Below, one piece after another: positions 1 through 64,000 of a DNA stretch of 64,000 nt. Under the pieces are notes generated by a model. It was not told the DNA's origin, did no database searches, and worked only from the letters and a program-made list of their open reading frames with translations. How positions within the stretch are numbered: position 1 is the first letter of the stretch; each line of letters begins with the position of its first letter. A program made the translations under genes and the position numbers. Source of the DNA: Pelecanus crispus. Its lineage: Eukaryota > Chordata > Aves > Pelecaniformes > Pelecanidae. The stretch is taken from the NCBI RefSeq assembly GCF_030463565.1, contig NC_134662.1, forward strand, positions 4,751,001-4,815,000, in the 5' to 3' direction.

Positions 1-822
1 GGAGAGCCATTTTTCAGCCCCCCCCCCCTCTCCCATTAGCGCCCACTATTTGCTCAGTCCCTAGTAATTAATTTATGGGCTGTTCATGAGCCACTTAAAT
101 GAGAGCTCTAAATCATGCTAAGTGGCAATAATGCCATCTCGACTCCTCTGGAAAGGAGGGAATTACTGTCCTGCTTCCAGTATCCTTCCCCCCTTGCTCC
201 TCGCATTAATGCCATCTGCCGCTGAGCAGCCCCGGCACCGCGGCAGAGCCTGCGCCGAGCCCCGGCATCTCCATCCCCGCGTGTGCCTTGGCAGAGCCCC
301 ATCCTGCCGCGGCGATTTGAGATCCCGGCTCTGCTTCGGGCTAAACCCTTTGTTCCGTAGCCTGGGAAACATTTGGGGTTTGTACCCCTGGGCGATGGGG
401 AGCAAGCAGAAAGCTGCCTGGGGATTTGCACGGCTCCAGCCATGCCGGGAGCCTGCCCCAGCCCACCTCCACCGCGCCTGGGGCGCCGGGGCTGTCCTGG
501 CTCCAGGTGTGTCACCTTATCAGCTCAAGGCTCCGGCTTTTCCAAACAAACACCACCTGCGCTGCTGGCACCGAGGGCGATTCAAGGAGAAAAAAAAAAA
601 AAAAAAAAGGGGGGGGCAAAGGGGGGCTCCCAGAGAGGTGGGAGAGCGCCTGGCTGCAGTGGGAGCCGAGCGGATACTGGCGGCACTGGGAGCCTGGGAG
701 CAGAGCGGGCACCGGCAGCACCGGGAGCCCTCGGCCAGTGCCGCAGCAGCCCCACGCTGCAGCAGTGGGGGTCACCAGGACCCCTCATGAACCATCCCCC
801 GTCCCCACAGCGTTGGCGTTAC
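1..822. other. NR2F6 intron 2 (part)
   Basis: This is intronic sequence downstream of NR2F6 coding exon 2. The first 135 bases are AT-rich, with TAATTAATTTA near 65-75 and further homeodomain-like cores. A run of about 18 A followed by a G-run lies near 591-615. No ligand-binding-domain exon of NR2F6 is recognisable here. Confidence 0.6.
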
Positions 823-3800
823 CTTCCTTCCTCATCCCCACGCGGAAACACTTCTTCAGGCGGCAGTACTGGCATTGGTTGCGGTGGTGCTGGTCAATCT
901 GGCAGTCACGGTTGGACCTGTGGGCAGGACCGGGCAGATGAGGTGCTGGGGAGGAGCGATGCGATGCCGTCAGGGGTCCCTGCACCCCGCCAAGCTGCTC
1001 CACCACCCACCTCCCCGCCGCCCTCCAGCAAAGCCCTTCGCCTCCAAGCGTGGCCACCTCCGCGCCGGCCGCGGCTGTGCCACGCTGGCCCCCGGCGTGC
1101 AGGCACAGGCACTCCCAGGCGGCACTCAGATGCTATGGAAACAGCGATTTCCTACAGCAGGGGCTGCCAGTTCGTCTTGCCAGCGATGCCCAGGACCGTA
1201 GGAAAGCCGGAGAGACCCCTGGGATGCGGGGCTCCCGCCCTCGGGGACGCGTAGGGACGGGTGCCAGGGAGCGATGCCCCGTGTCTCAGCACGCGGCGGG
1301 GGGGAAGCGGCGGAGCAGCCCCCGGCTCACTGCCAGACGTGCGAGGAATTTCAACTATTTCCTACGGGGCCGGGGCTGCCCCTGAGGTGCTGAGCCCACG
1401 ACCCCTTGGGCACCGAGCGCTTGCAGGCGTCCCCCATGGCGGTGGCATGGCCTCGACTGGACCCTGCGAGCGCGGCAAAGCAAAACCCGGCGGCTCCGGA
1501 GCGGCGGTGCACATGCCCCCAGCGCAGGGTCTGTGCCGGCCGGAGGGATGCTTTCCCCCCGAGCATCCTCGGAGCCTGCAAGGGGGCCATGCCCAACCCA
1601 CGCACGTGGCTCCCGCTGTGGGCAAGGAGCCGCGGGCACTGGGCAGCCCCTGCACCGTGCAGCGAGGTACCGGCCACCGCCGCAGCCAGCCGCCTGCCTC
1701 TGCTCCTGCGGCACGGCGGGAAGCGACACGCTGGGACAGGCTGCGAGAGACCTTCCCAAACGGCATCGTTAGCGTCCGAACCCCCCAGCCCCGATCTGCA
1801 GGGGACACTCGCGCTCACGGTCCCGCCACGGCCGAGCAATGCGGCAGGGCGCCGGTGACACCGGGCGCTCGCATCCCACCCGAAGGCGGTCGCAGCAAAC
1901 GGGGAGGAAAGGGGGTTATCGGCAAAACAGCGATAAATTAAGGCATATAAAGCAGCAGCCAGGAAAGCACAGGCAGGGCCGGGTCCCGCCGGGGTCCGGC
2001 AGCAGCTCGGCTCTGCCTGGGAATCCTGACATGAATCTCCTCATCCCTACACGACTCTAGAGGCGAGACAGGCAGGGATTCCCGCCGCGCTCAAACCGGA
2101 ATTAATTCACCCCGAACATCACCACTGCGCTTAGCACATTTTAAAACGTGTTGCTGATAGAAAGTTATTCCAGCGGAGAAGTGATAGCTAATCAAAACGT
2201 CAGATTACATCTTCATCAGCCGCCTGCGCCGCGGTGGGGGCAAAGCTCCCCGGCACCGCGGCCGAACCGCCGGGCAGGGCCCTGGCTGACCCTCACCGTG
2301 GCCTCAGGGCAGCGTCCACGGCACCAGGAAAAACCCCCAAAATCATCTCAGCTCCCACCAGCATCTCGTAGCAAGTTTCCCAACTGATAGGCTGCAGCGA
2401 CCTGGGAAACTGTGAGAATACAAAAGGCGTATACTGTGCTAATTATGTAATTAGAACATGTAATTATTTAGTGCAAGAACTAAACTGAATCCAACTCACT
2501 TTTAATATTCAAATTAGAGCAATCTTGGCTTGATGCTGCTTTTGACTCCTTGAACAAAGCAGATGCCAGGGCTGCCGGGGGAGCATTGTTCCCGGCCCCT
2601 CCAACACTTGCTCCCTACTTGGAAAACCAACGTTTTTCTATTGCACCGAGAATCACTTCCCGGCACAACAGGGGAAAAAACCCCAAAACACCTGAAGGAG
2701 GTGCCCAGATACCAGTGACAAGCACAGGATAAAATCTCGGATGCTCACAGCCCCTCCATCACCCCTGCACCTAAGCGGCATCTGGGACGCAGAGTCCGTC
2801 CCTCTCCCAGGGAGCCCTGATTTGGCCTTCCCTTTGTTCCAGGAAACTGGAATTTCTCAAAAGCCATATGTATTCCCCATCTTCAAATCACTAATCCCGA
2901 GCAGCCGCTCGGCTGAGTTCACTGATCAGATCCTGCTGATCAGACGGGGAAACTGAGGCAGGGCCCGGGACGACGCACGCGCTGCATCCGCACGCGCCGC
3001 ATCCACGGCAGGCGACGGGGAGGACGCTGCAGGACCAGGGGTAACGGGAACCGAACCCTGCCCCACGCCGGCAGCTCCACGGCCACGAGCGGCTCGGCTG
3101 ACGTCAGCCGGGACCCGGCAGCGCCGGTGCCGGGAGCTGCCGGGAGAGGAGATGCTGCGCACGGGGGAGGACGAATCTAGGCCGCCCAAACGAGAGCAAG
3201 GCGGCTCGGAGACGGCTCCCGCCGCGGGAGCAGCGCTGCCCCTTCCCTTCCCACAGCGTCTCAGCACCACGAGACGAAGCTCGAAGCAGCCGGCCCCCCT
3301 TGTGTGGGGAGAAAGCGGGGTGAGGAGGTGGGGTGCCCCTCTCCCAGCCTGCCTGCAGGAGCCCACGGCCGGGATGTGGGTGCCACCCTCGCAGCACCCT
3401 CACCGGTTTAGCAAACGCCGCTGGAAGCGCTTGCACGTGGATCCAGACCTGCGAGTGAGCCCCTATATCCACATTTACCTCCCCGGGAACAGCCCCGAGC
3501 TCGGGGTCCCCCACGCGTGCCAGCCAGCCCGACGCTCGTTTCGAGCCCAACAGAAACTCCGGAGTTATTTGCAGCTCCAAACTTCGCCGGGGTCGCGTCC
3601 TGGTCCGGCTGGTGGGCCCGGATCCACTGCAGCGCTGGCCCGAGCACGGGGGCTGCAGCCGCTCTCCCCGGCATCTCACCGGAGCAGCGCCCGCAGCACG
3701 CCGGGCTGTTGACACCTCCGGTTAAAATTATACTCGCTGCCGCACTGGTGATTTCTCCGGGTACGGCGGCCGTGACCGAAACGACTCAGAGCCACGGCGC

Positions 3801-4475
3801 ATTTTCAGGCATTAGCCTGGAACGGCAAATAATGCCGGAGCAGAGCCGGGTGATGACGAGGACCCGGACACCGGCTGTGCCCCACGGCCCAGGGGACGGG
3901 GCGGCCAGGGCATCCGTCCCTCCGGCAGCCGGCGACGCGCCGGGCAGAGGGGCTGCTGACGTGGGGTGCGGAGCACGCAGGGACCCCCGCGCCGAGGGCC
4001 ACGTCGCGGCCGCATCGGGGGGCCCCCGTTAGCGCTGCGGCGGGGCCAGCGCGCAGCCACGGCAGGGCCGGCGCCGAGCTGCACGGGGGCCACTGCGGAG
4101 CCAAGCTGGCGAGCCGCACCAGGGGGTGGCCACCCTTCGAGGTGCATTCGTGCCAGGGCTCTGCCACCCCGGGGGGCCCCACCGAGCCCCCCCCCCCCGC
4201 CCTCACCGGTCCCCCGGCCCCTACCTGCAGGTGTAGCTGAGGTTCCTGCGGATGCTGCGCTTGAAGAAGCTTTTGCAGCCCTCGCAGGTGAAGACCCCGT
4301 AGTGTTTCCCGCTGGACTTGTCCCCGCACACCACGCAGTCCACCGGCGCCCCGGCCCGTTCCTCCTCGCCGTGCTCCGCGTCGCTGCCGCCGCCCGCCGG
4401 GGACGCCGCCTCCTCCCCGCCGCCGCCGCCGCCGCCGCCGTTGGGCTCGCCCCAGCCGCCGGCCACCATGGCCAT
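823..4475 (-). CDS. NR2F6: NR2F6 (EAR-2/COUP-TF-gamma) nuclear receptor, 5' two coding exons, partial
   Basis: This is an orphan nuclear receptor, a DNA-binding transcriptional repressor. Coding exon 1 is 4475-4225 and exon 2 is 917-823; the ligand-binding-domain exons lie beyond the left edge. The start ATG at 4475 gives [11 protein letters not shown], which matches the remembered human N terminus. A Gly/Ala/Glu-rich linker follows. The C4 zinc-finger domain comes next: the first finger reads [20 protein letters not shown] with P-box CEGCKS, and the second ends [18 protein letters not shown]. The intron splits an Arg codon (AG|G) between the two fingers. The donors are CTGCAG|GTAGGG at 4225 and GGAAG|GTAACG at 823, and the acceptor is CCCACAG at 920-918. 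The frame stays open upstream to another ATG at 4571, so a 32-residue longer N terminus is possible. NR2F1 and NR2F2 share the DBD, but the N terminus and the USHBP1 neighbour fit NR2F6. Confidence 0.95.
918..4224. other. NR2F6 intron 1
   Basis: This 3.3-kb intron separates the two zinc-finger exons. It is mostly GC-rich without recognisable genes. An AT-rich island at about 2400-2535 contains several TAATTA-type cores and stands out against the surroundings. A short GGGAAACTGAGGCA motif at 2947-2960 recurs elsewhere in the window (see findings). Confidence 0.6.
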
Positions 4476-5300
4476 GGCTCCGCGGCCCCGGGGGCTCAGC
4501 GCCGGCCCCGCCGCCGCATGGAGCGGCGCCCGGTACGCGGCGCCCGGCGCCTCCCGGAACGAGTTGAGCAAGTTTTTGGGGGGTGGCGGCCGGTTTGGGA
4601 TTTTTAAGGGTTTTTTTTTTTTTTTTTTTTTTTCCTGTTGTTGCTTCCCCTCTCTATCCCAGGGCTCGCTCTCTCCTCCCTCCTCCCCCCCTCCCTCCCC
4701 CCCCCCCCCCCGTTAACGGGGGGGCCCCGCGGAAACTTTGCGGCGGCGGGAGCGGGGCGCAGCCCGGCGCATCCCCCCCCGGGGCGCGGCGGCTCCCGGC
4801 GCGGCGGCGGCCCCGGGGCTCGGCCGCATGCGGGGGCCGCCGCTGCCCGCCCCCGGTGGCTGCTCCGCTCCGCGGCACCGGCAGGGAAGGAGGAGGAGGA
4901 GGAGGAGGAGGAGAAGGAGGAGGAGGAGGCGGCGCTGCCCCGGCCCGCCCTCGCCCCTACGGGCCCCGCCGCCGCCGCCGCTGCATGCAGCCCGGTCCGG
5001 GTCCGGCGGGACCCGCTGCCGCCGAGCCCCGGGGCTCTCCCCCGCCTCCCGCGAAAGAGCAAAGTTCAGCCGCTGCCGCGGTGGCCGCCCTGGATGCTCC
5101 TCCCCGTCCTCCTCCCCTTCCGCTCGCCGCCCGCCGGGTCCTGCCCCGGCCCCGGCCCCGGCCCCGCCGCCCCCGCCGAGCCGGGGAGGGGAGGGGGGAG
5201 CCGGGGGGGCGGCCCCGCTGCACCGGGCAGGGCGGGGTTGGGCACGGCAGGGCCCGGGCGGCTCCGTGGGTCGGTGGTACCGGTTGTAGCGGAGGCGGGC
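4476..5300 (-). promoter_or_regulatory. NR2F6 CpG-island promoter and 5' leader
   Basis: This is extremely GC- and CpG-rich sequence directly upstream of the NR2F6 start codon. It carries a long T tract (about 4611-4633, an A tract on the gene strand), C-runs near 4700-4712 and a GGA trinucleotide tract near 4889-4930. No TATA box is seen. The transcription start was not located; the call rests on position and composition. Confidence 0.6.
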
Positions 5301-7383
5301 ACGGCCCCGGTGCGATGCCGGGCACGGGCAAGGCGATGCCGTGGCCTGGTCGCCGCGGTTTGGCCAGCGGAGGTGGCTGGAGGTGGCCCCCCCCCCCCCC
5401 CCGCGCTCTCCCCATGCCTTTTGGGGACCAGAGCCCTTCGCTGGCCCCGGGAGCGCTCGGCACCTCGCACCGGGAGCCCGGCGCCGTGCCACGCCGTGGC
5501 TGCGGTTACCGCTGCGGTCACGGCTGCGGTCCTTGTCGCCCCTTCCAGCAAATGACCTCTGAGCCGCAGGGTGCGGCAACTGGGCAGCTTCGCCACCAAA
5601 GCACCGGGGTCCCCGAGGGGACGGGGAGCCGAGCCCCGCTTGCAGCCCCGCCACGCGCCGGGGAGAGCTCGGCCGCCGCGTCACGGTGCGGCGTGACGGC
5701 GTTCGGGGCCGCGGGGGCCACGGTGGGAGGATGGGAAGCGATTCCCCACGCCTGGCCCGTGGCCAAGCTGCCGGCATAGGCAATCCCCTCCTCTTGCCGA
5801 CAACCCCAGCGGGATCTTTAATTACGGCAAACAGCACGAGGCCGCGGCTCCCCGTCTCGTGCGGGGCACGAGGGCCGGGGCCGTGCCGCGGGGTGCTCCT
5901 GTGGCACCTGGGGTCCCTCGGGTACCGCCACCCTGCGCAGCCCCTGGGACGAGGCGAAGGGCTGGATGCGGCCGGGGACTGGCTGCCTGCAGCCCCGTAA
6001 AAATCCGTTTGTAATGTGGTTAATCAAGTCGGACCCGTAAGAGCTCGTCGGCCGGCCCTGTGAGAAGGGCTGGGGTGCCGGCTGTGGGTGCCGCAGCACC
6101 CGCCTGCTGCCGCCCTGTTAATCATTGACGAAGAAATAAACTGTGCGGAAAGGTGCTTGACCCGGGAGCAGCCCCACGATACGCCCCTGCCTTCGCCTTT
6201 CACCCGGGGGCCAAACTCTCCCGGCCATGCTGCGGTGGCCCGGTGTCTCCTGGCAGCGTGCCTTTCACCTTGACTTCAGGGGCGAAGTCCGGCGGGCAGG
6301 GTGTGGAACCGGGGTGCAGGTGGGCTGGGTGCCCCCCACGCAGCCCTGTCCCCCCACAGTGTGCCCTCGGGGCAGGCCTGTCCCCACGCGGGACCCCATG
6401 CTGCGGTCCCAGCTTGGGCCGGGTAAGGATGCCGATGCCGAGCGGAGTGGCTGGCGATGCCCATGCTGCAGGAACGGGCTTGGACCGAGCGCTGCCAGGA
6501 CCTTCGCGGTGCCTCGTGCCACCGTCCTTGGCATTCCCAGCCCACACGCCGGGGCCGGCGTCTCCCTCGGGGTTAAGGGAAAAGCAAAGCAAAGGGGGCT
6601 GGATATAAAAAAAAAAAACCCAGGAAAGCGCCGAGCCTGGAGCCGGGGTGCAGCAGAGGTGGATGAATTACAGCTCTGGCCATAAATAAAACCTCCATTT
6701 CCTCCTGTCTGGAGGGATCTCTGCTCACCAGGTACCGGCTAACACGGCCACGCCGAGGTGCCCGGCAAGAGCTCTGCATGGGGCCGATGCCGCAGGGCTG
6801 CCGCGGCCGGGGAGCAGCGCCCGGCAGAGCCAGCTGGGAAGGAGCCGGGCTTGGGGGGGTCCCAATCCGGGCGGGGGGCGTCACCCCCACCTGCAGCTGG
6901 CCCCGTTTCTCCTTTCTCTTCTGTCAGGCCGTGATTTATGGCCCTTTCCCTGCCGCTCCCCCGCCTCCTCGCCCCCTGCAAAAAATAATAATCCAGGAAC
7001 AAAGGAGGAAATTGGATCTTCTCCCCCGCGCGGCTCCCGGCCCCGCGGTGGGAGCCGGGTTTGTTTTGACGTCGGTGTCCAGTTGGCGAAGGCGTTTGAT
7101 CTCCGGAGGAATTCCTCCTTCCTCGCGCTGCTCCGCTGACTCTGCTGCACAAAAGGGCCCCCGGGAGCCGGGAGCTGCCGGCGCTTTTCGTGCCGCCCCG
7201 ACGCCCCCGGGAAGGGTCCGGCACGGCAGAGGCGCCCACGGGGCTCAGGGAGGTTTCCAGGCTCCGTGCCGGACCCGGCTCCAGCGTGGGGACGGGTGGC
7301 AGCGGCGTCCCCCTGCTCCCCCACAGCCTTTGGGCTGGAACACGATTGAGCAACCCTTGCCAAAATGTGCAGGTTCATGGCGG
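5301..7383. other. NR2F6 upstream flank, no gene seen
   Basis: No credible coding exon is found here. Islands of lower GC occur at about 6000-6150, which holds an HNF1-like GTTAATCATTGAC at 6117-6129, and at about 6640-7010, with ATAAATAA and TTTATGG motifs. They may be regulatory, but that is inference only. Confidence 0.4.
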
Positions 7384-7971
7384 TGCCACCAGAGAGCTGG
7401 GTGCCAGCACTGATGGAGAGCTGGGTGCCAGCAGCACCGGAGAGCTGGTTGCCAGTGCCACCAGAGACCTGGGTGCCAGCACCGATGCAGAACTGGGTGC
7501 CAGCAGCACTGGAGAGCTGGGTGCCAGTGCCACCAGAGACCTGGGTGCCAGCACCGAAGCAGAACTGGGTGCCAGCAGCACTGGAGAGCTGGGTGCCAGT
7601 GCCACCAGAGACCTGGGTGCCGGCACCGATGCAGAACTGGGTGCCAGCACTACCAGAGAGCTGGGTGCCAGTGCCACCGGAGACCTGGGTGCCAGCACCG
7701 AAGCAGAACTGGGTGCCAGCACTACCAGAGAGCTGGGTGCCAGTGCCACCAGAGACCTGGGTGCTGGCACCGATGCAGAACTGGGTGCCAGCACTACCAG
7801 AGAGCTGGGTGCCAGTGCCACCGGAGACCTGGGTGCCAGCACTGAAGCAGAACTGGGTGCCAGCAGCACTGGAGAGCTGGGTGCCAGCGCTACCAGAGAG
7901 CTGGGTGCCAGTGCCACTGGAGATCTGGGTGCCAGCAGCACCGGGGAGCTGGGTGCCAGCAGCACCAGCCC
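7384..7971. repeat. 24-bp minisatellite
   Basis: This is a tandem array of about 24 copies of a 24-bp unit built around CTGGGTGCCAG followed by a variable CACCAGAGAG-like half. Variants recur every third unit, suggesting a 72-bp higher-order period. Because the unit is a multiple of three and lacks stops, it is open in several frames on both strands; this is not evidence of coding. Confidence 0.93.
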
Positions 7972-9320
7972 CGAGCCGGTTACTGGCATCCCGGTCAGCA
8001 GCACTCTGGGCTGTGGGGCAGCCATGCTCATTCCCAAATCCGTGTGGGAGCTGCCAGCAGTGGGGCTTCCCAGGGCTTTAGGTAGATACCACGCGTCCAT
8101 CTTTCTGTCCATCCCCGCCAGGCCCCAGCATACCCCCATGGGCACCTGCACCCCGATGCGGGGCTGTGCAGGGGGTGGGTGCAGCCCCCCATGGTTTAGG
8201 CCGATCCCCTGATTTGCAGTTGTTGGGCAGGATCTGGCCCCTCTCTGCCCTGGAGCAGCTTGCAGAGCCCCCAGCCCCTGTTTGCCGTGGGGCCGAGGGT
8301 GCTGCATTCCTGGGGCCGGATCCTGCCGGCGGGCGTGCGGGCATGTGCCGGCGTGCCGAGGGCAAGCGTGAGCTGCTCTGGAGCCGGCTGGGGAGGCGAA
8401 GGGGCCCTCATGGCCGCGGGGGTCCCGACCCTCCCGCAGCAGCCGCGGGAGCGCGTGACCTTGCAGGGCCGAACCACGGCCGCGCCGCGGCAAGCGAAGG
8501 ACAAAGGGAGGCCGGGGCCGGCTGCGCCGCGGCTGCTCGGCTCCCCGGGCAGCGCTGCCCTGTGCCCCTGTGCCCCACGGCTGCCCCACGGCGCGGCCCT
8601 GTGCCCCACGGTGCACCCGCCGGCATGGCGCAGGGACCACCCGCCGCATGCCCACGCAGCAAACACGCCTCCATGGAGTGCACACGCATGTGCATGGGAC
8701 ATGCACGGGGGTGCACACGTGCGCGCAAACGGCGGCAGAGGTCACCATGCACGTGCACATGGGCTCGCACTCCCCCGCGTGCCCCCCGCAGCCATCCCAT
8801 GGGGCGACGTTTTGCCCCCCGATGCCGCGGTTTTGCCCCCAGCCCTGCAGAGAGGCCGGGGTAGCCCTGAGCCCCCTGTTCCCCATATTCCCCCCGTTCG
8901 CCCCCCGCCAGAGCGGGCAGCTCCCTGCCCTGCATTCCCGGGATATCGGATCCCACGCCGCAGCCCTCCCTGCTCCCCTCGCTGCCGGCTTCTCCCCGCT
9001 GCCTTTGCCCCCATGCCGCCCCGGCACAGCCTGGCCCCCACCGGGACGGTGTTTCGCAGCCCCCCGGGACCCACTCTCGCAGGAACGGGGTGCAGCCCCA
9101 CCCTGGGCCCTGCTACCCAAGAGTGCCAGGGGGTTTTGCTGCGGCCCCCCTCGGTTTCTCAGCAGCCCACGCCGCTCCACAGAGGGGAAACTGAGGCAGA
9201 GAGCGGGCCAGAATGGCGGCATCTTGCAAATCGGCAACTGGCACGTGGAGCCCTCCCTGGGGAGCGGCAGGTTTCGGGGTGCCCGTGGGGGTGAGCAGTG
9301 GGCAAAGCAGGGGGGTCCTG
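7972..9320. other. Intergenic GC-rich sequence
   Basis: No gene is recognised. A purine-pyrimidine alternating stretch (GTGCACACGCATGTGCATGG and similar) lies at about 8676-8770. A GGGGAAACTGAGGCA motif at 9184-9198 resembles the conserved part of a MIR-type SINE in reverse. Confidence 0.5.
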
Positions 9321-9731
9321 CCACCCTCAGCAGCTGCGCTGCACCGTGCTGCGCTGTGCCGTGCTGCATGATGCCATGCTGTGCCGTGCCGCACAGTGCC
9401 ATGCTGTGCTGTGCTGTGCCATGCTGTGCTGAGCTGCACTGTGCCATGCTGTGCCGTGCCACGCTGTGCTGTGCCGCACGATGCCACGCTGTGCCGTGCT
9501 GCACCATGCCATGCTGTGCCATGCTGTGCTGAGCTGCACCGTGCCGTGCCGTGCCGCACTGTGCTGTGCCGCACGATGCCACGCTGTGCCGTGCCGCACC
9601 ATGCCACGCTGTGCCATGCCGTGCTGAGCTGCACTGTGCCACGCTGTGCTGTGCCACACCACGCCATGCTGTGCCACGCTGTGCCATGCGGTGCTGAGCT
9701 GCACCGTGCCGTGCCGTGCCGTGCCGGCAGC
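9321..9731. repeat. Pentanucleotide-based minisatellite (GTGCY/ATGCY)
   Basis: About 400 bases are made almost entirely of 5-mers such as GTGCC, GTGCT and ATGCT, with interspersed GAGCTGCAC variants that recur at a longer period. A short array of the same motif on the other strand (GGCAC/GGCAT) lies inside USHBP1 at 16685-16737. Confidence 0.9.
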
Positions 9732-10610
9732 CTGATGGGCAGCACGGTACTGGGGACCCCCCGGCTCCACTCCCCGAGCTCACAGCACACTGCGCCCTTG
9801 GCAGAGTCTCGGGGCGTGCCAAGGCGGGCAGCGCGGCTGGGCCCGGCGCGGCGGTGGCAATGGGGAGCTGAGGCCACCTCAGCCCACCCTGAGCCCCTGG
9901 CAGCCCCTGGGCACGGTGGGGACACCGCAGCCTGAGGCCCCCCCATCCCCGCTGGTGCCCCTGGGGGTCCCGGTCTGGCCCCAGGGTCAGCAGGACCTGG
10001 CGGGGGGACCCCTCCAGCCGGGGCTGGGGCGGTGGTGGGTCCCCCCTGCCCTCCCCCTCCTCCCGGCACCCAGGGTCGAAGCCGCCCCGGTTCCCCCGGC
10101 CCTTTCATGCTGCTCTCGGTGGAGCCTGACCCCGCACAAAGCCCCCAGGAACCCATTTGAATCTGAAAAGGGGTCTGAGCGCAGAGCCCTGACCTTCAAC
10201 CTGTGGGTCAGCCCCTCCACGCCACCGCCACCGGCCCCTGCCAGCCCCCAGGACCCCCCCCACAAGCCGGGACGGACCCAGCCGAGCCATGCTCCCAGGC
10301 ACGGGGATGCAGGCAGGGGCTGGGAGCAGGCAGCACAGGCAGCCCCCCCGCTCCGCTATCTGCGTCAGCTACCGGTGCCCCCGGCGCGGGCATTTGCCCC
10401 CTCCATCGCCTGCTGCACCGATCCGCGGGCGGCTGCATGGGCTCATGGCACCGCTGCTCCCGTTTCGTGCCGGGGCTGCTCCGTGGGGCCCGGGGAAATT
10501 CTGCTTTGATCCGGCCCTGCCACCTCCGGGGACACAGGGCTGCCCCGTTTCGGAGGGCTCTGAAAGGAGAGGTGGCGGGGGCGGAGGGCACGGGCAGCTC
10601 CGGGGAGTGA
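9732..10610. other. Intergenic GC-rich sequence, nothing recognised
   Basis: No exon, RNA or transposable element is recognised. Open frames here are the stop-poor by-products of high GC. Confidence 0.4.
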
Positions 10611-11282
10611 GCTGCAGCCCTGCATCCTCGCAGCCCTGCAGCTGTGCAACCTTGCGGCCCTGCATCCTCGCAGCTCTGCAACCCTGCATCCTTGCAGCCC
10701 TGCATCCTCGCAGCCCTGCATCCATGCATCCCCACATCCTTGCATCCTCGCAGCCCTGCAGCCCTGCATCCTTGCATCCCCACAACCATGCATCCCCACA
10801 TCCTTGCAGCCCTACATCCATGCAGCCCTGCATCCTCGCAGCCCTGCAGCCCTGCAAACTCGCAGCCCTGCATCCATGCAGCCCTGCATCCTCGCAGCCC
10901 TGCAGCCCTGCAGCCCCGCATCCTTGCAGCCCCGCATCCTTGCAGCCCCGCATCCTCGCAGCCCTGCAGCCCCGCATCCTTGCAGCCCCGCATCCTTGCA
11001 GCCCCGCATCCTTGCAACCCTGCATCCTTGCAGCCCTGCAAACTCGCAGCCCCGCATCCATGCAGCCCTGCATCCTCGCAGCCCTGCAGCCCCGCATCCT
11101 TGCAGCCCTGCATCCTCGCAGCCCTGCAGCCCTGCATCCTTGCAGCCCCGCATCCTTGCAGCCCTGCAAACTCGCAGCCCTGCATCCATGCAGCCCTGCA
11201 TCCTCGCAGCCCTGCAGCCCTGCAGCCCCGCATCCTTGCAGCCCTGCATCCTTGCAGCCCTGCAGCCCTGCAGCCCTGCCCC
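10611..11282. repeat. 8-bp minisatellite (GCAGCCCT/GCATCCTC)
   Basis: This is a dense tandem array of 8-mers alternating between GCAGCCCT or GCAGCCCC and GCATCCTC or GCATCCTT, with rarer variants. It spans about 670 bases and is stop-free in several frames. It lies between NR2F6 and USHBP1. Confidence 0.92.
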
Positions 11283-11901
11283 ACAGCCCTCTCTCTGCCC
11301 TCTCCGTCACCGCGGCTCTGGATATCGATCCACTGAGCCTTGAACTCTGCTGCAGGATCTCTCCCGGGAGACGCAGGCCTCATTTCAGCCTTTTAGCTCC
11401 GTGCCTCAGTTTCCCTTCCACCCCACAGCACGTCTGAGCCTTGGGCTGCCGCGCAGCCCTGCGCATCCTCCAACCCGAGACCCACGCTCAGCCCGGCTCC
11501 CACTACCCAAGCGCCCCATCGTGCCAGGTTTCGGGCTGCCGGATTTAGCCCCCCGCTCCCCACGGCAGCCCCCCGGCGCAGCCCCACTGCGGGCCCCCCC
11601 CGCTCCATGCAGCGAGGATGCCCCCGGCGCGGGGTCACTGCTCCTCTTCCCTCCTGAATATGCATGGGGCCCCGGCCGCCACGGCCACCGCCGTCACCTT
11701 TGATCCCACGTCAGGGATAACGAAATGGCTTCATCTGCGCCGGGAGATAGCAGGGGCGGCGGGGAGGGGACGGCCTTTGTTCCCGGCCCCGCTGGGACCA
11801 GCCGTGCTGGGGGGGGGTCCGGCTGCCTGAGCCCCCACCCGAGCCCAAAGCCCCCCAAACCCCAACCACGGTGGGGCTGGCCAAGCCGCGAGCATCAGTG
11901 G
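11283..11901. other. USHBP1 3' flank
   Basis: No gene is seen here. GTGCCTCAGTTTCCC at 11401-11415 matches the conserved core of MIR-type SINEs. Confidence 0.4.
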
Positions 11902-11907
11902 TTTATT
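11902..11907 (-). terminator. USHBP1 polyadenylation signal
   Basis: TTTATT on the plus strand is AATAAA on the gene strand. It lies about 60 bases after the USHBP1 stop codon, giving a very short 3' UTR. Confidence 0.7.
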
Positions 11908-11969
11908 CTCCCCGGGGATAGAGCCGGTGCCTCCCGGCACGGGGGGTCTTGGGGACGATGCGGGGGTCC

Positions 11970-14900
11970 CTAGATGCAGGTCTCGCTGCCGGCTGTCCCC
12001 TGCTCCAGGGTCTGCAGCCTGCGGGTCAGCGCCTGCGCCCGCCGGGCATGCTGCCTGCGCAGGGCACCTGCCTGCACCTCCAGCCGCCGCAGCTGGGCTG
12101 CCTGCTTCCGCCGGGCGCCGCGGTACGCCAGGGCCAGTGCGCTGCGGGCACCGCGCTCAGCGTCCCGGCCCGGGGCGCGAGGGGATCGCACGGGCAGGAG
12201 GGAGCACGGGTTTGGGGGTTGCAGGAAGGGACCATGCTCTTGGGGTGTGCGGGAGGGGACTGCGCATCAGGGGTGTGCAGGATGGGACCGCATTTTTGGG
12301 GTGTGCAGGATGGGACTGCGCTTTTGGGGTGTGCAAGAAGGGACTATGGTTTTGGGGTGTGCAATATGGCACAGTGGTTTTGGGCTGAGCAGGAAGGGAC
12401 CGCGCTTTTGGGGTGTGCAGGAAGGGACCGCGCTTTTGGGGTGTGCAGGAAGGGACCGCGCTTTTGGGGTGTGCAATATGGGACCACGCTTTTGGGGTGT
12501 GCAATATGGGACAGCGTTTTTAGGGTGAGCAAGAAGGGACCGCACTTTTGGGGTGTGCAGGTAGGGACCGCAATTTTGGGGTGTGCAGGTAGGGACCACA
12601 CATCGGGGATATGCAGGGAGGGACTGTGGTTTTGGGGTGTGCAGGGAGGGACCACATACTGGGGATGTGCAATATGGGACAGCGTTTTTGGGGTGTGCAA
12701 GAAGGGACCGTGGCTTTGGGATGTGCAGGAGGGGACCGTGGCTTTGGGATGTGCAGGAGGGGACCGTGCATCTGGGGCAGGCAGGGGGAGATGCGCATGC
12801 AGGACATGCAGGAAGGCACCGTGTTTTCAGGGCCCAGCGGGGAAGCGGGTGCCTCCTGCCCACCTGTGAGCGTGGAAGAAGTCTGCGGTGATGGCGACGC
12901 ACTGCGCCTGCTGCGCGCGGCTGGCGGCACTGCTCTGCTCCAGGGCCAGTGCCAGAGCCTGCGCCCGGGCATGCAGCTCCTCCACCCTGGGGACACCCGC
13001 ATGGCAGCCAGCCCACCACGCTGCCCGGTGTCGGCATGGCTCCCCGTGGCAAGGCCGTGGCATGCTGGGGAGGTTTCTTACCGGGCCAGGGCATGGAGCA
13101 GCTCTTCCCCCATCCTCTCCGGGTCTGGAAGGTGTCGGGGAGCCGCTGCTCCCACCCGGCCAGTTTGGGCATCCTGCAGAGGCTGGGTGTGGGTCCCAGC
13201 CCTGGGGAGACCCCCGGCTATGGGGAGGGTCCCCAGGGGGAGGTCGGAGTGATCCTTACCTCCTCGCTGCTGCTGGAGCTGCTGGGGGGGCTGGGGGGGC
13301 GGCGGGGCCCCCCATCCCATTCCCACTCCAGATGCTGGAGCACCAGGCGCAGCGCAGCCTCCCGCGGCCCCTGCCCGGCCACCAGCACCTCCAGGCCCCG
13401 CTTCTCCCTCTCCGCCAGCTGCAGCCGCATCTTCAGGTCGGCCATGGCCTCCTGGCAGGGCAGCGGCATCACCGCCGGGCGAGGGAAAATGAGGCATGGC
13501 CCCGACCGCCCTGGCTCCGCTCCCTCCCACTGTGCATCACCCCCTGCCCTTCTCCCAGCTGCTCTGCTCAAAGCCTGGACCCCACCGAGAGCCGGGGAGG
13601 GACCCAGGCATCCAGCCCCCCCCAAACCCCCACATCTCACCTTGAGCATCGCCAAATCCTGCAGCAGCTCCGCTTTCTCCGGCCGCCTCCAGCCGGGCAG
13701 GAGAGCCCTGGCATCCCGCAGCACCTGCTCGGCCCGGGCTCGGGCGTCCTCGCTGCAGCGGGTGCTGGCGCGAGCGGGCGCCGGGGCGTCGTGCAGGGAC
13801 GCCTCCACGGCCGCCTGCTCCGCACGCAGCCGGCGAATGTGCTCGCGCAGGGCCCCCTCCTCCATCCCGCGGGGTGCCGGGATGCTGCAGGGACGGGGAC
13901 GCGGCTGGGGTGGGCACGGGGGCACCCAGGGACAGCTCAGCCCTGGCCCAGCATCGTGCCCCCCACCTCTCCTCCCCCGGTACCTCTGCAGCCTGGGGCA
14001 GCCGCCGTCTCTGCTCTCCTCCTGGCCATCCGGCTCCGCTCGGCCCGGGAGCTGCGGCCCCTCCGTCGGCGTGGGGCTGGACCCCCATCCGTGCCCTGGG
14101 CTCTGCTCCCGCGTGGCTCCTAGGCACGGGGCAGGCAGCGTTCGGGCGGGTTGTCCCGTCCGTGCCCTCAGGGGCTCTGTGGGGTCTGGGGCTCCCCAGC
14201 GTCCTTCCTGCATCCCCCTGATATCCATAAGGATCTGCCCAGCATCCTCCCAGCACCTTCCCTGCATCCCCTTGATATCTGCCCGCATCCTCCCTGCATC
14301 CCGCTGGCATCCTCCTGATACCCCTCCAGTATCCCTCGAGCATCCCGCTGCATCCCCTCGTACATCCCCTCTGCTCCCTCCCTGCATCCCCCAATATCCC
14401 CCACATCCCCTCTGCTCCCTCCCTGCATCCCCCCAATATCCCCCAGCATCCCTCCTGCACCCCCCTGGCATCCTCCCCACAAACTCCCCAGCATCCCCCC
14501 AGCTCCCCCCTCCACCCTGCAGCCCCCCCGGCTGGCACTCACCGCCACGGGCACCGTCCTCCTCCTCCCTGCCCAGCTTCGCCCGCATCAGGTCGAGGAG
14601 GGCGGCGTAGGCCCCCCCGCAGCGCTCGCTGCAGGGAGAGGGGCTCAGCGTGGCACCGCAGGCTGCCCCCGTCCCCGTCCCCCAGCCCCATCACCATCCC
14701 CATCCCTGTCCCCCATTCCCCATCCCAGTCCCCGTCCCCATCCCCATCCCCGTCCCCATCCCTGTCCCCTGTTCCCCGTCCCCATCCCCATTCCCATCCC
14801 TGTCCCCCGTCCCCCATCCCCGTCCCCATCCCCATCCCTGTCCCCCATTCCCTGTCTCCCATCCCCGTTTCCCATCCCTGTCCCTGTCCCCATCCCTGTC

Positions 14901-17164
14901 CCCCATTCCCCATCCCCATCCCTGTCCCCTGTTCCCCATCCCTGACCCCCATTCCCCATCCCCCATCCCTGTCCCCCATTCTCCATCCCTGTCCCCCGTT
15001 CCCCATCCCCATCCCCATCCCTGTCCCCCGTTCCCCATCCCCATCCCTGTCCCCTGTTCCCCATCCCCATCCCTGACCCCCGTTCCCCTTCCCCATCCCC
15101 GTCCCCCATCCCTGTCCCCCATTCCCCATCCCTGTCCCTGTCCCCATCCCTGACCCCCGTTCCCCTTCCCCATCCCCGTCCCCCATCCCTGTCCCCCATT
15201 CCCCATCCCTGTCCCTGTCCCCATCCCTGTCCCCCATTCCCCTTCCCCATCCCTGACCACGTTCCCCATCCCCCATCCCTGTCCCCCATTCCCCATCCCC
15301 GTCCCCCATTCCCCATCCCCGTCCCCGTCCCCATCCCTGTCCCCCATTCCCCTTCCCCATCCCTGTCCCCATCCCCATCCCTGACCACGTTCCCCATCCC
15401 CCATCCCTGCCCCCCATTCCCCATCCCTGTCCCCATCCCTGTCCCCGTCCCCATCCCTGTCCCCCGTTCCCTGTCCCCGTTCCCTGTCCCTGTCCCCCAT
15501 CCCCGTCCCCGTCCCCACCTGCAGCGCAGGGCCAGGCGCAGGGCGGTGCTGCGGGACTCGTGCTGGCCCAGCACCATGCTGAGCCGCTCCGCATCGCTCT
15601 TGCACTCCTGCAGCGCGGCCGCCAGCTGCCGGTTCACCTCCTGCAGCCTCCCCAGGCACCTGGGCACCGCCGGCACCCGCGGTTAACCCCACGGCCAGGG
15701 CCTGGCGCCGTGCCTCAGTTTCCCCGCCGGCGAAAGGCTCGGCAGCCCCTGGGGCTGGGGACTTACCCCTGCAGCTGATGCACCCGCTGCTCCTGCTCCC
15801 GGCCGGCGCCCTCCGAGGGCTGGGGGGAGAGGGGGCTATGGGGCTGCGTGCCGTGGGGCTGAGCGCTGTGGGGCTGAGCGCCGTCACAACACTGGGGCGG
15901 GTCCTGCAGAGGGGACAGGCAGAGCCCGGGGGCACCGGGGCAGGATCCCACCCGCCGAGCCCCCCGCCGTGCCGCAGCTGCAGCCCACCCCAGCCCCACG
16001 CTCACCTGGGGCAGCTGGGGGTCCCCTTGCCCCGGGGGGCTGCCGAGCCCGGGGGTGCCACTGCTGGAGCCGCCCGGCTCCTCCAGCCTGGACAGAGCAT
16101 CCCGCAGGTCCTGGACCTGCGCCGAGCACTGGGCTGAGCCCCCGGGGCCTCTCCGGTGGCACCCCGAGGGCTGAACCAGGGCAGTGCCCCTGCCTTGCCG
16201 TGTCCCCGGCACCCACCTTCTGCTGCAGCCGGTCACGCTCCCCCCGCAGCGCCCGCAGCGAGGCGGTGGCCCGGCTCAGCTCCTCGTCCCGGTGCCCCAG
16301 GGCCACCCGCAGCGCCGCGTTCCTCGCCGCCGCCGCTGCCACTGCCGCCTCCTCCACCGGCAGCCCCTCGCCTGCTCCCTCCTCCGGGCCCCGGTGCGTC
16401 GCCCTCCCAGCCCAGCCCAGTGTCCGGTCCAGCGCCTCCAGGCTCTGGGGATACGGGGCCCGTCAGCCGGTGCCCATCCCCTTGGCATCTGGGCTGACCA
16501 CGCCGGCGTGGCTCACCTTGGCCACCCGCGCCCACTCCTCTCCTGGCACAGGCTGCACCGGTGCCCACCGGTGCCGGGAGAAGACGGCGCGCTCCAGCGA
16601 GCTCACGGCGTGCTGCAGGTCCGCGAAGAGGTCAGGGCCGTGGGCTGGGGAGAGGCAGCGCGGCCAGGGTCAGGTCCCTGCAGCGAGCTGCTGGCACGGC
16701 ATGGCACGGCACGGCATGGCACGGCACGGCACGGCGCACCCACCTTCCAGACCAGCGGCGGAGTCGAGCATGCCGTCGAGGCGCCGGGGCTGCGGGCTGG
16801 CAGTGGGGAGGTTGGCGGTGCCCTCCCAGCCCTCCTCATCCTCCCTGTGGGGTGGCGAAGGCTGGAGATGGAGGGGGCCGGGCGGCGGCAGCCCCCGGTG
16901 CCCCACGGCTGCTGTGCGCCGGTACCTGCCCGCGTGGTGCTGCAGCTGCTCGGCTCTGCAGTGCAGCCGGGCCACCGTCGCCAGCAGCCCGGCGATGTGC
17001 TCCTCATAGCGCAGGATGCCCTCGGCGTCCCCCGCCATGTCCTCATTGTCATCCTCATCCTCGTCCTCAACCTTCTCCTCGTCCTCATCCTCCTCCTCGC
17101 CCGGTGTGGGCTGTGGGGGCTGCGGGGACCAGGGGTGTCTGCCCATCCCGGCCCCGGCCAGCAC
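11970..17164 (-). CDS. USHBP1: USHBP1 (harmonin-binding coiled-coil protein, MCC2), 14 coding exons
   Basis: This is an MCC-related coiled-coil protein that in mammals binds PDZ domains of harmonin (USH1C). Exons in transcript order: 17164-16926, 16844-16744, 16644-16517, 16444-16217, 16116-16006, 15903-15767, 15659-15519, 14628-14543, 14119-13984, 13884-13641, 13451-13260, 13173-13082, 12986-12864 and 12141-11970. All junctions are GT-AG and in phase. The sum is 710 codons, close to the remembered 703 residues of human. Human-like blocks include [58 protein letters not shown] and [13 protein letters not shown]. The N-terminal part is acidic (about residues 25-45). The chain ends ETCI, a class I PDZ ligand. 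The start chosen at 17164 is uncertain; an upstream exon around 17450 with a GC donor is possible. Four introns carry tandem arrays. Confidence 0.9.
12219..12780. repeat. 28-bp minisatellite in the last USHBP1 intron
   Basis: This is about twenty copies of a 28-bp unit reading GGAAGGGACCGCGC then TTTTGGGGTGTGCA, with drifted copies at the ends. It occupies most of the intron 12142-12863. The G-rich strand is the plus strand, the template strand for USHBP1. Confidence 0.92.
14205..14500. repeat. Degenerate short tandem repeat in USHBP1 intron (CCTGCATCCCC type)
   Basis: These are irregular repeats around CTCCCTGCATCCC with ATATCC or AGCATCC variants. They fill most of the intron between the exons at 13984-14119 and 14543-14628. 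Confidence 0.75.
14660..15517. repeat. GGGGAT/GGGGAC array with G-quadruplex potential, USHBP1 intron
   Basis: About 860 bases are built from CCCCATCCC, CCCCGTCCC and CCCTGTCCCCC blocks (plus strand). The USHBP1 sense strand therefore reads GGGGATGGGGACAGGGATGG and variants. Four-run G3-G5 motifs with 2-4 base loops recur throughout. It fills the 890-base intron 14629-15518, and the upstream exon's donor (CAG|GTGGGGACGGGG) merges into it. Confidence 0.93.
16685..16737. repeat. Pentanucleotide repeat GGCAC/GGCAT, USHBP1 intron
   Basis: About ten copies of GGCAC or GGCAT lie in the intron between the exons at 16517-16644 and 16744-16844. This is the same 5-mer motif as the array at 9321-9731, in reverse complement. 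Confidence 0.85.
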
Positions 17165-17875
17165 CAGGGGACGGAGGGGCTGATATCCGCTGGGATTTGC
17201 CAGGATGGGGATAGGGACGGATGAGTTTTGGCCACCAGCCGACTGGCCACAGAGCCTCGCCCCACTCTCCAGAGCCAGGGCTGAGCAGGACCTGGTGCTA
17301 CCACACTACCGCGTACCAGAGCCTGGCACCGGGACCAGGGGTGCCCGTGGCTGAGGGATGCCCGTGGGGGGCACGAGGAGGCCCTCGGCCGCGTGGGACC
17401 AGCCCCTGGCAGCGCCCATCCCGCCGGACACCCCACTTGCCTTCTCCATCCCGGCCGCCTCCTGCCTGCGCTGCCCCGCACCGGCCAGCGCCTGTCCCCA
17501 GGGCTCGCCCCGCTTCCACGGCCGGCGCTCCCGGTGCGTCCCGGTGCGTCCCGGCGCGTCCCGGTGCGTCCCGGCTGGCTGCGGGCTGTGCCGCCGGCCC
17601 CTGCCCTGGGCCTTTCCCTGTCCTTGTTCCTGCCGAGATTTCCTCTTCCTCAGCGGCCCCAGCGCAGGCTCCTGCGCTTAACCGTTACGCTGCCCCGTGC
17701 CCCGGCCGGCAGCGCAGCCATTTCGGGGGGCTCTGCCCCCCAACACTGACCCTCCCTGCTCTGCCCCACGGCACCTGGGCCCCACGCTGGACCCTCCCCG
17801 TGTGCCCGGGCTCCCTCGTGCCCAGCTGGGAGGACGCACCCAACTTTGCAGCCTTGAGCATCCCCCAGAACACAG
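17165..17875. other. USHBP1 5' flank
   Basis: This is GC-rich sequence upstream of the chosen USHBP1 start, with a short GTCCCGGTGCGTCCCGG-type repeat near 17520-17575. On the minus strand an ATG near 17450 precedes GAGAAG|GCAAGT, which could be a GC-AG first exon. This is not established. Confidence 0.4.
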
Positions 17876-18968
17876 TGGGGTGCAGGGGTGTGCATGAGCA
17901 TTTGGGGTGCTCGGAGGCATTGCTTGGGGTGCTGGGGTGCGCAGGGCTGGGAGGGAGCCAGCCCGGGGGTGCTGTGGGCAGTGCGTGGGTTTTTAGGTGC
18001 TGGAGGGTGGTGTCTGGGGTGCAAAGGGGTGCTGCAAGGGTATTTAGGGTGCAGGGGGGTCAGTGCGTGGGTGCTGGAGGGTGCTGCGTGGGTGTTTGGA
18101 GTGCTGGGACAGAGCAGGGTATTTGGGGTGCAGAGGGGGTGATGCAAGGGGGAGTGCATGGGTATTTGGGGTGCAGGGGGTGGTGCATGGGTGCAAGAGG
18201 TGAGCATGGGTGCTTAGGGTGCAGGGGAGTGTGTATGGGTGCAGGGGGGTGTGCATGCGTATTTGGGGTGCAGGGGATGGTGCATGGGTGCAGAAAGGTG
18301 TATATGGGTATTTGGGGTGCAGGGGGTGGTGCATGGGTGCAAGAGGTGAGCATGGGTGCTTAGGGTGCAGGGGAGTGTGCATGGGTGCAGGGGGGTGTGC
18401 ATGCGTATTTGGGGTGCAGCGGATGGTGCATGGGCGCAGGGGAATGTGCATGGGTATTTGGGGTGCAGGGGACAGCACATGGGTGCAGGGGGATGTGCAT
18501 GGGTATTTGGGGTGCAGGGGATGGTGCGTGGGTGCAGGGGGGTGTGCATGGGTATTTGGGGTGCAGGGGACGGTGCATGGGTGCAGGGGGATGTGCATGG
18601 GTATTTGGGGTGCAGGGGACGGTGCGTGGGTGCAGGAAGGTGTATGTGGGTGCTTAGGGTGCAGGGGGTGGTGCATGGGTGCAGGGGGGTGTAGATGGGT
18701 GCTCAGGGTGCAGGGGGTGGTGCATGGGTGCAGGGGGGTGTAGATGGGTGCTCAGGGTGCAGGGGGTGGTGCTTAGGGTGCAGGGGGTGGTGCATGGGTG
18801 CAGGGGGGTGTAGATGGGTGCTCAGGGTGCAGGGGGTGGTGCATGGGTGCAGGGGGGTGTAGATGGGTGCTCAGGGTGCAGGGGGTGGTGCTTAGGGTGC
18901 AGGGGGTGGTGCATGGGTGCAGGGGTTGTGCATGGGTATTTGGGGTGCGGGGGGGTGCATGGGTGTCT
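17876..18968. repeat. 49-bp minisatellite upstream of BABAM1
   Basis: This is a large G-rich array with units containing GTGCATGGGTATTTGGGG and GTGCATGGGTGCAGGGG. Neighbouring TATTT blocks are 49 bases apart (for example 18455 and 18504). The right part (18660-18910) switches to a related variant with GTGCTCAGGGTGCAGGGGG. It ends about 50 bases before the BABAM1 promoter. Confidence 0.92.
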
Positions 18969-19004
18969 GCATTCAGGGTGCCAGGGTGCTCCCCTGCCCC
19001 GCGT

Positions 19005-19100
19005 GCCCGGCTGGGCCCCAAGAACTACAACTCCCAGCAGCCCCCGCGCGACGCCGCTTCCGGCCGGTTCCGGGCGGGGCTCGTGCGGCCGGCAGCGGGT
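19005..19100 (+). promoter_or_regulatory. BABAM1 promoter with ZNF143-like and ETS-like sites
   Basis: A short stretch of unique sequence lies between two minisatellites. AACTACAACTCCCAGCAG at 19023-19040 closely matches the ZNF143/SBS element (ACTACAAYTCCCAGCATGC). GCTTCCGG and GTTCCGGGCGGGGC downstream resemble ETS and Sp1 sites. No TATA box is seen. The BABAM1 start codon lies 1.1 kb further on, after an acceptor ending CCCCGCAG near 20121, so a non-coding first exon here is inferred. Confidence 0.65.
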
Positions 19101-19104
19101 GTGC

Positions 19105-20090
19105 GCGCGCCGGGGGGTGCGGGGGGGGGGTGCGTGGGTCGGGGGGTGCGTGAAGAGCGGGTGCGCGGGGCCAGGGGGTTCGGGAGGGTGCGAGGGTCGG
19201 GGGGGGGCGTGGGGCAGGGGGGTGCATGGGCGGGGGGTGCACAGAGCGGGGGGGGCCCGGGGGGTGCACGGAGCAGGGGGTGCGTGAGCAGGGGGTGCAT
19301 GGGGTGGGGGGTGCGTGGGCAGGGGGTGCACGGAGCAGGGGGGGGACACGAGCAAGGGGGGCACAGCGTGGGGGGGGTCCAGGGGGTGCATCAGCAGGGG
19401 GGTGCGTGGGGCAGGGGGTGCGTGAGCAGGGGGTGCACAGAACGGGAGGGTCCAGGGGGTGCATGGGGCAGGGGGGGCTGCGTGAGCAGGGGGTGCACGG
19501 AGCAGGGGGTTCATGGGGTGGGGGCTGCGTGAGCAGGGAGTGCACAGAACGGGGGGGCCCGAGGGGTGCATGGGGCAGGGGGGGTGTGTGAGCTGGGGGT
19601 GCATGGAGCAGGGGGGTGCGTGGAGCAGGGGGGTGCACAGGGCGGGGGGTGCACAGAACGGGGGGGTCCAGGGGGTGCATGAGCATGGGGTGCACAGAAT
19701 GGGGGGGTCCAGGGGGTGCATGAGCAGGGAGTGCACAGAACAGGGGGTGCACAGAACGGGGGGGTCCAGGGGGTGCATGAGCATGGGGTGCACAGAACGG
19801 GGGGGGTCCAGGGGGTGCATGAGCAGGGGGTGCACAGAACAGGGGGGTCCAGGGGGTGCATGAGCAGGGAGTGCACAGAACAGGGGGGTCCAGGGGGTGC
19901 ATGCAGCAGGAGGGTGCCCGCAGCTGGGGTACATGAGCATGGGGGTGCATGGAGCAGAGGGGTGCACAGAGCAGGGGGTTTATAGGGTGGGGGGTGCATG
20001 AGCAGGGGGTGCACAGAATGGGGGGTTCCAGGGGGTGCGTGAGGCAGGGGTACGTGAGCAGGGGGTGCACGGAGCAGGGGGGCCCCGGGG
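19105..20090. repeat. About 41-bp G-rich minisatellite, BABAM1 5' intron
   Basis: These are tandem copies of a unit containing GGGGGTCCAGGGGGTGCATG, AGCAGGGGGTGCACAGAACG and variants. The left end is shorter and more diverged. It occupies nearly all of the inferred intron between the BABAM1 promoter and the coding start. Confidence 0.92.
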
Positions 20091-20160
20091 GCACAGGGCT
20101 GCAGCAGCGCTGACGCCCCGCAGCCACCCGGCATCGGTCCCCAGCACCGCCGGAGCCGCC

Positions 20161-22584
20161 ATGGAGCGTGGCTGCGTGATGGACACGTCGGAACCGGGCA
20201 GCGCCGCCGAGGAGGAGGAGGAGAAGGTGACGGAGCCGCGGCCCAGGACCCGCTCCAACCCCGAGGGGGCCGAGGATCGGGCCCTGAGCGCCCAGGCCAG
20301 TGTGGGCAACCGCAGCGAGGGGGAGGGCGAGGCGGCCAGCGCCGACGACAGCCCGCAGGGCACGGCTGCGCCCGACGGCACCGCCTGGCCCGGCCCCGCG
20401 CCCCCCACCGAGGTCCAGGTGAAGACGCCGCGGGTGAACTGCCCCGAGAAGGTGGTGAGTGTCTGCGGGGAGCGTGGCGCGGCCCCGATGCCGGGGTGAG
20501 GGGCTGCGGGGGGCTCAGCCGTGGCTCTCTTCCCTGCAGATCATCTGCCTGGACCTGGCAGAGGAGATGGCTCTGCCCAAACTGGAGTCCTTCAATGGGT
20601 GAGTGTTGGGGGCTGCTCCCAGGACCCCCGGGGACCCCAGCTTTCCCAGGGGACAGGCGCAGTTGGGGCCCGGGGTGATGCTGGTCCCCGCTGAGCTCCG
20701 GCCCCCGCGGCAGGTCCAAGACCAACGCGCTGAACATCTCGCAGAAGATGATCGAGATGTTCGTGAGGACGAAGCACAAGATCGACAAGTGCCACGAGTT
20801 CGCGCTGGTGGTGGTGAACAACGACGCCACGTGGGTGAGCGGGGCCGCGGGGACGGGGATGGGGCTGGCGACGGGTTCGGCTCCGCGCCCCCCTCACCCC
20901 GGCTCCTCTCAGCTCTCAGGGTTCACCTCGGACCCCCGCGAGGTCTGCAGCTGCCTCTACGACCTGGAGACCGTCGTCTGCAAATCATTCAGTATCCCAC
21001 CGCCTGCGGGGCTGGGACAGGGGGCCAGGACCCCACGGGGTCCCTTGGGTGCAAATGGGGTCCCTTGGGTGCAAACAAGGTCCCTCTGGCATAAGTGGGG
21101 ACCCTCCAAGCCCGTTGCCTGCAGATGGCAGCAGATCCGCGGCCTCGCTGGCATCCCCGGCACAGCCGAGCCGGCTGCGGCACAGATCGGTGTTGGCGTT
21201 TGAGGCCGGAGGGTCGAACCGAGCCCCTGAATCCCCCAAGGCAGGTTTTAACGCCGGACCCTCCAGACCCACCAAACACCCGTTTTTATCGGTGTTTTCT
21301 CCCCACCCTGGTCCATCCCCCGTGCCCGGTGCGATCGCTTCCCTCTGCGGGAGCTTCCCGGGTGCCCCGGTGCCAGCGTGGCCGCCGGGCCGGGGTGCGG
21401 GAGGTCCCCGGGGCGGGCAGGGGTCCGTGTGCCAGGATCAGTCCTTACCTGGGGCTGCAGATCTGGAAGGGCTCTTCAACCTGATGTGAGTACGGCCGGG
21501 GGGGCGGCGGGGGCTCTGCGGGGGGTCGGGGCGCCCACCCTGGCTACGAATTTTCTGCTTTGCTATAAAACCGCCGCGAGCTGTTGACCCCGACGGCTCC
21601 TGGGGTGGGTGCTGCTTTCCCAGTGCCAGCCCAGAGCTGTCAGCAGACGGTCATTAAGTTTTAACGAGGTGGGGACGGTCCCTGAGCCGCCTCTGTCCTG
21701 GCGCAGCCAGCAGAAGATCGAGCTGCCGGTGACGGAGAACGTGCAGACCATCCCGCCGCCATACGTGGTCCGGACCATCCTGGTGTTCGGCCGCCCAGGC
21801 TGCCAGCCCCAGTTCTCCATGTCGGAGCACATGAAGGTAGGTCCCCTCCCTGTCCCCCACCCTGGGTGAGCTCGGTGGCTCCGGGTCCATCCTGGCATGT
21901 GGAAGAGCTTCCCGGTGCCGTTCCCAGCTTCTCAGAATCATTGAATCGTTTAGGTTGGAAAAGACCTTTAAGAGCATCCAGTCCAACCATTAACCCAACA
22001 CTGCCAAGCCCACCACTAAACCAATTAAGGGCAGAGTCATAATTTCACGTTTCCTGGCTTGGTGGCTGGATTATTTTTTAACGAAAGTAAAAACTAGGAG
22101 TCATTAAGGTTGGAAAGGATCTCTAAGATCATCAGCCCAACCATCACCCCACCACCCCCATGCCCACTAAACCATGCCCACTAAACCTTGCAGAAGATGC
22201 TGCAGTGCCCCTACTTCTTCTTTGATGTGGTTTACATCCACAACGGGGTGGAGGAGAAGGACGACGAGACGAGCTGGAAGGTAAACGCGGGACGGGGCGT
22301 CCCCCCCGCCACGGCTTGCGGGGGGGGGCTGTGTGTGCCCCCCACCCCTCCCGCGCTGCCCGTCCCCGCGCGTGTCCCCGCAGGAGATGTACGCCTTCTT
22401 CAGCAGCCTGGACACCAAAGGCACCAACTACAAGTACGAGGTGTCGCTGACGGGGCCGGCCGTGGAGCTGCACAACTGCATGGCCAAGCTGCTGGCGCAC
22501 CCGCTGCAGCGGCCCTTCCAGACCCACGCGGCGTACAGTCTGCTGGAGGAGGACGAGCCCCCCGAGATCGAAGCCACCGTCTGA
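20161..22584 (+). CDS. BABAM1: BABAM1 (MERIT40/NBA1), BRCA1-A and BRISC complex scaffold
   Basis: BABAM1 holds together the BRCA1-A complex (DNA damage, K63-deubiquitination) and the cytosolic BRISC complex. Exons: 20161-20454, 20540-20598, 20714-20834, 20913-20991, 21461-21485, 21707-21836, 22194-22280 and 22384-22584. The sum is 332 codons (331 aa against 329 remembered for human). After an acidic N terminus the protein reads EPRPRTRSNPEGAEDRALSA, then a VWA-like domain from VNCPEKVIICLDLAEEM through SQKMIEMFVRTKHKIDK, ELPVTENVQTIPPPYVVRTI and CPYFFFDVVYIHNG. It ends YSLLEEDEPPEIEATV, the tail that in human binds BRE. All junctions are GT-AG and in phase. Exon 5 is only 25 nt. Intron 6 contains a CR1 fragment that reaches the exon 7 acceptor. 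No canonical AATAAA is evident downstream before the array at 22905. Confidence 0.97.
21931..22190 (-). mobile_element. CR1 LINE 3'-end fragment in BABAM1 intron 6
   Basis: The stretch starts AGAATCATTGAATCGTTTAG and continues GGTTGGAAAAGACCTTTAAG, the reverse complement of an avian CR1 3' end. It contains the same two terminal modules separated by an AT-rich spacer as the copies at 41968 and 42650. CR1-like CCCATGCCCACTAAACC is duplicated immediately before the exon 7 acceptor at 22193. Confidence 0.88.
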
Positions 22585-22904
22585 GCCGCGGCGGCGGGGG
22601 ACGGCGGGCGGAGAGGCGCCGATGGCGGCGGGGACGCGGCCGGCGAAGGGCTGCGGCGGGCGGCCGGGCGGTGTTGCCTGCGGCGGGGGGAAAGAGAGAG
22701 GCGTTTTCCCGAGCGGGCGTCGTGCTGGTGCTGCGGCTCCTGCGCCGGGGTCGCAAACCCGGGGGGGGTTTGGGGGTGGCGTTGCCCCCCAGCCATGGGG
22801 ACGGGACGGGGGGTCCTGTGCCCAGCGGTGCTGGACCCCGAGGGGCGGCTGGGTGCCCGGGGCAGCCCTGGGGCTCTTGCCGCTAACAGCGGGGCAGAGT
22901 GATG

Positions 22905-23840
22905 GGAGGCACTGGTGCGGGGTACTGGGAGCACTGGGGCAGGGAGCTGGGCGGCACTGGGCAATGCCAGTGCAGGGCGCTGGGAGGTGCTGGGAGTGCT
23001 GGTGCAGGGCACTGGGAGGTGCTGGGACTACTGGGAGCTGGTGCAGGGCACTGGGAGGTGCTGGGAGTGCTGGTGCAGGGCACTGGGAGGTGCTGGGACC
23101 ACTGGGAGCTGATGCAGGGCACTGGGAGGTGCTGGGAGTGCTGGTGCAGGGAGCTGGGCACCATTAGGTAATGCCAGTGCAGGGCACTGGGAGCACTGGG
23201 GCAGGTTACTGGAAGGTGCTGGGTGGAGCTGGTGCGGGTTACTGGGAGGTGCTGGGAACACTGGGAGCTGGTGCAGGTTACTGGGAGGTGCTGGGTGGAG
23301 CTGGTGCAGGTTACTGGGAGGTGCTGGGAACACTGGGAGCTGGTGCAGGTTACTGGGAGGTGCTGGGTGGAGCTGGTGCAGGTTACTGGGAGGTGCTGGG
23401 AACACTGGGAGCTGGTGCAGGTTACTGGGAGGTACTGGGAGCACTGGTGCGGGTTACTGGGAAGTGCTGGGAACACTGGTGCAGGTTACTGGGAGGTACT
23501 GGGAGCACTGGTGCGGGTTACTGGGAAGTGCTGGGAACACTGGGAGCACTGGTGCAGGTTACTGGGAGGTGCTGGGAACACTGGGAGCACTGGTGCGGGT
23601 TACTGGGAAGTGCTGGGAACACTGGGAGCACTGGTGCAGGTTACTGGGAGGTACTGGGAGCACTGGTGCGGGTTACTGGGAAGTGCTGGGAACACTGGGA
23701 GCACTGGTGCAGGTTACTGGGAGGTACTGGGAGCACTGGTGCAGGTTACTGGGAGGTGCTGGGAACACTGGGAGCACTGGTGCGGGTTACTGGGAAGTGC
23801 TGGGAACACTGGGAGCACTGGTGCAGGTTACTGGGAGGGG
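22905..23840. repeat. About 40-bp minisatellite between BABAM1 and ANKLE1
   Basis: The array is built from CTGGGAGGTGCTGGGAACAC, TGGGAGCACTGGTGCAGG and GTTACTGGGA variants. The left third (22905-23200) is a shorter related form. The last units change into GGGAGGGGCGGGGC and lead straight into the ANKLE1 promoter. Confidence 0.92.
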
Positions 23841-23960
23841 CGGGGCGCTGGGAGGGGCGGGGCGGGGCTGCCGTCGGCCGCCTCCTATTGGCCGTCTCGC
23901 CAGCCAATGAGCAGCGGGCCCGGCTGCCCGCGGGGGGTTCGAACCGGCGGGGCCCGGGAG
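23841..23960 (+). promoter_or_regulatory. ANKLE1 promoter: GC boxes and two CCAAT boxes
   Basis: Repeated GGGGCGGGGC boxes (about 23836-23868) are followed by an inverted CCAAT (ATTGG at 23887-23891) and a direct CCAAT at 23904-23908. The region is CpG-rich with no TATA box. Position and orientation fit ANKLE1; the start site was not determined. Confidence 0.6.
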
Positions 23961-24561
23961 CGCGTGCGCGGAGCGGCGCGAGCCGTAAGGGGACATTGCA
24001 CCGGCGGGGGGGGGCGCAGGACATGGCACGACACACGACATACACGCCATTGCACCGGGGCGACACGGGCACGACATTGCAGCGGGGGGAGGGGGGCGCT
24101 GGGCACGGCCCGGCCCCGGCTTGGCGGGGGCGGGGGCTCTGCAATAGCGGCGTTGCACCGGGCGGGGGGGCGCGTGGCCCGTGCTGCAGCTCGGGGGGTG
24201 TTTGGGGTTGCTTAGGGGCCCCCCTGTATGCACCGCCCCCCGGGGGGGTTGCACTGGGGAGGGGGAGGGCCGGTGCAGGCGCTGGGGGGTCCCTGCACGG
24301 ACCGCGGGGGCGTGTTGGGTGCTTTGGGCAGGGGGGTGTCGGGTGCATTGCGCGGGGGGGGGGCCCATGGATGCGCTGTTCGGGGGTCAGTGCCGCGGGG
24401 GTGTCCTCACGCTGGTGGGGTCCCGCTTTGGGTGCCCCAATGTGTGGCTCCGACTCGGGGAGGGGGGGGCAATGCCTGGGGGGGGCTGGGGCGCAGCCCT
24501 GCAGTGCCCTGGGGGGCTGTGGGTGGGCCCCCCACGCTGACCGGGCCCAGCTGTGCCGCAG
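23961..24561. other. Unresolved 5' part of ANKLE1
   Basis: Human-like ANKLE1 needs about 30 N-terminal residues before the first supported exon. No convincing exon was found in this G-rich stretch. A possibility is an ATG at 23907 followed by an open frame to GCC|GTAAGG near 23985, which joins the next exon in phase 0. Its sequence does not resemble human ANKLE1. Confidence 0.3.
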
Positions 24562-27500
24562 CGTGCGGACCCCGACCTGCTCCTCCCGGAGGGGTCACCC
24601 CCACCCATCGGGCCGCCGGCAGAGAGCGGGTGGGCAGTGGGTGCTGCCTGGGGCTGCTGCTGCGCCGCAGCGGGGACCCCAACGCCCGGTAACGGCCGGG
24701 GCCACGCAGTGACCCCGCTGCGATGCCGGAGCACCTGGCTGCAGGGTTGGTGGCACTTGCGTGACCCCGAGGGGGCTGCTGTGACCCTGACCTGCTGACC
24801 ATGACCCTGACCGTGATCCTGACCTGCTGACCGTGACCCTGACCTGCTGGCCAAGCTGGGGGTGTGCAGCGGGCTCGGGGTGAAGCCCTGCTCCTGCTCC
24901 AGGTCTGCCGGGGAGCTGATGCCGCTGCACGTCGCCGCGTCCCGGGGGTGCTGCAGGTGCCTCGAGCTCCTGCTGAAGAAAGCGGGGGACGCGGAGCTCC
25001 AAGACCAGGTTAGCGGGGACAGCTTTGGGGACAGCTTTGGGGATGGGGACAGCACCTTGGAGGTGCTGCCAGTGCTGGCACTCTCCTCACCGGTGGGGCG
25101 GGTGAGCAGCGGGTGCCCACCTGGCCCTGGCAGGGTTGTGTCACCCCATGGTGGCCCCGGCAGCGGTGACAGCAGTGTCCCCTCCCCACAGGATGGGAAA
25201 CGAGCCATTGACCTGGCGCTGGGCAACCGTGCATGCGTGCAGATCCTGCGGGACTCGCAGAGCGCCCGGGGCTGGCAGCCTGCAGAGGGTGAGGTCCCCA
25301 GGGTGCCCCCTCGGCCAGGGTGGGTGTTGGGGGGGGGGGCTGATCCGGCCCCCCCAGTTTGGGCTGGATGCCGATTCCCGTCTCTGCCCGCAGAGCCAGC
25401 GGGATGCAGGCGTTCCCTCTCCTTCCTGACCGAGGACGGCACCCATGGCAGCGGCTCCCCCGGGCTCCCTGAGAATGGCTCTGCGGCCGGGCCCCTCAGC
25501 AGCACCCGCAGGTCCTTGCTGGAGGAGCCGGAGCTGGGGGGTGGCTGCAGTTCAGGGGAGCCCCCATTTTGGCTGGGCTGTCCCCCCGAGCCCCTGTCCC
25601 TCGCCATCCCCTCCCTCGCTCCATGGCCCCACCTGGACCCTGGGGGCCCAGCTCTCCCCCCGCAGCCCCTCGCCTCCAGCACGCTGCTCTCAGCCGGGGA
25701 TGAGCTCGGGGAGGGACCCCGGAGCCAGACCATGGCAGGAAGGATGGGGGGTCCCCCCTGGGGTCTCCCCGAGCCCAGCGCTGGGGACAGCCCTGGCCCC
25801 TCTCCCCAGTGGGAGTTTGGTCCCGGTGGGTCCCTGGGCTCCCCCCAGCCCCACTGTTGCAGCAGGGTCCCAGGGGGACGTGGGGTGTCCCCCAGAGCTC
25901 CCCTGAGCAGCTGCCCCGTGGCGTGCCAGAACCCCAGGGACGGTGACATCCTGGGTGCCGTGGCTCAGCACCATGACGGTGTCCCCCGGGGACCAGCGGT
26001 GGGCTGGGCAGGGCTGGGCATCGCTGCCCCGGCTGCCCCCGAATTGGGGACGGTGGTGCTCGAGGCGAGGGCCCCGGGCTGCGACCCCAGCAGCCTTGGG
26101 GACAGCAGCGGTGCCAGCGAGTGCTTCTTCAGTGCCGTGGAGACCCTGGAGCCCAGCAAGGCTGGGGCAGCCGGGGCGCTGGAGCTGGGTGAAGCCCCCT
26201 CCCCAACTGGAGCTGCCACCCGGGAGCTGCCCCCCACCAGCCCCGCAAATGCAGAACAGGTGCAGGGTGAGGATTTTTGGGGGGGCTCAAGGGCAGCCCC
26301 TCACTGCAAAGACGGCTCGGAGGTGGGCGGTGTAGGGGAGCTGCTTGCACGGCTCCAGGGGTGCAGCCTCCGGGGCTCCCCTCCCCGCAGCCCGGCCAGC
26401 CTCGCCGCTGGGGATGCCACCCCCGGGGGGCCGGAGCCCCCCAGGCACCGCCACGTCACCCCCAGGACCAAAAGCCGCCTCCAGGCCTTCATGGCGCGGC
26501 TCAGCACCTCCTCTTCCTCCTCCCTCTTCGATGAGACGCTGGAGATGCCCCGGAGGCCCCCCAGGCTCAGAGCACCCCGGGGTGTCCCCAGGGACCCTGC
26601 TGCCACCTTGGGGCCCTGCGTCACCCCGGGGGGCGAGGAGGTGTCCAGTGGGGACGGAGAGGCGACAGGCTCTTTGGACGACACCGCGATCCTCCCGGGA
26701 GCCCCCAGCCAGCCCAGCTCCTCCCTGGGGACCAGCAGCTCCCCCGGCTCCAGCCTCACAGTCCTGCTGCTCCCCGGGGACCACGGGCACCCCCAGGACT
26801 CCCCGTGGGATGCTCGGGGCTCCCCCCATGCCGCCAGCAGTGCCAAGCCCAGGGTGCTGGAGGGTGGCTCTGGGTGGCAGCACCCCTTGCCCTTGGGGCC
26901 ACACCAGCCCCCACAGCCCCACGGGAGCTTCAGCCACCTCCTGGCCCCACAGCTGCCAGGCAGCGCCGCGGTGGAGCCGGGGAGCCCGGTTGTGCCGCTC
27001 TCGTCCACCGGCTGCAGCACCCACTGCTCCCAGGAGCACCTTGAGGATGAGGAGCAGGGACAAGCACCCACCAAGCAGCGCATTCCCGGTACAGAGGATG
27101 CCGTGGTCCGGGATGGGCAAACGTGCGTGGTGCTGCCGCAGCCCCTCTCGGACGAAGCTCTGCGCCGGCGGCTGCGGGCGCTGGGGGATGACCCGGGGCC
27201 CGTCACGGAGCTCACCAGGCGGCTGTACCTGCGGCGGCTGGAGGAGCTGGCAAGGGGACCCCGGGGGAGAACGGCGGGTGAGTGCCGGGGAGCCCACCCT
27301 ACCCAGTCGGTTGGTCCCCGCGGTGCTGGCATGGGGCTGACGGTGCTCCCCGATGCCGGCATGGCCGTCCCAGGGCACAGCCCTGAGCTGGCGGCCGCGC
27401 TGCGGACTGGCTGCGTCCCTGACTGCACCCAGGACGAGCTGGCGCTGGCCCGGCAGTTTGACCGCCCCGACCGGAGCCGGCGCTGGCGGGAAGGGCTGGT

Positions 27501-29565
27501 CAAGTCCAGCTTCAACTACCTCCTCCTCGACCCCAGGTAGGGCCATGCCATTGCCCCGCGCGTCCCCCATGCCAGGGGGTTCCGAGCGGGGACCCCTGGG
27601 AGGCATCAAACCCCAAAGCTGGTGGTTTGCACCCCCAGGACCACCCAGAACCTGCCGCTCCGCTACCACTGCCTGAGCTCGGCCGAGTGCTTCAGGACCT
27701 TCGTCAAAGCCATCTTCTACGTGGGCAAGGGGACGCGCGCCCGGCCGTATCAGCACCTCACCGAGGCGCTGAGCCAGCACCGCGCCGGGACGCGGAAGGT
27801 GGGATGGGCTGGGGGGGTTGAGGCCACAGTCATGGGCACAGGGGGCTGCACCAGGGGCTCGAGGCCATGGTGATGGGCATGGGGGGCTGTACTGGAGGCT
27901 CAAGGCCACAGTCATGGGCACAGGGGGCTGCAATGGGGGGCTGGGGGCTGTGGTGATGGGCATGGGGGGCTGCACCGGGGGGCTTGAGGCTGTGGTGATG
28001 GGCACGGGGGGCTGCACCGGGGGGCTTGAGGCTGTGGTGATGGGCACGGGGGGCTGCATCGGGGGGCTTGAGGCTGTGGTGATGGGCACGGGGGGCTGCA
28101 TCGGGGGGCTTGAGGCTGTGGTGATGGGCTTGGGGGGCTGCATCGGGGGGCTCGAGGCTCTGGTGATGGGCTCGGGGGGCTCGAGGATGTGGTGATGGGC
28201 ACAGGGGGCTGCATCAGGGGGCTCGAGGCTGTGGTGATGGGCACAGGGGGCTGCACCGGAGGGCTGGGGGCTGTGGTGATGGGCACGGGGGGCTGCACCG
28301 GGGGGCTCGAGGCCATGGTGATGGGCACGGGGGGCTGCACCGGGGGGCTCGAGGCTGTGGTGATGGGCACCAGGGGCTGCACTGGGGTGCTTGAGGCCAT
28401 GGTGATGGGCATGGGGAGCTGCACGGGGGGGCTCAAGGCCATGGTGATGGGCATGGGCGGCTGTACCGGGGGCTCAAGGCCATGGTGATGGGCATGGGGG
28501 GCTGTACCAGGGGCTCAAGGCCATGGTGATGGGCACGGGGGGCTGCACCGGGGGGCTCAAGGCCGTGGTGACGGTGCCCATTGTCCTTGCAGGGCTGCCC
28601 CAAGGTGCAGCGCATCCTGGAGATCTGGGCGAGCGGGCAGGGCGTCATCTCCGTGCACTGCTTCCAGAGCACCGTGCCAGCGGAGGCCTACACGCGGGAG
28701 GGCTGCCTCGTGGAGGCTCTGGGTGAGCGGGGAGGGCGGGGGGAGATGGCGCTGCCCCTGCCCCTGCCCCTGCCCCTGCTGCGGCTCCCGGCATCGGTTC
28801 TGCCGCCACTCTGACCCCCTGCAGCCCTCTCTCCCATCCCGTGCAGGAGGCAGGGGGACACGGGGGGGATCCAGCCCACCCTGGGGCACACGGGGACTTT
28901 GGGGTCCCTGGTTGCCAGCGCAGGGTCTGGGCACACTCCCCCAAACCTCCATCTCCTGCGGGAAAAGCTGCCTGGGAGTGGGTGCTGGTGGGGGACGCAG
29001 GGCTGCCTGCATCTCTGCGGGGCTGTGGGTGCTGATGGGGAGCAGGGGGCTGGGGCTGTGGGTGCTGACCCCATCCCCGCAGGGCTGTGGGTGCTGATGG
29101 GGAGCAGGGGGCTGGGGCTGTGGGTGCTGACCCCATCCCCGCAGGGCTGTGGGTGCTGATGGGGAGCACAGGACCAGGGCTGTGGGTGCTGACCCCATCC
29201 CCGCGGGGCTGTGGGTGCTGATGGGGAGCACAGGACCAGGGCTGTGGGTGCTGACCCCATCCCCGCGGGGCTGTGGGTGCTGATGGGGAGCACAGGACCA
29301 GGGCTGTGGGTGCTGACCCCATCCCCGCGGGGCTGTGGGTGCTGATGGGGAGCACAGGACCAGGGCTGTGGGTGCTGACCCCGTCCCCGCAGGCCTGCAG
29401 ACCATCACCAACCAGAGGAAGGGGAACTGCTACGGCGTGGTGGCCAGCTGGCCGGCGGAGCGGCACCGGCGCCTGGGCGTTCACATGCTGCACAGGGCCA
29501 TGCGCATCTTCCTGGCCGAGGGCGAGCGGCAGCTCCGGCCGGCGGACATCCACGGTGGGTGCTGA
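24562..29565 (+). CDS. ANKLE1: ANKLE1 (LEM3), ankyrin-LEM-GIY-YIG endonuclease, 5' end incomplete
   Basis: ANKLE1 is a structure-selective DNA endonuclease of haematopoietic cells. Supported exons: 24562-24688, 24903-25008, 25192-25288, 25394-27277, 27374-27536, 27639-27798, 28593-28722 and 29393-29565, all with GT-AG junctions. Ankyrin repeats span the first three (ADPDLLLPEG; LGLLLRRSGDPNAR; LMPLHVAASRGC; KRAIDLALGNRACVQILRD). The 1.88-kb exon is a Ser/Pro-rich disordered linker much longer than in human, ending in a LEM motif (LRALGDDPGPVTELTRRLYL). The C terminus is the GIY-YIG nuclease: SSFNYLLLDPR, AIFYVGKGTRARPY (catalytic Tyr/Arg side) and EAYTREGCLVEALG (metal-binding Glu). The first listed exon changes reading frame by one base at a G-run (24588-24594), and exon 1 is missing. 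Introns 3-5 of this list are multiples of three and stop-free. The last two introns carry minisatellites. Polyadenylation signal at 29716. Confidence 0.93.
27815..28562. repeat. 42-bp minisatellite filling an ANKLE1 intron
   Basis: About seventeen copies of a 42-bp unit, GCTGTGGTGATGGGCACGGG then GGGCTGCACCGGGGGGCTTGAG, occupy almost the whole intron 27799-28592. The array starts just after the donor and stops about 30 bases before the acceptor at 28592. Confidence 0.93.
29019..29392. repeat. 62-bp minisatellite containing the ANKLE1 last-exon acceptor
   Basis: Six units of exactly 62 bases contain GGGCTGTGGGTGCTGATGGG, AGCACAGGACCAGGGCTGTG and GTGCTGACCCCATCCCCGCA. The real acceptor AG (29391-29392) falls on the register of the array. 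Equivalent positions carry AG at 29081-29082 and 29143-29144, and GG at 29205, 29267 and 29329. Confidence 0.92.
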
Positions 29566-29715
29566 ACACCCTGGGGTGCTGGGGGGCCCCCCCATCTGCA
29601 CCTCCCCTCTGCCCTGTCCGAGGAGGTGGCTGTGCTCTGGGCGCGGGTTTTATGTCATGAACACTGGCGAGAATTTTTCTATTTTTCTATTTTTCTATTT
29701 CCCTAAAGGGTGATA

Positions 29716-29721
29716 AATAAA
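29716..29721 (+). terminator. ANKLE1 polyadenylation signal
   Basis: AATAAA lies 150 bases after the ANKLE1 stop codon, in TGATAAATAAATCGC, followed by a T-rich stretch. Confidence 0.75.
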
Positions 29722-32049
29722 TCGCTGCAGGTCTTTTTTGTTTTGGTTGGTTGATTTTTTTTTTTTTTTCTTTTTGGCTAAGAAATCCAAGCTGCGGGTG
29801 ATTTCTGGCTTCGCTTCCCCGCTCTGCCTTGCTTCTAGGACAGCCCCCCGTGCCCAGCGCATCTTCCCCCATCGTCGAGTCGGACGCGACTGAGAACATA
29901 ACACGGCTTTACTGTATGAAATGGCACTAACACGGCACGCGGCTCAGCGACAGCGGGGTTGCGGTGTGCGGTTTGCCTTGGCCTTAGCACAAGCGATGTG
30001 GGTACAAGCGACGCAGACTCCGTAGCAAACAGAGGTTGAAGAGCCGTGGCCCGCAGCTGGGCACTGGCGGTCGCCTGGAGTCGGTGACAGGCGACAGAGC
30101 CACGTTTTGGGGTACGGTTGTATTTCTGGGTGCCCTCGGTGTAGACCCCAGCCGTGCTGCGGGGTCTCCCCTGGCCGGGATGGGGTGGGAGGGGTGTTGC
30201 AGGGGAAGGCTCGTGGAAACGATCTGAACCCAGGGTCATTAAAATTCTCATTATGAGACAGGTTGCGGCAGCAGTGGGCAGGGGCAGGCAGAGGGGCAGC
30301 TCTGCCCCGGTGCGGGGACAGAGCGGGGCTGCCTGGGGATGCTCATCACACGGGGTCCCCGGCACACTGGGGCCAGCTCCGAAGGACTCTTCCTCTTCTA
30401 CATCATTTGGGGAGGAAGGTGGGCTCAGCCTCGGGGAAGGAGCGTTGCGGGTGGGTGCCAGCTCCAGTCAGCCCTGCCCAGCCCGGAGCCCTTTGAGCCA
30501 ACCCGGGGTGCCTCGGTGGGGTGCCAGCCCCGTTCGGGGCAAGGCGGGGCAGGGTGGGACATGGGCTAGGGGTGAGGTTTCTGAAGGACTGGTGGTTTCT
30601 TTGGTTTAGATGGGGAGAAATAAGAGGGAAACAAAGCAGGGAGCGGCTCCACTCTTTGGGGTAGTAGGGAGGCTGGGGCCATCCCCTGAGCACAGCATCC
30701 TCCCGGCTCACTCGGATTCCCACCCATCCCGGCGTGGCCGGGAGCCCCCGGACCCTGTGATGGCGTCCGGATCCCTGCTTGACATTTCTCATGTACCTTC
30801 TCGGTCCTGCCCAGCTCCTGGCAGCGGGATGCAAAGCGCAGAGGGAAGGAGATGATAGGACCTGTGGGTTATGTACAGAATGGCGTCGGCATCAGACGGT
30901 CGCGGTTTGCTTCATTGCTCCCGTGTTGCACCGAGACCCTGTGGATCTGTACAGGAGCCGCTGGCAAGGACGGACACGGTGGCAATGCGATGGTGTATTG
31001 CTGGTCCCCCGGTGCACGAGGGACGGGTGTGATCCCGGCAGGGATGTGGTTCGGGAATGGGTGGTGGGTCCCAGAGTCTTGGAGGAGCCGGAAGCCGGGA
31101 AGGGCGAGCGGATCGGATGCCACGGGAGTCGCTGTGTGGTGGCGATGGCTCCAAGCATCTCGAGGATACGGCAGCGGGAGGGAAGCAGAGGGCTCTGCAG
31201 AAGCCAGCGCTGCAGTACCTAAAGCGATGGTGGTCGGGGACGTGACCGCACAGACGGTGGCACCGGGGACTGCAGGAGAGCTCGGGTTTGGTGTTGTCCT
31301 CTCCACCACAGCCATGCCAGTCCCACCACGGTGGCAGAGCTGACAGTCCTGACCGTGCCCACGGGAGCAGGTCACCTCGTCCTCATCTCCTGGCCAGGCA
31401 GAGACGAGCCGTGCAGGCAGAGACGAGCCGTGCAGGCAGACCCTCGCCAGCGCCAGGCAGGAGTCGCTAGATGCCACGTGCGCGGCTGCTGGCAATAACG
31501 GTGGTCCCGTCCTCCCGGCCCCACAGACGGCTCGAGCAAGGCGCTGCGGGGCTCAGGGAGGCAAATCCCGCTGCTGAGCCCGAAGAGCCTTTGGCTTCCA
31601 CTTAAAGCAATCCCAGCTCAGCTCCTCCGGCCCTGGCCGGGAAGGTGCCGGAGCTGACGTGCTCTCCCTGGAGGAACCCCTCCGAGTTCTTCCCTTTTGG
31701 CTGCAGGTGGGACCCGTCTCCCCGCAGCCGCCTCCTCTCTGTCCCCGGCGGGTTGCTGCTTGAGGAAAATAATACTACAAAGAAACAGGATGAAGACGCT
31801 CCAGCGGCTGCCATGCCATCCCTGAGGGGACGGGGACCAGGTCTGCCGTGCTCCTGCCGCCGGCCCCACGCACCCCTGCCCAGGGGAGCCTCCGTGCTCC
31901 ACCACCAGCCTCCGACGCGGCCGGAAAAGAAAATCGGCTGAGCTCCCGGTGAGGGCAGCCTCCGCCGCACCCCTCCGCTCTCGCAAACCCTTCTCCACTC
32001 CGAAAATATCTCTCCCATCGGAGCAGCCCGGTCACCGCGTCCTGCCGCC
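29722..32049. other. Probable ABHD8 3' UTR and ANKLE1-ABHD8 convergent interval
   Basis: No coding exon is recognised. On the minus strand this follows the ABHD8 stop and is probably its 3' UTR. No clear minus-strand AATAAA was found; an AGTAAA variant (plus-strand TTTACT near 29909) is the best candidate. A 21-base tandem duplication (GCAGAGACGAGCCGTGCAG core) lies at about 31400-31440. Confidence 0.45.
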
Positions 32050-34276
32050 TTATTTCTTCTCCCCTTGCCCGTCCCCAGCTGGCGTCTCGGGCTCCCACAG
32101 GACGAACTCGTGGAGCAGCGTGTTCACCGTCTCGGGACACTCCATCATCACCATGTGGCTGCCCTCGTCGATCACCTTCAGGAAGGCGATCAGCAGGATC
32201 TGGAGGGAAACGGTGGCAGCGGCAGGCGTCAGCACCGGGACAAGCCCCCCGCCCGCATCGCTGCGTGCTGGCAGGCAGACCCCAGCCCTCGTCCACCGCC
32301 CCCAGCCCCTCTCGGTCCCTTACCTCGGCCATTCGCTGGTCCTCCTCCACCGGGACAAATTTGTCATGCATGCCATGGACCAGAAGCACAGGCACGGCCA
32401 GCTCCGCGTGGTAAACCTCGTCACCCTCCGGCCAGTACTGCCCGCTCATCATGGCGCGCAGCACGAAGGAGGAGACGTTGAAGGCGTTGCCTTCCTTCAG
32501 CAGCTGCTTCTCTTTGGCACCCTGGCGAGCGAAGCCAGCCCTGCGGGACGGAGCCGGCACGGGCAGAGGGTTAGCCCAGCGCGGTGCTTCGGCAGCGGCG
32601 GGACGGGAGCGTGGGGGATGCTGCCGGCAGGACGCGGTGTCCCTGCTCGTGGTGGCTGGAAGCCAGCTTGGCTGGGGACAGCCCTCCCCAGCGCCGCGGT
32701 GCCGGGACGGCTACTCACTTGAGGAAGCTCCAGGCCAGGCACGGGGACAGGCAGTGCAGCACGCAGGTGGGCATGTTGAAGATGGAGCAGAGGCTGGGCT
32801 CCAGCGCCGTCGGGCCCCCTCCATTGATCATGATCACCTTATGGACCAGGTCTGGGTACTCGTGGGCGAGGAAGGTGCAGAAGGACACCCTGTGGGGAGA
32901 CACAGACGTGGGGGCCGTGCTCCAACCCCGTGGAACCAGAGGATGCTACATCCCAAGGCAGATCCCAAGGATCCATGGCCGGAGCCCAGGCTATACCCTT
33001 TCATTTGACCCTTGCCCCCCCCTTTCTTGGGGCAGGGTAACCCCAGTCAAACCCCACAGCTGGTGCCCTGCAGAGCCTGGGCAGAGGGGCTGAGCTCAGG
33101 GTTTCATTCCTGCGCAGACCAAAGCAGGGTGCTGGGACCCGCTTGGGTGCCCACCAGCCTTGTCCTGATGTAATCCTGCCCAGCTCGGAGCCCGTCTCCA
33201 GCTCCCTCTCCTCCCAGCCCTGCTCTCTGCACTGCTTAGTCTCCATCTAATTGACTTTCTTGGGTTTACTCTATTTATAGGCTGTGCTCTGCCAACTTCC
33301 CTGCTGGAGGACAGGCTCTGGGATTAGCCGGACCCAGGGACACACACCAAGAGGATGTAGGAGATCAGAACTGAGGGATAAACCCAGAACGGGAAACCCC
33401 ACACCCCTCCTCTGCTTCTCAGCCCGTGAAGTGCAGGATTTGTTGGGCATTTGCTGCCAAGGAGAGGATGGGGCAGGGATGAATCCATCCCTTCCCTCCT
33501 GGGACCCCCCCGGTCCCTTACCCGTACGAGTGACCTATCAAGATATTCCTCTTCTTCGCGTAGCGCTTGAAGACAGCCCTCATGTCCTCTGCCAGCGCGT
33601 AGAAGGTGTACGCAGCGGCAATTTGGGGAGCCGAGCTGCAGCCGTGGCCGGCCAGGTCGGGAGCCACCACTTCGTAGCCCAGCTTGGTAAAGAAGTCCAG
33701 CTGCTCCTTCCAGATGTCCAGCGAGCCGCCCACGCCGTGGATGAAGAAGAGGACCACGTCGCTGTGCGTCCCTTTGCAGCTCGTGATCTGCTTCTTGCAG
33801 TCGATGTTGATGACTTTCTTGGGTTTACGCTTCCGACGCTTGCCGGGGGCAGCGGCTGCTTCCCGCGTGCCGCACCCCGGCGTGCCGGCGGGACCCTGGG
33901 CGGGAGTTTGGCTGGCCAGGTCGGAGAGCTCCAGCTCCACGGTGCTGTTGGGTTCCCCTGAGCTGTTCTGGCAGTGCAGGATCTCAGAGCGGACGGCATC
34001 CCCCAGGTTCTCGATCACCAGCTGCCCGTTGCGGTAGACGGTGATCTTGCGCTTGCAGTGCACCGTGCCACGCTCCGGCCCCCCGGGCTGGGTCTCCTCG
34101 GGTGCTTCTGGCGCCAGGCGGCTGGGCGTGCTGTGCCTGACCCGCAGAATCCTTCCCGGCTTCACCTCCATGAAGCTGTAGCCGTTGCTGGACTCAACGC
34201 TGTCCAGCGGGCCCACGGCGTTCGTCGTCTTGCCCATCAGGCAGCACAGGAGCCCATCGGTGATGCTGTTCAGCAT
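32050..34276 (-). CDS. ABHD8: ABHD8, alpha/beta-hydrolase domain protein
   Basis: ABHD8 is a predicted serine hydrolase of the alpha/beta-hydrolase fold; its substrate is unknown. Exons in transcript order: 34276-33522, 32889-32719, 32540-32324 and 32199-32050. The sum is 431 codons (430 aa; human remembered as 439). The start [15 protein letters not shown] follows an acceptor (CATTGCAG) 9 bases upstream of the ATG, so at least one 5' non-coding exon exists. The N-terminal half holds [20 protein letters not shown] and a basic KRRKRKPKK patch. The hydrolase domain begins [20 protein letters not shown]. The nucleophile elbow is GHSYG, with its last Gly codon split by intron 1. Later motifs are [32 protein letters not shown] (candidate acid) and [14 protein letters not shown] (catalytic His). 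All junctions are GT-AG and in phase. The gene is convergent with ANKLE1. Confidence 0.97.
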
Positions 34277-37200
34277 TATGCTCCCTGCAATGGAGGCAAG
34301 ATGGGGGGCAGGAGAAGGGGGGTTAGTCACCAGCTCCAGCACCGTGGGGACCTGCCGGGGGTCCTGGCTGTGGCACAGGGGACCAGGGACAGCCCCGTCC
34401 CCTCCACCATGCCCTGTTTTGCTGCCAGCCCCTGGGGAAAGCTGCGGCGGCATGAGCGAGGGCAGAACGTGCCTCCAGGGATGCATCGGGGGTGAACGTG
34501 GTGCTCCCCAAATGCACAGCCCTCCTCAGCCACCTGCCAACAGGCTTCTGTTTCGGATCAAAGATGGACCCAGCGCTCCCCGTCCAGCTTTGTCTGGGCC
34601 ACGTCCCTGTCACCGAGCCTGTCCGACATACACAGGCCCAGCAGATATGCGCTCAAGCGGCTGCAAACACATGCAGTCCCTGGCACGCAGCTGCGTGCCT
34701 CCAAGAAGGGATCTGCCCTGGCCGAGGGAAGGGAAACGCAACGAAAAGCCTGTTTGAAATGAAAATGCTATTTCTGGCACCAAATATGGAGCTAAGGAAA
34801 GATTCCGCTGTGAAAATGCATTATTTATACCAATTAAATATATATATGTATCTCTAGTCTAAACCACCAATACAAATAGCAATAGATGGAAATTAGAGGC
34901 ACTGGAGATGAAGGTTTTAATTAAAGTCACTCCGCAAACCAAGGCTGAAAATAATATGGCAAGAGGAGGGGGGAGGGACATGACAGTGACCTGGCACCCA
35001 TTTGGGGGGTGGGAAACCCCCTCCCCACATCCCCACCCGGCACCACACAGGCTGGGGGGACACGGCACTGCCCTTGCTGTCCCCAAGGCTCATTTCTTGA
35101 CATTTGCTCTTCCAGATGCACTTGGGTGGCTTTGGGAGAGGGCTGCGGATGCCAGGACCACCAAGCCCGGCTGAAAGCGAAGCCAGACCGGAGCAAAGGA
35201 GTTGGCAAGGTAGGAAAGGTGGTGGCACCGGGGGCACCGGGGCCAGGACCAGAGCCTGACGCCGTTCCGGCGGTGCGGAGGGGGCTGGGGAGGTCCCTGC
35301 CTCCCCTGGCTGGCAGCCTGATGCGCGTTTATTATTGATGAAGCTAAACACGGTGAATTATTGATGCCGATGGGCAAAGAGAGCCAGAGCGGGCACTGCG
35401 CAGAGCAGCTGTCCCTGCAGGAGGGGGCACCGGCTGCCCCTCGAGCAGTGGCTGCGGGTACCGACCATGACCCCTGCGGAAGGGAGGAGATGGATATTCC
35501 CGGGGGGGGGAATTTAACGTCTAAATCCCAGTGATGCTGTCAGGAGCGGCCCCCTTAACTCCCTGAACAACTCCTTCAAGCGCACCGGGCAGGATTACGA
35601 GCGCTTTGCTGGCAGACAGTGCAAAAAAACCCAAGGGATGGAGGCAGGCTGGGTGCGCAGGCCTCCCTCTCTGCAGCTTTTATTGTTCCCTGCATTTGGG
35701 GAAGCCAATGCTGCGCCCTCCTTCAGAGACCCCTACAGACCCCAACATGCCCAGCCTGGCCCCTGCATGCTCCTGGGGAGCGGACAGGCTCTGCCAAGAG
35801 CCGCCGGCCGGCGGGATGCCCACGCGCTCCGGCCCCAGCCCAACACACGGTTTGTGGGTTTCCCTGGGAAAAACCAGCCTGTTTGCTCCAGGCAAGCGAT
35901 CCGGGTAACAGTTCCTTTGGCAAAGCCGGAGCGGCTTATCCGGGGAGCGCTGCCAGCTCTCGGGACAGCAGCCAGCGTTTGATTCTCGCCTGGCTCTGCT
36001 GGGGACAGCGGTCCAACTCCCACGCAAACGCTGTGCAAGGCTCTGGGTGCTGAACTGCAGGGACTGGAGATGCAGCAAAGCCGGTCCTGGGTGCTCCTTC
36101 GCCTTGCCGCTGGCCGGGGAGCTCCCGGGGGCTCCCCGCAGTGCAGGGCATGGCAGTCCCAGCTCTTCGTAGTTTGGTAGCTGGGCTCGCACCGGCAATC
36201 TCTCTTCTGGACACGAGCACATCCGTGCGGGATGCGGCTCAGGGCTCATGTTGGTGATCTCTCTTCTGGACACGAGCACGTCTGTGCAGGATGCGGCTCA
36301 AGTCCTACAACGCTGAGAGCTTTCCTGCAGCCCCCTGCTCCCCACGGGCTGGCCGAGGGCCGTGCCAAACAGCTGTGTCACCCACCGGGCTCCCTTCGCT
36401 GCTCCAGGGATGGCCCCATCCAAGCTGATGAGCAAGAGCAGGAGGTCTCAGAGCCCTGGGAAGGACCAGACCTTGCTGGCAAGGGGCCAGTCTGCTCTGC
36501 TGAGCCACACTTCCAGCGGGGTGATGAGCCCGAGGAGCTGGGTACCAGACTGGCTGCAGCCCTGGCTGGAAGGTGCCGGGCTGCGTCTGCGCTGGGACAC
36601 CCACGCCGCTGCTCTTGCCGTGCTTTCGAGCACCAGCTCGGTGCCAGGCTTGGGCTGCTCTCGATCCTCGAGCAGCCCTGAGCTGGTAATGCTGAGCAGC
36701 TGGGGCAGGCAGAAAACCCGAGGGGAGAGGGGAAACCAGGCAGATCCTGAGTCTCGCAGTCCCCACAAGCACGACCGCAAGCTCTGCCCACGGCTGGCAG
36801 GCCGCATCCTGCACCTGCACCGGGTACGGTTCCCCCAGGCTCTGCTTGTGCGACCTGGACGTGATTCTGCCTCTGGTTTCCATAAAGCCTGGCTTTGCGC
36901 TGCGCCTCCATTTCACAAGGCACTAATGATCTCTGGTATGGATTATAAACAGGACTTCTGGCCAAGCCGCCTCGACATTGATTAACTTCTCAGGATTAAC
37001 GCAATCAGTCAGTCCATCCTGTTCATTTCCAGAATTGAGTTGCTGGAAGGCTCTGGCAGTCAGGAGTTCTGCAGGCAGATCCCGGAGCCCAGGCTTGGGC
37101 CACGGGGCCGCCCTCCAGCCTCATAGGCTCTGGGTGCGAGCCCGGATCCCGCTGCGAGAGAGGGGCTTTTCGGCAGGGCAGAGCCCGGCTCCCCGCACTG

Positions 37201-38149
37201 AGATGCCTCCACGCAGATACACCCAGGCTGGAGCTCGTGGTCCAGGACGTGGCAGTCCCTGCTGGGTATCAGACTGAGAAAACACCACCCGAACCCCATC
37301 AGAGAGCACATCCTGGTCGAGCCGTGCCGTGCTAGGAAATGGAGGGACAGGAGGTTAAGCGACTTGACTCGATGTCAGGCGTCATCTCAGGGGCTGGGAA
37401 GCAAAGCACGCCCGTCTCCCACCTCCCACGCGCCTCCTCTAACCCACCACGCCGTCTGCCGCGGCTGATGCAGCCAGAAACATCAAGGGATGTTCCCTCC
37501 GCGAGATGAAAAGGCTGAAAATGAAACCAGATGGATGCAAAGAACTTTGCAAAGATGCTGGTAACCATGGCGACGAGCTGCTTTTTCTTTCCCACCCCCC
37601 CCGTCCCTCCATCCCGGCTACCTTCCATCGCCGCCCCCGGCAGAGAGCGAGATTTCGGCACCGGTTACATAAGGCCAGGCACAACAATGAGTCAGGCGCG
37701 GCGTGAACCTGCCGTCGGCCCCCGTGTCCCGCGAGGCCGAGGACGCGGCGTGGGCTTGGGAAGGCGGATGACATCGCCCCAAGCTGATTCCTACGTCCTA
37801 GTCCCCCCCAAAATCACAGCTGCCCCCAGGAAACCGATCCCAGCAGAGAAAGGAAACCGCTCCCAGCAGAGAGAGGATGCTGGAGGGATGCTGGGGATTA
37901 ATCCCAGGAGGATGATTTATTGCTCAGGTCCAGACCTAGTCCCGGAGCACCCATGCGGAGTTCTCCAGCTTCACCCTCCCTGCCGCTGCGATGAATAACC
38001 CGGCGGGGGAAAAAAACAACTTACTGACCTACTTCGAGCTCAGATTTTATACAACTTGATGGCACCATGTCACAGCTGGAGAAAAAATGGGACGAGATGT
38101 GACATGGCAGGGTGGAAGGCGGAAAGCCCGACGGGGTAACATGACAGGC
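34277..38149. other. ABHD8 upstream region, no gene recognised
   Basis: An AT-rich segment at about 34780-34935 contains a TATATATATG tract and TTAATTAAAG. A tandem duplication of about 59 bases sharing CTCTCTTCTGGACACGAGCA lies at 36198-36310. Around 37555-37700 a CCATGGCGACGAG block, a TACATAAGG and a TGAGTCAGGC (AP-1-like) lie in more CpG-rich sequence that could be the ABHD8 promoter. That is inference. Confidence 0.4.
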
Positions 38150-38783
38150 AGCCATGTAGGGCTGACACAGGGCCCGTGGGGCTGACATGCAGCCATGTAG
38201 GGCTGACACGGGGCCCATGGGGCTGACATGCAGCCTGTGGGGCTGACATAGAGCCCGTGGGGCTGACACGGGGTCCATGGGGCTGACATGCAGCCTGTGG
38301 GGCTGACACAGGGCCCATGGGGCTGACAGAGGGTCCGTGGGGCTAACACAGAGCCCGTGGGGCTGACACAGAGCCCATGGGGCTGACATAGAGCCCGTGG
38401 GGCTGACACAGAGCCCGTGGGGCTGACATGCAGCCCATGGGGCTGACACAGGGCCCATGGGGCTGACAGAGGGTCCGTGGGGCTAACACAGAGCCCGTGG
38501 GGCTGACACAGAGCCCATGGGGCTGACATGCGGCCAGTGGGGCGGACACAGGGCCCATGGGACTGACAGAGGGTCTGTGGGGCTGACACAGAGCCCGTGG
38601 GGCTGACATGCAGCCCGTGGGGCTAACACAGAGCCCGTGGGGCTGACACAGAACTCGTGGGGCTGACATGGGGCCCGTGGGGCTGACATGCAGCCTGTGG
38701 GGCTGACATAGAGCCCGTGGGGCTGACACGGGGCCCGTGGGGCTGACATAGAGCCCATGGGGCTGACACGGGGCCCATGGGGT
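38150..38783. repeat. 20-bp minisatellite
   Basis: About 31 copies of a 20-bp unit reading GGGGCTGACACAGAGCCCGT with variants CATGCAGCCCAT, ACAGAGGGTCCGT and ACGGGGCCCAT. Variants recur in a longer pattern. It is intergenic between ABHD8 and MRPL34, with no spacer diversity of the CRISPR kind. Confidence 0.94.
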
Positions 38784-41700
38784 GGTGTTTCAGGGCAGTG
38801 CTCACACCACGCCACCACGTCTGCCCCAGGGATGCAGCAGCACGGCGCGGGCACGCTTACGGCACGCTTCTGGCCAAGCTGGCTCTTCCCGTGCCATCCC
38901 TGCAGAGAAGAAGGGTCTCCCCTGCCCCAAAGAGCCTCCTGGTCCTGCCTCCCGCAGTGGTCCCGTCCCCGCTGGGTTGCTGGGGATAGCCGACATCCCA
39001 AACGTCCAAGGTGCTGGGAATGACCAAAATATCCTCCTCCTGTCCCATCCCCTCTGGGGAGACCTTGAGTTATGGGCAGGAGGAAGGACGGTGCGTTTCT
39101 CCATGACAGCCCCTGGGGCAGCCGTGAGCCTGCCCTTGCCGAGAGAAGTCCTGGTAAACATTTGCTCCCAAGGAGCGAGCCGAGAGCATCGTTTACCACA
39201 GGGGCAACGCGAGCAGGGGTCAGTGCCGGAGCTGACGGCCACAAACCTCCCCATAACCCAGTGAGTCCCATCACTGCCGGCACCTCCGTCCCCCCTCCCC
39301 GTGCAGAGCCCTGGAGCCTCGCAGGGAGTAGCAGGGACTGGATATCTGCTAATTCCTTGCAAATCCTCGGAGGAAAGGTGCCAGAGAGGAGCATGAGATG
39401 TGCTGCAGCCAGAATCTGACCTGCCATAATAATTTGTTCAGCTCTAATCCCTTCCCTCCGGGGTTCACAAGTATTAATGATGACACACGATGCTCCTGAG
39501 GAATAGGCAAATATTATTATGCTCTTCCCAGCCTCCCCCAGTCATTCAGTCTCTGCAAAGTGGAGAAACTGCAGCATTGAGAAACACAAAAAGAGAACGA
39601 CTGTTTAAGCACCGATCTCAGATCCGCGCAAGAAGATGTTTATGCTGCTTAGCCTCAGTCCTGCAAAGTAAACTTCCCTCTGGGGGAATGTGAAAAAGCC
39701 ACTTCAGCTGGTGGCAAGCACCTGGATTTATTGTTATGCCTGGCTTCCCCGTCCTGATGCAATTACGGCAGCTTTATCAGGACAGTCAGGAGTAAGTAGT
39801 CAGGAAGGCTTTATCAGTCGTGCAAAGGGAAAACCAAGGAGGCAGCCCTGAAATCCTCAGCACAGGCAGGGATGCAGCCTCCCAGGAGGGGGAGGACGGG
39901 TCCCCATCTGCGGGCAGCAGGACTTCACCGAGGGCCCCGCAGGACGTGGACAAATCGCGTTCAGTCAAGAAATGGCACGGCAGGGAAAGCAGAGCGTCTG
40001 TAAGGCATACGGCAGCCTGGAGCCGCGGCTGGCTGCCTGCCACACGTCTCTCTTTAGGAAGGAAGAAGACCTTGAGAAACAAAAGATTATGCAATGCACA
40101 GCAGAGTAACCTGTGCCTGACCTCCGCGACCGAAATCCCGCTTAAGCCCCTCCGTTTCCCAAACCTCCTGGATTTCCAGGGGGATCGCCCCCGGTCCCAC
40201 CGGCATAGCCGCAGACAAGCCGGTTGGATTCCTCCGGCAGCAAGCGTCCTCCAGCAGCAGGCTGGAAGAAACCATTGCGAGGAGGCAGGAGAAGAAGAAA
40301 ACCCTGCCCCCTCCGCCGGGCAGCGATGCGTGCAGGTGCCCCCTCGGTCTCCAACCGAAAATCCGAGCAGATTTGACACGCACATAGCAACAGCAGGTCT
40401 TCGGTCGGAGCCAGCAATCATTTACTGCAATTGCATCACAACAGAAGCCGTCCCTTAAGTTTTATCGCTGGGCAGCTGTTTCTAACCCCGCGCTCCAAGC
40501 ACGCTCAATAGAACAGGGCTATTTAAGCGTAAGCAACGCCGTGTCACTGCGAGGCTACCGTCTCCCCTTCTCTCCCTGCAATCCCATTTAACACCTCTCA
40601 AATCCCTTCCCATCGCCAGCGTCAAAAAAAAAAGCCCATCTTTTGGCCATTTTGCTCCCCATGCAGAGCACCGTCCTCCCCTCTGCCTCAGCGCATGCCC
40701 TACATCACAGCTTGTGCTCCGAGCCCTCCGCACAAAGACAGAGAGACAGAAGAGGATGCTCACCTCATTTATTGACGAGGGTTGTCAGGAGTCGAGATTG
40801 CAAGCGAGAGGGCTTAAAGCTTGCAGGAGGCAAAGGGGGAGAGGAAGAGATGCCTGAGGCGGCGGGATCCTGTGCAGGGTGCCAGCGCTGGCAGGCTGCT
40901 CAGCTTCTCAGCTCCTCCGATTACATTTTTTTGCCTCTTTTGGTGGGCAGGATGGAGCAATGCCTTCAGCTCAGCTCATCTGCTTTAGACCCAAATCTCT
41001 CCTTCCATCTTCTCCCCATGAGCAGCTTCATAACTGAGCTCTGGGGTTTGGGGGTGCTATTTGTCCTTGTAGTCTCTAGCCATAGAAAGCCCCTTAAATC
41101 CCTCCTAAAGAGGAGGGCTCTTGGCGTGACAGACAAGGAGACTTGCCAGTCAAAGCAAGACCCAGCGCAGCCCCGCCGCCCGCCCATGGGGAGCCTGCCA
41201 GGAGCCGGGGAGCCAGAGGACTCGCCCTGGTTTTTGGCCCTTCCAGTGGGATGAGTTACCCAGTTCCTTTGTGACCTTTTACCATTTTCTCTCCATTCTG
41301 GTATTTGCGGCTTCCCAGGGGCTACGAGCGTGTCGGTGCCACGAGCATGTCGGAGCCCAGCACAGGTGATCGTGCACCGAAAGCATGAACGTGCAGACCC
41401 CAGGGGCCGGGACAGGAGGACAAACATAAAATCATGAATGTCTCTTGGGTTTATTTTCACAGCCATGGGTTTGGGAGAGCTGCAGTTGCATCCCCTCGCC
41501 CCGACAGGCTGACTTCTGGCGGGAACACAACAAACCAGCGCAGAAAAAACCCAGAGCTGGTGCCTACTCTTGGCAATACGGCTGGGCTTGCCTCCAGCAA
41601 AGCAATCTGAAGGATCTTTTCCATGATCAGAGCAGACAGCAAGGGTGACTGAGATCCCCGGGTTACCAGTGACTGAACCCCAGCCGGCCCTCCTCCTCCT

Positions 41701-41967
41701 CCTCCTGCACCTCATTTTCCCACTCTGTAAAGCACAGATAATCACATTCGCCTACTCAGGAATAGGCGGATGCTGAACGTCTCTGTAAATGCCTTGGCAC
41801 ATCCTACATGCTGCTGCTGCTCTATCCACAGATATGTACGTTAGAGGGCGAAGGCGATCAGAGAGTCCAGTGCCAGTCCCAGCACCAGTGTGCTCTCTGC
41901 TGGGCCCGTCACGGTGCCCAGCGGGGCTTCCAAAAATGGGTGCCAGTGCTCCCCACTGCTTGTCGTG
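38784..41967. other. Gene-poor interval upstream of MRPL34
   Basis: No gene is recognised. An AT-rich stretch with ATAATAATTTG and AAATATTATTATGC lies at about 39420-39530 and could be a conserved non-coding element. A MIR-like SINE relic lies at its right end (listed separately). Open frames here lack family resemblance. Confidence 0.4.
41700..41805 (+). mobile_element. MIR-like SINE relic (3' half)
   Basis: CCTCATTTTCCCACTCTGTA, AAGCACAGATAATCACATTC and GTAAATGCCTTGGCACAT follow the order of the 3' half of the MIR consensus (CCTCA..TTTCC..CTGTAAAA..GATAAT..TGCCTGGCACAT). It is heavily diverged, as expected for an ancient amniote SINE. Identified from memory of the consensus. Confidence 0.55.
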
Positions 41968-42515
41968 ATGATCATAGAATCATAGAATCGTTTAGGTTGG
42001 AAAAGACCTTTAAGATCATCCAGTCCAACCATTAACCTCACACTGCCAAGCCCACCACTAAACCAATTCAGGGCAGAGCAGCAATTTCATTATTTCCTGC
42101 CTTGGTGACTGGATTATTTTTAATGAAAGTAAAACTAGGAATCATTAAGGTTGGAAAGGACCTCTAAGATCATCAGCCCAACCATCAACCCAACACCCCC
42201 ATGCCCACTAAACCATGGCCCAAAGTGCCACCTCTGCCCGTTTTTTGAACACCTCCAGGGATGGGGACTCCCTCACCTCTCTGGGCAGCCTGTTCCAATG
42301 CTTGACCACTCTTTCCGTGAAGAAATTTCTCCTAATATCCAATCTAAACCTCCCCTGACACAGCTTGAGCCCATTTCCTCTCGTCCTATCACTAACTAAA
42401 TGGGAGAAGAGACCAACACCCCCCCTCCCTACCCCCTCCTGTCAGGAGCTGCAGAGCGATCAGGTCTCCCCTCAGCCTCCTCTTCTCCTTGTTGAACCAG
42501 TGCCGAGTACAGGGG
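41968..42515 (-). mobile_element. CR1 LINE fragment, 5'-truncated, minus orientation
   Basis: It begins with ATCATAGAATCATAGAATCG, the reverse complement of a CR1 3' terminus. It then shows two related terminal modules separated by an AT-rich spacer. Further in are the CR1 blocks GAACACCTCCAGGGATGGGG and CTGGGCAGCCTGTTCCA, then GTCCTATCACTAACTAAATG. The block before CAGTGCCGAGTACAG (42500-42515) lacks a segment present in the 42650 copy, so it has an internal deletion. Confidence 0.92.
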
Positions 42516-42649
42516 ACGATCCCTGCCCTGCCTCTGCTGGCCACACAATTTTGGGGGCAGCCTAAGTGCACCCCTCCTGGGCGAGGGGGTGCACTGGAGG
42601 GGCGCAAACACGGGAGCCGAGGCAGGCAGAACCATCCTGGAAAGGGATG

Positions 42650-43337
42650 AATTAGCCTTTAGAGGCTGTACTCGGCACTGGTGAGGCTGCACCTTGAATC
42701 CTGTGTCCAGTTGTGGGCCACTCAGTACAAGGAGGACATTGGGGTGCTGGAGCGTGTCCAGAGAAGGGCAACGGAGCTGGGGAAGGGTGTGGAGCACAGG
42801 GCTGGTGGGGAGCGGCTGAGGGAGCTGGGGGTGTTCAGCCTGGAGAAGAGGAGGCTGAGGGGAGACCTGATCGCTCTGCAGCTCCTGGCAGGAGGGGGCA
42901 GGGAGGGGGTGTTGGTCTCTTCTCCCAAGGAACAAGTGGTAGGACGAGAGGAAATGGGCTCAAGCTGCGCCAGGGGAGGTTTAGGTTGGATGTTGGGAAA
43001 AGAGCAGTCAAGCACTGGAACAGGCTGCCCAGAGAGGTGGGGGAGTCCCCAGCCCTGGAGGGGTTCAACAAACGGGCAGAGGTGGCACTTTGGGCCATGG
43101 TTTAGTGGGCATGGGGGTGTTGGGTTGATGGTTGGGCTGATGATCTTAGAGATCCTTTCCAACCTTAATGATTCCTAGTTTTTACTTTAATTAAAAATAA
43201 TCCAGCCACCAAGCCAGGAAACATGAAATTGCTGCTCTGCCCTGAATTGGTTTAGTGGTGGGCTTGGCAGTGCCAGGTTAATGGTTGGACTGGATGATCT
43301 TAAAGGGCTTTTCCAGCCTAAATGGTTCAATGATTTG
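42650..43337 (+). mobile_element. CR1 LINE fragment, 5'-truncated, plus orientation
   Basis: It runs from about CTGTACTCGGCACTGGTGAG through GTGCTGGAGCGTGTCCAGAG, GGAGAAGAGGAGGCTGAGGG and GCACTGGAACAGGCTGCCCA to the 3' end with the same duplicated terminal module (CCTTTCCAACCTTAATGATT and TTTTCCAGCCTAAATGG). It is head-to-head with the copy at 41968, separated by about 130 bases. Confidence 0.92.
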
Positions 43338-43439
43338 ATGATTTTTTTTTTTCTCTGTTAGAGGCTTGTGACAGGGACGAGCCCCCCCTGCCATGGGAGG
43401 CCTCGGCGCCTCGCAAGCCCGGGGGGGCCCAGGCCGTAA

Positions 43440-43620
43440 CCCGCTGTCGTTGCCATGGTAACAGGTGCCCCCTCAGGACTACAAGGCCCATCGGCCCTTG
43501 CGGCGCGCTGCGTCATACGTGCGGGCCCCCCCAGCGCCCAGCGCCGGCTCTGATTGGCCGGGCGGAGGGAGCCAATAGGGGGCGGTGTTGTTGGGAGAAC
43601 GCTGTTGTCAGGAGGGGCTG
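43440..43620 (+). promoter_or_regulatory. MRPL34 promoter: RFX X-box and CCAAT boxes
   Basis: GTTGCCATGGTAAC at 43449-43462 is a perfect palindromic X-box for RFX factors. An inverted CCAAT (ATTGG, 43553-43557) and a direct CCAAT (43572-43576) follow in CpG-rich sequence just upstream of the start codon. No TATA box is seen. Confidence 0.7.
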
Positions 43621-43626
43621 AGGGCC

Positions 43627-44201
43627 ATGGCGGGGCTGGGCCGCCTCTGGCCGCGGGCTGTTGGCGGCAGGTAGCGGCGGCCGCCGCCTCCCCCGGGAGG
43701 GCTGGGGGCGGGCGGGGTGTGGGGTTACCCCCGGGGGGGCGGCGGGGCCAGCGGGCTCTGCGCTGCGGGAGGGACGCGGCCGGGTCAGCCCCGTCCCTCA
43801 CTGCTGAAAAAAGCCCTTCATTTTCCGGTCAGCGGCAGCGCCAGGCTCGCTCTTCTCACTCCTCTGTTGTTTTCTTTTTATTTTCTTCCTTTTCCCAAAG
43901 GTTTTTCCTACTTCAGCAAGCTGCAGCCTGCCCTTTCCAGCTCCGAACAGCCTCAGTCCTCTCAACTTCCCTGGAGCCGCCTCTCCGAAGCCTCTCCTTC
44001 AAGCCCGCAGGTGTCTGCCCCGGCCCGGTGTCTTCCTGGAACCACCAGCAGATCCGCACAAAGGCGCGTGGCAATGAGTATCAGCCAAACAACCGCAAGC
44101 GCAAACGGACCCACGGCTGGATCAAGCGCATCAGCACGCCGGGCGGCATCGAGGTCATCCTCCGGCGCATGCTGAAGGGCAGGAAGTCTCTCAGCCACTG
44201 A
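43627..44201 (+). CDS. MRPL34: MRPL34, mitochondrial ribosomal protein bL34m
   Basis: MRPL34 is a component of the mitochondrial large ribosomal subunit, the homologue of bacterial L34. Exons are 43627-43670 and 43901-44201, giving 115 codons (114 aa; human remembered as 92). The intron splits an Arg codon (AG|G). The start [14 protein letters not shown] opens a Arg/Leu-rich, acid-poor mitochondrial targeting region that is longer than in human. The mature L34 domain is [20 protein letters not shown], then [20 protein letters not shown] and KSLSH, including the conserved HG.. and RR.LKGRK signature. The gene lies between two CR1 copies in the same orientation. No clear AATAAA lies between the stop and the downstream CR1; a GATAAA near 44453 and an AATAAA at 45245-45250 are candidates. 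Confidence 0.97.
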
Positions 44202-44518
44202 GGGCTCTGCCTGCGCCATCGGTTTGGCATGGGGTCAGCCAGAATCGAGCCCTAGAGCTGCCGCAGCTTTGGAGTGACCTGGCCTGAGCGTTCCATGCCA
44301 AGGGAGACCATGCCGAGCAACAGCGGCCGACTGTCCTGCTCGCATCGGGAGCGTGTGAGGGATCGCGCTGGCTTGAGGGCGGCCTCCGAGGGCTTTGTTC
44401 AACGGCTGCTTTCTAAATTGTAAAGTTCTCACCTCTTTGTGTGTCTGATTCAAAGATAAACTTGTGAAAACACAAGCTGTCGTTAAAGCCCCGCGACTTG
44501 TGTCGAACCAAGTAGTTA

Positions 44519-44940
44519 GCGATAGGACAAGAGGAAATGGGCTCAAGATGCGTCAGGGGAGGTTTAGGTTGGATATTGGGAGAAATTTCTTCACAGAAAG
44601 AGTGGTCAAGCATTGGAACAGGCTGCCCAGAGAGGTGGGGGAGTCCCCATCCCTGGAGGTGTTCAAAAAACGGGCAGAGGTGGCACTTTGGGCCATGGTT
44701 TAGTGGGCATGGGGGTGTTGGGTTGATGGTTGGGCTGATGATCTTAGAGGTCCTTTCCAACCTTAATGATTCCTAGTTTTTACTTTAATTAAAAATAATC
44801 CAGCCACCAAGCCAGGAAACATGAAATTAATACTCTCCCCTTAATTAGTTTGATGGTGGATTTGGCAGTGTGAGGTTAATGGTTGGACTGGATGATCTTA
44901 AAGGTCTTTTCCAACCTAAATGATTCGATGATTCTGTGAA
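44519..44940 (+). mobile_element. CR1 LINE 3'-end fragment, plus orientation
   Basis: It begins GATAGGACAAGAGGAAATGG and ends CCTAAATGATTCGATGATTC, a near-intact CR1 3' terminus. It shares the duplicated terminal module and AT-rich spacer with the other copies. It lies about 320 bases after the MRPL34 stop codon. Confidence 0.93.
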
Positions 44941-45299
44941 CTTCATGCACTAATTGTTAATGCAAAACTAACCGGGGGCGGGGGGCAGAAGGAAAACTGG
45001 CTTGTTCATGGGGTCACAGCAGCCAGGGACCCTTCGGAAGGACAGCATGAGCACGGAACGAGGGCTGAGGGTGGAGGGAATTTTGGGTTTAGTTCACACC
45101 AGCCATGTTGGCAGCGCCTCTGCCTGCTCCTCCATCCCCCTGAGGCACTTCAGGGCCGGGGCCCTGCTTCTCGGCCGCAGCTCTGGGCTGGGGACGGGGT
45201 GGAGGGGAGGAATCGCCTTCTGGTCGCTGTTCTCCCAGCGCTGCTAATAAACCGTCGTGTAATTAACAGCGCCTTCATTAACGAGGGCTGAAGGGAATA

Positions 45300-45568
45300 G
45301 AGGCGCGGACTGCTTCTCCCAGCGTGCCCCGCGGCCGCAGCTACATCCGGGTCCTCCCGCACTGCCCCCCCCGGGCCTTCCGAGCGGGCATTTCCTGCCT
45401 CAACCTAACCCAGCGCCGCGATGAGTGATGAGCTCGACGCCCAATAGGAGGCGAGAGTGGCGCGGCGCGGGCCAATGGGAGCGCGCGGGGTGGGCCAGCG
45501 GAGGTAGTGGGCGGGTTGAGGCGCGGCGGCGGGGGAGGGGCGGCTCCTCACGGCTGGCGGCGGCGAAG
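45300..45568 (+). promoter_or_regulatory. DDA1 promoter with CCAAT boxes
   Basis: CpG-rich sequence directly upstream of the DDA1 ATG, with CCAAT at 45441-45445 and 45472-45476 and a CTTCTCCCAGCGTGCC block near 45310 that resembles half of a ZNF143 site. No TATA box is seen. Confidence 0.6.
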
Positions 45569-52296
<6,728 letters not shown>

Positions 52297-55200
52297 ACTC
52301 TTGGCTTTCTCCTCTACTACTTTGCAGGCGCTTCCTGTTTTGTCTCAAAGTGTGTAAATTTTGCCCCTTGCCCCCATCTCTCACCCCTCCACTATGCAGC
52401 CCAAACCACTTCTGACTTCATAGGAGCCAATGTATTTATTTTTTTTTTTTCCTCTCCATTTTTTATTTATGCCGTAAAACTTACGGAGCAGTGGTGGCAC
52501 AATTCAGTAAATGATGTAGTATAACCTTAGTTCCTCCTTTCTAAAAATATACACTGTCACTTTCAAAGGTTTTATTGAATCTGTTACCTAATCAACCAGA
52601 TCTAGCTATGGGAACCTGGGTGGGAGACATGGTTTATTCCAGAACCCTTCAGTGGTAGAGGCTTTCCGATTCATGTGCCCGTTGACGTATCACAAGTGGT
52701 TAACTCTTCTTTGGATGCGCCCAGTCCAGCCATAAGTGTGGGGCCTCGCTATTTTTCGCAAAGATTCTGAAACTGGCACTGCACTAAAAAAATCATGGGT
52801 GTCCTTTAGGGTTTTTGTTGATCTTAGCAAACCTGTTGTCAATTTGATATATCAGTTGTATTCTTTTGGTCTGTTCTGTAAGGGCCATGGTCATTTGGCA
52901 GCATACATTATCTCATGCATCAGTGGTCATGGAGAATTCAAATGAAAGGTGTGTTGCTTTTGTCGCTCTTAAATTCTAACCGTCTCTTGGTCTTGAACGG
53001 ACTGATGTGTGCAACTTCTCCGTTGGAATAAAAGGATACTCGTGTCCTACCCTGAGTATTTGATCAACAGTGTCTTTAAGCAACAGCCGATGGAATGGAG
53101 CTGGGTCGGCACCCTGCAGGCAGCACTTGGCTGGATAAGCCTGGGAGCACCTCGGCAACTAGATCTACTTCTGTGTCTCAACTGCCGGCTCTGAGTAACG
53201 GTACGTTGTATTCTCCTGCGATATCGGCGTGTCTGGAATGGAGTCCAGGACTTGGAGTTGATCAAAATGTGAGCTTCCATGGTCTCTGATGAAGACCAAT
53301 CTCTTTCGGACTGTGACAGTTCAGTGCCTGTTGCCTGTAACCCTTCACTGACTCTTCAGTAAGAGCCAAAACGGAGACCTGTAAGTCGTCTAGGTGGATT
53401 CAGAGGTTCAGAGACTAAAAGGAAATGAGCATCATCACCCGAAGGGGACAGGAAAGGTGTAGCTTAGTAACGATGTCTTGTCTGCTTTAACGTAAGAAGC
53501 TGACTTCACACTGTGTTAGTTTAAATTGTTGCATTTATAGCTGTGTTTTTTCCTTGTTCACAAATCCTAAACACCAATTCAAGAAATCGCACGAATGTTT
53601 TTCTAGAGATCCTGGATAAGCCTCGTTCTGAGTGGCTGCAGTGGCCCCGAGCTTTGAGGGTTTCTGCTGTCCCCTTCTCCACGGCATCCCTGTCCAAGCG
53701 GGGGACGCCGCGTGTTCAGGTTTGGGGGCGAAGGGAACACGAAGGGCAATAAACTGTTGCCGACGACCGTACGTTGCAAGGCAGAACCTTAGGAAGAGCA
53801 GGGCACGGCTCGCATTGCATTTTTAAATGTACGTTTAGGCACCAAGTTTCTGATGCAGTGAGTGAATTTAACTTAACACCGAGTAGTTTAGAACTTTGTA
53901 TCTGCCTCAAAAAACGTTACCTTTTTGCTATGGCAGTAACCTCCAAATTACTGGAATGTCGTTGAAAATGCCAACTGTGTTGGTGAAGATAAAATATACT
54001 TGGGTTTCCGTGTGATTTACTGGCGATGGCAAGAGGACTCCTCCCAGAGTTACGCTGTCAAAAAGTGCTTTTGTGCAAAGTGCAAGACGTTGACTGAAGA
54101 TGCCGCGTTAGCATCTGGCCTCGCAGGGATTACCTGAAGCTGAAACTGAAGAATCCTTTGAAGAGCTGTGAGATACCAAAAGAGGAAACGAACGTGCAGC
54201 TGGTGGTAAAGTGTGACCAATTTGTGTGTTTAGCAAAGCTGCAGCCTTGCAGTAATGTTTGTACAGTGCTTTGAAGTTGTAAAATGCTGTATAATTCTTG
54301 ATTGATATGGCAAGGTTTGAGCTTTGCTGACTTCTCTGCTAGACAGAGTGATGTACTATTAAAGAGAGTTGGCAGTTCCTTCCTGTTGTAAACCCCCGTC
54401 TTTGTTCCCTCTGTGTCTTTTAAAAATGATCTTGTTGGTTATGGGAGCCTTTGAAATATTTCAGATATTTTTAGGAGGTTAAAGAAAGTTGCCTTTTTAA
54501 AGTAGTTCCGAAGTGATGGAGAAACAAGTCTTCAAAGGGACGTGACTAAGTGTCAAACTGGTCGTGGTTTGGTTTTGGTTTTTTTTTTTTTTTTTGCATT
54601 GGTGGCTGTGTACAAGCAGTATGGATTTCTGATACCCTCAGTGAGTCTTTTCTGCATCCGATCTGAAGCGAGAGCTCCCTTCCTCTCTCCTTCCTTCTTC
54701 AACTCGCTTTCCACGCTGCTGCTGGCTCAAGAGTGCTGTCCTCGAGCTATTGCACTTTGATCCTATATTCACGTCTGTTTAGCACATGGTAAGCGTATCG
54801 GGTTTGAATGTTGCATGGAAGATCTTACTTGCCTAACTGTGACTTCCTGGTGCCTTAGTGCATTGAAAACAACAAAAATGTTTAAAAAAAACAAACCCTG
54901 GGGTTTTGCTGACCACACTGTTTGTATAATACCTAGCTCCTCTGACTACCAACTCTTGTTACAAAGTGACTGAGATTTAGTGACCCTCAGGGGTTTTTTG
55001 TATATGTCTGCATAGTGGTATTTTTATTGTTTCTGTTACCAATGTACACTAAAGGTTTGGGTTTTTTAATGAAAACTTGTGATACTTGTCAGAGATCAGA
55101 ATTTTGTGTTTTTAGTTGAATAGCGCATCGCATCTTTTTTCAAAAGTTGAAGCAGCAGAAACGTTTCTTGATAGTAGGGGACGACGAGTCCTGTCTCGGA

Positions 55201-58200
55201 GCAGCTCCTTCCAGCAGACTGTCCTGCTCGCAGGCGTCTGTCCTGCATTAAACAGCGCTGGAGCTTGCACCCAATGCGAGCGATTAGGTGTGTGCTGGGT
55301 AAGTTTAGAATATTAAAAAAGCTAGGCACTGCCTTATTTCTAACATAAAAATACACTAGTGACTGATGTGCAGGGAAACTAAAGTTTTGTTTAGGTTAAT
55401 TCTTGATATCACATGATCACTTTTTTTTAGGGGAGAAGTAGTAACAAAAAATACAGAAGAGTTAGAGATGGGGAAATGTTGAAAGAAAGGATAGACTTTA
55501 CCATGTTCTGTCCTCCGCTGTGAATTCAGAGGCAACTGTGGCTGAGCAGCAAAGTCTGTGTTTGTTTGCATTGATGGTTGACTCCTGGAGTTTGCTGGGT
55601 CAGTTTATTTTGTCCGAATATGTTCAGTCGGGTAACGTTGGCATGTTCAGCTTTCAAGGTGTTTCTTGTTTCTGTCCTTGGAAGTTTTTCAAGACCGTAA
55701 TGAACGATGCCTTGAGCAACCCGCTCTGCGTTGGGTATTGCCCGTGCTTTGAGCAGGAGGCTGGAGGTGACCTCCCAGGGTCCCTTCCCACCGATAAACA
55801 CCGGGAAGTGCAAAATGCAGCAGAACCCGTGGCTGGAAGGTTTGTTTCTGTACAAAGCTGGCAAGCTGCGGAGGACTGTTAGCAAAGCTTGTGGAGTTTG
55901 CAAGCATGTGCAAAAAAATTTTTGACAAGCCCTGAAAGCACATTGTGCTCTAAAGAACAGGGAGTGGCAGGATGGAGATCCAGACCGGGAGGGGAGGACG
56001 GGAGCTGCTCCGCTCCCCGTCTGCCTGAGGCGGCGACTCAGTTTGGGCCGAGGCTGTCGTGGGTTTGAACTCTTTACCACAGGAGTATTTAAGGTGGGCA
56101 GAAGTTTTTAGATGCATTTCACTAAGAAGATGTGTTTAGATGCATTTCGCTGTAAGAGGACAGGCTTTTAGAATCATTTAGATATGTTAGATGTGATTTT
56201 AAAGAAAAAAAAAAAGACTTGTTTTCTTAGCCTTGGCATGACGTGAAGCACCAGCAGCGTGCTGGTTTGGATGTCTGGGATGCATCCCGGTGACTGTTGG
56301 GAACTGGTTGCCGAGCCGGGTTGTGATGAATCCAAAGGACGTGCTTAACCCAAATGCTGTTTTCCGCATCCCGGTAAACGTGCCAAGCTGTTAGTAAACT
56401 CCACGCGCGTGCCGTTGTTTGGGGTTGTACCGACAGCTCTGTGGGGAAGGCTGTGAACTTGGCTTTGGAGTAGGATCGGCTGGAAAATGGGTTTCCTTCC
56501 CTCTCCGGTGCGTGCCTTACGCAGCAGTTTGGTCGTCGGTGTTTGGAGTGTTTCCCGTGAGGCAAATTTTGAACATGCTGGACATTAATCTTAAAATTTT
56601 CACTCTATACTTGGTAGTTATAATGGGTGTAACTTCAAAGCTTTATTTTTTTTGGTGACCTCCTTTTCACTGGCCTTAAGGGCAAAGACTAAGCAGAAGT
56701 CTTGGATTTTTTTCTAACACTGCAGCTATCAGCTATGTTACCACTTACCGTTTCCTGGCTTGTTTGTATACCACTGGCTTCATTTTTTGCTTTTAAGATT
56801 TTTTTTTTTAAAGTCCTGCATATCTGTAATAGGAAAACTAATTTGTTTTCCTGGATTAATGACATCAGCCTGGCAGCAGAGAAATTGTGCGACACGCTGA
56901 CCGCGACCAGAGAGATTCCAGCTGATCTCTCTCCGCGTCAGGTTTTGTCTTACATTTTTTTTGATGTGTAACAGAGAGTGGGAAATCCTTTTCTTTAAAG
57001 AAGAGAGGGTTGCATTTACCTGGGAGCAGCTCAGGGTATTTTTGGGAGGTATTTTGCAGAGGATGTGCTGGCCGCTGTGCCCAGAAGGGGGTATTGCATC
57101 ATGGCTTTGGTTAAGCACAGGCTGACCTTCACGCCGTGCTGACTGCGCTTTCGGGTTTCTCCGCTGCTGGTTCACGTCTGTGCCCTGGCAGCAGAGAGCG
57201 CGGCCCCGGGGTCTCGTCTAACAGCTGATAGGGGATGTTTGCCACTAGCGATCACCCGAAAAGGCTGAGTCAGCAGGCTGTCCAGGTGGACTGGCTATGC
57301 CAGCTGACAGCTTACTTATAGGTCTAATGGTTGCATCCAGCCTACACTAAATGACTTACTGTCACGGCATCAGCTTGCAGAGCTCGTCCTGAAACGCGTG
57401 CGCTGGCAGCAGAGTTATATTTTATATAAAAGATGCGTGTCGTCTTGCGAGTTTAATGTCAGGGAGGAGATAGGACTTCTAGAACCTCATCTTTTTTTAA
57501 CTACTGGGGGGGGGGAACCATCTTCGAGGTATTCAAAAGGCTGAACCTGGCCTGCAGGGAAGAACATCTTTAACTGAAACAAGGGAATGAAATACCAGCT
57601 TTCAAATTCCCTTTAACACTGAGATTCTGGTTTTAAGGGCAAAACTCTCCTAGTGTGTCCCCAAAGATGAAGAACTAAGGCTCCCTACGTGTGTGACTTG
57701 AGAATTGGGTTGTTCTAGGAATTAAAAGTCTTATTGGCGGTCGTAATGCTTTTTGAGGAGTCTGCGTGGCTTTAACCTTTCTGGTAGAGTTCCAAGTTTT
57801 GCTGATGTAAATGTGAAAGTATTCAGCTGGCGAGATCAAAGGGCAGCACTGTTAAAACTTGACCCTATTTCAAGTGTGGATTTTTTTTTTTTTTCTTGTA
57901 TGGGAGGTGGCTGGCTGAAGCAGCCTTGGGTGACACAGGGTGAGCAGGCAGCCTGTGGATCAGCGTTTGCCGCTGCGGACGAGGTTTTCCACGGGTCATC
58001 GCCTGCTCTCATGCTCCTTCCCCTAACCAACTCCGCAGCAGCGTCCGGAGGCGAGAGACAGCCCTCCGGGAAAGCAAAGCTGCCCTGCAGCTGCCTTGTG
58101 CACGATGAGGACGGTAATTTGTGCTCTTTGTGCTATAACTCTGCTTTTAATTTCCTTGCCTTTGTGGCCGAAGCAAACTTTATTTGGCTAGCGAGTAGCA

Positions 58201-59045
58201 GTAACGTTTCACTCCGCCTCGTTGCTGCCAGCTCCATAAACTCGTCCCTGTTCGCTCTTCAGTGAATCGCGGTGCTGTAATCCCTGGGACGCTGCTGTTA
58301 AACACGCACGGCGCTTTCATTTTTTTGAGACACGCGATATTGGGCGGTCCAACAGGTCGAATGCTCTCCCCTGCTTCGATAAGCGGCGTGCGTGTGCGAA
58401 AAGGGGCGAGGGGGCATCGAGGCAGCGGAGTGAGCTGGTGGAGAGCAGGGCTGGCTGCCTGGTTCGTTCCTCAACGGCGGCTCTCGGGGATGTGGGGACA
58501 TGGGATGACAAATCACTTGCTGTAAGAAACAGCCCGAAACCTGAATGGATGGTCGGAGCTGAGTCACTGCCTTCTCTGCGCTACAGTTGTGCTGATTTCC
58601 AAACGCATTCATTTCTTATTAATCAGTGCGCAGTGTGCCATTAACAGGCTTTATTGGGTATTCTTAGTTAAACCACCCCGTCCTCGGCTGGTCGCACATC
58701 GCGGCTGAGCATCCGAGAGCGGTTCGCAGCTTTCTGTCGTCCGCAGTTGCTTTTCACTCCTCCGGTCCGTTCAGCACACCCAGCAATCCCAGGCTGGTTT
58801 TTGCAACGCAGCGTCGAGCTTGTGAGTCTATGTTACTTCCAACCTGTCTTTGCAACTTGAATTTTCCTCTTTTGCAAAAATAATTGTCTTGTGGGGCTGG
58901 GAGAAGGTGGTTTTTCCCTGAAAGCTGCATGTTAGCAGAAGGGCTGCCCTCGTGGAGTGACTGTAAATACACTGTTAGTCGAATGTCACGGCCATTGGAT
59001 TTTTTGCATTTATTTTTAAACTATTCCATGTTTGATACTGTGTAT
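52297..59045 (+). other. DDA1 3' UTR and downstream AT-rich region
   Basis: No further coding gene is recognised. Polyadenylation signals AATAAA occur at 53027-53032, 53748-53753 and 59046-59051. If the last is used the 3' UTR reaches 6.7 kb; the earlier ones would give about 0.7 and 1.4 kb. Short interspersed T tracts occur but no tandem arrays. Confidence 0.5.
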
Positions 59046-59051
59046 AATAAA
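59046..59051 (+). terminator. Distal plus-strand polyadenylation signal (candidate for DDA1)
   Basis: AATAAA in GTGTATAATAAATTTGCAG, followed by a GT/T-rich stretch (GATTGTAACTTTCTTCG). It is the last plus-strand signal before the convergent ANO8 3' end. Confidence 0.5.
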
Positions 59052-59351
59052 TTTGCAGAATTTAGAGGATTGTAACTTTCTTCGTTCTTCCTCTACGTGA
59101 CGATACGCGCGAGAGCTGCGGCGTGGCTGCCGGCGGGTGCTTGGCGTCGAACCGCGCCGGTGGGGTTTGCCCTTGTGTCGTTGTCTCAGAGCTTTGCCCT
59201 GCGTTAGAGGACTGCAAAAGGTGACGGCGTCCCTAACGTCCCCTTCCACCTTCCCCAGCGACACCTGAGGTTTGTCCCATGAGCGCATGCACCGTGCAAG
59301 CTGCTGCGGGCAATAATTTAGCCCCACGCCTCAGGCTTGTTGAAATATATT

Positions 59352-59357
59352 TTTATT
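59352..59357 (-). terminator. ANO8 polyadenylation signal
   Basis: TTTATT on the plus strand is AATAAA on the minus strand, in ATATATTTTTATTGCATTTC. It is about 2.7 kb after the ANO8 stop and 300 bases from the plus-strand signal at 59046. Confidence 0.6.
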
Positions 59358-62072
59358 GCATTTCTGCAGGTTTTACAAAAATATGACAAAATAAATTAAA
59401 AAGAAATAAATAACTCCCTTCATTTCTTTTAATTTCCAAAGAAAGAAAACACAGCAAGGAAAAAAATAAGAAAAAAACCAAAACAACCTAACTCTTCCCT
59501 CCTTTGTACAGTAACTGCCTTGAAGAGCAACAGGCGGCCACTTGTAGAAATGCTTTGTATAGAGAAATGTCTAAAAATGCCCTGGACTGTGGGGTCCTGG
59601 CCGCAGCGGGATGCTGCCCTCTCCTCTGGCAAGCGGGGCAGGAATAGATGGTACCAGGACCGCTACTCTCAGGAGGGAAACGGGATAAAAGAAACTCCCT
59701 TTAGGAACCAGCGTGGTGTTCAACAGTGGCGGAGATGAGAGCTGGCTCCGACCAGCCAAACCCAAGCAGAGAAACCAAATGAACCGGAGAAAGGGAGAGT
59801 GCTCTGCGCCCCTGCCTGCAGCCCTGCCCGATCTCGGGGTGCGTGCAGGCAGAGCAGCCAGGCGTGGGGTGAGCCTTGGGCTCTGCAGAGCCCTGTGGGC
59901 CGGGCAGCGGTGCGGCAGGAGGCTGAGCCGAGGCAGGGGTGGGTGTTTTGGGTTACCCGGTACCCCCAGCCGGGCCGGGGTCTTCTCTCCTGCCATCATT
60001 TAATGCTCCGCTGCTCCTGCTCCAGGGCACGGCCGCCGTGGTGCTGGTCTCGCTGGGTTTCCGAGGGCTCGTGTGCCCCAGTTTCCCAGTGCTCCCTTTT
60101 CCCTGGCCCTCGCCCCAGAAATCTCCCCTGCATCCTTCGCTCCTCGCACGGCTGGTGTGGGAGGGCGAGGGGGGTCCAGCGGCCCCCTGTACCCCATGGA
60201 GGGCTCTGCCCGACCTCCACGGCTGCCGGCGGGGAGCCAGCCCTGGCCCTGCGGGTCCTGGGGACAGCAAAGCTCAGGGCTGTCCCCAGCCGATGCGGGG
60301 ATTTTGTCCCAAACACTGGGATTTTGTCACCAACACGGGGATCCTGTCCCTGCCGCAGCACAGGGAGCCCACCCCAGCGGAGGGGACGGTGCCCCTGGCC
60401 CCGGAGAGCACCGGCAGCACCTCGGCTCGTGAGCAGAGCAGCAGATAAAGCCTTTGCCCTCTCCTGCCCTTATTGCTGTATAAAATGGCTTGATTCAAAG
60501 ACCAAAAAAAGTTACATGATGCATGGAAAGAGATGGGGCGGGGAAAAAAACCAACCTGACGTTTTCTACAGCCCAGGCCTTGGGGAGAGAGGGGTGTGCA
60601 GACCCCGCCTGGACCAGGCACAGTGATGGGGTGGCCGCCCGGGGGTCCCCCTGGCTCCCGGCAGCCCCCCGGCTCCCGGCAGCCCTCCGCCTCTCCCCAG
60701 TTTGCTTTGGAAATGGTTGGTGGCTGGCGGGCAAAGCGCAGAGCTGGTGGCGAGGGGCGGGAGGGAGCTGGCAGGGCTGGGTGTCCCCAGCCGGGTCACC
60801 CATGGGCACCGCGTTGGGGTGCTGCCACCCCGTCCTGGCCCCCTAAAGCGAAGCAGCACCGAGCGGAGCCGCTGAAAAGCGAGGAGCAGCCGCATCGCGG
60901 CCCCCTCCCTATGCAGCCGGGGCGAGGACAGCCGCTGTTCAAGGACTAAGACTTAGACCCCGTGGCAGCAAAACCCTTTGCCCTGGCAGAAGCGAAGCTG
61001 CTCCCACCCCCCCACCCTGCCCTTGCCGAGAGCTCGCGGTCCCCCCCCAAGCCCCGCTCCTTCTCCTGGGCTCTGGTGCGAGTGCCTTATTGCGAAATAA
61101 TTCCACGAAATAAGAAAGCGGAGAGGGGAAGGGACCGTCCCGGCTCGCGTTGCAGTCGCTGGGGCCGCTGCCCACACCCGGCCGGGCTCTGCCAACCGCG
61201 GCACCGGTGCCAGCTCTCGCCTCTGCCGCCTCGAGCCGTCGGACGAAGAAGGGGAGAGAGTCGCTCGCGTTGGGTTTTGTTTCGGTTTTAGTGCAAGAAA
61301 TGCTGCCCATGCATGGGAATCCAGGTGGCTGGCGCTCGCCCCCCCTCCCTCCCGGGCTTCAGGCAGGAAAATGTCCCGGTGCTGGGAAGGAATCCACGCG
61401 GAGGCTGCCGGGAGCGGGACGGGGCAGGGCACAGCCCCGGTGCCGGCAGGACCCGGGCGATGGCTGTACGGCACGGGCTGTAGGCACAGATCAATCGGGC
61501 TCCTCTCGCCGCCGCTTCCGCGAGTGCTGCGGTCTCGTCCTCCGCGATCGGAGATGGGGTCCCCGGCCCGGTGGGCTGGGCCCGGTGGATCTGGCAGCAC
61601 CGAGCTCCCCTCTGTCTCCTCGGGCTGGACTGCAGCGTCTCCTTGGGGTGATGGGTGCTGAGCCGGTGGCCGGGACCCCGTGTGCACGGCGCAGAGCTGA
61701 ACCGGGGCATCTCCTGCTCGTGAGCCTGCGGAGGGGCGCAGGAGGGAAACCTGTCGGGATGCTCCATGCGAGGCTGCGGCCGGAGCCTGCCCTGCTCGCA
61801 CCGACAGCGCTTTGCTCAGGTGTCCTTGGTGCAGGATGCAGCCGGAGCTGGAGCCGGGGCGGCGGCGGGTCCCAGCGGAGGGGCTGGAGGGACGCGAGGG
61901 GACGGTGCAGAGGGGGACGGTGCAGAGCGAGGGGCTGGCACCCGGCGGGCTCAGGCCTGGCCCTGCGCTCCCTGCGGCAGGGGATGGAGCGGCGAGAGGG
62001 TGACGATGTCCGCGGCTGCCTGGAGAAGGGAGCGGGCAGCCCCGCTCGCTCCCGCTCCCCCAAAAGGTCCGG
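59358..62072 (-). other. ANO8 3' UTR (probable)
   Basis: This sequence lies between the ANO8 stop codon and the minus-strand polyadenylation signal. It is mixed GC content with no recognisable exon on either strand, and no array or transposable element is seen. Confidence 0.5.
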
Positions 62073-64000
62073 TTAGAGTTTATAGCCCCCACTCTCCTCC
62101 TCTGCCCGGCTCTCCAGCTCCTCTCGGCCCCCCTCCTCCGGCACCCCGTTGAGATGGGACTTGCTGGGGACCGGCCGCTCGCCCGTGTCCGCCGAAGGGC
62201 CGGGCCGGGGCTGGGGGGAGGCGGTGGCTGCGGCACCGTTGCCCCCGGCCCCTTCCGACTTGCCAAAGTTGAAGAGCTTGCCGGGATTGAATGGCTTGGT
62301 GGGTGACTGGACCTTCTCGGTCCCTGCGTCCCGCTTAGTCTCGGGGGATTTCAGGAACTTGAAGCTGAGGAAGCCGGGGAGTTTGTTCTCGCTGCTGGTA
62401 GGGGACTGGGGGGACCTGGCGGTGGCCATACTGCTGGCCCCGGCCCCCCCGGAGAGGAACTTGCCCTGCAAAGGGATGATCTGCTTCAGCTTCATCACGT
62501 TGTTGGTGGCCAGGAGGGAGCTGGGTCGCTTGGGCTTGTCGGAGCCGTGCGAGGAACCCCCGGAGCCCTTCCCTTTGCTCTGGCTCTTCTCGTGGGCCGG
62601 GTCCTGCCCGGCGGCCTCGGGCTTGGCCTCGTCGCGGCTGGACTCGCGTTCCTTGCGGGCCTGGTACTCGGCGTGCCGCTGCCGCTCCTCCTCCTCCCGC
62701 TTGCGCCGCTGCTGCTGCTGGAAGTGGTGCTGTGCCTGCCGCTCGTGCTTCTGTCGACGGGGAGCGCGTCAGCCCCGGGGACACCCCGGGGAGCCCACCA
62801 ACCCCAGGGATGGGGGGGTCCCAGCTCTGTCCTCGACCCCAAGGAGGGTCCCATCCCGGCATCGCCTACCTTGAAGGCCTCGCGGCGCTGGTACTCCAGC
62901 TTGGCCATCTCCTCGGCCACCCAGGCGGGGATGTCGGGGATGGCCACCTGGATGATGTACTTCAGGAACAGGGCGAAGTGCTGCAGGGGGGAACACGGAT
63001 CTGGCTGAGCATCCCCACCCCGGCCCTGTGGGCACCACCGTCCCCTCCCAAAATGCACCCCGCAAGGGCTGGGGGGCCAGAGAGACCCTACAATAACAGC
63101 CTGGGGGATTCTGGGCCCCGCTGTGTTGCCTGGCAGCACCCACTGCCTGCAGGGAGCTGCCGGGGGTTGCAGCAGGGGGTTTAGGGCTGGGACCCCATCC
63201 CTGGAGGGGAAGGTCTGCGGCAGCCCTTGGCTGTCGGAGCCAAGACACCACCTTGTCACGCACCGGGAGACCCTACAATAACAGAAGGCCGTGGAGCGGG
63301 CGGCGGGCGCAAGCACCGTACCTCCAGCACCACCACGGAGATGATGGCTCCCTCGGGGCTGAGCCAGGGGAAGAGGCGCTGGAGCTGCCCACACTGGGCG
63401 ATCAGGTAGCAGTTGACCACGATGGCCAAGATGCCCATGGCCTCCATCACCTTCTGCAAGAGCGATGGTGCCGGGGATGAGCCCCCGGCCAACCGGGACC
63501 CCCGCCAGCCCCACCCCGGCCCCCAGCCTACCTGCCACTGCCCGATGCTCTCGACCCGCTGGCCGAAGGGACGCTGGAGCCCCGTGCACAGCTTGAAGGC
63601 ATCGCTCCGGATCTCGATGATGTTGTTCACCAGGGCGCACATGGCGGCCAGGGGGAAGGCGGAGGAGAAGAGCACCACGTAGCCGAACTGGATGAACATC
63701 TCCTGGTAGTCCTGGAAGGTGTCCTGGGGAGGAAGAGGAAGAGGAAGAGCATGTTGCAATGGGGCTGGGAGGGGGTACACCGCACCCCACCAGCCCCGTG
63801 CCCCCCTTGGGGCCGCTCACCTCGTACTTCTTCATGCAGCTCTCCACCTCCGCCTGCGTCAGCTGCGTGGAGTAGTCCTCCTCCGGCGGGTCAATCCAAG
63901 ATGCCCGGTTGCGCCTCCGCCCTTCCTCCTCACCCTCCTCCTCCTCCCGGCTCTCGGCCGCCCGCCTCCTCCGGCCAGCCCGCGGGACCACTGCCGGCTC
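62073..64000 (-). CDS. ANO8: ANO8 (TMEM16H), C-terminal five exons, partial
   Basis: ANO8 is an anoctamin reported to tether ER and plasma membrane. Exons in transcript order: at least 64000-63821, 63723-63532, 63453-63322, 62980-62870 and 62750-62073; the rest lies beyond the right edge. The first visible exon is acidic/basic low complexity, then SWIDPPEEDYSTQLTQAEVE. Membrane segments follow: FGYVVLFSSAFPLAAMCALV, MEAMGILAIVVNCYLIAQC and ISVVVLEHFALFLKYIIQV, as in the last anoctamin helices. FKLCTGLQRPFGQRVESIGQ and IPDIPAWVAEEMAKLEYQRR are near-identical to human. The cytoplasmic tail is a basic/acidic coiled-coil (QQQQRRKREEEERQRHAEYQ) and VMKLKQIIPLQGKFL. It ends EEESGGYKL at the stop 62073-62075. 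The tail seems shorter than in human, which continues with a long Pro-rich segment. Confidence 0.96.

Follow-up and report, generated by a model that had tools for sequence, protein, structure and literature searches.

A probable mirage-like minisatellite carrying tandem copies of the last splice acceptor of ANKLE1

Introduction

Minisatellite-like duplications across intron/exon boundaries, called mirages, have been described in amphioxus (PMC3087553). The AG is kept in many, not all, of the units, and regular splicing is said to be undisturbed (PMC3087553, PMC3902484). The duplicated splice sites of the lancelet Adh3, TnC, and globin genes were likewise reported not to disturb the mRNA (PMC3087553, PMC3902484). 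For PGBD5, which carries imperfect 60- and 108-bp repeats, undisturbed mRNA was the authors' inference, the predicted exon 5 having no mRNA backing (PMC3902484). The reported unit lengths are 10–72 bp in Adh3, 60 and 108 bp in PGBD5, and 150–160 bp in BflGb6 (PMC3087553, PMC3902484), and the number of units in BflGb6 is given as 6 or 3, depending on the haplotype (PMC3087553).

Here, we describe an array of acceptor copies at the end of the last intron of ANKLE1, located in a stretch of 64,000 bases (hereafter, the window), and compare it with these systems.

Results

On the plus strand of the window, a LEM domain was detected at 7.9e-11, above the curated Pfam cut-off. The LEM-3_GIY-YIG profile (Pfam, length 151) was split across three successive exons, which covered profile positions 8–50, 53–97, and 97–150, and each of the three matches (E-values from 1.4e-14 to 1.5e-15) passed its curated cut-off. 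The combination of a LEM domain and a LEM-3-type GIY-YIG domain identifies the gene, on predicted domain content, as ANKLE1. Ankyrin matches were weak, stayed below the cut-offs (Ank_5, 18.3 bits against 27; Ank, 16.9 against 21.1), and were obtained in one exon-bearing frame. The penultimate coding exon (28593–28722, profile positions 53–97) is followed by a donor GT at 28723 and by the last intron of 670 bases (28723–29392), which bears the array at its 3' end. The coding part of the last exon (29393–29565) contains profile positions 97–150 of 151 and the stop codon at 29563–29565, and a likely poly(A) signal, AATAAA, lies at 29716–29721. The first-pass annotation had placed the array before the last ANKLE1 exon; the profile running to position 150 of 151, the stop codon at 29563, and the AATAAA at 29716 agreed with this placement. 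A search for relatives of the last exon in the PDB gave a ribosomal protein as the sole match (E 0.34).

Neighbouring genes were searched for with 20 ORFs, chosen from 506, tested against Pfam, of which 3 matched, together with one PDB comparison. A C-terminal BABAM1 exon (22285–22581, plus strand) was located upstream of ANKLE1, and an ABHD8-like alpha/beta hydrolase fold (33521–34525) and an anoctamin (63259–63816) were located downstream, both on the minus strand. A nuclear-receptor zinc finger was assigned to 4224–4712, also on the minus strand. The order of the neighbours around ANKLE1 fits the human order. No Rfam family matched in the window at gathering scores. The GC content of the window was 62%, and 35 merged minisatellite arrays occupied 8622 bases (13.5% of the window); as an impression only, such GC-rich, minisatellite-rich sequence suggests a bird microchromosome.

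TRF analysis yielded one array at 29020–29397 with a period of 62, 6.1 copies, 97% matches, and 0% indels. Units phased on the acceptor fill 29021–29392 on the plus strand, so that the six units of exactly 62 bases proposed in the first-pass annotation were recovered. Unit 1 (U1, 29021–29082) ends in a decoy acceptor AG at 29081–29082 and has a branch-point-like CTGAC with the A at 29068. Unit 2 (U2, 29083–29144) is identical to U1, with a decoy AG at 29143–29144 and a branch-like A at 29130. The mutually identical units 3–5 (29145–29330; U3, 29145–29206; U4, 29207–29268; U5, 29269–29330) carry GCGG in the acceptor slot and retain the C-rich tract and CTGAC intact. Unit 6 (U6, 29331–29392) ends in the authentic acceptor AG at 29391–29392 and has its branch-like A at 29378. 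Hence, the units form three blocks, namely U1 and U2, U3 to U5, and U6, with exact identity within blocks; of the 62 positions in U6, 2 differ from U3–U5 and 6 from U1/U2. The positions of the two decoy AGs, as well as their distances of 310 and 248 bases to the true AG, were verified. The middle units had been described as having GCGG and no AG. The GCGG was confirmed as the slot sequence of U3–U5, but each of these units contains three other AGs, which are among the 19 AGs across the six units.

The 62-base unit is itself a dimer, consisting of 33-base and 29-base halves with a common GGCTGTGGGTGCTGA core. At the 5' edge of the array, a degenerate part-unit was detected at about 28978–29005 on the plus strand. 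Its local score of 31 against U3 and U6 was reached in 0 of 500 shuffles (first-order resamplings) in each case, and its score of 29 against U1 was reached in 30 of 500. Three stretches further upstream (28723–28960) were searched for older copies of the unit, and none beat the shuffles, 159 to 467 of 500 scoring as high. At the other edge, the array stops at most five bases past the start of the exon: the TRF end is 29397, and 4 of those five exon bases match the unit.

U1 and U2 (29019–29124) contain canonical four-run G-quadruplex motifs, and U3–U6 do not. This difference was set aside as ordinary for the region, since such motifs start at 181 positions on the plus strand of the window.

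The copied element is a 20-base acceptor module, TGCTGACCCCRTCCCCGCAG, which comprises a match to the yTnAy branch-point consensus (CTGAC), a C-rich tract, and the AG. Every one of the six units has it with no more than one mismatch. When up to three mismatches were allowed, 7 matches were found in the window, i.e., the six array slots and one minus-strand site at 25035, against a shuffle mean of 0.05 (n = 100); a search of viral contigs with the module gave 0 matches. The slot dinucleotide is AG in half of the units and GG in the other half. The branch-like A lies 14 nt before the module end in U1, U2, and U6, and likewise, by identity, in the other units. Between the last upstream AG (29362–29363) and the authentic acceptor there is no further A; therefore, the branch point in use would be either this close one or a weak one at a greater distance. 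AGs less than about 12–15 nt from the branch point can be bypassed, according to one report (PMC1431707). The 14-nt distance at the authentic acceptor would accordingly be marginal, and an exonic CAG becomes a further candidate. This CAG (29398–29400) is 8 bases into the last exon and 22 nt from the likely branch point, and its matrix score (see below) is −0.69; if used, it would shift the frame and lead to a stop at 29658.

Splice-site scoring of each unit, which the first-pass annotation had proposed as a check, was performed with an approximate 3' splice-site weight matrix. The decoys of U1 and U2 scored 5.14 each, and the authentic acceptor scored 4.98; the acceptor of the preceding ANKLE1 exon reached 5.61. 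The 16 AGs of the array outside the slots scored from −6.3 to −10.9, and use of the middle units through other AGs (ACAG, −6.4; CCAG, −7.3) was considered unlikely. Among the intron AGs outside the array, those at 28845 and 28823 scored 3.34 and 2.06, respectively. The decoys had been called perfect. They are real, share the context of the true site, and score like it; nevertheless, the term was overstated, as the window has 8507 AGs on its two strands and 113 of them equal or exceed the score of the true site, which is only moderately strong by the matrix. This background amounts to 0.88 per kb per strand, or about 0.6 such AGs per 670-base stretch, and the number of decoys is thus not extraordinary. 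At least two AGs on one strand at the score of the true site were found in 1 of the 35 arrays, which was the ANKLE1 array itself. With the threshold relaxed to 3.0, 3 of the 35 had at least two acceptor-like AGs on one strand, indicating that acceptor-like sites are repeated in other arrays as well. On these predicted scores, the decoys are unusual in their identity with the true module, not in their number.

Other minisatellites near the gene were also recorded. The intron that precedes the last ANKLE1 intron is largely occupied by an array of 42-bp units (27811–28571), whose end is 21 bases short of the acceptor at 28592; at 27820–28571, neither strand has an AG of 3.0 or more. A complex minisatellite at 22970–23864 separates the last BABAM1 exon from those of ANKLE1; it has TRF periods of 32, 41, 73, and 114 bp and two minus-strand AGs, at 23831 and 23848, scoring at least 3.0. 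The 20-bp array at 38159–38782 (GGGCTGACACAGAGCCCGTG, about 31 copies) has three moderate acceptor-like AGs (at least 3.0) on the minus strand.

We compared the decoys and the true site for features that could decide between them. They are alike in the branch point, in the tract (one base apart), and in the matrix score, and at the level of predicted signals nothing local separates the true site from the decoys. Each unit contains an inverted repeat, GATGGGG / CCCCATC, with CCCCGTC in the true unit. Folding was predicted in three contexts; the mean unpaired values over the tract and AG were 0.001, 0.003, and 0.011 at the true site and between 0.003 and 0.143 at the decoys of U1 and U2. The decoys were the more open in all three contexts, clearly so in two, where their tracts were 0.074–0.143 unpaired against 0.003 and 0.011 for the true site. 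A hairpin selector favouring the true acceptor was rejected on this basis. Downstream of the authentic site lie the coding terminal exon and the poly(A) signal at 29716; downstream of the decoys lies G-rich repeat. Where splice sites are duplicated, proximity and exon sequence reportedly decide (Reed and Maniatis, 1986). Proximity would favour U1, and since both factors are said to matter, some use of the decoys would be possible. If the copies are unused, exon context would outweigh near-identical local signals.

Use of either decoy was claimed to break the frame and to disrupt the C terminus of the nuclease, and both predictions held on translation. The junction 28722|29083 adds 310 bases and 28722|29145 adds 248; the predicted products acquire 24 new residues, stop at 29157 or 29219, and lose the last 56 residues. 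In human ANKLE1, of which a construct ending at residue 615 was studied, the metal is probably bound by E551 and N565, and the activity of E551A and N565D was undetectable (PMC10287932). By a hand count from the C terminus, assuming equal C-terminal length, an Asn six residues into the last exon would correspond to human N565, and by the same count the Glu that precedes it by 14 residues, encoded in the penultimate exon, would correspond to E551. The decoy product would keep this Glu and lose the Asn, and is therefore predicted to be inactive. Its stop codon would lie in the terminal exon, so that the exon-junction decay rule would not apply. Ankle1-deficient mice are reported to be viable, with no haematopoietic phenotype detected (PMC4807109), and loss of ANKLE1 might thus be tolerated.

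Discussion

We propose that the array arose when the terminal 62 bases of the intron, a 33 + 29 dimer in their own right, were amplified by slippage or unequal exchange. Since the array end coincides with the intron/exon junction, whole acceptor modules, i.e., the branch point, C-rich tract, and AG, would have been multiplied. An array whose unit derives from the acceptor would be expected to hold at least two AGs that match the true site in strength, and of the 35 arrays, this one alone does so on one strand. In the simplest scenario, at least three unit types would have arisen, the first being doubled and the middle one tripled, and the three GCGG slots may all descend from a single substitution that preceded this tripling. 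The authentic acceptor at 29392, which alone opens onto the real terminal exon, would be used in most transcripts. The decoys would be silent or would give low-level isoforms with 24 extra residues before the end and without the metal-binding Asn.

We consider that the array is probably a mirage-like minisatellite, in which an acceptor has been duplicated on the intron side by tandem-repeat turnover and the authentic site predominates. The exact 62-bp periodicity, the unit blocks, and the degenerate edge unit show the turnover pattern of BflGb6, and the minisatellite-rich region and the reportedly undisturbed splicing in amphioxus also favour this reading. The equal scores, the common branch point, the more open decoys, and the 14-nt branch distance count against it. 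The array could instead act as a copy-number-dependent splice modulator, in line with the suggestion in the first-pass annotation that copy number could alter splicing between individuals, with decoys competing so that more AG-bearing units lead to less active nuclease, which we regard as unlikely. In its favour, the decoys match the true site by score and by branch point, are nearer the donor, and show greater openness in two of the three folding contexts. Identical adjoining units also suggest recent turnover. The predicted products lack the residue matching N565, and human N565D is reported to have undetectable activity (PMC10287932); the viable Ankle1-deficient mice suggest that loss may be tolerated (PMC4807109). 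However, amphioxus mirages are reported without splicing disturbance (PMC3087553, PMC3902484), and the donor-nearest decoy AGs were kept and duplicated (U1 = U2), which speaks against a heavy cost of carrying them. A natural cis-competition series, in which the allelic number of AG-bearing units would set the fraction of ANKLE1 transcripts losing the metal-binding Asn, appears quite unlikely; if true, it would make nuclease dose a copy-number trait in a vertebrate-type gene.

The lack of a slot AG in 3 of the 5 non-terminal units, with the branch point and C-rich tract kept, would also fit selection that stripped the AG from the middle units and thereby protected splicing. We judge this highly improbable, because U3–U5 are identical and one change followed by amplification is enough. 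Taking the variable columns as three independent events, an assumption of ours, gives a probability of 0.094 for one or more of them falling on the slot dinucleotide, and the two donor-nearest decoys were retained; with one inferred event and this chance, selection against the middle AGs is not supported. It is very unlikely that the number or arrangement of units is partly an assembly artefact, with identical units collapsed or expanded. The exact identity of U3–U5 and of U1–U2 would be explained by it. In lancelets, the BflGb6 array was apparently misassembled in the amphioxus draft genome (PMC3087553) and the PGBD5 repeat number differs between two sequence versions (PMC3902484). On the other hand, the three blocks have private bases, and the array is short (372 bases).

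A minisatellite in the human interferon-induced 6-16 gene is reported to give multiple splice donors (Turri, 1995). That minisatellite reportedly has a splice consensus in each unit, like the ANKLE1 array, and differs in that donors are copied there and acceptors here. CeRep25B of C. elegans is, similarly, an intronic minisatellite tied to splicing choices; unlike the ANKLE1 array, it is linked through candidate regulatory motifs, and the available text describes no acceptor copies (PMC4039745). Intron gain by tandem duplication also increases the number of splice signals and can give rise to new patterns of splicing, whereas the ANKLE1 copies lie within an existing intron and no new intron is evident (PMC2891723, PMC4974935). 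No vertebrate acceptor-duplicating minisatellite was among the matches listed in a search that mostly covered openly available papers, which does not prove absence.

The amphioxus mirages in Adh3, BflGb6, BflGb9, TnC, and PGBD5 share with the ANKLE1 array tandem copies of a splice-site region and a splice dinucleotide in many but not all units (3 of 6 here). BflGb6 further resembles it in the blocks of like units and in boundary units outside homogenisation. The ANKLE1 unit is essentially intron side, whereas mirages span the exon-intron boundary, and BflGb6 units include exon sequence. Since the array copies no exon sequence beyond five bases, and thus does not span the boundary, we treat it as a mirage-like variant and do not file it as a mirage. 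The ANKLE1 modules differ mainly in donor distance and in the following sequence, and the array would be a clean natural test of spliceosome choice among near-identical acceptor modules. The two mirage reports that we found in the literature both concern lancelets; the ANKLE1 array, unlike these known mirages, is not from a lancelet, and a case in a vertebrate-type nuclease gene would modestly widen the phenomenon.
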